Notes under the pieces: generated by a model
Seen by the model: only the letters and a program-made list of their open reading frames with translations
Databases searched by the model: none
Told to the model about the DNA's origin: nothing
From: Bacteriovoracaceae bacterium
GTDB lineage: Bacteria; Bdellovibrionota; Bacteriovoracia; Bacteriovoracales; Bacteriovoracaceae
Length of the DNA stretch: 49,699 bases
Direction: 5' to 3'
NCBI GenBank assembly: GCA_023954635.1
Contig: JAGSHI010000010.1
Coordinates: 1-49,699 of the forward strand
In this document: positions 1 to 49,699 of the stretch, piece after piece
How the letters are laid out: each line of letters opens with the position of its first letter
Position numbering within the stretch: position 1 is the first letter of the stretch
Translations under genes and position numbers: made by a program

Positions 1-2505
1 AAAAAAGTCAAACTGTGCATAAAACTCACTTGAAAGTTCTCCCGAAAGGTCAGGATCATCCATATTGTGTGCAGATAAGAGGCCAAAAACTTGTTTAACA
101 TTTTGGCTATTAATAACTCCCTTCACATATGATCGCTTCTTCTTATCTTCATTTAAATACAAGAAGGACTCAATATTTCCAACTCCATCTAAAATATTCA
201 GTGTTAAAAAGACATCAGGCCCGTTGTTATAAACTGTAAAGTATGAATCACCAACTTTTTTATTTCCTATTTTTCCATTTAAAGATTTTAGATGTGTACG
301 AGAGGAAAAATCTTCAGGAGTTCCCGTACCGTAAAACTCACCGAAGAGTTCACTATCTATACCTAACTTTAACATTTGAAATAGTTTAAAGTCATTTAAT
401 CGCATTCCGGCAGCTGTAGCATCGTATTCAATGTAATCATTTTTAATATTCATTGAGTATGATCCGCGTATAGAACCATTATTCTTTCTCAACACAAGAT
501 TAGTTACCTGAAATCCCTCTCCGTAATATTTAAAGTCACCTCGAATTGAATTAAAATCTTCTAAGAAAAAGTTTAACTCTTTACCATCGACACTACCGCT
601 AACAATCAGCTTGTCCCCATCAAAAGGCCCTTTTACTTTCAAATTTGATTTGTATTCTAGAGCTGCATTAGGCAACTTGAAATCAAGTTTTTTAACGAGA
701 ATATCCAACATCTCAAGCGTATCGCTATAGAAACCTTTATGGATATTAATATTAATATCCATTCCTTCTTTCTTATCAAAGTTAAGCCACCCCCCGCCGG
801 AATAGATTGTAGATTTATACTTAGCTTTAATATTTTTAAGTTTTAGATCTAGAGTCTTTAACGCTAGTGAGACCTTTCCAGATAAATCACCAAGCTTTAA
901 GTCAATCACTTCAAAGTCTTTTAGGTCAGGATAGAAATCAAATCTAACATTTTCATAAGGCCCACTGATTCGACTTAAAATTTTCCCGCTGCCCTTTAAC
1001 AAGGTTCCACTTATAGGTCCGAACTCTTCCAAATCTATAAAGCTATCTTTTACCTGGAGATCAATCCCAGAGCCACTAATCAACCCTTCGGCGTGTATTA
1101 CAGACTTTTTCATTTCAATGGATACACCCATATACAAATCACTAAGATTTTTTAAAACAAGATCTCCATTTCTAAAAGTGATTCCCTTATTAATTAAAAT
1201 ATTTTCATCTTGTTTATCAGGAAGTACCAATCTGAATTTTTCTAAGGAGAATCCCTTGTGAGGTCTGAATTTTATTTCATTGATACCGTTTAGAAAACTG
1301 ACTGTTACTAGACCACTAAACAATCCCTTAAATGTTTCCAGCTCATCATTCAAAAAATAAAGAACGTCATTTGTATGCATTTCATTTAACTGAACAGTAA
1401 TGTCTTTTATTAGTATTTTATTTTTTTTAATATTATATAGCGAAACTGCTTCTTTATTTTTTATCCAACCAATCCCTTGAGCAAGACTCAAAGACTCGAG
1501 ACTCACGTTACCTTTATCAATTTTTAGTTTTATATCTCCTTCTCTAAGTCTAAAAAACTTACTCTTAATGCCAGCAGTTTTTATATCAATTTTTGTAACC
1601 GGCTCTATTGCACTTCCTGTTATTTTTCCAGAAATACTAACTAGTCCCTCTATAAGTGGGCCCATTTCTTCGGAGATAGAAATTAATTCACTAACTCTCT
1701 TAAGGCTTGATATTGCTTCAACCTCCAAATCTATGGGAATATTTTCCTTGTTCTGTAATTTTCCTGATATATTAAGTGTAGAGAGGCCTTCAGAAATTTT
1801 CACCTTTCGTATTCTATAGTCATTTTCACTTAATTGAATATCGAACTCAACAGAGTCTACTGATTTTATATTTGGGATTTCTAGAAAATCTAATGACGCC
1901 GACTCTATGGACCCCTTTAGCTCAGTTGTCTTATTAAAGATTGATATTTCAGCATTTGATAGTTGATATTTTTTGGGTCCTATTCGCACAACAGAATCTT
2001 CAAAATGAAGAGACTCTAATTCTATGGGGAGATTTTTCTTCATCCACTTAGTTATTTTTTCGTGATTTACTTCTGACATGCCTTTTTTAATTTCTTTTAC
2101 TGTATTTTCAAAGTCTATTTTCTTTTCAGACTTTTTTGTATCCTTTTGTGAATTTAAAAACTCTGCCTCTGCTGAAACGATACTAACTCTTTTTACAGAA
2201 ATTTTATTTGAGAAGAAGTCTAAAAAGTCGAAGTATATCCCAACCTCTGAAGCATAAAGGTTTCTTAACCCTTCCTTCTCTCTTGATGTAATTTCTACAC
2301 TCTTAAGAATCGAACCGATCGGATACAGTTGAAATTCAATCCGCTCAAAATTGACTGACAACTTTGTTTTTTTTGATATATATTCTGTAATTCTTTCAGC
2401 TGTATAAGACGCAAACATTTCGGACTGCATAAACTGCCACGTGGTCCAAATAAAACCACTAACTACCATCACAAACAAAAGTAAAATTTTGTTAACTTTG
2501 TTCAA
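1..2505 (-). CDS. AsmA/TamB-like envelope protein, C-terminus beyond the window
   Basis: The frame is open from a TTG at 2505 to the window edge, giving at least 835 residues with the 3' end missing. The chosen TTG overlaps the end of the upstream gene by 14 bases; translation then runs directly into a hydrophobic segment (KILLLFVMVVSGFIW) that looks like an uncleaved inner-membrane anchor. An in-frame ATG at 2469 would cut into that segment. The rest is a long succession of short alternating polar/hydrophobic beta-strand-like stretches with repeated phrases such as 'L.ISGKL', 'VSISGKITGSA' and 'DLSGEL'. That pattern is typical of AsmA, DUF748 and TamB repeat proteins, which in Gram-negatives span the periplasm and move phospholipid or assist outer-membrane assembly. 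Family assignment is by style, because the diagnostic C-terminal domain is outside the window. It is likely cotranscribed with the helical-repeat gene upstream. Confidence 0.6.
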   Translation of the reverse strand, partial: MNKVNKILLLFVMVVSGFIWTTWQFMQSEMFASYTAERITEYISKKTKLSVNFERIEFQLYPIGSILKSVEITSREKEGLRNLYASEVGIYFDFLDFFSNKISVKRVSIVSAEAEFLNSQKDTKKSEKKIDFENTVKEIKKGMSEVNHEKITKWMKKNLPIELESLHFEDSVVRIGPKKYQLSNAEISIFNKTTELKGSIESASLDFLEIPNIKSVDSVEFDIQLSENDYRIRKVKISEGLSTLNISGKLQNKENIPIDLEVEAISSLKRVSELISISEEMGPLIEGLVSISGKITGSAIEPVTKIDIKTAGIKSKFFRLREGDIKLKIDKGNVSLESLSLAQGIGWIKNKEAVSLYNIKKNKILIKDITVQLNEMHTNDVLYFLNDELETFKGLFSGLVTVSFLNGINEIKFRPHKGFSLEKFRLVLPDKQDENILINKGITFRNGDLVLKNLSDLYMGVSIEMKKSVIHAEGLISGSGIDLQVKDSFIDLEEFGPISGTLLKGSGKILSRISGPYENVRFDFYPDLKDFEVIDLKLGDLSGKVSLALKTLDLKLKNIKAKYKSTIYSGGGWLNFDKKEGMDININIHKGFYSDTLEMLDILVKKLDFKLPNAALEYKSNLKVKGPFDGDKLIVSGSVDGKELNFFLEDFNSIRGDFKYYGEGFQVTNLVLRKNNGSIRGSYSMNIKNDYIEYDATAAGMRLNDFKLFQMLKLGIDSELFGEFYGTGTPEDFSSRTHLKSLNGKIGNKKVGDSYFTVYNNGPDVFLTLNILDGVGNIESFLYLNEDKKKRSYVKGVINSQNVKQVFGLLSAHNMDDPDLSGELSSEFYAQFDFF

Positions 2506-4159
2506 ACTCTTTAAGCCTTTGCTTAACAAGACGGTAGCCAGGGTTGATCATCTCCACCCATTTATAAGCAGCAACCGCTTGTGCATTTTTTTTCATTTTT
2601 CGAGCAAGCTCCCCTTCCGTGTAGACAAAGTTAATTTTTTCTTCATCTGTTAAGGGATTATTCGCTATTGTCTCTTGACATAAATCTAGTGCCTCATGAA
2701 AACGGTCAGTATCTTTTAATATTTGAATAGATAAATTTATTCTATTCAACTTGTCAGACAGTGATTCATCTTCATTACTTTCTCTTTCAAGACATTTTTC
2801 AGCAGCAGAGTAAAGCTTCATCTCCATAAGGGCCACGACAAGGTCCATTCTATTGTTTAAAAATAAATTTTTATCAATATGATCAACTTGAATTTTAAAG
2901 TATCTGTCATACCTTTCAGTCTTATCTGAGTCTTCATTCGGTTTACTTTTAAACTTATCCAGTTCCGTTAGTAAATCATCACGTATCTCACTAAGATTAG
3001 ATTGTTTCTTCTTTAGACGACTTGAATCAGGTTTTTTAATTTCTTCATTTAACACCTTTACGAGAGTATGTTCATCATCTAGCTCTCTTAGTTCTTCAAG
3101 TAAGTCTCTTACATCTTCATCACTGCCTGTAGACTTCATGAAGTCTATATCTCTTTCAAGTTTTTTAATCCTCTGAAAGATATTACTTCCCTCGTTATAT
3201 TCCTTAAATAAATCAGACCCCATATCTATGTCTTCAAAGTTTAGATCTTTGTCTTTATCATCCATCCAGGTTTCTACATTCTCCAAGGTACTCTTAAATT
3301 TCTTTTCTTCTCCCCTCTTGATTCCAAGTTCGTTTTTTTGATCAAGTAGGTATTGCAGTGTTGAAATTGCTATATTTTTTCTACGACTTAGTAGGGCATA
3401 TTTTAATAACACCCTAAGATATACTGGATTTTTTGTTTCTTTCAACACTCCATCAAAAACTTCATTGATGATCCTCTTCTTCCTACCCCAATCTCCCTCT
3501 TCTTGAATTTGAGGCGCAAAGGCTCCGACCAACCTTACAAATTTATATATTTCTGTTTTTGTGAATGTCTTCTCATACTTATCAAGTTCATCTTGCAGTA
3601 ACCTGGCAGTTGTAAGGTTAATTTTTTCATCTCTTGAAAATTTTTCTAATTCTTCTTTTATATTAATAAAGCTAAGGCCATCAATATCCCCCCTAGACAC
3701 ATGTGACTTGATCTCATAACGAATTGAGCTTTCAATATCGCCAATTTCTTTTTTGAATATGGGAAGGAATGTTTCAACTAGATGATACTTTTTAAGAGAT
3801 AGTAATTCTTCAATATAGGAAATACCCGTTTTCTTCGCTTCTTGTATCTGCCCCGAAGATGCTTGCGCACGGTAGAAATGTTTAAGTAAAACTTTCTTGG
3901 AGTGATTATCAGTTGGTTTTATTGTTGATAACAGGTTGATCGTATCTTGATATTTTCTTTTTTCTAAAAGTATCCCTGCTAAGCGTATTTTATCAGACGT
4001 TGATTCTTTGTTGAGCATCTTTTTAATTTTGATAATGTCATAAAAAATATTTTCGAACTGACTTTCCTCGTTTGCCGTCGTCAATTCTTCTAACACAACA
4101 AGAGCTTCTGAAAACTTGTTTTCACTAATAAGACTTAAAGCTTCTTCATAGGTTGACAA
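2492..4159 (-). CDS. Helical-repeat (TPR-like) cytoplasmic protein
   Basis: About 555 residues, highly charged and predicted almost entirely alpha-helical. TPR-like units are visible at both ends (N-terminal 'YEEALSLISENKFSEALVVLEEL', split here by family style, and C-terminal 'AQAVAAYKWVEMINPGYRLVKQRL'). There is no signal peptide or membrane segment. An ATG at 4210 is in frame but has no ribosome site; the TTG at 4159 has GGAGG six bases upstream (4166-4170) and begins the protein exactly at the first helical repeat, so I use it. The gene lies 79 bases downstream of accC and overlaps the AsmA-like gene by 14 bases. A scaffold role for its envelope neighbour is possible but unproven; I recognise no named family. 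Confidence 0.75.
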   Translation of the reverse strand: MSTYEEALSLISENKFSEALVVLEELTTANEESQFENIFYDIIKIKKMLNKESTSDKIRLAGILLEKRKYQDTINLLSTIKPTDNHSKKVLLKHFYRAQASSGQIQEAKKTGISYIEELLSLKKYHLVETFLPIFKKEIGDIESSIRYEIKSHVSRGDIDGLSFINIKEELEKFSRDEKINLTTARLLQDELDKYEKTFTKTEIYKFVRLVGAFAPQIQEEGDWGRKKRIINEVFDGVLKETKNPVYLRVLLKYALLSRRKNIAISTLQYLLDQKNELGIKRGEEKKFKSTLENVETWMDDKDKDLNFEDIDMGSDLFKEYNEGSNIFQRIKKLERDIDFMKSTGSDEDVRDLLEELRELDDEHTLVKVLNEEIKKPDSSRLKKKQSNLSEIRDDLLTELDKFKSKPNEDSDKTERYDRYFKIQVDHIDKNLFLNNRMDLVVALMEMKLYSAAEKCLERESNEDESLSDKLNRINLSIQILKDTDRFHEALDLCQETIANNPLTDEEKINFVYTEGELARKMKKNAQAVAAYKWVEMINPGYRLVKQRLKEFEQS

Positions 4160-4238
4160 GGTCTTCCTCCCACCAAGTAAAACAGTCAGGGAACAATGGG
4201 TTTTTCCCATTATTTTAAATACTTAACCTAACTTAATT

Positions 4239-5582
4239 TTACTTCATTTTGGTGGTGAGAAAATTTGTAGCGTAATTATTTCCCCTGAAATCGGGGTGTG
4301 CGATTATGTTTAAATGGAGCTCTATATTTGTAGAAATACCTTCAATAACAGTTTCCTGTAGGGCCCTTTTCATTCGCGCCAAGCACTCTTCTCGGTCTTT
4401 TCCTGAAACAATTACCTTGGCCAACATAGAGTCATAAAATGGAGAAACTGAATATCCAGAATAAATGAAATCATCAACTCGAACACCTAAACCAGCAGGT
4501 CGATGGTAATGATTAATTGTTCCTGGGCAAGGAGCAAAAGTTTTTGGGTCTTCTGCATTGATTCTACATTCAATCGAATGCCCGACGAATTTAATATCTT
4601 TTTGGGTAAGCTTTAATTTTTTACCTTCTGCTGAAAGTATTTGTTGAGCAATAAGGTCAACTCCTGTTCTCTGTTCCGAAACAGGATGCTCTACTTGAAT
4701 ACGAGTATTCATTTCCATAAAGTAAAATTTGTCTTCATCTTGATCATAAAGATACTCAACAGTACCTACCGAGTCATAACTAACAAATTTTGCAAGGTCC
4801 ACTGCGGACTTACAAATTTCTTCTCTTTTTTCAGGTGAAAGAACAGGGCATGGAGATTCTTCAATGACTTTTTGGAATCTTCTTTGAATTGTACAATCAC
4901 GTTCTCCGAGATGAATTATATTTTTATGTTTATCAGCGAGTATTTGAACTTCAACATGCCTTGGATTTGTAATGTATTTTTCAATGAATAAAGTATCATC
5001 TCCAAATCCAGCAAGAGCTTCAGTTTTTAAGATTTCAATTGAAGGAAGGACGTCCTCCATTTTATCAATCATTTTCATGCCTCTTCCACCACCACCGGCA
5101 GAAGATTTTATCAACACAGGAAATTTCATTTCCTCAACAGCGGCTATGATTTCGTCGGGAGACATCTCATTGACTTTTATAGGCTCTAAAACAGGAAGCC
5201 CCGCGCTTTTGGCAAGTTCCTTTGAAAATATTTTATCACCCATTTTTTCAATAGATTCAATATTTGGACCAATAAATTCGACATCCCATTTTTCACAAAG
5301 TTTCGCGAACTCCATATTTTCAGAAAGAAAACCAAAGCCAGGATGAATTGCATCTGCTCCAGTAATTTCTGCTGCTGATAAAATGGAAGGTATATTTAAA
5401 TAACTTAAAGTCGACTTGGCTGGACCAATACATACCGATTCGTCCGCTAACTTTACGTGTAGTGAGTTTTCATCAGCTTCTGAGTGAACACTAACTGTTT
5501 CAATTCCCATTTCCCTACAGGTTCTTAGGATTCTAACAGCAATCTCACCTCTATTCGCAATGAGGATTTTTTTAAAGCTCAT
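4239..5582 (-). CDS. accC: Acetyl-CoA carboxylase, biotin carboxylase subunit
   Basis: 447 residues, the usual length for bacterial AccC (about 449). It catalyses ATP-dependent carboxylation of the biotin on AccB, the first half-reaction of malonyl-CoA formation for fatty acid synthesis. Visible landmarks are the N-terminal 'KILIANRGEIAVRILR', the glycine-rich ATP-grasp loop 'KSSAGGGGRGMK' near residue 160, and the catalytic 'FMEMNTRIQVEHPVSE' near residue 290. It starts at ATG nine bases after the accB stop, so the two are clearly cotranscribed and probably translationally coupled. The order aroQ-efp-accB-accC is a common bacterial arrangement. Confidence 0.97.
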   Translation of the reverse strand: MSFKKILIANRGEIAVRILRTCREMGIETVSVHSEADENSLHVKLADESVCIGPAKSTLSYLNIPSILSAAEITGADAIHPGFGFLSENMEFAKLCEKWDVEFIGPNIESIEKMGDKIFSKELAKSAGLPVLEPIKVNEMSPDEIIAAVEEMKFPVLIKSSAGGGGRGMKMIDKMEDVLPSIEILKTEALAGFGDDTLFIEKYITNPRHVEVQILADKHKNIIHLGERDCTIQRRFQKVIEESPCPVLSPEKREEICKSAVDLAKFVSYDSVGTVEYLYDQDEDKFYFMEMNTRIQVEHPVSEQRTGVDLIAQQILSAEGKKLKLTQKDIKFVGHSIECRINAEDPKTFAPCPGTINHYHRPAGLGVRVDDFIYSGYSVSPFYDSMLAKVIVSGKDREECLARMKRALQETVIEGISTNIELHLNIIAHPDFRGNNYATNFLTTKMK

Positions 5583-5590
5583 AATACTCT

Positions 5591-6037
5591 CTAAGGTTTA
5601 ATTCTGAATAAGACTTGGCCAAACTCTACATAGTTTTCATTTTCTACACAGATTTCGACAATTTCCCCAGTAGTTTCAGCTTCAATTTCATTCATAATTT
5701 TCATGGCTTCGACAATGCAAAGAACTTTTCCTGGCTCAATTCTATCACCAAGTTTTACATAAGCATCCGACCCTGGGGATGATGATCTGTAAAATGTTCC
5801 TACAAATGGGCTTGTAATTTCAACGAGGCCATCTGTTGATGCACCTGAAGATGAGTTATTTACAGCTGCTCCAGTCGTAACTACTGGTGCTTGTGGAACT
5901 GGTGCAGGATATGAATGAACTACCTCTCCACCACCAATGGTAACAGAATATTTCTCATCTTTACTTTCAAACTTTAGAGAGCTCACTCCTGAGTCTTTTG
6001 CAAGTTGAATAAATTCTTCTAGTTTTTTAAAGCTCAT
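5591..6037 (-). CDS. accB: Biotin carboxyl carrier protein of acetyl-CoA carboxylase
   Basis: 148 residues. The C-terminal biotinyl domain contains '[15 protein letters not shown]', with the lysine of EAMKM-type motif as the biotin attachment site, and the preceding '[14 protein letters not shown]' typical of AccB. A Pro/Ala/Ser-rich flexible linker (about residues 42-66) separates it from the short helical N-terminal region that binds AccC. The length is normal. It lies between efp (13 bases) and accC (8 bases) in one operon. Confidence 0.97.
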
Positions 6038-6050
6038 ATCTTTTCCTTAA

Positions 6051-6620
6051 TTATTTTTTAACTCTTTCCATGTATTCACCAGTCCGTGTATCAATTTTCA
6101 ACACTTCCTCTTCCTCAATAAAGAGAGGAACGTTAATTTGTAGACCTGTTTCCATGATTGCTTTCTTACTCCCACCCTGGGCCGTATCACCTTTAAGTCC
6201 TGGGTCGGTTTCTGTTACTTTCAATTCTACAAAATTAGGAAGCTCCATAGATATTGGCTTCCCATTGTAATAAAGTAAGTTTAGTTTTATTCCTTCTTGA
6301 AGATAACCTGCATTATCACCTACGTATTCAGTAGAGACATGTATAGTTTCAAAAGTTTTTTGATCCATAAAGTTAAAACCATCTGGATCACTGTACATAT
6401 ATTCCACTTCTTTATCGTCAAGATCCGGTCTGGAAGCTCCAGTAGAAACTCCCGACTTAAAAGTCCTTTCAATAGTAGAACCCGTTTCAAGATTTTTTAA
6501 TCTACATTTTACAAATGCAGATCCTTTTCCAGGGTTAGTGAAATCTGATTTGGTAATTTTAAACACTTTACCTTCGAGCTCAATGCTTAAACCTTTTTTT
6601 AAATCTGTTGTATCATACAT
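6051..6620 (-). CDS. efp: Elongation factor P
   Basis: 189 residues, the standard EF-P length. EF-P binds between the P and E sites and relieves stalling at consecutive prolines. The N-terminal KOW-like domain carries the loop 'NPGKGSAF', whose Lys32 is the residue modified by beta-lysylation or rhamnosyl-type modification in other species; which modification applies here cannot be told because no modification enzyme is in the window. The two C-terminal OB-type domains end in 'DTRTGEYMERVKK', a canonical EF-P ending. The ribosome site AAAGG lies six bases before the ATG. Neighbours are aroQ (10 bases upstream) and accB. Confidence 0.97.
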   Translation of the reverse strand: MYDTTDLKKGLSIELEGKVFKITKSDFTNPGKGSAFVKCRLKNLETGSTIERTFKSGVSTGASRPDLDDKEVEYMYSDPDGFNFMDQKTFETIHVSTEYVGDNAGYLQEGIKLNLLYYNGKPISMELPNFVELKVTETDPGLKGDTAQGGSKKAIMETGLQINVPLFIEEEEVLKIDTRTGEYMERVKK

Positions 6621-6630
6621 AATAAACCTT

Positions 6631-7065
6631 TTAGATTAGTTGCGACTTGATTCCCATGTAATAAGCATTACTACCAAGCCCCTCCATTATGATTGTGCTA
6701 GCTTTGGCCGTCAATTTGGTGCTTCTAAACTCTTCTCTATGATGTGTATTAGAGAGATGTACTTCCACAACAGGAATGGATAACATTTTTAATGCATCCA
6801 AAATTGCGACACTTGTATGACTATAAGCTGCTGGGTTAATAATAAGAGCATCAATTTTGGAACTTGAAATTTGTTGAATTTTTTCAACAATTTCTCCTTC
6901 AATATTTGATTGAAACCATTCAATTTCAACATCAAATTCTTTTAAGCGATCTGTTGTTTGTTTTTTGATATCATCTAAAGTTTCACTACCGTAAACATCA
7001 GGCTCTCTTGTTCCCAAAAGGTTTAAGTTCGGCCCATTAATGACTGTAAAACTTTTCTTTGCCAA
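6631..7065 (-). CDS. aroQ: Type II 3-dehydroquinate dehydratase
   Basis: 144 residues, the type II dehydroquinase size. It converts 3-dehydroquinate to 3-dehydroshikimate in the shikimate pathway. Visible catalytic features are 'NGPNLNLLGTREPDVYG' (Arg20, Tyr25), 'INPAAYSHTS' (Asn78, His83) and 'VEVHLSN' (Glu101, His103). The start is a TTG preceded by GGAG at a good distance; an ATG eight bases further upstream is out of frame. It heads the aroQ-efp-accB-accC group; aroE lies 14.5 kb away in the same window. Confidence 0.96.
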   Translation of the reverse strand: MAKKSFTVINGPNLNLLGTREPDVYGSETLDDIKKQTTDRLKEFDVEIEWFQSNIEGEIVEKIQQISSSKIDALIINPAAYSHTSVAILDALKMLSIPVVEVHLSNTHHREEFRSTKLTAKASTIIMEGLGSNAYYMGIKSQLI

Positions 7066-7137
7066 AGCGACATCTCCAAAAATTGTGGTGCGTCAAATTA
7101 GCAATTTACGGATATTATGTAAAGACAGTGGAGGTTA

Positions 7138-8379
7138 TCAATCTACTCTTTTAGCCTGACTGGCCCTAACTTTTATTGCTCCCAGAAAAGACATAAGTTT
7201 GTCCCTTTTTTCAATATGTTGCATATTGATCTGAGGTTCTTTTGTATCTTCTATTTCCTCTTCTTCTGCCTCATACAACTCTAGAGGTTCTTCAACAATT
7301 ATCTCATTCTCTTCGTGATCTTCTTTGTGCTCTGCAACCTTAGAATCAAAATAGTTCATAAGGTCCTGGCGACCTTCATTATCGTTAGAGAAAGTTTCTT
7401 TTGCTAAATCACTTTCAAAATTTTGATCACCACTAACTTCAGCTTCATCTGTTAAACCTATTTCTTCTTCAGAAACCTCAATTGTGGCAGGGCCTTCATC
7501 TTGAAGGGAATCCTCACCAAAGACTTCTTTAACTTCAATAAGTTTTGCACGAGTACTTTCATCGTTAGGGTCAAGTGCTAGAATTTTTTCTAGTATCTCT
7601 ACTGCTTTTCCAAAGTGCCCTTGAGCACAATACAAATCAACTAAAGTGTGGGTAATAACAGGACCTTCTTCAAGCTCTTGAACTAACCGCTCTTTGCTCG
7701 AAGTCTCTTCTTTTTTCTCTACAACAACTTTGTATTCTCTCTCTTCAATATTCTCAAGAATATTTGGTTCTTCATTATCTTCACGAGTCTCATTTCGAAC
7801 TGTCCAATTATCTTCTTGTTCATCTTGATCCTCTTCAGACTCTAGGTCCGAATTGGAAAAATCTTTTTGTACCCATGAATCAACATCGCTATCAGGCGTA
7901 GAGTTTATCTTACCTACATCGAAGCTCGCACTTGCTCCAGAAGGCTCACCCACCTCAATAACAGGACTCACATTATCTAGCGTTTTTACTTTCTCAGCAG
8001 ACTCTTTGTCCTTTGGATTTAAGAACAAGAGATGCTTATACGTCTCTAAAGCTTCATCAATATGTTTTAATTTCAAACAGGCTTCAGCAAAGAGTTTTTG
8101 CAGTCTAAGGTTATCCCTATGATTATGAACGAGAGGTCTTAGTGTCGTATAAACTAATTGAAATTCTTCTTTATCAAAGTAACAAAAAGCCAACCCAAGA
8201 TATCCCAACACATAATCAGGATTTCTCTTTATACCTTCTCGTAAAACCTCAAAAGCTTTGTCATAAAGGCCAAGTTTTCTATAACTCTCAGCAAGAGGAG
8301 CAAAGACGCGAGAGTTTGCGTTGGCCATCAAGGCTTTCTGGTATTTTTGAATAATTGGAGATGTTAAACCATCTTTCAT
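7138..8379 (-). CDS. Acidic TPR protein at the end of the pilus operon
   Basis: 413 residues. The N-terminal 125 residues form about three TPR units ('SRVFAPLAESYRKLGLYDKA', 'YVLGYLGLAFCYFDKEEF', 'IDEALETYKHLLFLNPKD'); a second pair lies near residues 240-275 ('AVEILEKILALDPNDE'). The intervening and C-terminal regions are very acidic, Glu/Asp-rich and probably disordered, then end in a short basic segment. No signal peptide is seen, so it is probably cytoplasmic. It begins five bases after the pilQ stop, so it is the distal gene of pilMNOPQ. Partner and function are unknown; a pilus-related adaptor is an inference from position only. Confidence 0.8.
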   Translation of the reverse strand: MKDGLTSPIIQKYQKALMANANSRVFAPLAESYRKLGLYDKAFEVLREGIKRNPDYVLGYLGLAFCYFDKEEFQLVYTTLRPLVHNHRDNLRLQKLFAEACLKLKHIDEALETYKHLLFLNPKDKESAEKVKTLDNVSPVIEVGEPSGASASFDVGKINSTPDSDVDSWVQKDFSNSDLESEEDQDEQEDNWTVRNETREDNEEPNILENIEEREYKVVVEKKEETSSKERLVQELEEGPVITHTLVDLYCAQGHFGKAVEILEKILALDPNDESTRAKLIEVKEVFGEDSLQDEGPATIEVSEEEIGLTDEAEVSGDQNFESDLAKETFSNDNEGRQDLMNYFDSKVAEHKEDHEENEIIVEEPLELYEAEEEEIEDTKEPQINMQHIEKRDKLMSFLGAIKVRASQAKRVD

Positions 8380-8384
8380 CTAAT

Positions 8385-10202
8385 CTAACCTTTATCCAAC
8401 AATCCAGCTTCTTCCTGATTAACAATACGTGGAGTGATAAAAATCACAAGTTCATTTTTCTCGGTAGCAGGGTTATGAGGTGTTCTAAACAACCAACCAA
8501 TTAATGGTATATCTTTTAACCATGGAATACCTGAGTGATTTTCTCTTTTCTCAAAGTTATAGATACCACCTAAAACAATCGTAGATCCATTATCAACCAA
8601 CACGTTTGTTTCAACTTTACGACCTTGCTCTGGTGGAGGAAGAGAGGGGTCAGTCTGAGCAGCAAACTGCTCTTTATTTAGATTAATTTCTAAACTAATA
8701 GACCCTTCATTTGTAACCTGAGGTGTAACTTCTAAAGTTAATGTGGCTTCCACCTCTTTAATCTCAGTTGTTGTTGTATCACCTTCAGTTGCCGAAACTA
8801 CAAAAAACCTCTTATCACTTGTTTCAATTTTGGCTTTCTTTTTGTTTTCAGTAACAACTTTCGGACTTGCTATGATCTTACCCTTAGACTCACTCTCCAT
8901 GAGTTGTAAGTTAAATGATAAATCAGTCAGTCGACCAAACCTTTTAACGGCCAACCCAAAAATGTTTCTCCCTGTCGTATTAGGAGCAGTACTAAATGAG
9001 AAGCCAGGACCACCAACAACACCAGCTGTTAGGTCAGCTCCGACCTCACCTGCTGCACCGTTATTACTTCCAATTGGATCGTATCCGAATGTTAAGCCTT
9101 CTTTTAAGCCAATCTCTTTAGAGTAAGATTCACTTACTTCAACAATTTTTGCTTCAATCATCACCTGAGGAGTTTGTGTATCTAGTACCTCAACAATTTT
9201 TCTCATCTTCTCAATAACACCAGGAACATCCTTCACAATTAATGAGTTTGTTCTTTCGTCCTGTGAGATTTTTCCTCTTCCATCTGTTGAGTATTCGGTA
9301 AGAATTTTTCGAAGATCTGTCGTTTTCGTAAAGCTGATCGGAAAAACCTTAGTAACAAGAGGTTCTTCTTTTTGAACAACTTTTTTTGCAGCTGCTTCAA
9401 GTTTTTGATCTTCTGTAGCCTTTTCTAATGTTGTTACCATTAAGATCACGCCATTCTTTGTTGCAACTAATTTATTCAACCCTAAAATAGTGTCAAGCGC
9501 CTGATCCCATGGGACATTGTTTAAGTTCAATGTCAGAGGAGGTAGCTTTTTAATTTCTTCAGTTATAATGATGTTAAAACCTGATGACTCTGCAATTAGA
9601 TTTAAGATGTCTTCAACAGAGATATTCTTTACGTTAAATGAAATTTTCTTTCCTACATATTTTTTACGACCACTCATTGTTAAGTTATCTAATATGTCCT
9701 CAAGGCTTTCGGACTTCGGTACTTTTACGCTACCAACGGCCCCTTCATCCACATTAATTTTTTCATTAAAGGAATTAAACTGACTAACTTTTTGTTGTGT
9801 AAAAACTCCGAATCTATTTTCAATTTCAAGTACAAGTCTTTCAGGCTTTCTTTTTATAACAGATCTAACGTTATCCCTAAGCTGTAATGCAACTCTTAGG
9901 TCTTGCCCTGACCCTGGTTTTTTATAGGCAGAAACAAATACAACAGAACCACTAAACTCAGAAGTATCAAAACCCCTTAGTGTTCTTTGAGACGCACCGA
10001 CGCCTTTTAAGTCAATTATGATTTGTTTGTCTTCATTCACATGGAACTTATTAGCAACAACATTGTTATCGTCAAAAACTAGCTCTAACTGGCTGACTTC
10101 TCCGACTTGTTGAAAGTTCATGGATAAAAGCTCTGCTGATTCACTCGAAAATGAAGTTACAAAAGCCATTAAGATAAGACTACGAAAAATTCCTTTTTTC
10201 AT
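8385..10202 (-). CDS. pilQ: Type IV pilus secretin
   Basis: 605 residues with an N-terminal signal peptide ending near residue 24. It forms the outer-membrane channel through which the pilus passes. Domains in order: one AMIN domain (about 25-125), a secretin/TonB short N-terminal domain (about 185-255, 'NVPWDQALDTILGLN'), an N1-type domain (about 285-350, 'TNSLIVKDVPGVIEKM'), and the C-terminal secretin barrel ending in 'VLGGIYNFEKRE' and 'PLIGWLFRTP...LVIFITPRIV'. It is shorter than many PilQ proteins, with a single AMIN domain. A weak A-rich/T-rich inverted repeat lies in the 95-base gap to pilP. Confidence 0.96.
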   Translation of the reverse strand: MKKGIFRSLILMAFVTSFSSESAELLSMNFQQVGEVSQLELVFDDNNVVANKFHVNEDKQIIIDLKGVGASQRTLRGFDTSEFSGSVVFVSAYKKPGSGQDLRVALQLRDNVRSVIKRKPERLVLEIENRFGVFTQQKVSQFNSFNEKINVDEGAVGSVKVPKSESLEDILDNLTMSGRKKYVGKKISFNVKNISVEDILNLIAESSGFNIIITEEIKKLPPLTLNLNNVPWDQALDTILGLNKLVATKNGVILMVTTLEKATEDQKLEAAAKKVVQKEEPLVTKVFPISFTKTTDLRKILTEYSTDGRGKISQDERTNSLIVKDVPGVIEKMRKIVEVLDTQTPQVMIEAKIVEVSESYSKEIGLKEGLTFGYDPIGSNNGAAGEVGADLTAGVVGGPGFSFSTAPNTTGRNIFGLAVKRFGRLTDLSFNLQLMESESKGKIIASPKVVTENKKKAKIETSDKRFFVVSATEGDTTTTEIKEVEATLTLEVTPQVTNEGSISLEINLNKEQFAAQTDPSLPPPEQGRKVETNVLVDNGSTIVLGGIYNFEKRENHSGIPWLKDIPLIGWLFRTPHNPATEKNELVIFITPRIVNQEEAGLLDKG

Positions 10203-10297
10203 ACAACCTCTTCCCTAAGGTTTATAGTAAGTCCCTATAATTGTATCACACTTGATTATTTTGGGAGAATTTTATGAGTGAGTAAAAAGCCCGGTTT

Positions 10298-10786
10298 TTA
10301 ATTCGTTGACTGTAGGGGCAGGATTGTTTCGAGGTATTCATCTTGGTCATATACATTTCTTAATTTTTCAACGAGGACTACTCCTCCAGGTAATATCGCT
10401 CTGATTTCAGCCTGGTTGTCGCCCATAACCATTCCCTCCTTAAGTACATAAGTATCCTCAGAGAGGGCCTCTCCGCCACCGTCACCTTTTTTACCTGTAA
10501 CGACTTTAGCAATTGCTCTTCTAGTTCCACCAAGGAGAATTCCAACTATTCTTATATTTTTGAGTTCAATCCCATCAAGCGTAGGGGCATTTGAGAATCC
10601 TCCCCCTATTTTTTTCTTCTTATTTTTACTTCTTGCCTGCTTACTTTTAGGTCTTCTAAATGGATCTCTGAGCTCAAACGGATTTTTGATGAATGTTTTT
10701 TGATTTTTAAAAAAGTTAAACTGTCTTTCTTGCGAAAAACCATCAGAAGCGATGAATAGTGATAAAAATACTACTAAAATTTTCAT
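10298..10786 (-). CDS. pilP: Type IV pilus protein PilP
   Basis: 162 residues. PilP links the PilN/PilO inner-membrane complex to the secretin. There is an N-terminal signal peptide (MKILVVFLSLFIASDGFS) with no lipobox cysteine, unlike the lipoprotein PilP of Pseudomonas or Neisseria. 'NPFELRDPFRRP' is followed by a lysine-rich stretch (residues 44-60), then the C-terminal beta domain ('LKNIRIVGILLGGTRRAIAKV', split here, to 'YVLKEGMVMG'). Assignment rests on these phrases and on position between pilO and pilQ. Confidence 0.88.
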   Translation of the reverse strand: MKILVVFLSLFIASDGFSQERQFNFFKNQKTFIKNPFELRDPFRRPKSKQARSKNKKKKIGGGFSNAPTLDGIELKNIRIVGILLGGTRRAIAKVVTGKKGDGGGEALSEDTYVLKEGMVMGDNQAEIRAILPGGVVLVEKLRNVYDQDEYLETILPLQSTN

Positions 10787-10794
10787 TTCTTAAG

Positions 10795-11445
10795 TTAACT
10801 CTTCTTTTTTCTTTTTTTACGAGGTCTTTTTTTCTTTTTCTCTTTAAACTGATTTTCGATTCCTTCAATACCGCGATCTTCTTTATGACCAGGATTGAAC
10901 CTATAGGCCTGGATTACAATCTCTGTATTTATGAGTTGAAATCGACCTCTTTGCTTTCTTCCTAAGTGCTTCAATTCAATATCTCTTATATTTAGGAGTC
11001 TTTTATTTTCAGCAATTTTTTCAAATAGAATTAAAAACTGAAGAAAGGTACCTGTTCCCTTCATTTCATAGTTTTTAATAAAATAAAAACCTTTATTCTC
11101 TTCACTCTTAGGTTGTAGAAAAATATTTTTGATATTTAAACTTTCTGCAATACCTTTAATTAGTTGCAAGTTCTCCGCATCTGATATTTCACTAGGTAAT
11201 TGTCTTTGTACTTTTTCAACTTCTTGGGCAACTAGCTCAATATTTTTCTTCGCTTCTTCAATATCTTGAAAGTATCTTTTAAGGTCTTTCTTTTTTTGTT
11301 TAGTTTTATTAATTTTATTTTGGATAACCGGAATTCGATCCTTCATCCCCGTGAGGAGCTCTAGATGTTTTTCATACATCTCATAACCACCATAAATGGC
11401 GTACAAAAAAATGAAAAATGGCAATTTTTTAATTAATGCCGTCAC
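10795..11445 (-). CDS. pilO: Type IV pilus protein PilO
   Basis: 216 residues: a short cytoplasmic start, one membrane helix (about 8-22, 'LPFFIFLYAIYGGY'), a coiled coil (about 35-90, 'IPVIQNKINKTKQKKKDLKRY' region) and a ferredoxin-like periplasmic domain ('GTGTFLQFLILFEKIAENKRL'). PilO pairs with PilN in the alignment complex. The GTG start overlaps the pilN stop by one base (TAGTG), so translation is coupled. The last 16 residues are almost all Lys/Arg, an unusual tail for a periplasmic protein. Confidence 0.9.
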   Translation of the reverse strand: MTALIKKLPFFIFLYAIYGGYEMYEKHLELLTGMKDRIPVIQNKINKTKQKKKDLKRYFQDIEEAKKNIELVAQEVEKVQRQLPSEISDAENLQLIKGIAESLNIKNIFLQPKSEENKGFYFIKNYEMKGTGTFLQFLILFEKIAENKRLLNIRDIELKHLGRKQRGRFQLINTEIVIQAYRFNPGHKEDRGIEGIENQFKEKKKKRPRKKRKKKS

Positions 11446-12065
11446 TACCGATTTCCACCAAATGGCTCATATGCTGAGATTGAACCTTTTATATTAAACT
11501 GCTCTACTCTTTGTTCACCATCTGCATTTTTTTCAGTAACTGTGTTTGATCCAGTTAAAATCAAACTTTTCCCAAAAAACTGACTATCGTTTGCAGATAT
11601 GATGAAGTCTCCAATACTTTTATAGCTTTCAGAAGCTCCATTAATTTCGATTTTCCTATCATTAGAAATCACAAGATCTTTAAACCACATGTCTTGAGGA
11701 ATATCTCTCGCTAATCTCTCAAGTAACTTTCGAGGGTTTGATTTGTCTTGAATAATTTCTTCTACCTGTGAAGACCTTTTCTTAAGTTTTTGAACCTGCC
11801 TATTAAAGGCCTCAAGTTGCTCTTCAACATTAGAATTATTTCCAACATCTTTTTTGAGTTTTCTCAACTTTGTCTGGAGGTCTTTCAATTGAACCTCTAC
11901 AACTTTAGTTTCTTTATCAAGTTCGGGTTTTAAAAACCATTTTGGTGTATATGTAAGTGCCCAAGCAACAGCTAACATTTTAAAATTAACCTGATTGAGG
12001 TCAATTCCTAAAACAACTGGTAACTCAATACCTTTTTTCTTTCTGAGGAGGTTAATTTCAATCAT
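11445..12065 (-). CDS. pilN: Type IV pilus protein PilN
   Basis: 206 residues. It starts with the conserved 'MIEINLL' that binds the groove of PilM; a membrane segment follows near residues 28-45, then a coiled coil (about 55-105) and a ferredoxin-like periplasmic domain ('PQDMWFKDLVISNDRKIEING', split). The start ATG directly follows the pilM stop (TAAATG), and the stop overlaps the pilO start. PilN is the fixed partner of PilM and PilO in the inner-membrane alignment complex. Confidence 0.94.
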   Translation of the reverse strand: MIEINLLRKKKGIELPVVLGIDLNQVNFKMLAVAWALTYTPKWFLKPELDKETKVVEVQLKDLQTKLRKLKKDVGNNSNVEEQLEAFNRQVQKLKKRSSQVEEIIQDKSNPRKLLERLARDIPQDMWFKDLVISNDRKIEINGASESYKSIGDFIISANDSQFFGKSLILTGSNTVTEKNADGEQRVEQFNIKGSISAYEPFGGNR

Positions 12066-13190
12066 TTATCGATACTCCCTCATCCCTAGTCCAATTGCAC
12101 AGACTCCGCGATAGGCGATATCATTTATCATATCTTCGTGAACTGTTTTCTCATCGTACTCAATTGCTTCAAACGGATTCAAAACCGTTACATCAACACC
12201 CAATAAGGCCTCAAGACCTTCAATCAACCCAGGAACAAGAGCACCGCCTCCAGTTAGAAGGCATCCAACCAAGGACTCATCAGAAGTTGAACTTATATAA
12301 AAATCGATTGTCTTTTTTATCTCAGAGAAAAAAGATTCAACGACATCATCGATAATTTCCAATATTTCCTCTGGTAGGTTTCCATTTTCGTCACCATTAT
12401 TCTTGAGGTCTTCTGCTTCTTCGTAATTAACACCCATTTGTCTTTGGATTTCTTCAGTGATCATAACTCCACCGATATTCATCTCTTTAACAAATTGTAC
12501 TTTGTTGCCTTTATAAATGATGAAGCTCGTTTTTTGAGCTCCAAGATCGAGAATCAGCCATGACTGATCAGGGTCATCTAGCTTCTCACCCATAACGAGT
12601 TCAAAGACATTGATAATTGCAGTTACATTTAAATCAACAATTTTAACTTTTAATCCTGAGTTTTCGACCAACTCTTTAAAGTTCAACAGTATATCTTTTC
12701 TTACTGCACACACTAAAACATCAACCCCACCACCATCGTTTTCACCTAAGTTATGAAAGGCCATTGAGGATTCTTCAAGTTCAAAAGGGAGATACTGTTC
12801 AGCTTCCCAGCTTACTTGCTCAGCAATCTCATCATTTGTCCCACCAGCAAGTTGAAGTTTTCTTGCAACAGTGTTTGGTCCAGACATGCCCATACAAACA
12901 TTACCAAGCTTTGTCTTAAGCCTACCGATAACCTTTTCTATGGCCTCTACAATTTCTTCTTCTTTTTGGATTTCATCTTCGATTAATGCTGCCTCCGGTA
13001 GGGAGACTGTGGCGAACCTAGTAAGTTTAAAATTATTTTTTCCAGATTTATCTACGACACAGGCCTTAATAGAGCTTAGCCCAATGTCGAGGCCGATGAC
13101 CTTATTGGAACCTAACTTTAAGGAGTCCTTGATCATCTCAACAATGTCATCAACTACCTTGTTAACTTCCAGACTAATCCCCTTCGGCAC
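12066..13190 (-). CDS. pilM: Type IV pilus assembly actin-like ATPase PilM
   Basis: 374 residues. PilM is a cytoplasmic FtsA/actin-fold protein that recruits PilN. Seen here: phosphate loop 'VIGLDIGLSSIKACVVD' (about 32-48), 'WEAEQYLPF' (about 129), 'LILDLGAQKTSFIIY' (second phosphate loop) and 'LLTGGGALVPGL' near the C-terminus. The GTG start at 13190 has no clear ribosome site and leaves about 30 residues before the first beta strand, more than usual; an in-frame ATG at 13136 is an alternative. It is the first gene of pilMNOPQ, behind a good sigma-70-type promoter. Confidence 0.94.
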   Translation of the reverse strand: MPKGISLEVNKVVDDIVEMIKDSLKLGSNKVIGLDIGLSSIKACVVDKSGKNNFKLTRFATVSLPEAALIEDEIQKEEEIVEAIEKVIGRLKTKLGNVCMGMSGPNTVARKLQLAGGTNDEIAEQVSWEAEQYLPFELEESSMAFHNLGENDGGGVDVLVCAVRKDILLNFKELVENSGLKVKIVDLNVTAIINVFELVMGEKLDDPDQSWLILDLGAQKTSFIIYKGNKVQFVKEMNIGGVMITEEIQRQMGVNYEEAEDLKNNGDENGNLPEEILEIIDDVVESFFSEIKKTIDFYISSTSDESLVGCLLTGGGALVPGLIEGLEALLGVDVTVLNPFEAIEYDEKTVHEDMINDIAYRGVCAIGLGMREYR

Positions 13191-13240
13191 GAGTGGCCCA
13201 TTGCGTCTAAGACAAAAACTAAAGACGCCTATATTAGTAA

Positions 13241-13270
13241 ATTATAACTGGAGCACTCTATTGATTACAA
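13241..13270 (-). promoter_or_regulatory. Sigma-70-type promoter of the pilM operon
   Basis: On the minus strand there is a -35-like TTGTAA (13265-13270), an 18-base spacer and a perfect TATAAT (13241-13246), giving a start near 13234 and a leader of roughly 45 bases. It lies in the 105-base gap between pilD and pilM. The leader contains a stem GCGTCT/AGACGC (13223-13228 with 13203-13208) that ends just before the putative GTG start. Confidence 0.55.
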
Positions 13271-13295
13271 GTAATTAATGCAGCACCGTGATCGC

Positions 13296-14108
13296 CTAAA
13301 ATCCAACGACAAGGCGAGTTATTTCGTTAAAGTATGATGGGAAAAAAATCTGAACAAAGCTAACAATTATTATGAACGGGCCAAAGGGAATGGCCTGGCT
13401 TTTATCCATTTTTTTGATGACGATATAAGAAACTCCAATGATAGAGCCTAGGAAGCAACTAAAGAAAATATTGATGACAATTCCTTTTATCCCTAAGTAG
13501 AGACCTAGGGCCCCCCAAAGTTTTATATCCCCGCCACCAAGTCCAACTTTTCCTTTTATTAAGTAAAACAAGTAAGTAAAGCCAAGAGGAAAAAGTAAAC
13601 CAATTCCTCCGCCAAAAATTACATGAGTAACAGGGAATCTAATTAAACCAAAAATTAATAAAAGGATCGCCAAATAAATATTTATCGAATTTGGTAAAAT
13701 TTTATGTTTCAAATCAATTATAAAAAGGGCCAAAAAACATTCAAAAACTGAAAAGTAAAAAACAAAGAAAAACAAATTCATATAAGAAAATGTTTTTGGC
13801 ATTAATAATAATCCGGCAATACCACTAATCAATTCTACAATTGGATACTGGATTGAAATTCTGGTTTTACATCCAGAACACTTTCCCCTTAGAAAAAGAT
13901 AACTAAGTATGGGTATATTTTCATACCAAAAAATTAACTTATCACAACTTGGGCAATGTGATCTTGTCCTTTTCATTGATACATTATTTGGCAATCTATA
14001 AATTACAGCATTTAAAAAGCTACCAATCATGGTTGCAAACACAAAAAAGAAAACAGCATAAATTTGATGTATTGTTTCTATTCCAAATCCTTTCGGCCAA
14101 AGACCCAA
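13296..14108 (-). CDS. pilD: Prepilin peptidase / N-methyltransferase
   Basis: Up to 270 residues. It cleaves the prepilin leader after glycine and methylates the new N-terminus, in the inner membrane. Visible: 'GSFLNAVIYRLP' (29-40), the zinc-binding cysteines of the methylase domain (Cys52, 55, 77, 80), and the two catalytic aspartates of the A24 fold, Asp132 ('IIDLKHKILPN') and Asp194 ('GGGDIKLWGALGLYLG'). About eight membrane helices. The TTG at 14108 overlaps the ABC permease gene by 31 bases and has no ribosome site; family alignment would place the N-terminus about 10 residues later, where no standard start codon exists, so the true start is uncertain. Confidence 0.94.
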   Translation of the reverse strand: MGLWPKGFGIETIHQIYAVFFFVFATMIGSFLNAVIYRLPNNVSMKRTRSHCPSCDKLIFWYENIPILSYLFLRGKCSGCKTRISIQYPIVELISGIAGLLLMPKTFSYMNLFFFVFYFSVFECFLALFIIDLKHKILPNSINIYLAILLLIFGLIRFPVTHVIFGGGIGLLFPLGFTYLFYLIKGKVGLGGGDIKLWGALGLYLGIKGIVINIFFSCFLGSIIGVSYIVIKKMDKSQAIPFGPFIIIVSFVQIFFPSYFNEITRLVVGF

Positions 14109-14854
14109 GCTGTAATTACTAGAATTACCCCCGAATAGAGGAGCCCATATGAAGTTGATTTCAATAAGTATGAAACACTTAAAGAATTGTCGTAAAGAAG
14201 GAAGTCTTTAATATTTAATTTTGTTAAATCTGGAAAAATAAATGAATAAGTCTTTATTATTCCCTCTAAAAAAGAATTTGCTTTAACCATTTCTAACTCA
14301 AGTGAATTAATAATATTATGGCCCAAAATAAGTATGATAATCGTATAGATTACAGAAAGAGTAGTCGTCGTAAACATGCTAAACAGGACAACTACATTTA
14401 AAAGAATGATTGATTCTAGTAGGGAAAATAAAATAGTCCAAATTAACAAAGATTGAAACTCCCCTCCCATAAAGAAGTACACACTGGTTGTCATTAGGCC
14501 GAGTACAGAAACGTTAAGGGCGAGAAGTAGACTCATTCCAAGAACTCTGCCAAAGATAAAAGATTCTCTTTTTACTGGACGAGACAGGATCATCTGAATA
14601 GTTCGGCTCTCAACTTCATTTTTAATAAGTGGTCCACCAAGAAACAATGCAATACCGCATGCTGAAAGTGAAAGGGCACCCATACCAAAGTCAAGTGCTA
14701 CTTTTTGAGGTACTCCATAGGCAAATTCAGCAGCAATATATGAGATACAAATTAAACCGAAACCCAGGAATAAAGTATTATAAATAACCCTGCTTTTCAT
14801 TAATTCAATAAATGTATATTTGGAAATCGTCCAAATCGTTTTTAGTTCAATCAT
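14078..14854 (-). CDS. pilI: ABC-2 type transporter permease of the pilus locus (PilI-like)
   Basis: 258 residues with six predicted membrane helices and the ABC-2 hallmark 'VESRTIQMILSRPVKRESFIFGR' region (about 80-102) in the first cytoplasmic loop. The start overlaps the end of the ATPase gene by eight bases, so the two form one transporter. In Myxococcus xanthus the ABC genes pilH and pilI sit in the pil cluster and are needed for pilus assembly; the location between the pilin and pilD supports the same role here. The symbol is by synteny, and the substrate is unknown. Confidence 0.75.
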   Translation of the reverse strand: MIELKTIWTISKYTFIELMKSRVIYNTLFLGFGLICISYIAAEFAYGVPQKVALDFGMGALSLSACGIALFLGGPLIKNEVESRTIQMILSRPVKRESFIFGRVLGMSLLLALNVSVLGLMTTSVYFFMGGEFQSLLIWTILFSLLESIILLNVVVLFSMFTTTTLSVIYTIIILILGHNIINSLELEMVKANSFLEGIIKTYSFIFPDLTKLNIKDFLLYDNSLSVSYLLKSTSYGLLYSGVILVITAWVFGRKDLE

Positions 14855-15755
14855 TTTTTCTGATCTTATAGACGACTTCTTCCAAAGTCTGATTCTCGAT
14901 ACTCATATTTATTAGATCTATATCTTTATTAATTATTTCTTTTAAAAAATTATCTTTCTTATCCTGTTCTATTAGAAATGAAGTCGATTGATTACCAAAA
15001 GAGTTTGAGCTAGTTCCCATAAGTGATTCAACTTTTCCTCTTACAGTAAACCTAACCTTACTTCCAGAGTGAGTCTTTATTAGATCAGAGATTAATCCAT
15101 CATAAACAACGCTACCTTTTTCTAAAACTACAACTTGATTACATATTTCTTCAACATCACCAACGATGTGACTACTAAAAAATACCGTTTTTCCCGCTCT
15201 GTAAACTTCACTTAAGACATCTTTAAACTCTCTTCTTCCAACAGGGTCTAGACCACTAAGAGGCTCATCCATAATAAGGATTTTAGGATCATGAATAAGA
15301 GTGCTTACAAAACCTAATCTTTGCAACATTCCTTTTGAATATGAATTAATTTGTTTATCTAGAGCAAAGTCAATTCCTAACCTTTGTGACCATTTAGAAA
15401 TGGCCTGCTCAAATTTTACTTTTTCAACTCTTGAGAGTTTCCCCATTAAAGTTAAAAACTCTCTTCCTTTTAAATGCGGATAGAAATAGGGTCTCTCTGG
15501 TAAATATCCAACATTCTGCAAGTTCTCTTCTCTTGTATTTCCCATCTCATGGGAGTCAAAGAGAATGTCACCACTTGTTGCTTTAATAAAACCAAGGATG
15601 GTTTTAATTAAAGTCGTTTTTCCAGCTCCATTGGCCCCTAGGAAACCAATCGTTTCACCTTTTTTGATTGTGAAACTTACATCTTTCAAAACCTCTGTAG
15701 GTCCTTCGAGAATATCCGACTTGAATACTTTATTTATTCTTCTACATTCAATCAT
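14847..15755 (-). CDS. pilH: ABC transporter ATPase of the pilus locus (PilH-like)
   Basis: 302 residues. Walker A 'GANGAGKTT' (about 41-49), Q-loop 'VGYLPERPYFYP', signature 'YSKGMLQRLG' and Walker B 'ILIMDEPLSGLDP' are intact, followed by the switch His in 'FFSSHIVGDVE'. The roughly 80-residue C-terminal extension resembles CcmA/GldA-type ATPases that work with ABC-2 permeases. It overlaps the permease gene and diverges from the PilG-like gene across a 44-base gap. No ribosome site precedes the ATG; an extended -10 lies only eight bases upstream, suggesting a leaderless message. Confidence 0.8.
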   Translation of the reverse strand: MIECRRINKVFKSDILEGPTEVLKDVSFTIKKGETIGFLGANGAGKTTLIKTILGFIKATSGDILFDSHEMGNTREENLQNVGYLPERPYFYPHLKGREFLTLMGKLSRVEKVKFEQAISKWSQRLGIDFALDKQINSYSKGMLQRLGFVSTLIHDPKILIMDEPLSGLDPVGRREFKDVLSEVYRAGKTVFFSSHIVGDVEEICNQVVVLEKGSVVYDGLISDLIKTHSGSKVRFTVRGKVESLMGTSSNSFGNQSTSFLIEQDKKDNFLKEIINKDIDLINMSIENQTLEEVVYKIRKND

Positions 15756-15763
15756 ATAGTAAA

Positions 15764-15772
15764 ATTATAACA
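15764..15772 (-). promoter_or_regulatory. Extended -10 element just before the pilH start
   Basis: The minus strand reads TG-T-TATAAT (15772 to 15764), a perfect extended -10, and its last base is eight bases before the pilH ATG at 15755. Transcription would begin at or within two bases of the ATG. There is no recognisable -35, which extended -10 promoters can do without. This is inference from spacing alone. Confidence 0.45.
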
Positions 15773-15799
15773 AATAAATCCGGGGTTAATATCGAATTC

Positions 15800-16636
15800 A
15801 TGAAAAAAGAAATTAATAATAAGTTTTATTCGTATAGTTTTATCTTAATCATCTTTTTGGGATTTCTTTTTACTTTCAAATTAAATCATTCAAATAGGAA
15901 ACCTATTTTAAAAATCCCAATGGAATTGAGTGCATCTAACTATTCAAGTAACTTTTTGAAGTTTACAAGTTTAGGTAACACTCGCATGGTATCCAGCCTT
16001 ATGTGGACTCACACTCTTCTTTTTTCAGATATTGATCACTATAAAGGAGAAGGCTTAAATAGCTGGATGTATCATAGATTTAATACTATCTCAGATCTTG
16101 ATCCCAAAATGTATGAAACTTACTACTATGGTGGCCAGTATCTTAGCATTGTTAAAGATGATATTGTTGGCGCGGAAGCAATTTATAACAAAGGCCTAAC
16201 TTATTTCCCTAATGATCTGTGGTTAAATTATTTATCGGGATTTAACTATATTTATGAACTTGGTGAAATTGAAAAAGGTATTGAAAGGTTTCTACATATT
16301 AAAGATCATCCCGACCTCATGAAGACTATCCCCATTCTGCCTTCTATAACGGCCAAGCTCTTAAAGAGTTTCAATCGTCTTCCAATCGCTTACCAGCTTC
16401 TTCATAATGCCTGGAACAAATCTGAAGATGATTTCATAAAGAAGCGGTATTACAATTCACTCTATGCTATTAAGGCAGAGATAGATTTAAAGTGTTTAAA
16501 TTCAAATGAATCTCAATGCCAAAAACGAGATTTTGATAACAATCCCTACCTATTAGAAGATGGTATTTATAAAGCTAGAAAAGTTTGGAAGAAGTTTGAG
16601 ATAAGTAAACGGGTGCGCGAGAAAGCACACCCGTGA
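15800..16636 (+). CDS. Membrane-anchored TPR-like protein, possible PilG analogue
   Basis: 278 residues on the plus strand, the only plus gene in the pilus locus. One membrane helix (about 13-28) is followed by a probable periplasmic helical domain with TPR-like units ('AEAIYNKGLTYFPNDLWLNY', 'IEKGIERFLHIKDHPDLM'). It diverges from pilH and converges on the pilin gene. Myxococcus pilG-H-I pairs a third protein of unclear function with the ABC transporter; the position here suggests the equivalent, but I cannot confirm homology by eye. The start ATG has only a distant GGGG upstream. The last codons overlap a terminator hairpin. Confidence 0.75.
   Translation: MKKEINNKFYSYSFILIIFLGFLFTFKLNHSNRKPILKIPMELSASNYSSNFLKFTSLGNTRMVSSLMWTHTLLFSDIDHYKGEGLNSWMYHRFNTISDLDPKMYETYYYGGQYLSIVKDDIVGAEAIYNKGLTYFPNDLWLNYLSGFNYIYELGEIEKGIERFLHIKDHPDLMKTIPILPSITAKLLKSFNRLPIAYQLLHNAWNKSEDDFIKKRYYNSLYAIKAEIDLKCLNSNESQCQKRDFDNNPYLLEDGIYKARKVWKKFEISKRVREKAHP
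16609..16634. terminator. Hairpin between the PilG-like gene and pilA, likely two-way terminator
   Basis: Stem ACGGGTG (16609-16615) pairs with CACCCGT (16628-16634); two more pairs form inside after one mismatch, around a six-base loop. It overlaps the 3' end of the plus-strand gene and lies 16 bases past the pilA stop on the minus strand. Flanking tracts are only moderately T-rich, so strength is uncertain, but its position between converging genes fits termination. Confidence 0.5.
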
Positions 16637-16649
16637 ATAAAAACTCTAA

Positions 16650-17237
16650 TTAGTATCCAACATTAATTTGAATTAAGTTTTTGTTTTCATCAATCGCCCA
16701 TTTCGACGCCAAAGCAGCAGTATTATTACTTGGCTCAACAGCTCCAATTGCACCAGCAACAAATGAGTTACCCGTACCTTCTACAACAGGAGAAGTTAAT
16801 CCGTTTCCAAATCGACCTGCTGTATTCACCTGAGCTAAGTCACCAGTAGCGGCTACATAACCACCAACTGACTTTGCACCACCCCAAGATTGGTTACCAA
16901 CGCCACCAACACAAGCCGCACCAGCACCGTTACCGTTAACAATTGCCATGGCACCAGCGTTTCCGAGAATACCTATCGCATAATAGTTAGCCGTCCCAGG
17001 TCCAGTGTACCCTGCAAAATTTAAACATTCTGCATAAGCATCAAAGTCTGATTGAAGTGAAGTTTCAGCTGAGTAAACAGCCGCAAGCTGAAGTTTTGCT
17101 TCAGATGTTTTTGACTTCGCTTGATACTTTTTGAAGTTTGGAATCGCAACAGCTGAAAGAATACCAATAATGGCAACAACCACCATCAGCTCCACCAGCG
17201 TAAAGCCTTCCTCATTGTTCATAACTTTCTTTTCCAT
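16650..17237 (-). CDS. pilA: Type IV major pilin precursor
   Basis: 195 residues. It has the class IVa prepilin N-terminus: an 11-residue leader ending in Gly11, mature Phe12, the conserved Glu at mature position 5, and the hydrophobic helix 'FTLVELMVVVAIIGILSAV' extending to 'AIPNFKKYQAK'. The globular part is rich in Gly, Ala and Asn and has two cysteines (Cys71, Cys109) that could form a disulfide, though not at the C-terminal D-loop position usual in Pseudomonas. AGGAGG lies six bases before the ATG, an ideal site for a highly expressed protein. It stands alone between gaps, with its own structured leader and terminator. Confidence 0.95.
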   Translation of the reverse strand: MEKKVMNNEEGFTLVELMVVVAIIGILSAVAIPNFKKYQAKSKTSEAKLQLAAVYSAETSLQSDFDAYAECLNFAGYTGPGTANYYAIGILGNAGAMAIVNGNGAGAACVGGVGNQSWGGAKSVGGYVAATGDLAQVNTAGRFGNGLTSPVVEGTGNSFVAGAIGAVEPSNNTAALASKWAIDENKNLIQINVGY

Positions 17238-17243
17238 TTCTTA

Positions 17244-17249
17244 CCTCCT
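17244..17249 (-). promoter_or_regulatory. Strong ribosome binding site of pilA
   Basis: AGGAGG on the minus strand, six bases before the ATG. It fixes the 11-residue leader form of prepilin rather than the in-frame internal ATG at codon 6. Confidence 0.85.
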
Positions 17250-17302
17250 GATCAATTGAGATGATCAATAAAATTTTATTGAATCAGATTGAGACTGAAT
17301 CA
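17249..17302 (-). repeat. Repeated palindromic units in the pilA leader
   Basis: Read on the plus strand there are two TGATCA copies (17249-17254, 17262-17267) separated by ATTGAGA-type sequence, a perfect 14-base palindrome AATAAAATTTTATT (17267-17280), and two TGAATCA copies (17280-17286, 17296-17302), again separated by sequence containing ATTGAGA. So a unit 'TGA(A)TCA - ATTGAGA - TGA(A)TCA' occurs twice around the palindrome. On the message the unit nearest the gene folds as a 6-bp stem ending at the ribosome site. Confidence 0.6.
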
Positions 17303-17462
17303 ATTTACTTTTACTTATGTTCCAAATTCCTACTCAAACACCAACAATTCTGGAGCTTTTATAGGAATCTTTACAAGTGCTTTATATTGTAACAGTTCTT
17401 TAAAAATTGGCCTAAGCCTGCAAATTTCTCACAAGCTTCAAAAATATCAATAACTTAGTCTT

Positions 17463-18674
17463 TTACCCGGCACTCATAAATATCGGTAAATACATGGCGA
17501 CAAGAATAACCGCAACAATTCCACCTAAAACGACAATAATTATAGGCTCAATCAGCTTGGTCATGTCTGTAACCAGTTGGTTAACTTCTTCCTCAAAAAC
17601 CGATGAAACTTTCATAAACATGGCATCGAGACTACCTGTCTGTTCTCCAATTCGAATCATTGAAGCCACCATATCCGGGAAATAGTTAATTCGAGACAAA
17701 GGCTCAAAGAGAGTTTTCCCTTGAGTCACCTGTCGTTTAACTTCTTTAATATCATTGGCAATAACAACATTATCAAGAGTATCAATACAAATAGCGAGAG
17801 CATCGATCAGGGCAATACCAGAAGATAACATAGTCGCAATCGTTCTAGAGAATGACGAAAGGTTACCTTTAATAACAATTCCTCCAAACACCGGAACTTG
17901 CATCATAAAATTATCAAAAATGGGTTTTCCAAATTTTGATTTAATAAAATTCAACATCGCCCATATAAAAACCCCGAAGGAAGGTAGTAAAACCGATGTG
18001 TACTCTTGAAAAAAGTTAGAGCAATCAACTACAAACTGAGTAATGGCGGGAACTTCTTGTCCATTACTTTCTAGCATTCCCATAAATTGAGGAACAACAA
18101 AAACCATTAATCCCCAGATAACACCGATTCCCACAAGAACAACAATTGCTGGATAAGTCATAGCTGACTTAATTTGAGCTTTTGTTTTTTCTTGTTTTTC
18201 CATATGTTCAGCGAGCTTAGTAAGAATAGTATCTAAAATACCGGCGGATTCACCGGCCTTTACAAGATTACAATAAAGAGGAGAGAAGCCTTTTTGTTTT
18301 CTCATGGCATCTGCAATTGTTGCTCCCTCACTTACCTCTCTTCCAATTTCTGAAACTGTTCTCTTTAAGACGGGGTGTTTCTCTGCTTTATTCAAGATTT
18401 CTAAACTCTGAATAATGGGAACACCGGCATTAATCATAATGGCTAACTGTTTGGTGAATTGATTAAGTTCTTTTACACCGAAACCTTTGGCGTATCCGTT
18501 TTCAATCATCCACTCTGAAATATCAAATTCTAAAAATGAAGGGGGTGTCAGTTTCTTTGGGCGTACGCCTTGGGATCGGAGGATCTTTCTTGCCTCTTTC
18601 TCGTTTCTTGCAACAACATGTCCATGGCCCCGTTTTCCATTTTTATCGAGACCATCCCATTTATACGTTCCCAT
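17463..18674 (-). CDS. pilC: Type IV pilus inner-membrane platform protein
   Basis: 403 residues. PilC is the polytopic platform that couples the motor ATPases to the pilus base. The N-terminal segment ('YKWDGLDKNGKRGHGHVVARN') precedes two repeated GspF domains ('FTKQLAIMINAGVPIIQSLEIL' near 70 and 'FSRTIATMLSSGIALIDALAIC' near 275) and three membrane helices (about 170-190, 225-240, 375-395). The gene starts four bases after pilT stops. It is the last gene of the pilB-pilT-pilC unit; the 225-base gap to pilA has no clear terminator. Confidence 0.96.
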   Translation of the reverse strand: MGTYKWDGLDKNGKRGHGHVVARNEKEARKILRSQGVRPKKLTPPSFLEFDISEWMIENGYAKGFGVKELNQFTKQLAIMINAGVPIIQSLEILNKAEKHPVLKRTVSEIGREVSEGATIADAMRKQKGFSPLYCNLVKAGESAGILDTILTKLAEHMEKQEKTKAQIKSAMTYPAIVVLVGIGVIWGLMVFVVPQFMGMLESNGQEVPAITQFVVDCSNFFQEYTSVLLPSFGVFIWAMLNFIKSKFGKPIFDNFMMQVPVFGGIVIKGNLSSFSRTIATMLSSGIALIDALAICIDTLDNVVIANDIKEVKRQVTQGKTLFEPLSRINYFPDMVASMIRIGEQTGSLDAMFMKVSSVFEEEVNQLVTDMTKLIEPIIIVVLGGIVAVILVAMYLPIFMSAG

Positions 18675-18678
18675 TTAT

Positions 18679-19845
18679 TTAATACCCTTTACCCTTAACC
18701 CCTAATTTCTGGGCCAATTCTTCAGGCATTGTTGTGTAACTCATAGCTGTATCGGCATCAATCACACCTTTCTCAACCCAAGTCGCTAAACTTTGGTTCA
18801 TAGTCATCATACCAGTTTTTTCTTGCCCGACTTGCATCTGAGAGTAAATCTGGTGAATTTTATCTTCTCTAATTAAGTTTCTGATGGCCGGTGTAGGCAA
18901 TAATATTTCAAGTGAAGCTACTCGCCCCGGCTCAAAACTTTTTGCCAATAGCTGCTGAGAAACAACTCCCTGAAGAACAAATGATAAAAGTGTTCTTACC
19001 TGATCTTGTTGATACGCAGGAAAAACGTTAATAATTCTGTTAATCGTTTGTACTGTAGAGTTGGTGTGAAGTGTACCAAACACCAAGTGACCAGTTTCTG
19101 CAATAGTTAGTGCAGCTTCAATAGTTTCAACATCTCTAAGTTCACCAACCAGAACAATATCGGGATCCTGCCGCAGCAGGGATCGAAGAGCATTTGAAAA
19201 AGAGAGGGAATCACTTCCAATTTCTCTTTGATTTACAATACAGTTTTTATGAGGATGCACGAATTCAACAGGATCTTCGAGGGTAATAATGTGGCCGGCT
19301 TCAGAGTCATTTAACTTATCAATTAGAGCAGCCAGAGTGGTCGACTTTCCAGAACCGGTTGGTCCAGTCACAAGAATCAAACCATTACTAACTTCCGTCA
19401 TTTCGAGTAATACTCTTGGCAAGTTAAGAGCTTTAAAATCTGGAATAATACTTGGGATAAGCCTAAAAACTGCAGCGACTCCACCCTTTGAAAAGAAAAC
19501 GTTTGCTCTAAATCTAGCAAGTCCTTTAATACCAAATGATAAATCTAGTTCTAAATTCTTTTCAAATTCATTTTTTTGTTCCTCACTTAAAATTTGATAG
19601 ATCAACCTCTTTGAATCAGCAGGAGTTAATGGTGGTATTTTAACTCTCACCACTTCTCCGTTTACTCTAAGCCCAGGAGGCGTTGAAGGCGTCAGGTGAA
19701 GATCGGAAGCCCCACTTTCAACCATCAGCTTGAATAATTGTTGAATTTTTACACTGTCACCAACACCAGCTTGTCTCGTTTTTGAAAAACTACGATCAGC
19801 CTTAGAAGCGGTTTTAGTTGTTGTTCTCGTCTTATTTGAGCTCAT
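18679..19845 (-). CDS. pilT: Type IV pilus retraction ATPase
   Basis: 388 residues, about 35 longer than typical PilT because of a Ser/Thr/Lys-rich N-terminal extension (residues 1-32). It drives pilus retraction. Walker A 'VTGPTGSGKSTTLAAL', Asp box 'TLEDPVEFVH', Walker B 'LLRQDPDIVLVGELRD' and His box 'TGHLVFGTLHTNSTVQTINR' are all present. The C-terminal 'AIRNLIREDKIHQIYSQMQ' is the PilT-specific region needed for retraction. AAGGAG precedes the ATG. It sits directly between pilB (12 bases) and pilC (4 bases). Confidence 0.96.
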   Translation of the reverse strand: MSSNKTRTTTKTASKADRSFSKTRQAGVGDSVKIQQLFKLMVESGASDLHLTPSTPPGLRVNGEVVRVKIPPLTPADSKRLIYQILSEEQKNEFEKNLELDLSFGIKGLARFRANVFFSKGGVAAVFRLIPSIIPDFKALNLPRVLLEMTEVSNGLILVTGPTGSGKSTTLAALIDKLNDSEAGHIITLEDPVEFVHPHKNCIVNQREIGSDSLSFSNALRSLLRQDPDIVLVGELRDVETIEAALTIAETGHLVFGTLHTNSTVQTINRIINVFPAYQQDQVRTLLSFVLQGVVSQQLLAKSFEPGRVASLEILLPTPAIRNLIREDKIHQIYSQMQVGQEKTGMMTMNQSLATWVEKGVIDADTAMSYTTMPEELAQKLGVKGKGY

Positions 19846-19857
19846 GGCCCAACTCCT

Positions 19858-21528
19858 TTAAAATTTATCCGCAGCCGAATTTCGTACGGCTTCTTCAAGT
19901 GTAGTTTCCCCGAGGGCCACTTTTGTTAATGCAGACATTCTTAATGTTTTCATTCCATCTTTAATAGCTTGTTTTTTTATCTCATCAGAACTGGCATTTC
20001 GAAGGATAGCCTCCTTAACTCCAGGTGACAGATCTAGTACTTCATAGATTGCAACTCTACCCTTGTAACCACTTCCTCCACAGGAATCACAACCCTTTCC
20101 TTTTTTAACTTGAATCTTTTGAGCGGAAGAAGGTGCGATACCGCAAGAGACCAATTCTTCAACACTCGAATCTCCAGGTCCAATACAATTCGAACAAATT
20201 CTTCGACATAACCTCTGGGCCACAACACAGTTCAATGAACCAGTTAATAAAAATGGCTCAATTCCCATATTCAGTAATCTGGAAACTGTCCCAGGTGCAT
20301 CGTTGGTGTGAAGTGTAGATAAAACCAAGTGACCGGTAAGAGCGGCCTCAACTGCAATTTCTGCAACTTCAATATCTCGAATTTCCCCAACCATAATAAT
20401 GTCTGGATCTTGTCTAAGGAATGCTTTAAGTGCTGATGAGAAAGTTAACCCAACTTCTTTTTTAACGTTAACCTGATTAATTCCTTCAAGGTTAAATTCA
20501 ACCGGATCTTCTGCTGTAGAAATATTTGTTCCAACCTGATTAAGCTCAGCTAAAGCAGAATAGAGTGTCGTTGTTTTCCCTGAACCAGTTGGACCAGTTA
20601 CGAGACACATTCCGTAAGGTTGATGAATACCATTTTGAAAAACTTTTAGTTGTTTCTTCTCAAATCCCAATTTTGTCATATCTAACTGGAGGTTTGATTG
20701 ATCCAGTAGTCTTAGAACAATTTTCTCACCAAAAAGTGTGGGCAAAGACGAAACTCTATAGTCAATTGGATTTCCACCAATGGAAAGTTTAATCCTTCCA
20801 TCCTGAGGCTTTCGTTTCTCTGATATATCCATTTGAGCTAAAATTTTAAGTCTTGAAATAAGAGGTGCTACTAGGTTCATATTCGGTCTAGCAACTTCTT
20901 GTAGCGTGCCATCAACTCTAAATCTAATTCTAAAAGCCTTTTCATAGGGCTCCACATGAATATCTGAACACTTTTTGATAAAGGCCTCAGCTAAAATTTT
21001 ATTAACATAGTTAATAACATCTTCACCAATATCCTCTTCTTTTACCTCAGTTTCTTCATCATCATTTTGTCGAACTTCTTTAACCGTATCTAAGAGTTCA
21101 TCAATGGACTCTTCGATTCTTTCAAATATTTTTTTCCATGCAGATAAATTTGTTAAAATAAATTCCACAGGACTTTGCAAGGTTGTTTGAAGTTCCTGTT
21201 TCATTTCAACAATCGATGGATCATAAATAGCGAGAGATACGGCCTTTGCCGTCTTTTGAATTGGTATGGCCCTATATTGAATGACTATGCTTTTTTTCAA
21301 CCGCTTCAGCATACGGTCTTGAATCTTGGCCTTTGAGAGATCAATAAAGGTAAGTTTATAATTATCTGCAACTTGTTTAGCGAATTTTACATCGTCAAAA
21401 AATTCAAAGTCTAGGAGGCCAAACTCTGAAACAGTAGAGCCCTCTTGTTCGGTCATAAGAGGCCTTAAGTCCTTCAAAGGAACCATCCCGGTCTTACCTA
21501 TAACGTTAGCAAATTCTTTCCTAAACAT
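19858..21528 (-). CDS. pilB: Type IV pilus extension ATPase
   Basis: 556 residues, normal for PilB. The MshEN/GSPII_E N-terminal domain (about 1-150) precedes the ATPase core: 'VTGPTGSGKTTTLYSAL' Walker A, 'STAEDPVEFNLEG' Asp box, 'FLRQDPDIIMVGEIRDIEVAE' Walker B region, 'TGHLVLSTLHTNDAPGTVSR' His box. A four-cysteine zinc motif (CRRICSNC ... CDSCGGSGYKGR) follows, which separates PilB from PilT. It powers pilus extension on PilC. It is the first gene of pilB-pilT-pilC and has a FliA-like promoter candidate upstream. Confidence 0.97.
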   Translation of the reverse strand: MFRKEFANVIGKTGMVPLKDLRPLMTEQEGSTVSEFGLLDFEFFDDVKFAKQVADNYKLTFIDLSKAKIQDRMLKRLKKSIVIQYRAIPIQKTAKAVSLAIYDPSIVEMKQELQTTLQSPVEFILTNLSAWKKIFERIEESIDELLDTVKEVRQNDDEETEVKEEDIGEDVINYVNKILAEAFIKKCSDIHVEPYEKAFRIRFRVDGTLQEVARPNMNLVAPLISRLKILAQMDISEKRKPQDGRIKLSIGGNPIDYRVSSLPTLFGEKIVLRLLDQSNLQLDMTKLGFEKKQLKVFQNGIHQPYGMCLVTGPTGSGKTTTLYSALAELNQVGTNISTAEDPVEFNLEGINQVNVKKEVGLTFSSALKAFLRQDPDIIMVGEIRDIEVAEIAVEAALTGHLVLSTLHTNDAPGTVSRLLNMGIEPFLLTGSLNCVVAQRLCRRICSNCIGPGDSSVEELVSCGIAPSSAQKIQVKKGKGCDSCGGSGYKGRVAIYEVLDLSPGVKEAILRNASSDEIKKQAIKDGMKTLRMSALTKVALGETTLEEAVRNSAADKF

Positions 21529-21560
21529 ATTTCTCTCAAATTTAAATAGAGTCTTCTATG

Positions 21561-21587
21561 TTATCGGAATTTTGTGGATCAGCTTGA
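21561..21587 (-). promoter_or_regulatory. Sigma-28-like promoter candidate of pilB
   Basis: On the minus strand TCAA (21587-21584), 15 bases, then TCCGATAA (21568-21561). The classical FliA consensus is TAAA-N15-GCCGATAA, so 10 of 12 positions match with exact spacing. It lies about 33 bases before the pilB ATG. Single-site matches of this kind arise by chance, so it is only a candidate. Confidence 0.3.
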
Positions 21588-21628
21588 AAAATATCTGTAA
21601 AAATAAGCAGTTGGAATACCGGAGAAAA

Positions 21629-22321
21629 TTAGTTTATATCCCAAAACTTTAACGCATGCCTTGCTTGCCCCTCCAGTAACTCCATTCCATCAATGTACTG
21701 ATTTGGTCTACCAATGAATAATTTTTCCTGTTCTGGGCATGAATAATTTAAATTATAAAAAATATAATTGGAGTCAATTTCTCCATTAAATAGATATTCG
21801 CGTGAGCATGAATTTATGACTATAACTTTCCCCTGATTTTTAAAGTTAAAATCTAAAAGCTCTAACTCAGAAAAGTTATCAGTTTTTTTTCTAGAGAATT
21901 GCAAAAGTTCACAATTCATTTTCTCTGAAACTAATTTTACGACGATAGACATTGCGCCATCACCCAACAAAACTATATTTAAGTCAGAGTACTTCTCTTT
22001 AAATTTTCTAAAAATATCAAGAAGGGCCAAGTAATCAGTATTTGTTCCTTCGTAACTCATTCCATTTTTTTTAATACAGTTTATTGCATTGGTTGCTTTT
22101 ATATCTTCAGATAATTTAACTTTATCTAAGAATACTCTCTTATAGGGTGCTGTTATGCTTAGCCCTTCTACCTGTTCAAAAAAGGTATCAATAGTTGGTA
22201 TCTCGTCAATTTCCTGATAATCAAACAAGGTGTATTTCACACTTCTTTCAAGGATTTTTTCATAAACCTCTTGAGATCTTGAATGTGAGATATTTTTCCC
22301 AAGAAGTCCTAACTTAGTCAT
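21629..22321 (-). CDS. aroE: Short shikimate dehydrogenase-like protein
   Basis: 230 residues, about 40 shorter than usual AroE (about 270). It would reduce 3-dehydroshikimate with NADPH. Seen: substrate serines in 'GKNISHSRSQ', catalytic Lys61 in 'ITAPYK', 'KATNAINCI', catalytic Asp96 in 'NTDY', a degenerate nucleotide loop 'LGDGAMS' (normally GxGGA) and the C-terminal 'DGMELLEGQARHAL'. The catalytic pair is kept but the NADP domain is reduced. The start overlaps the ribF stop by eight bases. Probably functional as AroE since aroQ is present nearby, but another dehydrogenase role is possible. Confidence 0.8.
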   Translation of the reverse strand: MTKLGLLGKNISHSRSQEVYEKILERSVKYTLFDYQEIDEIPTIDTFFEQVEGLSITAPYKRVFLDKVKLSEDIKATNAINCIKKNGMSYEGTNTDYLALLDIFRKFKEKYSDLNIVLLGDGAMSIVVKLVSEKMNCELLQFSRKKTDNFSELELLDFNFKNQGKVIVINSCSREYLFNGEIDSNYIFYNLNYSCPEQEKLFIGRPNQYIDGMELLEGQARHALKFWDIN

Positions 22322-23246
22322 TTTTAAAGTACTTTTTTGCTGTTTCGATGTCTGCTTTAATTTGAGAAACTAATTCATTAACAGAGTTAAACTTAACCTC
22401 ATCTCTCACTCTTTCAACAAAGCTAATCGATAGCTCATCACCGTAAATATCGTTATCAAAATCAAGAAGGTGTGTTTCGACACTGTAAATTTCATCATCC
22501 TTGAAAGTAGGGTTAATACCGATATTTGTAACTGAAAAATACACTTGATCTCGGTAAGTTGATTTTGTTATATACACCCCGCGCTTAGGAACGAGTAGAT
22601 CTGTGTCAAAGTCAATATTGGCTGTAGGTATCCCAATTTGTCTTCCCCTGCCTGCTCCTTTAATCACATGACCAGAAATAAAGAAATCTCGCCCAAGGCA
22701 CTCATTAGCTTCTTTAATATTTCCATTTTGAAGATATCTTCTAATTTTTGACGAAGAAATATTCTCACCCTTGTGTTTATACTCAGGTTGAATTTCAACG
22801 GCACATTTATCTTTACAATAATCTTGAATAAATTTGTGGTCGCCAGTTTTATTACTTCCAAAGGCAAAGTCATAACCCAGATAAAATGTCTCCAAGTTTG
22901 GAATACTTAAAATATGGTCATCAATAAACTTTTCTGGGGCCATTGTGCTAAGATCGCGAGTGAAGTGGATCTCAATAAGTATATCGACTCCATTCTTTTC
23001 AAGAAATGCTCTCCTTTCAGCATAGGTATTAAGTAGGAAAGCGCTTAATCCTTTTATTATTTTTATTGGATGCGGATTAAATGTCATCACAATCATTTTA
23101 TGATTCTTCTTATCTAACTCTTTTCTTACTCTAGAAAGAAGATCTTGATGTCCCAAGTGTACGCCATCAAAATTACCTATCGTCAGTCCAAAAGGGCCTT
23201 CTTCAGAGGTCTGAAATTGTGATATCTTCGTCTCTATTACTTTCAT
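22314..23246 (-). CDS. ribF: Bifunctional riboflavin kinase / FAD synthetase
   Basis: 310 residues, full length. The N-terminal FMN adenylyltransferase domain has 'LTIGNFDGVHLGHQ' (HxGH nucleotidyltransferase signature) and 'SSSKIRRYLQNGNIKEAN'; the C-terminal kinase domain has 'GAGRGRQIGIPTANI'. It makes FMN and FAD from riboflavin. The start lies inside the 3' end of batD (44-base overlap), which is long, but the conserved region begins only about 18 residues in, so no later start is available. Overlaps aroE by eight bases downstream. Confidence 0.96.
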   Translation of the reverse strand: MKVIETKISQFQTSEEGPFGLTIGNFDGVHLGHQDLLSRVRKELDKKNHKMIVMTFNPHPIKIIKGLSAFLLNTYAERRAFLEKNGVDILIEIHFTRDLSTMAPEKFIDDHILSIPNLETFYLGYDFAFGSNKTGDHKFIQDYCKDKCAVEIQPEYKHKGENISSSKIRRYLQNGNIKEANECLGRDFFISGHVIKGAGRGRQIGIPTANIDFDTDLLVPKRGVYITKSTYRDQVYFSVTNIGINPTFKDDEIYSVETHLLDFDNDIYGDELSISFVERVRDEVKFNSVNELVSQIKADIETAKKYFKND

Positions 23247-24936
23247 TTAATTTTTTCTCATAAAATTTTCTGAGGTTCTTAAAATATTTATCATCATACT
23301 TTAATTCTTTTCCTCTTGTATCATCATCGAAATTAGATTTTTCAGTTTCTTCAACAATATATTTAAAATAGTTTTTACCATCTTCATCAAGCCCAATGGC
23401 CGAGACAACCTCTGTCAACGTTCTTTTCTGCCCGTCTGGCACAACTTCTCTTAGTTTTTCTATTAAATCAAATAAGTTCGAATAAGATATTCCATTTTTC
23501 CTTATTTCTTTGCATATAGAGTCAAAGTCATCATTTTTCGTACCGATCCCGACTTTTTCTATAAATAAACTTACACAAATGAGAAAACCTATCACACCCA
23601 AAAGCCAGTTCAGTAAGTTTAAGACTCCACCAAACTTACTTACAAATGGTTCTTTAAAGACTGGGGCAACAATTCCCCTAGCGACATTCACAACGGCCTT
23701 CTCTTGAGTAGAGACTGACTTAGTTTCATTCTTATTTGAAGTTTGATTTACAAGTACTCCTTGATTACCAGTAGACCCGCCTCCTATTGTGATTCCAGGT
23801 ACGTTTAGAGTCTCAGTCTGAAATGTAGCCGTCTCTGGGTTAAACCAAGAGAGTTCTTTTTGAAAAGCCTCTATTACTAATCCACTTCTTGCTAGATAGG
23901 TATATTCAAATGTCTTCCTACCAGTTTTCTTGTTTATTTCATTAAGTTCTGTTTTCGTATCGAATTTTTCAAGTTCAGGGTGAACATAGATTTTAGGAGC
24001 ATCCATGTTTTCGAGTGCCCCAGGGCCACTTACCTGTAACTTAACCTCAATGGGCTCATTTACGAGATGTTTGTTCCTATTGTTTATAATTGTAAACTCA
24101 TGTTTACCCACAAGACCCGTGAAGCTATCCGGGACATTCGCCGCAGGCAAAGGTTTAACTGTTATTTTAACCTTCTTAGATGAAACATTCCTTTGTCTGT
24201 ATTGACGGAGTTGTAAACCAAAGTTACCAAATGGAGAATTTTGGTATCCCGCACTATACTGCACTTTTAAGCGAAGTGAATCTATATAAGCTGTCCCCGT
24301 TTTCTCAGGAAAAACTTTTGCTGAATATTTTAATACTCGTTTATAAATCTCTCCATCATGTTGAACTGTCTCAACTCTTTCATTTGTCATATGAAAACGT
24401 TTTATAAAACGATTTAACTTTGGAAATTCCTTGATCTCTGTCCCACCAACTGGAACTTTGTAATAGAGGTAATACCTAACATCTATACCTTCGCCGATAT
24501 AAACTTCTTTTTTAGATACTTCTGCGACAGCAAAAATATTTCGAGCTTTAGGTGCTGTCCTTAATACTTTTAAAGAAACCCCTCGGGATTTTATTTTTTT
24601 ATTACCAAGCTCTACTTCGATATTTCGAATATTAAAACGTCCTGCCTTGTTTGCGACCATTTCATAGGCATATTTCACAACTCTTCGAGTAGAAAACCTC
24701 CCATTTACGATTGTCGTTGATATAGAAACACCTCTCTCCTCACGGCCAAGGACATTTAGTCCTCCCGGATCGAAAGATATATACGGTTTTCCTTTATGGT
24801 TTGTTGTAATTTCAAACAAGAGAGTAAAGTGTTCACCCACTATCGGGCGAGAAGGATTTACTTTAACCTCAACCTTGTTTTCTGCAAAGGCAGAAAAGCT
24901 TACTACCATCAGCAATAAAAAGATTAGTTTTTTCAT
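23203..24936 (-). CDS. batD: Bat operon protein BatD
   Basis: 577 residues with a signal peptide (MKKLIFLLLMVVSFSAFAE), a large periplasmic region of Ig-like beta domains starting 'KVEVKVNPSRPIVGEHFTLLFE', a single membrane helix near 445-465 ('LLNWLLGVIGFLICVSLFI') and a charged cytoplasmic tail. This is the oxygen-tolerance/BatD architecture. It follows the batB gene by two bases, the normal position for BatD. Bat proteins were named for aerotolerance in Bacteroides; the molecular activity is not established. Confidence 0.9.
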   Translation of the reverse strand: MKKLIFLLLMVVSFSAFAENKVEVKVNPSRPIVGEHFTLLFEITTNHKGKPYISFDPGGLNVLGREERGVSISTTIVNGRFSTRRVVKYAYEMVANKAGRFNIRNIEVELGNKKIKSRGVSLKVLRTAPKARNIFAVAEVSKKEVYIGEGIDVRYYLYYKVPVGGTEIKEFPKLNRFIKRFHMTNERVETVQHDGEIYKRVLKYSAKVFPEKTGTAYIDSLRLKVQYSAGYQNSPFGNFGLQLRQYRQRNVSSKKVKITVKPLPAANVPDSFTGLVGKHEFTIINNRNKHLVNEPIEVKLQVSGPGALENMDAPKIYVHPELEKFDTKTELNEINKKTGRKTFEYTYLARSGLVIEAFQKELSWFNPETATFQTETLNVPGITIGGGSTGNQGVLVNQTSNKNETKSVSTQEKAVVNVARGIVAPVFKEPFVSKFGGVLNLLNWLLGVIGFLICVSLFIEKVGIGTKNDDFDSICKEIRKNGISYSNLFDLIEKLREVVPDGQKRTLTEVVSAIGLDEDGKNYFKYIVEETEKSNFDDDTRGKELKYDDKYFKNLRKFYEKKLNESNRDEDITISDL

Positions 24937-24938
24937 TA

Positions 24939-26705
24939 TTACCAGTCCTTCCTCTGTCTATTTCTTGTGCGATCTCTTGTTGATGTATCTTGATATCTTT
25001 TCTGAAGCTGTCTATCAGTATCCATAATTTGCTTTAACATCGCCGGTATCTTTACCATTTTTCTTTTCTTTCGCAATTCTTCTTCACGTTCTTCAAGCGA
25101 CTGTTGTTTCATTTTATCTTTTTTCTTTTTTCCATCTTTTTTGTCTTTATTTTTGTCTTTTTCTTTATCTTTATCTTTTTTCTTTTTCCCATCTTTTTTG
25201 TCTTTATTCTTTTTGTCTTTTTCTTCGCCTTTAGAGCCATCTGAGCTCTTTTGGTTTTTGTCGTCGCCTTCTTGCCCTGATTTTTTCTTTTTATCTTTGT
25301 TTTTCTTATCTTTCTTTTGCTTCTGATTCTTTTTTTGCTGAAAGGCCAATAGTATATTTTTTCTTAACGTGTTTTTAAAGTCCTCAGGTAACTCGGCTAT
25401 CTCATTGAGATCTGCGTAAATTTTAGCTGCATCATTTATGTTTCCGGTTTTTAAGTAAATAGTTCCAAAATTTGCAGTTGCCAGTGGCTGATCCAAGTAA
25501 TCATTCTTTTTTAAATTTTCTTTATATATCTCTAGTGAGTGTTCATTTCTCTCATCAGTGGCTAAAAGCTCACCTAGCTTTAATTTATTAACTTGCCCAA
25601 TGCCACCCTTTTTCATTTTACTCATCAAAATTACTGTTTTCTCACTAAGTGGCTTTTCTTCTTCATCCTCATTGGCACGTACATCGTTAACATTGACGAG
25701 GAAAAGTAGGAATGCCGCCAATGGTACTGTGAATGTTTTAAACCCACCGAGTAAGTTTGCAATGATTAAAAGTATAACGGCTGGATAAACAATATATTGT
25801 GCATACACAGGCCTAGTTCGAACTAGTCCCTCATTCAGTTTTGATTTATGTATATTTCTAAAAAATGATAATATTTCTTCTGTTGGAATTGAAAATGATG
25901 TCGAAATCCAATATTTAAAATTCGATGCATCACTTCCAAGTTTTTTGATAAAGGCTTCATCTAACTTTGTAACAACGTTTTCACCTTTGAATTTTTTATA
26001 ACCATAGAATGTACCTTTAGCATTTCGTATCGGTATGGGAGCTCCCCTCGCAGTTCCAACACCAACGACTGCTAAATTTACCTTATCTGGAATCTCTAAG
26101 GAAAAGGTATTCTCATGTTCCTCACTATCTGTGAAAACAAGTACATTCCCACCGATACTTGATTCCTTACCGGCATCAACTTTAAAATATTGAAATGACT
26201 CTTTTATCGCTTGAGTAATATTCGATCCACCTTTCAACAGTTCATTTCTAGCTAAACCGGCGACACGACTATCCAACAAATCAATATCATCTGTGAATGG
26301 AACTAAACGTTTTTGAGTATCGGAAAACAGTACAACTGCAATTTGGTGACCAACTGCTTTTTTAATAAAGTGGCGGGCCAAAAGAATTGATTTTTGAAAT
26401 CTATTTGGGCGTATATCTTCTGCAGACATACTTGCACTTGAATCGATAATTACAATCGTTTTTTGATCTGGTATTTGAGACTTATGTTGCTGTTCAGGCC
26501 CTCTAAGATCCAGTATTGCAATAAAGAAGAATATAAAAGCTAGAACATAAAAAAGTTTAGAGAGTTTGTTTACAAATGATCTTTCATAAAAGAAATATTT
26601 CTTTATCCATGTAAAGTATTTCTTTTCAAACTTGAGGGTTAACCACAAGAACATTGCGAGAACAGGAATAATATATGGGAGCCATTCTAGTTTTTGAAAG
26701 TTCAA
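24939..26705 (-). CDS. batB: BatB-BatC fusion: VWA domain, TPR and lysine-rich tail
   Basis: 588 residues. Two N-terminal membrane helices (about 9-24, 51-66), then a von Willebrand A domain with MIDAS residues 'DSSASMS' (from Asp88), Thr in 'GGSNITQAI' and Asp in 'FTDSEEHE'. Two membrane helices follow (about 305-345), then TPR units ('LGELLATDERNEHSLEIYKENL', 'NFGTIYLKTGNINDAAKIYADL', split) and a long Lys/Asp-rich low-complexity region with a duplicated 'KDKKDGKKKKDK' segment. Elsewhere the TPR/Lys-rich part is the separate BatC protein, so this looks like a BatB-BatC fusion. It overlaps batA by four bases. Confidence 0.88.
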   Translation of the reverse strand: MNFQKLEWLPYIIPVLAMFLWLTLKFEKKYFTWIKKYFFYERSFVNKLSKLFYVLAFIFFFIAILDLRGPEQQHKSQIPDQKTIVIIDSSASMSAEDIRPNRFQKSILLARHFIKKAVGHQIAVVLFSDTQKRLVPFTDDIDLLDSRVAGLARNELLKGGSNITQAIKESFQYFKVDAGKESSIGGNVLVFTDSEEHENTFSLEIPDKVNLAVVGVGTARGAPIPIRNAKGTFYGYKKFKGENVVTKLDEAFIKKLGSDASNFKYWISTSFSIPTEEILSFFRNIHKSKLNEGLVRTRPVYAQYIVYPAVILLIIANLLGGFKTFTVPLAAFLLFLVNVNDVRANEDEEEKPLSEKTVILMSKMKKGGIGQVNKLKLGELLATDERNEHSLEIYKENLKKNDYLDQPLATANFGTIYLKTGNINDAAKIYADLNEIAELPEDFKNTLRKNILLAFQQKKNQKQKKDKKNKDKKKKSGQEGDDKNQKSSDGSKGEEKDKKNKDKKDGKKKKDKDKEKDKNKDKKDGKKKKDKMKQQSLEEREEELRKKRKMVKIPAMLKQIMDTDRQLQKRYQDTSTRDRTRNRQRKDW

Positions 26706-27676
26706 ATGGCCTCCTTAAGAAGATACTTTCTTAAGAGCTCGGCAAGAACCAGCCCAAAGAGACCATAAAGAAAAAATTGTAAATACATCTCTTTATATAT
26801 AATTCGACTTGAAGCTTTAATCTCTGTTCTTTCTAATTTTTCAATTTCTAATAATACATTTTTAAGAGCTTCATCATTTTGGGCCAAGTAATATTTAGCC
26901 CCTGTAATAGATGCTATTTGTCCAAGAGTTTTCGTATCAATACTTCCTCCAGGAATTGTTTGATATTGTTTTTTCCCAAACAGTGTTCTTCCAACTGGTA
27001 TTCTTGCATCTTCACGTCCACCCATTCCAATTGTATATACTTTAATTCCTTGTTCTTTTGCTTCTTGTGCAGCCTGAAGAGGAGTCATACTACCCACATT
27101 ACTCACCCCATCAGTTAATAGAATAATTACTTTATTTTCAGCAAGAGACTGTGCGCCTCTTGCAACTGCCAGAGCTATAGCATCACCGATATTTGTACCG
27201 CTTCCCAGGAAGCCTACATTTATCTCAGTAATGATTTGTTCTATTAGCTTCAAGTCAGTAGAGAGAGGAAGTAATGTAAATGCCTTCTCTGAAAACATAA
27301 TTATTCCAATTCTATCTTTAGGTCTAAGCTTTACAAATTCACTAATTTTACTTTTTGCAGCTTCTAAACGATTAGGCTTAAAATCTTCCGCCAACATAGA
27401 CTTAGAAACATCTACGACGAAGAATATATCATTCACCTCAATATTATTCTCAGATAGACCCAATGGCTTTCTAGGTTGTCCCATACTAAAAGAAATTAGT
27501 AGCCATGCCACTAGCCCTATAATGAATACGACAGCACGCATTAGGTTTCTCTTTCCGATAGAAAGATTTTTTGGCAAGAATACCTGAGCTTTTTTTCCAA
27601 TTTTGAAAAAGCTAAAAGTCCATACCAACATTCCCAACAGACCCAAAAATATTCCTGAAAAGTTTCCGTAACTCAA
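26702..27676 (-). CDS. batA: Bat operon VWA protein BatA
   Basis: 324 residues: two N-terminal membrane helices (about 8-24, 46-64), a VWA domain with intact MIDAS ('VVDVSKSMLAEDFKPNR', 'SGTNIGDAI', 'LLTDGVSNVG') and a C-terminal membrane helix (about 300-318). This is the canonical BatA layout, with the metal-binding domain on the periplasmic side. It overlaps both neighbours by four bases, so the operon is tightly coupled. Likely an inner-membrane complex with BatB and BatD, assembled or remodelled by MoxR. Confidence 0.92.
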   Translation of the reverse strand: MSYGNFSGIFLGLLGMLVWTFSFFKIGKKAQVFLPKNLSIGKRNLMRAVVFIIGLVAWLLISFSMGQPRKPLGLSENNIEVNDIFFVVDVSKSMLAEDFKPNRLEAAKSKISEFVKLRPKDRIGIIMFSEKAFTLLPLSTDLKLIEQIITEINVGFLGSGTNIGDAIALAVARGAQSLAENKVIILLTDGVSNVGSMTPLQAAQEAKEQGIKVYTIGMGGREDARIPVGRTLFGKKQYQTIPGGSIDTKTLGQIASITGAKYYLAQNDEALKNVLLEIEKLERTEIKASSRIIYKEMYLQFFLYGLFGLVLAELLRKYLLKEAI

Positions 27677-28449
27677 TTAAAAATACCTCTTATATTATCA
27701 AACGTTTCCTTAACAGTTGTTGTTTCTTCTTCATCCCAGCCTTTCTTATATTGGACAGACTCCATTACTCTAAAGAACTCGACGATCGGTGGTGTCTGTA
27801 GGGTAATTAACTTTAGCCATTCCCTTTTCCGAGCATATATTATTTCAAACTCATCTCTATTGGAGGCTGAACTAAAGCGATCTCCCCAAAATTTTTTAAA
27901 TTTTTCTTTTTGTTTTTTTATTTCTGACTTTCTCATTAAGGAATAATAAATCCTTTTATAAAATGGAAGTCCCCCCAAGAGGACAAGAGCTAAAAGATAA
28001 TAGAGTAATGAAAAGCTAGTAATTTTTTCTTCTGCTTGTTCAAATACTATCAATGCCTTTTGATCTAATGTTGTTTTCTCTGATTCAAGCTCTAGTTGTA
28101 CAAAGTGTTTAACTTCACCTATCTTCCATTCCAAACTTGAACTTTGAGGTTTTGATATTAATATCATCAGTCCTTCCATGAACAAGACATCAGCATTATT
28201 TTCAGATCTACTTTTTGTGAAATCTTCTACTATATAAAAATGTTTTAAGAAGCTTTGCCCTTTTTTAATATTGAAAGCCTCATCTGATTCCAAAACTGGC
28301 CAAATTTGAATTCGGGCCCTAAACACATCACCTTCATGTATTTTTTTATTCTCTAGAGGTCTCATCTTAAAGTTCAACGGCTCACTTGATGCAACACTAA
28401 GGTTCAAAGTCGAGATCAATATGAGTGATATAAAAACTATTGTCTTCAT
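27673..28449 (-). CDS. Signal-peptide membrane protein of the Bat operon
   Basis: 258 residues with a signal peptide (MKTIVFISLILISTLNLSVA), a periplasmic beta-rich domain to about residue 145, one membrane helix (about 150-166, 'LYYLLALVLLGGLPFYK'), and a basic cytoplasmic tail. It lies exactly where many MoxR-Bat operons place a small DUF4381-type protein, between the DUF58 gene and batA. I do not recognise the sequence itself, and the role is inferred from position. Its start is adjacent to the DUF58 stop and its stop overlaps the batA start. Confidence 0.75.
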   Translation of the reverse strand: MKTIVFISLILISTLNLSVASSEPLNFKMRPLENKKIHEGDVFRARIQIWPVLESDEAFNIKKGQSFLKHFYIVEDFTKSRSENNADVLFMEGLMILISKPQSSSLEWKIGEVKHFVQLELESEKTTLDQKALIVFEQAEEKITSFSLLYYLLALVLLGGLPFYKRIYYSLMRKSEIKKQKEKFKKFWGDRFSSASNRDEFEIIYARKREWLKLITLQTPPIVEFFRVMESVQYKKGWDEEETTTVKETFDNIRGIFN

Positions 28450-29295
28450 CTACAGCATCTCCTTGATAAACTCTTCAAGGTATCTATTTTCTATTCGTAG
28501 ATTTTTTATTCTTTTATTTGTGGTTAATTCTTCATCACTTCTTTTGAGATTAAATACTCGATGTGCGCCTTTGCTCTTACCTGGAGATTCTTTTGAGTAG
28601 AGCAAAAATGGTAAGCTTTGAGCCTCATCAAGAGGTGAAATAAGTTTAAAAAGATGTATTTTCTTTTGAAACATCACTCTGTGTAATGATTCTTTATCTA
28701 GAAAATCATTAAAATCAGATAGAACAACAAGTTCTCTTTGTCGGCCCATATGTTTTAAGACTTGCCCCATCTTCTTTTTATCCTCGAGCATTTCCGGAAA
28801 ATCTTGTTTAATAATGATCTTACCTTCTGAGTCCAATATCCCATTCTTTACAAGAGTTGATATAAATATTGCAATTCCCTCTTCACCAGATTTCGATGGA
28901 ATGTTAATCACTTTGTCTGCTATAAAGAGGACGTGAACCTGATCAGATGTTTCTCTAGCAAGAATATACAAAAGACAAGTTAACTCTAGTGCGGCCTGAA
29001 GTTTACTTGTACCGTCAACCCCGTTGTACATAGTTGGACTACCATCGATAACGACAGTTATTTCAACATTTCTCTCTTCTTCAAATGTTTTAATATAAGG
29101 AGTCGCTGTTTTTGCTAATAGTTTCCAGTCTATGAAACGTACTTCATCCCCAAGTGCATACACCTGGTGTTCCTTAAATTGTAAACCTGACCCCCGGAAA
29201 TGGGACTTAAGCATACCAATTGAATAATTATTAGAATTTTTAAAAAGAGTAGCCTTAATACGGCTTACAACTTTTCTAACTTCAGTTAAATCCAT
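28450..29295 (-). CDS. DUF58 family protein of the MoxR-Bat operon
   Basis: 281 residues, cytoplasmic. It has the DUF58 core 'YALGDEVRFIDWKLLAKTATP' region followed by 'EEERNVEITVVIDGSPTM', in which the aspartate begins a degenerate VWA-like fold. DUF58 proteins nearly always follow MoxR and precede Bat VWA genes, as here: one base separates it from moxR. Precise function is unknown; it is thought to act with the AAA+ ATPase. Confidence 0.9.
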   Translation of the reverse strand: MDLTEVRKVVSRIKATLFKNSNNYSIGMLKSHFRGSGLQFKEHQVYALGDEVRFIDWKLLAKTATPYIKTFEEERNVEITVVIDGSPTMYNGVDGTSKLQAALELTCLLYILARETSDQVHVLFIADKVINIPSKSGEEGIAIFISTLVKNGILDSEGKIIIKQDFPEMLEDKKKMGQVLKHMGRQRELVVLSDFNDFLDKESLHRVMFQKKIHLFKLISPLDEAQSLPFLLYSKESPGKSKGAHRVFNLKRSDEELTTNKRIKNLRIENRYLEEFIKEML

Positions 29296-29296
29296 A

Positions 29297-30247
29297 TTAA
29301 ATAAATGTCTTCGCTATTTCTAAAGAAACTGTTCTGCTATTCATATTATCGACAGTAGCTTCGTAGGTTAAAATTATTCTATGTCCCAAAACACTTGGTA
29401 CAATTTTCAAAATATTTTCGGGTGAAACGAAATCTTTTCCATCCATAAAGGCCATATACTTTGATATTTTATAAAGCCAAATGCATGCTCTTGGAGATGC
29501 TCCAGCAAGGATAGCCCCTTTGTATTTTTCGGGAAAAGTTGGACTCTCTGGTCTTGTTGCTTGAACAATGTTTACAATTAAATCTTTAATTTTTTCATCA
29601 ACATAAATGGAATCAACAACCTCTTGAACTTGAAGTAAATCATCCGTTGATAACTCGGCTTCAAGCTCTCTTAATGGATCTCGCGACAATCCAAGAATGG
29701 ACTTCTCTGCCTTGAAGTCTGGATATTCAACAAAAACCTTCATCATAAATCTGTCCATCTGTGCTTCAGGTAAAGGATATGTCCCCTCCTGGTCTATTGG
29801 GTTTTGAGTTGCTAATACAACAAATGGACTTGAAAGTTTATGTGTCTCATCACCGATTGTTACTTGTTTTTCGGCCATAGCTTCTAGTAGAGCTGATTGT
29901 ACTTTTGCAGGAGATCTATTAATTTCATCTGCTAATAACAACTGAGTGAATATAGGTCCGAATTTCGTAGTGAACTCTTCGCTTTGTTGACTATAAATCA
30001 TAGTTCCAATCAAATCACTTGGAAGTAAATCGGGTGTAAACTGAATTCTTTTAAAGGATAAATCACATAACTTACTTAATGTATTTACGGATAATGTTTT
30101 TCCAAGACCAGGCATCCCCTCAATGAGGACGTGTCCTTCGCATATCAGCGCGGCCATAATTGCATCTAATAATTCATCCTGCCCAAATATAACTTCTTTT
30201 GCTTTATCCAGGGCAACATTAATTCTTTCTCTAAGTTCAGAACTCAT
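29297..30247 (-). CDS. moxR: MoxR family AAA+ ATPase
   Basis: 316 residues. Walker A 'EGMPGLGKT' (about 39-47), Walker B 'LLLADEINRSPAKVQ' (about 106), sensor 1 'VLATQNPIDQEGTYPLPEAQ' and sensor 2 'GASPRACIWL' are present. MoxR ATPases act as chaperone-like remodelers for VWA-domain partners, which here are the downstream BatA and BatB. First gene of the Bat series, 14 bases downstream of the RlmI-like gene, so probably expressed from the promoter at about 31.5 kb. Confidence 0.95.
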   Translation of the reverse strand: MSSELRERINVALDKAKEVIFGQDELLDAIMAALICEGHVLIEGMPGLGKTLSVNTLSKLCDLSFKRIQFTPDLLPSDLIGTMIYSQQSEEFTTKFGPIFTQLLLADEINRSPAKVQSALLEAMAEKQVTIGDETHKLSSPFVVLATQNPIDQEGTYPLPEAQMDRFMMKVFVEYPDFKAEKSILGLSRDPLRELEAELSTDDLLQVQEVVDSIYVDEKIKDLIVNIVQATRPESPTFPEKYKGAILAGASPRACIWLYKISKYMAFMDGKDFVSPENILKIVPSVLGHRIILTYEATVDNMNSRTVSLEIAKTFI

Positions 30248-30261
30248 TTAAACTCCATTTA

Positions 30262-31479
30262 CTATGTAACCTTATAGGCTAAGTACTTTATATAGTTTGT
30301 TTTACTCGTTAATGAATTTGTTGGGTGATCAACAGACTGCATACCAATATCAATTAATTCTAGTTTTACATTACTTTTTATTGCGGCCTTCGCTACAGTT
30401 TTATCAAAATCTTCAATGCTAACTGGTTGAGTACAACTTGCAGCTACAAATACTCCATTTTTGTCAATAAGGTTAAGACATTTGTGATGCAGTTTTTCAT
30501 AACCAACTATTGCCTTGTTTTTATCTTTTGGGTTTTTAATAAATGCAGGGGGGTCACTTATGATCACATCAAATTTTTTATTATTTTTTATATTCTCGTC
30601 TAAAAATTTAAACACATCTGACCTGTGAAATTCATAACGATCTATAAACCCATTCTCTTTCATATTCTTTTCAAACTCTGAACTAAAATCTGCTTGATCG
30701 ACAAACTGACATGTCTCAACACCATTTTTAAGAAGGTTACTTCCCCATGCCCCCAAATAACAAAACAGATCTAAACCTTTTTTATACTTAGTTTTTTTTC
30801 TATTTAGTAATTCAACTAACCTATTCCTGTTATCTCTATGATCAAAATAAAATCCAGTTTTCTGAAGTTTCTCATTCCTTATCGAATAAGATATGCCATT
30901 TTCTGTTGCTGAAATCCATTCATCATCGAGCTGCATCTCCTCTAAAGGTAACTCTTCGCCAATTCCAAGGTTTCGATTTCCCAGAAAGACTGTTTTATAA
31001 TCCGGATAGCTCTTCGTAAAAAAATCCATAATGACATTACGATATCTATGAATCCCCATTGTATTCATCTGTATTAGTATATGATTATTACATTTATCTA
31101 TCACTAGACCTGGTAAACTATCTGACCTACCAAAAACTAAACGACAACCCTCACTCATTAAATTAAATTCATCTCTTTTTAAGATGGCATTCTCTAATAA
31201 CTCAATAATAATTTTTCTTGCTACATTTTCTTCTATTTCATTTGTTAGATTTGAGTTCACAGACTGGATGGCCCGAAAGAGTTCGTGGTTTTTAGCAAAA
31301 GGATTTATATAACCCAAAAGTTTGTCACCACCTGTTTCATCGTCGGCCAATATCCATTCACCAGGTTGAAAACCAGTGTTCACTTTTCCAAGTTCTTTTT
31401 CACCTAATACATCATATGCGATGAGAGGTTTCTTTAATTTTTTGTTACTAACTAAAAGTGTTTTCAAATAGCCAACCAA
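30262..31479 (-). CDS. Class I SAM-dependent rRNA methyltransferase, RlmI/RlmK-like
   Basis: 405 residues. A PUA-like N-terminal domain (about 1-75, 'KVNTGFQPGEWILADDETGG') precedes an EEHEE-type middle domain ('GCRLVFGRSDSLPGLVIDKCNN') and a Rossmann methyltransferase core: SAM loop 'GLDLFCYLGAWG', 'FVDQAD', and catalytic 'ISDPPAFIKNPKDKNKAIVG'. This is the layout of the 23S rRNA m5C1962 enzyme family. The 'SCTQPVSIEDF' phrase near the end is also typical. The start is TTG; a second TTG four codons later is possible. A promoter lies about 20 bases upstream. Confidence 0.88.
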   Translation of the reverse strand: MVGYLKTLLVSNKKLKKPLIAYDVLGEKELGKVNTGFQPGEWILADDETGGDKLLGYINPFAKNHELFRAIQSVNSNLTNEIEENVARKIIIELLENAILKRDEFNLMSEGCRLVFGRSDSLPGLVIDKCNNHILIQMNTMGIHRYRNVIMDFFTKSYPDYKTVFLGNRNLGIGEELPLEEMQLDDEWISATENGISYSIRNEKLQKTGFYFDHRDNRNRLVELLNRKKTKYKKGLDLFCYLGAWGSNLLKNGVETCQFVDQADFSSEFEKNMKENGFIDRYEFHRSDVFKFLDENIKNNKKFDVIISDPPAFIKNPKDKNKAIVGYEKLHHKCLNLIDKNGVFVAASCTQPVSIEDFDKTVAKAAIKSNVKLELIDIGMQSVDHPTNSLTSKTNYIKYLAYKVT

Positions 31480-31501
31480 GTCTTTTGATGTTCAACTTAC
31501 T

Positions 31502-31529
31502 ATTATAAAGGCTTGAAAATTATGGGCAA
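31502..31529 (-). promoter_or_regulatory. Sigma-70-type promoter of the rlmI-moxR-bat operon
   Basis: Minus strand: TTGCCC (31529-31524), 16-base spacer, perfect TATAAT (31507-31502). The predicted start is near 31495, about 15 bases before the TTG. It is the only evident promoter before the tightly packed 8-kb gene series ending at aroE. Confidence 0.55.
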
Positions 31530-31557
31530 GATCTTGATACTGCTTTTTTTTAGTCAA

Positions 31558-34500
31558 CTAATCTTGTAAAGATAGATAAGGCGTAAATTCTTCGATTAAA
31601 GAGATGATGTCTTCTGTTTCATCTACGAGTATTTTAATAAGTCCTCTTCTTAAATTTGTTTTTCCATGTTCATTTTTCTCAAGGACATAAGAGCTTAGTT
31701 TGGCGAACTCATCATAATGGGTATTTGTTGTGCATTGCTCAGATCTTCCATCTTCTTGAAAGCAGTTTTCTTCTCTAGTCGTATGGTTTAAATACTGTCT
31801 AAAGGCCTCAAAGTTTATTTTTTTGCTCTCAGAAAATAAAGAAAGTTTATCTGCTAGTTCTTTAAAGCTACCCTTTTGCTTAGGCTGGTGCATTTGATAA
31901 AGAACCGAGTAAAAAGATCTTATATTTCCTTGAAAATCTTCCATTTCATCTTTCTCTGAAATAAATTCAAGTATCATCTGAATACCTGACAATTTACTTT
32001 GAGAATCTTGGCTAAAGAGAAACTTATTTAGTCCTAAAAACATTTCATTCACAATAAAGTAGTATTCACTTTTGGCCTCACTCTCAAGTCCAGTTCTAAG
32101 AAACTTTAACGGTGATGCAATGCCCTTCAACAGATCCATTCCTGTAATTTTTGAGCCATCCTCTCTCTTTGGAAACGTTTCAATTAGAACAGGATAGAGT
32201 TTCACTATTTCATCAAGATAATTAGAAATATTGAAATAATTACTTCTCACATATCTTTTATAATCAGGAGTTAAATCTTTATTTTTAGGAATCCAACTTG
32301 GGACACCAACATATGAAAAGACAACCATCATATCTGAAATAGTTCTCTCGACAAATCTCTGTTCTCCATAACTTAAGTCGGCCATAAAATCTATTATGTC
32401 TTCATGAACTAAGTTTCCATCTTTTGTTTTAGTTTTCACTAGATTATTCAATAATCTTATAGCGGACTCTTCACCACCCTTCGCAGTGAACCCTTCTAAT
32501 ATTTTCTCATTAACAAGATTAAAACTCTTATCTTCTAGGAACTCTTTTAACTCTTCGGGAGTTCTTCCGACTCTATCGCGAGTAACTCGTCCACCATTCG
32601 AGAAGGCTGATAACATCCCAAGTTCTGTTAGAATCACCCCATTATGTTTCTTAAGCTGTCTCTTCGTTTGTAGAAAAGGAATACTTATTTCTTTCCTACC
32701 GACCTTAGTTCGAACGACAGTATCTTTAGCAGAGATCTTCGAAGAGCTTCCCACCACAATACTCAAGAGACCCTTCATATAGTCTCCATATCCAAAGTCC
32801 TCGTATGCATTAGCATCATAGAGTCCATAGTATGCTTCTATAGAATTAATTCCCATACGATACTGATCTCGAGAGAAAAACTTCCCACAAAATCGTAACT
32901 TCATACAAGTTTTAAAAAGTTTACCTTTACCTGCCACTGTCTTGTTGTAATCAATCGATCTTGCAACTGAATTGTGATAATGAGCACCAAGATAGTTCAT
33001 ATCAAATCGAACTTCTCTAATAGTGACCTCAATCCTCTCCATCGTTGTCATAACTTGAAGGTAGTCTTCAGGTTCTACTTTATTTGGCCTTACACCTTCA
33101 GGATAAAAAGGTACTTGTTTTTTATTAATATCAAGAGACTTGTCAGTCAGTTTGTACATCATCTCCATAGTTTCTTTAAGGGTCATTCGTTTTAAAGTTT
33201 GTTCATCTCTATCAAATGGAACTCTTAAACCTTGATCTGGTATGGCAGATCTAACGAGTTGTCCTATACCTGTTGGGTAGTTTTTTTGGTTATTTCGAGC
33301 CAATAATTCTAAAAGCGTCTTAACCCTAGTCTTTACCTCACCTCTATCAGGGCAAGCATTATTACCGATGTTTAAATTTTGGTAATTTTCACACTGATAT
33401 TCTTTTGGTTGAACCTCATCCTTAATTGTGGTGGCCTGTACATCTTTCTTGTTTTCTATCCAAGAGTCATAGTCTTTAAGTACTTTTGAAAAAGATTTAA
33501 AGAGCTTGTTTTTATTTTCCCATTCTTTTTTTACTGCAAATTCTTTAATGATATAACTTCTATGAAAGCGACCATCATCTCTAAACTTATAGAAGTATCT
33601 ACTTAATTGACCTAAAGATTTTTCAATACCTTTAAGTAAACCTTTCTCGCCATTTAATTCGAGCTTTAAATCAAATAAGTATTTTCTTAATACACCAGTA
33701 AAATATTTAAAACCCTTTCCATCTTCTGAAAAATTATCTTGGATGGTTTTTAAAATACCAATATTAGTCCCTAACATAGCTGGAGACATTATCCCCACCT
33801 CATCAAACAGTCCCTTAGACTCCTCTCCTCGAGAACGCTTAGAGTGATAGTCCTTATCTATGGCATCAAGCCAAGAAAACATTCTAATTGTAATTTCATG
33901 TTTTTTAACTTCTTTACACTTTCTTGGTAGGTTTCTAACTAATGAATAAAATGTTTCATCTGGGTTAGATAGTTTCTTAATACACTCAACGATATTTCCG
34001 GTGGGTACACCAGTTGAAATCCAGTCGTACTCAAAAGGTGTTTTTCTTGCAGCTCTGACATAATCATCGACATAATCGACTTCAAAATTTGCGAGGCCTG
34101 GACCATTGATCAAAGCCCCTCTGGATATAACCTGAATAGTTCTTAGGATTTGATCACGACTAAAAAAACCTTTAAAGTCCGAGAGTACCCTTTTACCCGA
34201 AAGCTGAGTAACAATTGTGCGAATTGATTCATAAGTCTTATCAAGGGCCTCATCCGAACCAGCAACTTCTTTAGAGATACTGTCAATAACGCCTGGTAAC
34301 TCATTAAGCATTTTAGAGTAGAAATTGAAGAGTGCAACATAGTTTGTCTCATCATCTAAGTGTCTATCAATAAACTTAAAGAGAAAGTTTCTTTCTTCTT
34401 GAGTCCAAAAATTCCATATTGATGCGAGGGCCTTAAACTGACTTTCGTTTTCATCTTCCATTAGAGTTAAGGCAATAGCTCCAACTTGAGAATATATATT

Positions 34501-35868
34501 GTCATTAATATTTTTTATTATTTTTAAGACAAGCGGATAGAACCCCTCAGATTCTCTCAGTATCACCTTATTCAATTCATTAAAGGATTGAAATGTTTCA
34601 CCACTTAAAAACTCTAAAACATAAAGTATCTTTGATGGATTTTCCCCACGACTAGCTGTGGTTAATATCTTTATTAGCTCGAAGTTTGTTTCTTCTCCAA
34701 GAAAGTCACCTAGGCTTGAAATCAAGTTTACAAAGTCTAAGCTATATTCCTCAGAGACAACCCTATCTCCTTCATAAAACGAAATCCTACTCTTAAAATC
34801 ACCGAGAATTGGACAAAATGGTCTAGCACTAATTAATGTTGCTGTATTTTGTAATGCATACTTTTGAAACTCTTCAAAGTTAGACCTACTTAGTTTTTCT
34901 AAAAATGTTAACAAATGTTCACGCACATCTATCTTTACATACTGATCACCCTCAGAGCTTTCACAAACTAAATCTTTCTCGAATGCATTATTTAAAGCCA
35001 GAGAGTCTTTTATGAAGCTAGGGTTTGTAGAAACAGGATACTTAAAGAGTCTGTTAAATCTTTCTTCTGTTAACTTTCCATTTGTAAACCATTTATGAAG
35101 CCAAGGTTTTCCATCTTCTTTAGTAATAGTAAAAAAGATTTTGGCCATAAATTTTCGTTCATCTTCACCAATTCCCCTAAAGACTGAATTCAACAACCTT
35201 GTGACTAAAGAGAGTCTAAGTTTTACAAAATCTTTATTCTTATAAAATTTTAAAACCTCTATTCTCAAAGGCTCGGCCTCATCACCTATAGCTGCTGTTG
35301 CATTTTTTACTACGTTTGCAGAGTGGCCGTATAAATCACTATCTATTATTAAAAACTTAAACAGGTCTTTAATTTGTGATTTCGTCATTGTGTTAGGCTT
35401 TCTATCTTTGCACTTTTTGCTGTTTATATTTTCAGCACACTCAAAAAGTATAGATAGAGAGTCATAGAAGTTTGTTTCATTGAGGGCGGTCATTACTCGA
35501 CCAAGGTCATCTAGACCATTAACAGCATCAAGCTGCTTAACATGTCTGAAGATTCGATCTCTTCTCACTCTATTGTCAAAAAACTCTCTTCCAAATGGAC
35601 CGAATACATGGTTCCAGTCCTTTGCTCCAATATTTTGTACTGCCTTATAAAGGTCAGGGTAAGCGCCATTCCAACCAGTACACTGAAAAAGGTTTAGACT
35701 ATTCGTATGAGAAAAAAAGTTTTTAACAAAGTTAACTTTTCCGCACGCCTTCATTCTCTCTTGATCTTCTACTGATCGAACAATATCAGGACGTACAGAC
35801 GGAGACTCCTGCTTAAAGCAGGAGTTTAAGAAAGATAATGAAATAAGAACTAAAACTAATGATTTAAT
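31558..35868 (-). CDS. Giant lipoprotein, 1436 residues, apparent AUU start
   Basis: The first ATG in frame (35754) gives 1398 residues without any export signal. The frame stays open a further 117 bases upstream and encodes MKSLVLVLISLSFLNSC if ATT at 35868 is read as the start: a perfect type II signal peptide with lipobox LNS|C (Cys17 at 35820-35818). There is no ATG, GTG or TTG between the stop codons at 35872-35877 and the cysteine. The mature protein is long, charged, mostly helical, with scattered cysteines and no domain I recognise. It begins six bases after the LolA-like gene stop, suggesting coupled translation. Likely an outer-membrane-anchored or periplasmic lipoprotein; function unknown. 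Confidence 0.8.
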   Translation of the reverse strand: MKSLVLVLISLSFLNSCFKQESPSVRPDIVRSVEDQERMKACGKVNFVKNFFSHTNSLNLFQCTGWNGAYPDLYKAVQNIGAKDWNHVFGPFGREFFDNRVRRDRIFRHVKQLDAVNGLDDLGRVMTALNETNFYDSLSILFECAENINSKKCKDRKPNTMTKSQIKDLFKFLIIDSDLYGHSANVVKNATAAIGDEAEPLRIEVLKFYKNKDFVKLRLSLVTRLLNSVFRGIGEDERKFMAKIFFTITKEDGKPWLHKWFTNGKLTEERFNRLFKYPVSTNPSFIKDSLALNNAFEKDLVCESSEGDQYVKIDVREHLLTFLEKLSRSNFEEFQKYALQNTATLISARPFCPILGDFKSRISFYEGDRVVSEEYSLDFVNLISSLGDFLGEETNFELIKILTTASRGENPSKILYVLEFLSGETFQSFNELNKVILRESEGFYPLVLKIIKNINDNIYSQVGAIALTLMEDENESQFKALASIWNFWTQEERNFLFKFIDRHLDDETNYVALFNFYSKMLNELPGVIDSISKEVAGSDEALDKTYESIRTIVTQLSGKRVLSDFKGFFSRDQILRTIQVISRGALINGPGLANFEVDYVDDYVRAARKTPFEYDWISTGVPTGNIVECIKKLSNPDETFYSLVRNLPRKCKEVKKHEITIRMFSWLDAIDKDYHSKRSRGEESKGLFDEVGIMSPAMLGTNIGILKTIQDNFSEDGKGFKYFTGVLRKYLFDLKLELNGEKGLLKGIEKSLGQLSRYFYKFRDDGRFHRSYIIKEFAVKKEWENKNKLFKSFSKVLKDYDSWIENKKDVQATTIKDEVQPKEYQCENYQNLNIGNNACPDRGEVKTRVKTLLELLARNNQKNYPTGIGQLVRSAIPDQGLRVPFDRDEQTLKRMTLKETMEMMYKLTDKSLDINKKQVPFYPEGVRPNKVEPEDYLQVMTTMERIEVTIREVRFDMNYLGAHYHNSVARSIDYNKTVAGKGKLFKTCMKLRFCGKFFSRDQYRMGINSIEAYYGLYDANAYEDFGYGDYMKGLLSIVVGSSSKISAKDTVVRTKVGRKEISIPFLQTKRQLKKHNGVILTELGMLSAFSNGGRVTRDRVGRTPEELKEFLEDKSFNLVNEKILEGFTAKGGEESAIRLLNNLVKTKTKDGNLVHEDIIDFMADLSYGEQRFVERTISDMMVVFSYVGVPSWIPKNKDLTPDYKRYVRSNYFNISNYLDEIVKLYPVLIETFPKREDGSKITGMDLLKGIASPLKFLRTGLESEAKSEYYFIVNEMFLGLNKFLFSQDSQSKLSGIQMILEFISEKDEMEDFQGNIRSFYSVLYQMHQPKQKGSFKELADKLSLFSESKKINFEAFRQYLNHTTREENCFQEDGRSEQCTTNTHYDEFAKLSSYVLEKNEHGKTNLRRGLIKILVDETEDIISLIEEFTPYLSLQD

Positions 35869-35874
35869 AACCTA

Positions 35875-36696
35875 TCACTTTCTCAAGCCTTGAGTAATAT
35901 AGCGCTGAGCCTTACCTGTATTAACTTCATATTTTGAAAACTTTACTTCTGTTTGTAATTCTAATTTACCTTTCTTATCTTTTTGTGATTTAGGCTTAAC
36001 TAATTTTCTTGAAGTAATGACTTTTACATTTTTAGGAAAGCCAAAACCATCAACGTTTTCATATTCAACTTTGTGATTAATTTCAGTCATTTGAATACCC
36101 TGAATCGACTTAATCAGCAAGTTATCGACGACCCATTTATTATGTGACCAAGACTTCGCTGACATTTTCATTTTTGAAGTGTTTACACCCATAGGGCTCA
36201 TGGTTTTAAATCCTGTTAACTTGCCGTCCCCATCAAAACTTAGTCTAATTTCGTTAACGGCCCTGGTGTGAGTTTTATCGGTACCAACAATAGTTGTCCC
36301 TCTTTTTGATTTTTTTGATTTCAGTGCATAGCTTCTTACTTTTGGAGATAATCTTTGTGGAATTACGAAGTCCAACCGATTTTTAACCATCGTTTTTAAT
36401 TCAGCTTTGATTTCTTTGAATCCCAACGGAAGTCCTTCGACATCAACTTTAAATTTTCCAGGGTACATCCAATAAATCTTGAAATAGACATCTGCCAAAT
36501 CCTTAATATTTAATCTTTGTTTCATCGTTTTAACTAGATTAGTCATACGAATTTCAAAAACTAAATCCTTTAGACCGTAGTTGGCTGGATCATAGTATTT
36601 GATATCAAAATTCTCGATTTCAGCGGGGGTTGAAGTTGCACTAATATTTAGTGAATAGAACATAAGGCCAATGACCAAAATAATTTTTTTAAACAT
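35875..36696 (-). CDS. Exported protein, LolA/LolB-like candidate
   Basis: 273 residues with a signal peptide (MFKKIILVIGLMFYSLNISA). The mature part reads as alternating beta strands, e.g. 'ADVYFKIYWMYPGKFKVDVEG' (split) and 'EINHKVEYENVDGFGFPKNVKV', similar in style to LolA/outer-membrane lipoprotein-sorting proteins that bind lipoprotein acyl chains in an unclosed beta-barrel. Homology cannot be proven by eye. It is followed within six bases by the giant lipoprotein gene, which makes a carrier-cargo relationship a reasonable hypothesis. Ribosome site GAGGAA precedes the ATG. Confidence 0.7.
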   Translation of the reverse strand: MFKKIILVIGLMFYSLNISATSTPAEIENFDIKYYDPANYGLKDLVFEIRMTNLVKTMKQRLNIKDLADVYFKIYWMYPGKFKVDVEGLPLGFKEIKAELKTMVKNRLDFVIPQRLSPKVRSYALKSKKSKRGTTIVGTDKTHTRAVNEIRLSFDGDGKLTGFKTMSPMGVNTSKMKMSAKSWSHNKWVVDNLLIKSIQGIQMTEINHKVEYENVDGFGFPKNVKVITSRKLVKPKSQKDKKGKLELQTEVKFSKYEVNTGKAQRYITQGLRK

Positions 36697-36739
36697 GAAA
36701 TTTCCTCAGGCAATTCTCTCTATAACTCTCTTCTATATT

Positions 36740-38068
36740 CTAGCGATTTGAGGCCCGAGATACATCCTTAGAAATAATTTCCCGCCAGTTTGGATCATAG
36801 TCTGACTGAAAGTATCGGGGTTTCGAAATTGTTACGGCCCCTTTTCTTCCACTAACTCCCCTAACTTTCCCTACAGTTGCATAAATAACTGATATTTCGA
36901 AACCTTTTGAACCTGAGTAATCTCGTAGGACACTCGCTATAATAGGAAAAAGCTCAGGAACTAAGTCTCCTTTCAAAATTAAATGAGATCCTGTTTCTCC
37001 TTCAATATGAAACCAATAGTCGTCTTTTTTGCCCCAGTACTTACGTAGTTCATCGTTTCCAGTGGCAGATTTACCTATACCTATCTTCACACCAGATGCT
37101 AGTTCAAAAAGTTCATAGTCCCCTGAGGGTTTTTTATTTTTTTCTAAATTGTTTTTATGCTTTTTCCCTTTACCCCAATTTATTGGAATGACCTTAAAAG
37201 ATGAAATATCAAAATCATCAATTTCACTTTTAATTTCACTTAGCTTTTCTTTTGAATCAGACAGCCTCACCTTCTGTATTTGGTAAGCTCTCTCCCAGTC
37301 CTTGAGTTTACCAAAAAGCTTATCTCTTTTTTGAAACTGAGTTAGATCTTTTTTGAATTTAACTTTTAGGCCCTCATGGTTAAAGACTGCCCCAAGTTCT
37401 AATTTATTTTCAACCAAGTCTTTTTTATAATTATCAACGGTCTGAAGTCTCTCGACATCCGTTTCTATTTTTCCTATTTTACTCTTGGTTTTTTTTAATA
37501 CTTTTTTCCTGATACTCCCCTTGCGACCTCTTTGCTCAAGACTTGCAAAATAGTTTTCTATTTCACCACCCTTTCCCCACAAGCTCTTTTCAGTATATTC
37601 ATTAAACAACTCTCTTGGGTTTTCAACATTTACCTTTCCAGCCCAAGACGTAAAAACCTTCTTATTCCCCTCTGTTTTTAATGCGAACCCAACCCCCTCT
37701 GATCCAAGTCCCCAGAATAACGTTTTCTTTTTTCCTTTTTCATAAAAATCAATTGTAAGCAAAGGAATATTTTCATCCGCACAGACTCCAGTAATAGATC
37801 TCCCCTTTAATTCTTTTTTAAAAGATTCAACCGTTTTGTCCTTATGAATTCTATACTTTGCTGGCACATAGGTATCCAATGTCCAAAATCCAAAATACTC
37901 AGCCCCCCTACCAAGGTAAATGTAGAGAGACTCCCCCTTCACTCTTACTTGGAGGCATAATATATGAGGTGTAGTGGTTATTTTCTGAACTTGCGCAGCC
38001 CCCTTCTCAGAGAGCACAGAGGCAAAATCCGTTGTCGTTTTTAATATTTCACTGTAACTTTGTTTCAT
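36740..38068 (-). CDS. NFACT-domain protein, RqcH-like
   Basis: 442 residues from the ATG at 38068 (a TTG six codons earlier is in frame but has a poorer site). N-terminal NFACT-N-like region (1-180), a basic coiled coil (about 190-300), and the NFACT-R domain with the typical 'KYWGKKDDYWFHIEGETGSH' (about 350-370). RqcH binds the 50S subunit carrying a stalled peptidyl-tRNA and adds alanine tails. This protein is about 100 residues shorter than Bacillus RqcH, and the Asp-Arg pair required for tailing is not evident (the equivalent region seems to read DENIP). It diverges from mutS2 with overlapping start codons. Confidence 0.82.
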   Translation of the reverse strand: MKQSYSEILKTTTDFASVLSEKGAAQVQKITTTPHILCLQVRVKGESLYIYLGRGAEYFGFWTLDTYVPAKYRIHKDKTVESFKKELKGRSITGVCADENIPLLTIDFYEKGKKKTLFWGLGSEGVGFALKTEGNKKVFTSWAGKVNVENPRELFNEYTEKSLWGKGGEIENYFASLEQRGRKGSIRKKVLKKTKSKIGKIETDVERLQTVDNYKKDLVENKLELGAVFNHEGLKVKFKKDLTQFQKRDKLFGKLKDWERAYQIQKVRLSDSKEKLSEIKSEIDDFDISSFKVIPINWGKGKKHKNNLEKNKKPSGDYELFELASGVKIGIGKSATGNDELRKYWGKKDDYWFHIEGETGSHLILKGDLVPELFPIIASVLRDYSGSKGFEISVIYATVGKVRGVSGRKGAVTISKPRYFQSDYDPNWREIISKDVSRASNR

Positions 38069-40430
38069 GCAGACAAACCTTTTCAATCCAGAAGCAGCAC
38101 AATCTTTATTCGACTCCTTCGATTGGAACTCTATTATATCAAAACTTGGATCTCAATGTTTCTTTGAGGCCTCGAAGAGAAAAATAACTTCTTTTAGCCC
38201 CCTACTTCCTGTTGAGATAAGCTCCTCTCTAGATAGACTTGAGGTAATTGGTGAGAGATTAGATTTCTACAGAAATCATTTTTCTCAAAATACACAATTC
38301 TTAGATTCATCCATCGAAACCTATAAAAGGTTTTTTGAGTTTGAAAAAGGTCACTCTGGAGACCTTACTCTTTTAAATTATGTAACCCTACACTATGAAA
38401 TGTTTCAATCATCATTTGGTGTTTACAAAGAACTTGGATATATCAGTGAGTCACTCTTTTCACCGAGTGTTTTGAACTCTTTTAGGAAAGTACTCTTGAA
38501 TGAGTTTAGAAAAGTTATAAACCAAGATGCAACGATTAATTACAATAGTCACCCAATTCTAAAGTCACTTTTTAAGGAACAACAAAAATTAGAAATCCAG
38601 ATTCGTGAGATTATGTCTAAACTCCCACGCTCTAGTACCTATGAGAAAGCAGTACAGTACCCTGAGTATGACATACTCTTTGATCATTTCGTTTTGGCGA
38701 TAAAGTCTGATAGTTACAATTCTAAAATGGGCCAAATTATTGGCAGAAGCTCAAGCGGCAACACACTACTCGTAGAGCCCTCTCAGATTAGAGAACTTGG
38801 AAATGCTAGGCTTCAAGTAAATGCAAAAATTGAAGAGTTTCTAAACGCCATCTATCGCCAGGTATCTGGATTCATTTTCGATAATTACAATATTTTCCAA
38901 ACCATCCTTGAGCAAAACATCCAGTTTGATTTAGATATTTCAAAGTCCTCTTATTGTTTAAATAATGACTTCACTAGACCTCTCATTTCTAGTCATTTCA
39001 AAGTTAAACTTGATGATTTTTTCAATCCCTTACTTGATGAACCTGTAAAAAATAATATTCTAATCGAACATAATAATCATGGTGTTATTATCAGTGGCCC
39101 AAATACGGGAGGGAAGTCAGTCGTTTTAAAAAGTGTAACTCTTTGTTATATGTTTCTCCACTTAGGAATGTTTGTTCCCGCATCTAATGCTGAATTGTCT
39201 ATCATCAATGGTCTTTATTTTCTCTCTAGTGATCTCCAAGACATTAGTGAGGGCCTTTCAAGTTTTTCAAGTGAAGTCCAAAACTATTTAGACTTACTCA
39301 ATCAAATAAATGGAAACTCTTTAATTGTAATTGATGAGATATTTAATAGCACTGCCTCTGAAGAAGCCTCTGTTTTAGCTGCCGGCTTAATTGATTATAT
39401 ATGCAGTAAAAGTAATATTAAGTTACTTGTTAGTACTCACCATAAAAAACTCAAAAACTTTATCTACGATAAAAAGCAATTAATTTCAGCTCATATGGGG
39501 TTTGATAAAGAAGATCATTCTCCTAATTATAAACTTTATATGGGGGAGCCTGGTAGCTCATATGCTTTATCAATTTTCCAAAAGTTGGGAAAGGGGAGTC
39601 CCGTTTCCAATAAGATTCTCAAAAACATTGAGGCCTATCAAGATGATGAAGGTATTGACCTAGAATCAATTCTTGAGGAAATTTCAAACAAGAATCAACT
39701 CTTAGAGAATGAAAAAGAAAAAATTAGTAAAGAATTAACTGATATAAGAAACAAAACAAAGGCCTTTGAAGTCAATATTGAAATGAATAAGGGTCAAATA
39801 CTGGCTAATTACGAAAGAAAACTTAAGAAACAACTCGATAAATCTGAAAAGCTTCTTGAGTCAGTAAGAAAGAATGAAGTGAAAAGCAAAAAAGCACTTT
39901 ACAATAAAATTTCAGAGATTCGACAAGAATTTAATAAAGATGGGAAGCTGCCTTCTCTGGAAAAACATATACCAAGAGGTGAGGCTGTCGACTTTAGTAA
40001 TTTAGAAACAGGTGTCACCTATTTTTCCTCAAAAACTAATTCGAATGTATTACTAGAGCAAATAAACTTAAAGAAAAAGACAGCACTTGCAATAGCAGGA
40101 AGCATGAAAGTTCGAGTCCCCTTGGATTCTATTTTTGAATCTAAAGAAGCAATGAAACAGCAGATCGTTAAAGTAACTATTGATAGAACTGTTAGGGGAG
40201 ACATACTTGTAGATGGACGTGGACTGCGCTTAGAAGAGTTTCAAAAAATTATCTATGATTCCATTGTAGATCTTGAGTCTGGAGAAATTCCTTTTTTAGA
40301 CATTATTCATGGTCATGGCGAAGGAATATTAAAGAAATGGGTAAGAGGCTATCTCACTAAAAACAAAGATCTAAGCTGGGAACCTGAAGAGGGTAACGAT
40401 GGAGTAACTAAAGTTAAACTTAAAGTTTAA
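38067..40430 (+). CDS. mutS2: MutS2 family ATPase with Smr domain
   Basis: 787 residues, full length. Core and clamp domains lead to Walker A 'GPNTGGKS' (344-351), 'SSDLQDISEGLSSFSSEV' , Walker B 'SLIVIDEIFNST' and 'VSTHHKKLKNF'. A long coiled coil (about 530-625) precedes a KOW-like segment and a C-terminal Smr domain ('DGRGLRLEEFQ', 'IIHGHGEGILKKW'). In Bacillus MutS2 recognises collided ribosomes and splits them, and in other species it suppresses recombination. The Smr 'DxH/DLR' position reads DGR. No ribosome site precedes the ATG. Start overlaps the NFACT gene start, stop overlaps the lepB stop. Confidence 0.93.
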   Translation: MQTNLFNPEAAQSLFDSFDWNSIISKLGSQCFFEASKRKITSFSPLLPVEISSSLDRLEVIGERLDFYRNHFSQNTQFLDSSIETYKRFFEFEKGHSGDLTLLNYVTLHYEMFQSSFGVYKELGYISESLFSPSVLNSFRKVLLNEFRKVINQDATINYNSHPILKSLFKEQQKLEIQIREIMSKLPRSSTYEKAVQYPEYDILFDHFVLAIKSDSYNSKMGQIIGRSSSGNTLLVEPSQIRELGNARLQVNAKIEEFLNAIYRQVSGFIFDNYNIFQTILEQNIQFDLDISKSSYCLNNDFTRPLISSHFKVKLDDFFNPLLDEPVKNNILIEHNNHGVIISGPNTGGKSVVLKSVTLCYMFLHLGMFVPASNAELSIINGLYFLSSDLQDISEGLSSFSSEVQNYLDLLNQINGNSLIVIDEIFNSTASEEASVLAAGLIDYICSKSNIKLLVSTHHKKLKNFIYDKKQLISAHMGFDKEDHSPNYKLYMGEPGSSYALSIFQKLGKGSPVSNKILKNIEAYQDDEGIDLESILEEISNKNQLLENEKEKISKELTDIRNKTKAFEVNIEMNKGQILANYERKLKKQLDKSEKLLESVRKNEVKSKKALYNKISEIRQEFNKDGKLPSLEKHIPRGEAVDFSNLETGVTYFSSKTNSNVLLEQINLKKKTALAIAGSMKVRVPLDSIFESKEAMKQQIVKVTIDRTVRGDILVDGRGLRLEEFQKIIYDSIVDLESGEIPFLDIIHGHGEGILKKWVRGYLTKNKDLSWEPEEGNDGVTKVKLKV

Positions 40431-41233
40431 TCTATACTCTCACCGATTCTCCAAGGTCTAAATTTAAAGTTATGCTCTCCAAATGGAATGATAAGAGAAA
40501 ACCAGACAAAGAGGGCTCGCCCCTTAATGTACTTGTGCGGAACAAATCCCCAGAATCTTGAATCATAAGAGAAGTCACGATTATCACCCATTACAAAAAA
40601 CTTTCCTTTTGGAATTGTTCTCTTTTCAAAGTCTGTTTTGTAATAGTTATCTTCATCCTGCTGAATGATATGATCATGTTCACCTGTTTTAATCTTAAAG
40701 AACTTCAGGTTGTAACCTTTAAACTTCTCATCCATATCATCCATAATTTCTTTACCTGGAATCTCTTTCATTTCGAGAGGTTTTCCATTGATATAGACAA
40801 CTTTATTTCTGATTTCAATTTCATCACCAGGTAGACCAACAACTCGCTTAATATAGTTAATGCTAGGGTCTTTTGGGAATTTAAAGACTATGACATCGCC
40901 TCTTTCTGGATTTGACTCTCCAACAAGATAGACTGGGTCAAAGTTTACATCGAAAAGGCTTAAGTCAGAAAAGGGGAGCTTTAGGCCATAGCTAAATTTG
41001 TTTACTAATATAAAGTCTCCAATCATAAGCGTTGGAATCATTGAGCCAGAAGGAATTCGAAACGGCTCAAACAATACAGATCTAAATACAAGAACCAAGC
41101 TCACAATCAATGCAATACTTTTAGCTTCTTTGATGGCCTTTTGTTTTTTAGTCAACTTCGGCCCGTCGTTTAACATCTCTGGCGCTTCAGGGCTTTCACT
41201 TAAAGTTGGTTCGTTAATCTGATTATCTGACAT
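40427..41233 (-). CDS. lepB: Signal peptidase I
   Basis: 268 residues. One membrane helix (about 38-54) follows an acidic N-terminal tail. Catalytic Ser64 in 'IPSGSMIPTL', catalytic Lys129 in 'INYIKRVVGLPGD', and box E 'GDNRDFSYDSRFWGFV' are intact. It removes signal peptides of exported proteins at the outer face of the inner membrane. Convergent with mutS2, sharing the TTAA at the two stop codons. The 5-base gap from the upstream penicillin-binding protein gene implies cotranscription. Confidence 0.96.
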   Translation of the reverse strand: MSDNQINEPTLSESPEAPEMLNDGPKLTKKQKAIKEAKSIALIVSLVLVFRSVLFEPFRIPSGSMIPTLMIGDFILVNKFSYGLKLPFSDLSLFDVNFDPVYLVGESNPERGDVIVFKFPKDPSINYIKRVVGLPGDEIEIRNKVVYINGKPLEMKEIPGKEIMDDMDEKFKGYNLKFFKIKTGEHDHIIQQDEDNYYKTDFEKRTIPKGKFFVMGDNRDFSYDSRFWGFVPHKYIKGRALFVWFSLIIPFGEHNFKFRPWRIGESID

Positions 41234-41238
41234 GAGAC

Positions 41239-42513
41239 TTATACACCTTTATTTGCGACCTTATTTTCTGTAATTCTACTTAAATCGCTTCGCAATTTAG
41301 GAAATACTTCTTGGTAATAGTAATTAATTAGCTTTTTGGCCAGAAAAGTGGACTTAACATACCACTTTTTTACGTTAATGTTCATTACTGCGACCGAAAT
41401 TCCCTTACCCTGTGTAATATCCTGGGGCGCGGCGTAAACAGTTAACCAGTCTCTCTTTCCATAGGGAAGTCCACCGGTAATGGTTCCTGTCTTCCCTCCA
41501 AACTTTAACTTAGAGCGAAACTTTCGTTTTATTCCACGGTGAAGAGCGCGGGCCGTACCTTTCACAACCGCGGCTTTCATTAGCTCCTGAAGATTTAAGG
41601 CCACTGATTTTTCAAGGGCCTTTGTTTTCTTAACTTTATTTACCCAGTTAAATTTTCCGTCATCTGTAGAGATTGATTTTATTAACCTCGGATAAACAAG
41701 TGATCCCTCATTAATGACTATGCTCGATAGTAGAGCCGCGTGCACCGGGCTAATCAAAGTTTTTTTGGTAAAGCCAGAAGCTTTTTCAGCAAGATTGTAC
41801 TGATCCTCTGGCATGACAAATTGAGATCGTCCTAAGTTAAGACCTGTCGTTAATTTTCTATTAAAGCCCATTAAGTTGGCCGTGTGATAAATACTACTTC
41901 CAGTCAGTTTTTTAATAGCTGCTTTTCCAAAAACTACATTATTTGAATAAGCAAACGCTCGCTCTAGAGACATAAATCGAGTCCATCGATCGACCTTATC
42001 TTTTAATTGATATTTATAAAGTGTTGTTCCTCGACCTCTCACACTAAAGACTGTTTCCGGACTAACACCTGTCTGCATTAACAAACCAGCGGATGTAACA
42101 ATCTTAAAGAGGGAAGCTGAAGGATGTGTCGTTGAAAAGGGAAGGCTATGATCTAAGCGATTATCTTCTTTGTTATACCCTGCCGCCGCAATAATATCGC
42201 CTGTATTATTGTCTAAAATAACTACCGCACTATGATCGCTACGATACCTCTTTAATAACTTTTCTGCATATTTCTTCATCTTTTTATTGTAGGTGTATTC
42301 AATATTGAATTTTTTATCCCTGACTTCAACTTTTTGAAGGTAAGAGCCACTATTAAAAATAGAATTATTAATATCATTTTTAACTTCTAGAATTTGCTGG
42401 TCTCTTCTCTCTTGTTTATGTTTTTCAATATTTTCAACAATCATAGTCACTAGACTAACCGTACTTGCGATAACCATTGAAACAAATAGACCTTTTGCGG
42501 TGATAAACTTCAT
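41239..42513 (-). CDS. Penicillin-binding transpeptidase without glycosyltransferase domain
   Basis: 424 residues: one N-terminal membrane helix (about 7-25), a short linker, then a D,D-transpeptidase domain with all three motifs: SxxK at Ser134-Lys137 ('HPSASLFK'), SxN at Ser190-Asn192 ('YSNN'), KTGT at 341-344 ('FGGKTGTITGG'). It is shorter than class B PBPs such as PBP2 or FtsI (about 600) and has no clear dimerisation domain. It should cross-link or trim peptidoglycan in the periplasm. It lies between rlmE and lepB in one transcription unit. Confidence 0.9.
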   Translation of the reverse strand: MKFITAKGLFVSMVIASTVSLVTMIVENIEKHKQERRDQQILEVKNDINNSIFNSGSYLQKVEVRDKKFNIEYTYNKKMKKYAEKLLKRYRSDHSAVVILDNNTGDIIAAAGYNKEDNRLDHSLPFSTTHPSASLFKIVTSAGLLMQTGVSPETVFSVRGRGTTLYKYQLKDKVDRWTRFMSLERAFAYSNNVVFGKAAIKKLTGSSIYHTANLMGFNRKLTTGLNLGRSQFVMPEDQYNLAEKASGFTKKTLISPVHAALLSSIVINEGSLVYPRLIKSISTDDGKFNWVNKVKKTKALEKSVALNLQELMKAAVVKGTARALHRGIKRKFRSKLKFGGKTGTITGGLPYGKRDWLTVYAAPQDITQGKGISVAVMNINVKKWYVKSTFLAKKLINYYYQEVFPKLRSDLSRITENKVANKGV

Positions 42514-42520
42514 AATATTT

Positions 42521-43114
42521 TTATGCCTTGTATTTCATCCCAATCACAAAGAATTCTTTACTTACAGATCTTGTTGATTTTGGTTTTAGTTTTGAAACTT
42601 TTTCAAAATATTGGTTTAATGTTCTTATAAAGTTTTGAGCATCATTACTGTCAAAAATTTTAAAGATTAAATGTCCATTTGGTTTTAGAGTTGCTGGCAG
42701 AATTTCGATTATTTTTTCTATCAAGGCTAAACTTCTATCTTGATCTACAGACTTTACACCCGTTGTGTTTGGGGCCATATCAGAAATAACAACATCAAAT
42801 AATTCAGAACAATCTAAATCTTCAGGTCCTGAGATATCAAAAACATCTTTTTCATGAAGAAAAATATTCTTTGGGCCCAGTAATTTTTTATTTACTGGTT
42901 TTATATCTGCACCGACGACGATTCCATTTTCTCCGACGACCCCTGAGACATACTGTGTCCAACTACCTGGGTGATAACCTAGATCTAAAACCTTATCTTC
43001 TTTATTAAAAATTTTGTGCTTTTTATCAATTTCTTCAAGCTTATATATACTTCGGGCCAGAAAGTTTTCTTTCTTAGCCTTTTTAAAATAATGATCTTTA
43101 ACTTTAAACGTCAT
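42521..43114 (-). CDS. rlmE: 23S rRNA 2'-O-ribose methyltransferase
   Basis: 197 residues from the ATG at 43114; a further upstream ATG at 43153 would add 13 residues not typical of the family and lacks a ribosome site. RlmE/FtsJ methylates U2552 in the ribosomal A loop late in 50S assembly. Visible: the N-terminal 'KENFLARSIYKLEEIDKK' with the first catalytic Lys, SAM loop 'VLDLGYHPGSWTQYV', catalytic Asp in 'VVISDMAPNTTG', Lys in 'GHLIFKIFDS' and Glu in 'KEFFVIGMKY', giving the K-D-K-E tetrad. Confidence 0.95.
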   Translation of the reverse strand: MTFKVKDHYFKKAKKENFLARSIYKLEEIDKKHKIFNKEDKVLDLGYHPGSWTQYVSGVVGENGIVVGADIKPVNKKLLGPKNIFLHEKDVFDISGPEDLDCSELFDVVISDMAPNTTGVKSVDQDRSLALIEKIIEILPATLKPNGHLIFKIFDSNDAQNFIRTLNQYFEKVSKLKPKSTRSVSKEFFVIGMKYKA

Positions 43115-43215
43115 AACTTCTTTTATTTGGAAAAATTTACGGTAGAAAAACATAACATATAAGAACAGAGTTGTTTAATTTCACTCTTATTTTCCTCTTA
43201 GTTTCGCACAGCACA

Positions 43216-43962
43216 TTATCCTAACTGGTCAATAACACGAGTATAGGTTTCTTCCTTGGCCCACATCATAGGACCGTCATACTTTTTAGTCCCAAGAGAG
43301 CTAACTTTATTTCCCTTTGAGTCATAAAAATTAAAGCCCCTATTGTTTAAAAGTATAGATCCTGCGGCTATATCCCAAATGTTTTTTGGCCTCATTGAAT
43401 AAACGAAGTCGCATGAACCAACAGCAAGAAGTCCCAATTTAAATGCAATACTTCCACGCGGAATTAAATTCACTTCGTCGACAATGAATCCTTGGTAGTA
43501 ACCTTTACCCCATTCTGATCTTGAAACTAATCCAACAAGTGGAGGCTCTAATACTTTTGAAGGGGCCACAAAAGGTTGGTCCGTATGAATAAGCATTCCT
43601 GTGAATGGATTAAAAATTAGTCCAAACCCCTCTGACAGCTCTGGTGTTGGCATTAGTGCCAAACTAACAGCACACTCTCCCAACCCCTTAACCAATTCGC
43701 GTGTACCGTCTATAGGATCTAATACGATTGCAGGGAAACTAAGTTCTCCATGATCTTCTTCACAATAAAAATTCCAGTCTTTAAATTTTTCATCTTGTGA
43801 AAAAAAAGATTTAATTTTTCTGCTGAGGCCCAGGTCCAGCTCGGTGACAAATGAGTTGTCCTGTTTTTTAGAAATATCTTTTTTAGAAACACCCTGCGTT
43901 CCACACGTCGCTTCAACGACACTTACAACCTCATCGATTAGCTGATCTATACTCTCAAGCAC
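43216..43962 (-). CDS. Inositol monophosphatase family protein
   Basis: 248 residues from a GTG with GGGG eight bases upstream. The metal-binding motifs of the family are present: 'EEDHGE' (68-73), 'LDPIDGTRELVKG' (Asp82, Asp85) and 'NIWDIAAGSILL' near 205. The family includes SuhB, CysQ and histidinol phosphatases; 'EDHGE' and 'IDGTRELV' phrasing resembles CysQ/IMPase-like members, but the substrate cannot be decided. It stands next to a 474-base AT-rich non-coding region. Confidence 0.9.
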   Translation of the reverse strand: MLESIDQLIDEVVSVVEATCGTQGVSKKDISKKQDNSFVTELDLGLSRKIKSFFSQDEKFKDWNFYCEEDHGELSFPAIVLDPIDGTRELVKGLGECAVSLALMPTPELSEGFGLIFNPFTGMLIHTDQPFVAPSKVLEPPLVGLVSRSEWGKGYYQGFIVDEVNLIPRGSIAFKLGLLAVGSCDFVYSMRPKNIWDIAAGSILLNNRGFNFYDSKGNKVSSLGTKKYDGPMMWAKEETYTRVIDQLG

Positions 43963-44105
43963 TACTACAACCCCTTTAGAGAAAACACTTACTTGTTTCT
44001 TACATTAGATTTTTTACTTTATCACATTGTGCCATTGTAAATTTTGACTCAATAATTTTTCAATAAAATCTTGACACTGGTGTTTTACACACATTTTTGG
44101 CCAAG

Positions 44106-44114
44106 TTATCCACA
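44106..44114 (+). promoter_or_regulatory. DnaA box, consensus match
   Basis: TTATCCACA, identical to the high-affinity DnaA box. A weaker match, TTTTACACA, lies 15 bases upstream at 44083-44091 on the same strand. Confidence 0.6.
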
Positions 44115-44244
44115 ATTTATACATGTATCTAATTTTTTTATCTCTCTTATCTAAAATTTTAAAAAGGTACTATTTTTAAGCCTTTAGCGACTTTGTTTTA
44201 CTCAATACTGAAAAACTTTTTCTTGCCTTTATATTTTTTCAACA

Positions 44245-44415
44245 ATGCCATCGAAGTTATTCACAATTTTTCAATTTCTTGACAAAAGTACGCCAATTGC
44301 CTTCTACGTAGCTGTTTCAACGTTTTTAATTGAAAAACCAATGTTTCCAGTCGGTCTTTTTGGTTTTGGTGGTGCCAGAGTGTCCGCTTTGAAAAAAGAG
44401 GTCATTCGGGAATGA
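44245..44415 (+). CDS. Possible 56-residue small protein
   Basis: ATG to TGA, 56 codons. The translation has a hydrophobic middle ('TPIAFYVAVSTFLIEKPMF'), a glycine-rich turn ('VGLFGFGGARVS') and a charged end ('LKKEVIRE'), which looks protein-like for otherwise non-coding DNA. There is no ribosome site before the ATG, and it overlaps a DnaA box, so it could be chance. No family recognised. Confidence 0.25.
   Translation: MPSKLFTIFQFLDKSTPIAFYVAVSTFLIEKPMFPVGLFGFGGARVSALKKEVIRE
44257..44265 (+). promoter_or_regulatory. DnaA box, consensus match
   Basis: TTATTCACA fits the TTATNCACA consensus and has the same flanks as the box at 44106. It lies inside the small plus-strand reading frame. Confidence 0.55.
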
Positions 44416-44436
44416 AAAACATACCAATTAGATTAA

Positions 44437-44691
44437 CTATTCAGTTGCTAATACTTCTAAGTCTCCACCACTTAAAACCGTTAATGCCAACACTTCTTCA
44501 ACTTCATTAGAAGTCTCTAGAAGGCTTGAGAGGAGTCTTACAGACCCATCTTGAGCAGCATCGACATAGACAAATGGTGTGGACTTAACAACTGAACCTT
44601 TAACTTGGTACGAGGAAAGAAATTCTTGAAATAAATTTCTTGTTAAACCAGTTTTAAACAGGCCGTTCTCCCTGAACTTAAGCATCCGCAC
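44437..44691 (-). CDS. Small orphan protein, 84 residues
   Basis: 84 residues from GTG at 44691 (or ATG two codons later). The N-terminal half is basic ('MLKFRENGLFKTGLTRNLF'), the C-terminal half acidic with Leu/Val repeats ('VEEVLALTVLSGGDLEVLA'). There is no membrane segment or signal peptide and no family recognised. It follows the membrane-protein gene by 39 bases. An extended -10 (TG-G-TACAAT, 44719-44711) lies about 20 bases upstream with no ribosome site after it. Confidence 0.6.
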   Translation of the reverse strand: MRMLKFRENGLFKTGLTRNLFQEFLSSYQVKGSVVKSTPFVYVDAAQDGSVRLLSSLLETSNEVEEVLALTVLSGGDLEVLATE

Positions 44692-44710
44692 AGGATACTT
44701 TTATGTAAAA

Positions 44711-44719
44711 ATTGTACCA
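44711..44719 (-). promoter_or_regulatory. Extended -10 before the 84-residue gene
   Basis: Minus strand TG-G-TACAAT, predicted start near 44704, leaving a leader of about a dozen bases without a ribosome site. It suggests independent expression of the small gene. Confidence 0.35.
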
Positions 44720-44730
44720 TAAAACTCAAT

Positions 44731-46230
44731 TTAAGAGTTAAACATTCTTAGAAATATTTTAATTCGCCCTTCAAAGTGAGAATCAAGTAGGCAGATTAAA
44801 ATGTAGATTAGGTAAATCATATTTCTTCTCGAGCGAAGCCGACTAATTCCCTGAAAGAGAAGCTCTAATGGAATGAGAGAGAGAAAGCTTAATATCCATA
44901 AGAGACTAAACGAACTCAAGAGATGTTTATCAAAAAGAATCGAATAACCCAGAAGTATCCCGAGACAGGAAAGTAGTAACTTAATACGCTCTGATGGTAG
45001 TTGCATCTCTCTAGAAATTCTTCCTCTACCGAGAAGTTTAAAAGAGAGAATAATCAATCCTATGAAAGAGAGTGAATAAACAGCCTTTCTATCTATAAAG
45101 CGAGCGATTTCATTTACGAATGAATAACCAAGTGACTCTAAAGAGTCATACTTATAGGTGTTAACCAGAAAAAGAGAAAGGCAAAAAAACATTCCAAAGA
45201 GTGAGTATTTTACCATTTGTTTTTTGTACCAAGATGTCTTGTCCTCGAGGAAGAATCCATAGAGCAAACCAAGCTGTAAAAAGATGAGAAGGAAGTAGAA
45301 TTGGTTATAAACAACACCTAAATAGTTTACTAGTCCAAGGAATAGTCCAGATCGATAAGTAGAGGATTTCGTCACCCACAGAGTCGTCCAGATCCAAAGC
45401 AGGCTGTAGGTGGTTAAAATTGAGTGTCCATAATGTGCAGCTAGAACTTTACTAAAAGACCAGCTAGAAATGAGTGCAAACAAACCCAATAAACTCAGCC
45501 GCCTAGAGACGAAGAATCGTAAAAAGGCATAGAACACCAATAAGAAAACTCCTACTCCTATAATGTAATAATGTAGACACCAAGCAATCTTGAAGAGTTC
45601 TGGGTATTTTCTAAAAGGGAAGTAGTTTACTGTTAAAAAGTTCCAGAACTGTCCTGAGAAAGTTTCACTAGGGTCAAAATATAGCATTAATGCTTCGGGT
45701 GAAACAATGGCCGGAAACTCTGGAATACTGACGGCAAACATCACTAGGGTTAGACCGACTAAAGTTTTTTCAAATGAATCGAGGTAGCGAAACTCAGTAA
45801 AGTTTGAAGACACAGTCTCTTGAATAATTTTTCCTCTCGTAGGCCATGAGTAAAAAATTCCAAGAACCACCCAGGTTACCCAAAATAAATTGTAGATCCA
45901 CTTATTACTGAAAAAACTTAGAACATTGAAATAAAGGTAGAAAAATATCATCCCAAGGATAAGTCGATAGACAACTCTATCCATTGAGGAATTTACTCTG
46001 AAATAAATTTTGAAACGGTGATCAATCTCTTTACCAAGAAAGAACCACTGACTAACCATAAACATAATATAAAGAATCATGAGGGCAGCTTGGGCCGCAA
46101 GGGGTAACTCTACGGATTTCGGAATGAGAATAGGTAGTAAGAGAAATGAAAAGTAGCTAACCACTCGATATAAGAAGAATTTAGACTTAATATATAAAAT
46201 TCCCGAGCTATTCACTAAAGTTTTATCCAT
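44731..46230 (-). CDS. Polytopic membrane protein of unknown function
   Basis: 499 residues with about eleven predicted membrane helices, distributed over the whole length. A periplasmic loop near residues 175-200 ('PEALMLYFDPSETFSGQFWN') and aromatic-rich loops recall GT-C fold glycosyltransferases, but no catalytic DxD or similar motif stands out, so I do not assign a family. GGGA lies four bases before the ATG. It is divergent from the fliD operon across a 310-base gap. Confidence 0.75.
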   Translation of the reverse strand: MDKTLVNSSGILYIKSKFFLYRVVSYFSFLLLPILIPKSVELPLAAQAALMILYIMFMVSQWFFLGKEIDHRFKIYFRVNSSMDRVVYRLILGMIFFYLYFNVLSFFSNKWIYNLFWVTWVVLGIFYSWPTRGKIIQETVSSNFTEFRYLDSFEKTLVGLTLVMFAVSIPEFPAIVSPEALMLYFDPSETFSGQFWNFLTVNYFPFRKYPELFKIAWCLHYYIIGVGVFLLVFYAFLRFFVSRRLSLLGLFALISSWSFSKVLAAHYGHSILTTYSLLWIWTTLWVTKSSTYRSGLFLGLVNYLGVVYNQFYFLLIFLQLGLLYGFFLEDKTSWYKKQMVKYSLFGMFFCLSLFLVNTYKYDSLESLGYSFVNEIARFIDRKAVYSLSFIGLIILSFKLLGRGRISREMQLPSERIKLLLSCLGILLGYSILFDKHLLSSFSLLWILSFLSLIPLELLFQGISRLRSRRNMIYLIYILICLLDSHFEGRIKIFLRMFNS

Positions 46231-46291
46231 TTATTCCCGACTAGTTTGGTAAGGAACTTAAACACTCCTTAACCCAATTTCCTCACAAAAC

Positions 46292-46319
46292 AGGTCGGTC
46301 CCCAAAACCGGCCTTTTTT
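46292..46319 (+). terminator. Rho-independent terminator with no upstream plus-strand gene
   Basis: AGGTCGGT (46292-46299) pairs with ACCGGCCT (46307-46314; one G-U), loop CCCCAAA, followed by a run of six T (46314-46319). It is the clearest terminator in the window. The gene to the left is on the minus strand, so the transcript it ends is not obvious. Confidence 0.7.
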
Positions 46320-46466
46320 ATTCCCCTTATTCTAATCGATATACAGAGGGCTTGAAAAATTTTTAAGTTCGACCAAAAAACTTGGTTATATACTGTAGCA
46401 AATAATGCCTAAACCAATGTCACTCTGCATGAAAACCTCTTCCATGCTACTCTAATGATTGAGATA

Positions 46467-46508
46467 GTGGGCAAGTTGGCCTTTCCCACAGCCTTCAGGA
46501 TGAAGGTT
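46467..46508 (+). promoter_or_regulatory. Two adjacent hairpins in the fliD leader
   Basis: GTGGG (46467-46471) pairs with CCCAC (46485-46489); directly next, AGCCTTCA (46490-46497) pairs with TGAAGGTT (46501-46508; one G-U) around a GGA loop. They end 20 bases before the AGGAGG site of fliD. It does not match a known riboswitch I can recall. Confidence 0.4.
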
Positions 46509-46540
46509 ATTTATTATCCATCGCCTCAGGAGGAGTCGGA

Positions 46541-47929
46541 TTGGGTATTTCATTTGGATCTATTAACACTGGTTTGCCGAAAGATATTGTTCAGCAAATC
46601 ATGAAAGCGGAACGAATTCCATTACAGAAAATGGAAACGCGTAAGGCTAAACACGGCGAAAAACTTGCTCTCGTCGATCAGCTCGTTGCGCTCGTAGAAG
46701 CCGTAAGAAAAGATGTTAATGCCAATGGTAATGCCAAGTCCCTTCGTGAACTCTCTTGGAACACGAGAGAAGATATTGTAGGTGTCACTCTCGATAAAAA
46801 TGTTGCTCAGCCAGGAAACTACCAACTAGAAGTCGTTCAACTTGCTCAAAAATCTTCTGCCATTACTTCTGGTTTCGAAGACCCTGACGACAGTTATGTC
46901 GGTGTTGGTTTTATTCAATTCTATATGCCAGATGGTTCTACCAAAGATATTTACGTCGACAGTGATCACTCTTCCCTAAAGGGAATCTCTAAACTTATAA
47001 ACTCAGACCAGTCTAATGGTCTTACAGCAAACGTGATCAATGATGGTTCCGGTACAGACAATCCCTGGAAACTCATTATGACTTTTGAAGAAACTGGTGA
47101 TGCTGCTAGAGCAGAATACCCCTACTTCTACTTTGTCGATGGTATTAATGATTTTTATATCGAACAAGAAAGACCGGCCCACGATGCCAAGATAAAGTTA
47201 GATGGTTTTGAAATCGAACTTCCTTCTAATAAAGCTGAAAATATTATTCCAGGAGTTACACTAGACCTAAAAAAGGCTGCTCCAGGGGAAGAGTTTGGAC
47301 TTCAAATCGATGAAGATGCTGCCAAGATTACCGAAAAAGTTCAAACACTCGTTGATGAATTAAACGGTGTTATTTCATTTATCAAAGAGCAAAACACACT
47401 TGATGAGAAGTCAGATACATCAAGAACTCTAGGTGGGGATCTAATCCTTCAAACTCTAGAAACAAGAATTAGATCTACTGTTTTTAAAGATATTGAAACA
47501 AAGTTTGGTTTTCGTCGAATGGGTGACCTTGGACTTACTTTCCAAAGAGATGGTTCACTCTCTTTTGAGTCCAAGAAATTTGAAAAACAACTTTCTGATA
47601 ACTATGAAATGGTTGCCCAAACACTAACTGGTTACTTTAAGCCAGAAGGCGGAAAGTCCCTTGGTTTTATGGAGCACCTGAAGGATTTGACTAACACTGC
47701 CCTTCGAGATCCAGACGGGTTATTGAAATCTAGAAAAAGAAGTATCAGAACCAGAATCGATCAGATTGATAGAAGAATTGAAACAAAAGAAAGAATGTTA
47801 GAAACAAAAGAAAAAAACCTCAAGAATAAATTTGCAAGACTTGAGGGAACGATTTCAAGAATACAAACACAGGGTGCAGGTCTTGCGGCACTTGGAGCTC
47901 AGGCTCCATCTCTTCCACAGTTAGGTTAA
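46541..47929 (+). CDS. fliD: Flagellar filament cap protein
   Basis: 462 residues from a TTG with AGGAGG seven bases upstream (46528-46533). FliD (HAP2) caps the growing filament and guides flagellin folding. The N-terminal coiled region ('GLPKDIVQQIMKAERIPLQK') is followed by 'GNYQLEVVQLAQKSS', the FliD_N signature; the C-terminal half ('VQTLVDELNGVISFIKEQNT' and 'MGDLGLTFQRDGSLSFE') is the FliD_C region, ending in a long coiled coil (about 395-445). The first gene of a fliD-fliS-fliT-type operon. Confidence 0.95.
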   Translation: MGISFGSINTGLPKDIVQQIMKAERIPLQKMETRKAKHGEKLALVDQLVALVEAVRKDVNANGNAKSLRELSWNTREDIVGVTLDKNVAQPGNYQLEVVQLAQKSSAITSGFEDPDDSYVGVGFIQFYMPDGSTKDIYVDSDHSSLKGISKLINSDQSNGLTANVINDGSGTDNPWKLIMTFEETGDAARAEYPYFYFVDGINDFYIEQERPAHDAKIKLDGFEIELPSNKAENIIPGVTLDLKKAAPGEEFGLQIDEDAAKITEKVQTLVDELNGVISFIKEQNTLDEKSDTSRTLGGDLILQTLETRIRSTVFKDIETKFGFRRMGDLGLTFQRDGSLSFESKKFEKQLSDNYEMVAQTLTGYFKPEGGKSLGFMEHLKDLTNTALRDPDGLLKSRKRSIRTRIDQIDRRIETKERMLETKEKNLKNKFARLEGTISRIQTQGAGLAALGAQAPSLPQLG

Positions 47930-47947
47930 TAAGCACGGAGGCTTAAA

Positions 47948-48352
47948 ATGAGTTACGGATTAGGGGCTTACAAAAAGACATCTATTCACACTGCAAGTAA
48001 GGAACAAATTCTTATCATGCTGTACCAGGCTGCTATTAAAAATTGTAAGAAGGCAATTGAGGCCATCGAAGCAAAGGACATCGCAAAGAAAGGCGAGTTC
48101 ATTGGGAAGCTTCAAGACATTGTTATTGAGCTCAACAATAGTCTCGACTTAGAAGTCGGAGGAGATGTTGCAACAGAGCTAAGCTCCTTGTACGACTACA
48201 TGTTGTTCGCCTCCACTCAAGCCAATATTAAAATTGATAAAGAACCCCTCATTGGTTGTTTAAATGTCCTCAACACTCTTTATGAAGGTTGGACACAAGC
48301 AATTAAAACACTAAGAAAAGAAGCGGCTGAGAAGGCCCCACAATCAAAATAG
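47948..48352 (+). CDS. fliS: Flagellar export chaperone FliS
   Basis: 134 residues. FliS binds the C-terminus of flagellin in the cytoplasm and prevents early polymerisation. Recognisable: 'GLGAYKKTSIHTASKEQILIM' (split), 'LYQAAIKNCKKAIEAI', 'KGEFIGKLQDIVIELNNSLD' and the C-terminal 'NTLYEGWTQAI'. GGAGG lies eight bases before the ATG. Located directly after fliD, its usual position. Confidence 0.95.
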   Translation: MSYGLGAYKKTSIHTASKEQILIMLYQAAIKNCKKAIEAIEAKDIAKKGEFIGKLQDIVIELNNSLDLEVGGDVATELSSLYDYMLFASTQANIKIDKEPLIGCLNVLNTLYEGWTQAIKTLRKEAAEKAPQSK

Positions 48353-48360
48353 GAATACAT

Positions 48361-48768
48361 ATGACCGAGAAATTAGAATACCTTATTATGAGACACACTG
48401 ACCTTATGGACATGTGTTCAACCTGCACCAATAGAATTTTGGAAGCATCAAAAGCGGCTAATACAGATGCTGCTGACCAAGAGTCTCTTAACAGAGAAAG
48501 GTTAGTTAATATCATTGGAAAAGTTCAAGAAACAATTGAAAATGAAATTAGAACTCTTCCGGTTAGTGGAGACTCACAAGATGTAGTCAATCTGGTTAAG
48601 GCCTGGGCGAATGATATCGAAATTTGGCTACAGAGACTTAATAATTTCGATCAAGAAATACTTGAGTGTCTTGAGCAAGAAAAGATGAATACAAACAAGG
48701 AAATTTCTGCCGCTTTTCAAAACAAAGAAAAATTCAAGGGTTACAACCTGAATAATGTTAAGAAGTAA
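48361..48768 (+). CDS. FliT-like flagellar protein candidate
   Basis: 135 residues, helical and charged, no signal peptide. It starts eight bases after fliS with AGGA upstream. The size, helical nature and place after fliD-fliS match FliT, the FliD chaperone, but sequence similarity is too weak to claim by eye. Two cysteines (CSTC) lie near residue 20. Confidence 0.65.
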   Translation: MTEKLEYLIMRHTDLMDMCSTCTNRILEASKAANTDAADQESLNRERLVNIIGKVQETIENEIRTLPVSGDSQDVVNLVKAWANDIEIWLQRLNNFDQEILECLEQEKMNTNKEISAAFQNKEKFKGYNLNNVKK

Positions 48769-48777
48769 ATTCAACTG

Positions 48778-48807
48778 TTTGAGTCGTGTATTTATTACAC
48801 GCTCAAA
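48778..48807 (+). terminator. Strong hairpin after the fliD operon
   Basis: TTTGAG-T-CGTGTA pairs with TACACG-CTCAAA: 12 pairs with one bulged T around a TTTAT loop, 9 bases after the FliT-like stop. No T run follows, so it is either a weak terminator or an RNA-stabilising 3' stem. Confidence 0.5.
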
Positions 48808-48826
48808 GCCCCTGTGAATCAACGGT

Positions 48827-48856
48827 TTGACAAATATCGCCATTTCGATGGACAAT
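48827..48856 (+). promoter_or_regulatory. Candidate promoter of the Maf-like gene
   Basis: Perfect TTGACA (48827-48832), 18-base spacer, GACAAT (48851-48856; four of six). It would give a leader of about 130 bases before the Maf-like start at 48992. Confidence 0.45.
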
Positions 48857-48869
48857 AGAGAGGTATAAA

Positions 48870-48888
48870 GAAGCTAATGATTAGCTTC
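48870..48888 (+). other. Perfect 8-bp stem in the Maf-like gene leader
   Basis: GAAGCTAA (48870-48877), loop TGA, TTAGCTTC (48881-48888). It follows the promoter candidate by 14 bases and precedes the small reading frame at 48926. Confidence 0.45.
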
Positions 48889-48925
48889 GCGAACTTCTAG
48901 CACGAACCTTAAGGAAGAGGGTCTG

Positions 48926-48988
48926 ATGGAATCTAAGATAGAAATCCATATATTCGATTTATTCTTCCTTGCTTTCAACAGGGTCTAA
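48926..48988 (+). CDS. Possible 20-residue leader peptide
   Basis: ATG to TAA with a strong ribosome site (AGGAAGAGGG, 48912-48921) four bases upstream. The peptide has a charged start and an aromatic, hydrophobic end (IFDLFFLAFNRV). The stop is three bases before the ATG of the Maf-like gene, so ribosomes finishing it could restart there. No known leader family. Confidence 0.35.
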   Translation: MESKIEIHIFDLFFLAFNRV

Positions 48989-48991
48989 AGA

Positions 48992-49645
48992 ATGAACTAC
49001 GAAATTAAAAATTCAAAAACAGAAAAGCCAGTACCAGTTATTGACGGCGTTCACCTGCACTCAATCTATGATCCAGAAAGAGAGGCCACGAACTTTGTTA
49101 ATAGCAACAGGGAACAACTAGAAACAAAGAACAACTTTCTTGTTCTAGGTCTCGGGTTTGGTTACCACGTTGAAAAAATGGAAGAGTTTTTAAGAACTAA
49201 TGGAACTACTGACTTTAGAATTATGGTTATTGAACCTTATTCAAAAGTTGTTGATGACTATAAAAGAATTAAGCCGGTAACTCTTAGCTCTAACACTCGG
49301 ATAGTAACGGCCAAGAATATTTATGAGTTCTTTCATAGCAAAGATGTCGTTAACTTTCTTTTAGAGTCTCCTGGTATGATTGCACATCCAGCAAGCTTTA
49401 ATCACTATAAAGACTTCTTTACTCGCTTCTTAAAGTTTGAGGCCCAAACAGATGTGAACGGACTCATTGCAGGAATTAACAATGAAACGATAAAGCAGTA
49501 CTTAGAAGAAAGGTGTAATACAAACTGGAACGAACTTGTTCACGACATAAACCTATCTACAAAATTTAACTCACCTCAAGACTATCTCATGCTTGCCCTT
49601 TCCTCATTAACAGGAACGGAAGTGTCGAGACAGGAGGATATCTAA
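48992..49645 (+). CDS. Maf/MptE-like flagellin modification protein
   Basis: 217 residues. 'DGVHLHSIYDPEREATNFV' (about 19-37) and 'NNFLVLGLGFGYHVEKMEEF' (about 47-66) are the N-terminal hallmarks of Maf motility-accessory proteins, which transfer nonulosonic-type sugars to flagellin. Normal Maf proteins exceed 600 residues, so only the N-terminal domain is present, complete with its stop. Its location after fliD-fliS supports filament modification. It is followed two bases later by a heptosyltransferase-type gene. Confidence 0.7.
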   Translation: MNYEIKNSKTEKPVPVIDGVHLHSIYDPEREATNFVNSNREQLETKNNFLVLGLGFGYHVEKMEEFLRTNGTTDFRIMVIEPYSKVVDDYKRIKPVTLSSNTRIVTAKNIYEFFHSKDVVNFLLESPGMIAHPASFNHYKDFFTRFLKFEAQTDVNGLIAGINNETIKQYLEERCNTNWNELVHDINLSTKFNSPQDYLMLALSSLTGTEVSRQEDI

Positions 49646-49646
49646 T

Positions 49647-49699
49647 ATGAATAGCTTACTCATTGTTAACTTTAAGAGGCTCGGTGACATTTACACTAC
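49647..49699 (+). CDS. Start of a glycosyltransferase family 9 gene, truncated by the window
   Basis: ATG with AGGAGG nine bases upstream (49632-49637). The 17 visible residues (NSLLIVNFKRLGDIYTT) match the start of ADP-heptose:LPS heptosyltransferases and relatives ('ILII+...RLGDvl.ttP'). Two bases after the Maf-like stop, so it likely works in the same glycosylation set. Confidence 0.6.
   Translation, partial: MNSLLIVNFKRLGDIYT

Follow-up and report, generated by a model that had tools for sequence, protein, structure and literature searches.

A giant lipoprotein gene of Bacteriovoracaceae that very probably starts at AUU, at a tight junction with a conserved partner gene

The gene for a giant predicted lipoprotein of a Bacteriovoracaceae bacterium very probably initiates at an AUU codon, six nucleotides behind the stop codon of the preceding gene. 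The coding sequence lies on the minus strand of the 49,699-nucleotide stretch of DNA analyzed here, referred to as the window, at positions 31558..35868 (stop codon, at 31558, included), and specifies 1436 amino acids when counted from the ATT. Across the junction, the minus strand reads AAG TGA TAG GTT ATT AAA TCA TTA GTT TTA GTT CTT ATT and continues from there with TCA TTA TCT TTC TTA AAC TCC TGC. The TGA (35877-35875) is the end of the upstream gene and shares the frame of the lipoprotein gene; with the TAG that follows it (35874-35872), it makes up a double stop (35872..35877, minus strand). A search for ATG, GTG, or TTG in frame from this TAG (35872) to the lipobox cysteine yielded none, the first being an ATG at 35752..35754 (minus strand), which a mechanical gene caller would choose and which is not conserved as a start. 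The conserved N-terminus therefore has no canonical codon, as the sequence-only reading of this DNA had noted, and a near-cognate AUN codon sits at the right place. This proposed initiation codon, the ATT at 35866..35868 (minus strand), would be read as fMet; it is the sole near-cognate of AUG between the upstream stop and the core of the signal peptide, and the single codon one position off ATG within the usable stretch. Taking it as Met gives the N-terminus MKSLVLVLISLSFLNSC. The same reading had placed the signal peptide and the six-base spacing from TGA to ATT, and its coordinates for both are correct; it was also right that gene callers would miss the signal peptide by beginning at 35754. 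The case for the AUU start is built on phylogeny and on the exclusion of alternatives, and not on counts of absent canonical starts.

The predicted N-terminus carries the signature of bacterial lipoproteins, i.e., a short n-region with lysine or arginine, a hydrophobic core, and a lipobox ending in cysteine. The signal peptide (MKSLVLVLISLSFLNS) is encoded at 35821..35868 and the lipobox cysteine, which opens a C-x-x-Q motif, by the TGC codon at 35818..35820, both on the minus strand. We read 49 starts of orthologues or close paralogues from about 15 genera, the window gene included, and a hydrophobic signal peptide with a lipobox, then C-x-x-Q, was kept in every one of them. An alignment of 15 sequences shows C18 and Q21 to be invariant. 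The window lipobox, LNSC, is slightly off consensus in having an atypical asparagine at position -2, where orthologues have SSC, ISC, or VSC. The giant protein thus appears, from its predicted N-terminus, to be lipid-anchored in a membrane, and its signal peptide together with a phenylalanine at position +2 suggests a periplasmic location anchored in the outer membrane, by analogy with the lipoprotein sorting rule of E. coli.

Orthologues were found in 61 of the 129 genomes of the family (a search widened to the order likewise took in 129 genomes, and no orthologue from beyond the family came up), and the full-length ones mostly measure 1350-1490 codons; the gene is present in a single copy in the window genome (G000), with an open frame of 1437 codons. 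The nearest orthologue (G077) is 67% identical over the half that was assembled together with its start. It too has no ATG, GTG, or TTG before the signal core and offers ATA AAA CAA CAG ATT CTA instead, the ATA lying 7 nt after an SD-like TGAGGA and one base after the upstream TAG. A distant orthologue (G055) likewise has no canonical start; its sequence reads GGAGG TAAAA ATT AAT AAA (SD of -10.9 kcal/mol), with the ATT five bases after GGAGG and sharing one base with the upstream stop, TAA. Judged by these motifs, the site in G055 is a textbook initiation site save for the codon. In its sister G054, the ATT is found again at this position, but together with an in-frame ATG two codons upstream, and G054 was scored as ATG in our counts. 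The third member of the genus of the window organism, G078, has an ATG with AAGGA. In a phylogenetic tree, G000 and G077 are sisters (support 100/100) with end branches of 0.22 and 0.27, about 0.5 substitutions per site apart, while G078 falls outside the pair and G055 stands far off in another clade. The tree points to at least two lineages in which the giant gene has a non-AUG start, one of them old, and the simplest history would be a loss of the canonical codon once before the split of G000 and G077 and again in the line of G055. Conservation in related genomes had been proposed as a check on the start: the signal peptide and lipobox held in all 49 starts and a non-canonical start was kept in relatives (ATA in G077, ATT in G055), but ATT as such is not conserved, most other relatives having ATG, GTG, or TTG. 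AUU itself, to judge from these sequences, is not required, and any constraint is seemingly on weak starts rather than on AUU.

We compared the 49 orthologue starts (26 ATG, 20 GTG or TTG, 3 with neither) with those of control open reading frames (ORFs), defined by a lipobox no more than 60 codons from the stop, taken from stretches of 528 kb in G000, 306 kb in G077, 184 kb in G055, and 400 kb in G004. Among the 60 control ORFs of these four genomes, 54 had ATG, 5 had GTG or TTG, and 1 had none, so that 59/60 had a canonical start. The one exception (L160, in G004) resembles a membrane protein and is probably not a lipoprotein. No ORF lacking a canonical start was found among the 23 other lipobox ORFs in the 528 kb of the window genome (0/23), and a missing canonical start is unusual for the lipoprotein genes of this organism. 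ATG was absent from 23/49 orthologues versus 6/60 controls (Fisher P = 2e-5), a value that ignores kinship and is overstated, since one genus (g4) supplies many of the ATG-less orthologues. The absence of any canonical start (3/49 versus 1/60) did not differ significantly (P = 0.32). On these comparisons, the AUU start looks gene specific and weak.

The upstream gene (35875..36696, minus strand) encodes a 273-amino-acid exported periplasmic protein that is weakly LolA-like. What it shares with LolA (PF03548) is export and a weak partial profile match; its score in Pfam (E = 0.0066, 16.6 bits) is below the gathering score of 23.6, so membership is not established, and similarly weak LolA matches occur in 3 of 17 members of the upstream gene. 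The protein is 81% identical in G077 and appears to be a conserved partner of the lipoprotein, its gene being found directly 5′ of the lipoprotein gene in 29/29 loci and ending 37-84 nt before the cysteine codon. The three non-AUG genes start 6 nt after the upstream stop (window), 1 nt after it (G077), or overlapping it (G055). Coupling of translation to the preceding gene, already put forward in the sequence-only reading, gains support from this constant gene order and from the short or overlapping junctions at the 29 loci, and we consider reinitiation by ribosomes from the upstream gene likely. The SD ahead of the window ATT is weak (-6.4 kcal/mol, equaled or bettered by 16% of random window positions); a strong or extended SD that could compensate for the weak codon is absent from the window gene and present in G055. 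Local folding of the mRNA near the start amounts to -16.2 kcal/mol over 100 nt, a value computed without a shuffle control, and an Rfam search of the window returned no matches.

In the mechanism that we propose, ribosomes ending the upstream gene at UGA, 6 nt before the AUU, would already be positioned to reinitiate there with initiator fMet-tRNA. The weak codon and weak SD would allow this for only a fraction of the ribosomes, and the output of the giant protein would be low relative to that of its periplasmic partner. IF3 discriminates against both AUU and AUA, and synthesis of the lipoprotein would therefore be expected to drop at high levels of IF3, as it does for infC. Whether low expression serves a purpose, as an IF3-sensitive brake, is a tentative proposition that we would put at well under even chances. 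Extended to the whole family, it would be a selected brake in which weak starts (TTG and GTG throughout the family, AUU and AUA in two lineages) hold the lipoprotein substoichiometric to its partner in a manner tied to the level of IF3, and in which termination-reinitiation, rather than a strong SD, makes AUU and AUA usable; this too we regard as doubtful, though conceivable. Low expression and IF3 control would be in keeping with the excess of weak starts and with the literature on AUU and AUA starts. In Staphylococcus aureus, the AUU start of cvfC1 and the AUA start of ccpN lower yield (PMC13009471), and in Streptomyces the GTC start of sigR is repressed by IF3 and sets a protein ratio (PMC5472188). 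Excess IF3 lowers reinitiation, more strongly in the absence of an SD (PMC2268962). A literature search on AUU starts of lipoprotein genes gave nothing further beyond these three papers.

The serious rival to a brake accepts the place of the start and contests its purpose. In this account, AUU and AUA arose by near-neutral drift at a coupled junction and have no regulatory role; the start codon would be under weak selection because reinitiating ribosomes are already on the spot, and would wander among ATG, GTG, TTG, ATA, and ATT. We give such drift a substantial chance, short of an even one. It fits the start codons of the orthologues, which vary freely even inside one genus, the tight stop-start junctions, and the ability of post-termination ribosomes left on the mRNA to initiate at noncanonical codons upon inactivation of RRF (a point discussed in PMC2268962). 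Against it, the excess of weak starts described above suggests that weak initiation is favored, although that excess is inflated by relatedness, and an AUN codon has been kept in both G077 and G000 across their roughly 0.5 substitutions per site.

Rivals that concern the place of the start fare less well. The GTT immediately 5′ of the ATT is an unlikely start codon, although sigR, with its GTC, offers a precedent. An error in the sequence of the start region, read as GTTATTAAA, is unlikely. Such an error would mean either that ATG really stands at 35868 or that there is one base fewer between 35876 and 35868, in which case the GTG whose first base is 35878 would start the gene as M-I-G-I-K-S-L-V. 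This GTG (35876..35878, minus strand) is one base out of the lipoprotein frame and overlaps the upstream TGA as GTGA, a common coupling arrangement, and the window genome is a draft of 219 contigs, the compared genomes being draft assemblies as well. However, the separately assembled sister G077 also has no canonical start and needs ATA, G055 has none either and carries a near-perfect SD at the right spacing to its ATT, and three independent errors hitting the start of the same gene would be very improbable; nor was any other lipobox ORF of the 528 kb without a start. That the gene begins at the ATG at 35754 and encodes a cytoplasmic protein, the upstream frame being open by chance, is highly improbable even though this is the first canonical start and the one given by a mechanical caller. 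The stretch upstream of it holds the lipobox signal peptide kept in all starts read, with its invariant cysteine and glutamine, and the stretch between the cysteine and the ATG is conserved as protein in G077 (12/21 residues). The sequence-only reading had taken this ATG for a wrong start, in agreement with its position within conserved coding sequence, where G077 has CTT and most orthologues have leucine. Moreover, the protein downstream of it has many invariant cysteines, which is typical of exported proteins. Readthrough of TGA TAG that fuses the upstream protein to the lipoprotein, suggested by the two stops lying in the lipoprotein frame that the upstream gene shares, has a negligible chance and was rejected, as there are two consecutive stops, the signal peptide would end up inside the fused product, and the frame relation is not conserved, the upstream gene being in a different frame in both G077 and G055.

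With the AUU at 35868 as the preferred start, the giant lipoprotein gene is a new member of a kind already known from infC, pcnB, sigR, cvfC1, and ccpN. To our knowledge, well-supported AUU or AUA starts outside infC are few. The infC gene, which encodes IF3, starts at AUU, AUC, or AUA behind a strong SD and autoregulates. As a positive control for this classical type of start, we inspected infC in 10 genomes of the family (L053, i.e., G000:C191, and L184-L192) and found the stretch from the upstream stop to the conserved region free of ATG, GTG, and TTG in 10/10; these genes offer ATT or ATC, mostly behind GGAGG. The organisms of the family thus carry a classical IF3-discriminated start. An AUN start discriminated by IF3 is what infC, which in the window genome has only ATT or ATC behind GGAGG, would share with the window gene, whereas infC combines a strong SD with autoregulation and the window gene has a weak SD, a start after a coupled stop, and an envelope lipoprotein as its product. 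Binns and Masters (2002, as cited in PMC13009471) reportedly found that the AUU start of E. coli pcnB limits synthesis, a feature that the window gene may have in common with it; the pcnB product is an unrelated cytoplasmic enzyme, and we do not know of pcnB as a member of a coupled envelope gene pair. The conserved, yield-lowering noncanonical starts of cvfC1 and ccpN can be likened to that of the window gene, but they have extended SD motifs (PMC13009471), in which G055 resembles them and the window gene does not. The noncanonical start of sigR determines in what ratio two cotranscribed products are made, under repression by IF3, as the AUU might here, but the codon is GTC and the pair is a sigma factor and its anti-sigma factor (PMC5472188). 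The giant gene lacks a canonical start in two or more lineages and lies at a tight junction of stop and start, so that it can be tested directly whether reinitiating ribosomes put up with codons that IF3 disfavors. It also exemplifies a class of annotation error, as a start at 35754 would have this giant, conserved lipoprotein of the envelope annotated as a "cytoplasmic hypothetical."

Searches of the lipoprotein body against Pfam, NCBIfam, and PDB gave no significant profile or fold relatives; weak PDB profile matches (Syn-F4, a de novo protein) were taken as composition artifacts. AlphaFold models of both halves were nearly all alpha-helical, with pLDDT values of 82.5 and 84.5, and a fold search with both halves gave no match under an E value of 0.1. 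The protein belongs to a family of giant, nearly all-alpha lipoproteins found in about half of the genomes of the bacterial family, and perhaps acts as a scaffold.

Several additional features were observed. In G055 (locus L028), a start codon with a stop directly behind it (AUG UGA) occurs in frame 18 nt before the ATT, perhaps by chance or perhaps as a start-stop element. The control exception L160 (6749-7582, plus strand) is a frame of 278 residues with an N-terminal hydrophobic stretch, before which there is no ATG, GTG, or TTG; a candidate start ATT follows GGGCAGGTTTTT, the frame has no Pfam match, and it is possibly another AUU gene. Downstream of the lipoprotein gene in the window, two genes on and past one gene for an RlmI-like methyltransferase, MoxR, DUF58, BatA/BatB-like VWA, and BatD genes (23203-30247, minus strand) form a Bat (aerotolerance-type) operon. 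On the other side, a gene that weakly matches NFACT (RqcH-type; 36740-38086, minus strand) and a MutS2-like gene with MutS domain V and Smr (38067-40430, plus strand) are divergent and overlap at their 5′ ends; the RqcH-type and MutS2 families are both linked to ribosome quality control.

Follow-up and report, generated by a model that had tools for sequence, protein, structure and literature searches.

In the stretch of 49,699 nt from a Bacteriovoracaceae genome analysed here (the window), mutS2 and a gene of the NFACT (RqcH-like) family were found to diverge from a single CATG palindrome, and mutS2 was found to interrupt a run of genes on the opposite strand that includes NFACT. The divergent pair is conserved across the family, mostly with fused start codons. 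We lean towards the interpretation that the locus is a noncontiguous operon in which mutS2, nested antisense, has its own promoter and a leaderless or nearly leaderless mRNA, and in which the two genes affect each other's expression. The features of the locus are as follows.

35875–36696, minus strand: 273-aa gene, family not assigned (no Pfam or NCBIfam match); next after NFACT in the run
36740–38068, minus strand: NFACT (RqcH-like), 442 aa; matches RqcH (7as8/7aqc) by profile and fold
38053–38058, plus strand: predicted −10 of the mutS2 promoter, TGTAAC, 8 nt before the ATG and antisense to NFACT codons 4–6; enriched at the family level, weak in the window
38066–38069, both strands: CATG palindrome holding both start codons, read from the sequence
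38067–40430, plus strand: mutS2, 787 aa; Walker A GPNTGGKS, Walker B DE and Smr domain (TIGR01069 4e-116; Pfam MutS_V and Smr; PDB 8qpp 3.6e-56)
40427–40430, both strands: TTAA holding the stops of mutS2 (plus) and lepB (minus), read from the sequence; median 3' gap −4
40427–41233, minus strand: lepB, signal peptidase I (TIGR02227 3.9e-51); the gene after which mutS2 interrupts the run
41239–42513, minus strand: penicillin-binding transpeptidase-domain gene, pbp (PF00905 1.2e-23)
42521–43153, minus strand: rlmE/FtsJ-like methyltransferase gene (PF01728 7e-43)

A start codon site shared by mutS2 and NFACT

The start codon of NFACT is the reverse complement of positions 38066–38068 and that of mutS2 is formed by positions 38067–38069, as the initial annotation had read them. 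Both starts are supported by relatives: across genera the shared ATG opens conserved N-termini (M-I-Q-x-Y in NFACT and M-x-x-N-L-L in MutS2), and a second ATG close by is the exception. This conservation makes it extremely improbable that the true starts lie elsewhere and that the overlap is an effect of ORF calling. An in-frame TTG lies upstream of the NFACT ATG (38086), but it has no support from N-terminal conservation, and the N-L-L motif also opens most mutS2 copies distant from NFACT (L056, L060, L065 and L075; not L062). Within the family the MutS2 N-terminus follows the pattern M-x-x-N-[LI]-[LF], which is tied to the start, and the residues after it are variable. In the window it reads QTNLF (38067–38085), which we take to resemble a sliding-clamp binding motif. 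Searches of the window for Rfam families and tRNAs found none.

Sharing of CATG exceeds chance. In 400 kb of Halobacteriovorax marinus SJ (G004), mutS2–NFACT alone overlaps out of about 40 divergent pairs (1/42, median divergent gap about 145 nt), and only one of the 877 CATG sites, that of mutS2–NFACT, had ORFs of at least 150 aa on both sides. Tight convergent 3' ends are common in the same genomes, where 20/42 overlap. Across 58 prokaryotic species, divergent overlaps are strongly under-represented, with 331 against 12,737 codirectional and 1,890 convergent ones (PMC2174442).

The MutS2 and NFACT proteins

Judged by its sequence, the mutS2 product is a clear and intact MutS2. It matches the family over its full length, although its score against TIGR01069 (389.1 bits over residues 13–785) falls slightly under the NCBI cut-off of 400, and it contains the MutS V ATPase (MutS_V, 2.4e-27) and a C-terminal Smr domain (2.3e-9). 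Walker A, Walker B and IIHGxGxG align with those of Bacillus subtilis MutS2, and a KOW-like region is present by alignment. The window's assembly has one mutS2, at the shared-start locus; a second, weak match (C116) looks like mutS1.

The identity of the NFACT protein is clear at the family level from profile and fold comparisons, but the name RqcH is only partly safe because the DR motif for tRNA-Ala selection is lost in the window copy. RqcH was the top match both by profile (E about 1e-20, the best solved relative) and by fold; a Foldseek search with the predicted model (pLDDT 89.9) gave E 1e-16 to 7aqc, and also matched the N-domains of PavA/FBPS and the C-domain of FBPS. NFACT-N, coiled coils and NFACT-R follow one another in the RqcH order, with profile matches to RqcH 33–109 (weakly) and 296–558, and the score of Pfam NFACT-R_1 is under its cut-off. 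About 100 residues are missing between NFACT-N and the coiled coil, where RqcH has HhH (profile 112–196 versus RqcH 109–296). The 97DR98 motif of RqcH, described in PMC8373112 as needed for tRNA-Ala selection, is replaced by IP in the window protein and by QP in its sister G002. Of 97 family members, 72 keep the motif, G001 of the same genus among them, and all of genus g15 have lost it. The losses in NFACT-N appear to have occurred several times (g15 L037–L055, g6, g12, g28 and the window), and the W-F-H and S/G-x-H motifs of NFACT-R are retained. A second canonical RqcH elsewhere in the genome was considered and dropped, because a search with PF05833 found none. The initial annotation had made no mention of the lost DR motif.

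Conservation of the divergent pair

In a survey of the family, 129 genomes were searched, the start region was obtained in 100, and 102 loci had enough flank. NFACT was the divergent neighbour of mutS2 in 97 of the 102. The start codons share CATG in 62 of these linked loci, representing 28 of 36 genera, and L151 adds one further genus with CATG. In 22 more linked loci, all of genus g25, the starts abut as CATATG; the start gap ranges from −26 to +51 nt in ten others, and three loci were not settled. The start fusion has been kept although NFACT identity between other genera and the window is only 23–32% and terminal branches of the tree reach a median length of 1.3 changes per column, a divergence so deep that a free spacer would have been scrambled. 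Judged by this comparison, the layout is ancient in the family.

Beyond the family, the two genes are divergent and adjacent with unfused starts in f17 (gap about 95 nt), f24 (about 24 nt) and f20 (about 19 nt), so the adjacency is older than the fusion. In other genomes of the phylum that were checked (f6, f11, f12, f21 and others), mutS2 and NFACT lie apart. Among family genomes at least 85% complete, 88 carry both genes, seven NFACT only (two of them, G131 and G133, perhaps owing to contig breaks), four neither, and none mutS2 only (Fisher p = 9e-5, kinship ignored). This agrees with published data on how often the two genes occur together: according to PMC11633108, mutS2 is present in 97% of rqcH genomes. 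The initial proposal that the two genes form a linked pair is therefore supported by the adjacency within the family and in f17, f20 and f24, and by the lack of mutS2-only genomes at that completeness.

mutS2 is nested in a same-strand gene run

The minus strand of the window carries rlmE, pbp, lepB, NFACT and the 273-aa gene in this order, broken by mutS2 on the plus strand with no spacer at either end of it. An opposite-strand gene thus sits in a same-strand run with no room for terminators, the layout of a noncontiguous operon. No terminator-like site was found in the lepB–mutS2 junction in a scan of 35.6–43.4 kb, over which such sites occur at chance level. In 27 loci, the window and 26 elsewhere in the family, lepB converges with mutS2; the gap has a median of −4 and lies between −16 and +27 in 26 of the 27. 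lepB was not found beside mutS2 in eight linked loci, one of which (L189) ends at a contig edge. The 273-aa gene also follows NFACT in L010, L011, L021, L028, L150, L151 and L161. The 1398-aa protein (31558–35754, minus strand) and the 273-aa protein gave no Pfam or NCBIfam match, and their order after NFACT is the same in relatives.

In five genera where mutS2 is no longer beside NFACT, the run closes up. NFACT then lies directly behind lepB in g8, g24 and g61 (L152, L028 and L150) or behind pbp in g18 and g23 (L154 and L153), with stop/start overlaps typical of operons in two cases (TAATG in L152 and ATGA in L153). The best reading of NFACT is thus as a member of the operon. In L153 and L154 (g23, g18), lepB is also missing between pbp and NFACT. 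On the tree, the loss of mutS2 from the side of NFACT needs five changes, of which the strongly supported branches force only one. In the outgroup f24, mutS2 is codirectional with rlmE, so the nested layout is a trait of the family.

Expression signals around the shared start

An SD before mutS2 was found neither in the window, where the value is +0.9 kcal/mol, nor across the 29 genera scanned, with a mean of −0.5 kcal/mol, whereas many other window genes have clear SDs; this bears out the initial reading that mutS2 lacks a ribosome site. Over the same 29 genera, the sigma70-type promoter score directly before the mutS2 ATG was 5.62, the remaining antisense blocks of NFACT scored 3.30 (p = 2e-6), and comparison with controls of the same codon phase gave p = 2e-7 (3e-8 without the two largest genera). 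In many relatives the −10 is TATAAT, TATAGT or GATAAT, and genus g25 has TTGACC-N16-GATAAT-N10-ATG. The score peaks sharply with 8 nt between the end of the −10 and the ATG, which would place the transcript start at the ATG or 1–2 nt before it. By these scans the promoter signal is clear over the 29 genera and weak in the window (TGTAAC); the claim thus depends on the family as a whole. A −10 about 7–8 nt before the ATG with no SD is what a leaderless message would have; the average over the 29 genera fits this, with a weak −10 in the window, and the scans are thus consistent with the (nearly) leaderless mutS2 mRNA that had been suggested initially.

The excess of the promoter score over synonymous recoding is only slight (5.62 versus 5.09, p = 0.03), so that the signal is owed mostly to residues conserved in NFACT. 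Selection on codon choice at the DNA level for the mutS2 promoter was accordingly rejected. The −10 and −35 lie antisense to NFACT N4, Y/W5 and V12, residues already present in relatives with unfused starts; conserved NFACT codons thus appear to have been recruited as the mutS2 promoter. An SD for NFACT encoded antisense to MutS2 N-L-L was also considered and rejected: its strength is not above synonymous recoding, and N-L-L opens most mutS2 copies away from NFACT and is therefore a MutS2 feature. A small peak of NFACT-direction promoter signal was seen inside mutS2, 60–75 nt upstream of NFACT. Elsewhere in the window, the divergent genes at 14847–15755 (minus strand) and 15800–16636 (plus strand) are 44 nt apart; the minus-strand gene, which has no SD and a TATAAT whose end is 8 nt upstream of its ATG, looks leaderless too.

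Proposed model and alternatives

The operon model builds on the observed anatomy, its conservation and the family-level promoter and SD statistics, from which we infer co-transcription, the leaderless start and the mutual effect. The run, broken by the single opposite-strand gene mutS2, which shares TTAA with lepB and CATG with NFACT, would express NFACT mainly from its own (lepB) transcript, antisense through the whole of mutS2. A sigma70-type promoter antisense to NFACT codons about 4–14 would drive mutS2, whose mRNA would begin within about 0–3 nt of the ATG. With the promoter inside NFACT codons and a leaderless start, the two starts could fuse at no cost and would stay put. The two long, mutually antisense transcripts would lead MutS2 and the RqcH-like factor to affect each other's expression. 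Because NFACT would be reached mainly through antisense mutS2, interference is expected over the whole length of mutS2; the initial annotation's expectation of transcription interference would thus stand, but not as an effect confined to the shared start.

The initial annotation had pictured private promoters face to face, each inside the coding sequence of the other gene, with overlapping mRNA 5' ends. This placement fits mutS2, but NFACT looks like a member of the rlmE–pbp–lepB run and may need no promoter of its own. The combined promoter score in the NFACT direction is at background (3.59 versus 3.49, p = 0.95), and the position of NFACT directly behind lepB or pbp in five genera is as expected of an operon member, so we regard the face-to-face arrangement as rather unlikely. 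NFACT may nevertheless have private promoters, which counts against the operon model: the −10 alone is modestly enriched (1.61 versus 0.50, p = 2e-4), strongly in g10, g58, g59 and g65 at a spacer of 7, and a minus-strand promoter match of 10/12 lies inside mutS2 in the window (39421–39394). The slight excess over synonymous recoding, the poor −10 of the window, the eight linked loci in which lepB was not found beside mutS2, the frequency of tight convergent 3' ends and the drift of the fusion weigh against that model as well. By analogy with divergent genes of Staphylococcus aureus (PMC3386247), RNase III could trim such overlapping ends to leaderless mRNAs. Quite possible, if short of an even chance, is that a single fusion took place in the family ancestor, in genomes biased towards deletion, and that separation was not favoured thereafter, with no cross-regulation; this is compatible with the operon anatomy and denies only its regulatory consequence. 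No separating mutation would have been favoured because the mutS2 promoter already lay in NFACT codons, in keeping with the presence of N4, Y/W5 and V12 in unfused relatives. The usual close convergent packing of these genomes and an ancestral-like fused state with several drifts to small gaps also agree with such inertia; the drift in ten loci means that the fusion is not strictly required. Inertia alone, however, sits poorly with the rarity of divergent overlaps in the same genome and among prokaryotes, with a near-zero gap that has outlasted more than one change per column, and with the departure of mutS2 from the side of NFACT in only five genera. Decidedly improbable, in our estimate, is a selected reciprocal antisense switch between splitting by MutS2 and the NFACT-determined fate of the 50S subunit, which would have been kept through family history with the NFACT N-terminus serving as the mutS2 promoter, and in which NFACT proteins of the window type would lack tRNA-Ala selection and have another 50S role.

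Comparison with known systems and significance

In B. subtilis, MutS2 (RqcU) splits collided ribosomes and RqcH tails the 50S-bound chain, as described in the available text of PMC10897456, PMC11633108 and PMC8373112. The proteins are homologous to those studied here and their genes widely co-occur; that text reports the co-occurrence of mutS2 and rqcH, not such physical linkage. Relative to B. subtilis RqcH, the window NFACT is missing the DR motif and about 130 residues of length. In the noncontiguous operon menE-menC-MW1733-ytkD of S. aureus (reviewed in PMC7154746), an opposite-strand gene is likewise nested in a run and its mRNA is antisense to the run transcript. Here, in contrast, the nested gene has its start site in common with the following gene and its stop with the preceding one. 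It is probably leaderless, the start fusion persists across most of the family, and co-transcription of the genes on its two sides is a prediction. The S. aureus pairs pdf1/SA0943 and tagG/tagH (PMC3386247) are also divergent neighbours with complementary 5' transcript ends, and RNase III cutting yields a leaderless mRNA. There the 5' UTRs overlap, whereas here the start codons do, and leaderlessness is predicted from the promoter.

MutS2 and RqcH act in succession in ribosome rescue, and the earlier link between them came from biochemistry and genome co-occurrence. Here a whole predatory-type family physically ties the two genes at a common start codon, a layout also carried by the cultured H. 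marinus SJ, in whose chromosome the locus lies at about 105.3–109.8 kb. The loss of DR in some members offers natural variants of RqcH function. Few noncontiguous operons are known, and this one, if true, would stand out among them by its age and by how widely it has been retained; the shared layout could tie the expression of MutS2 and NFACT together.
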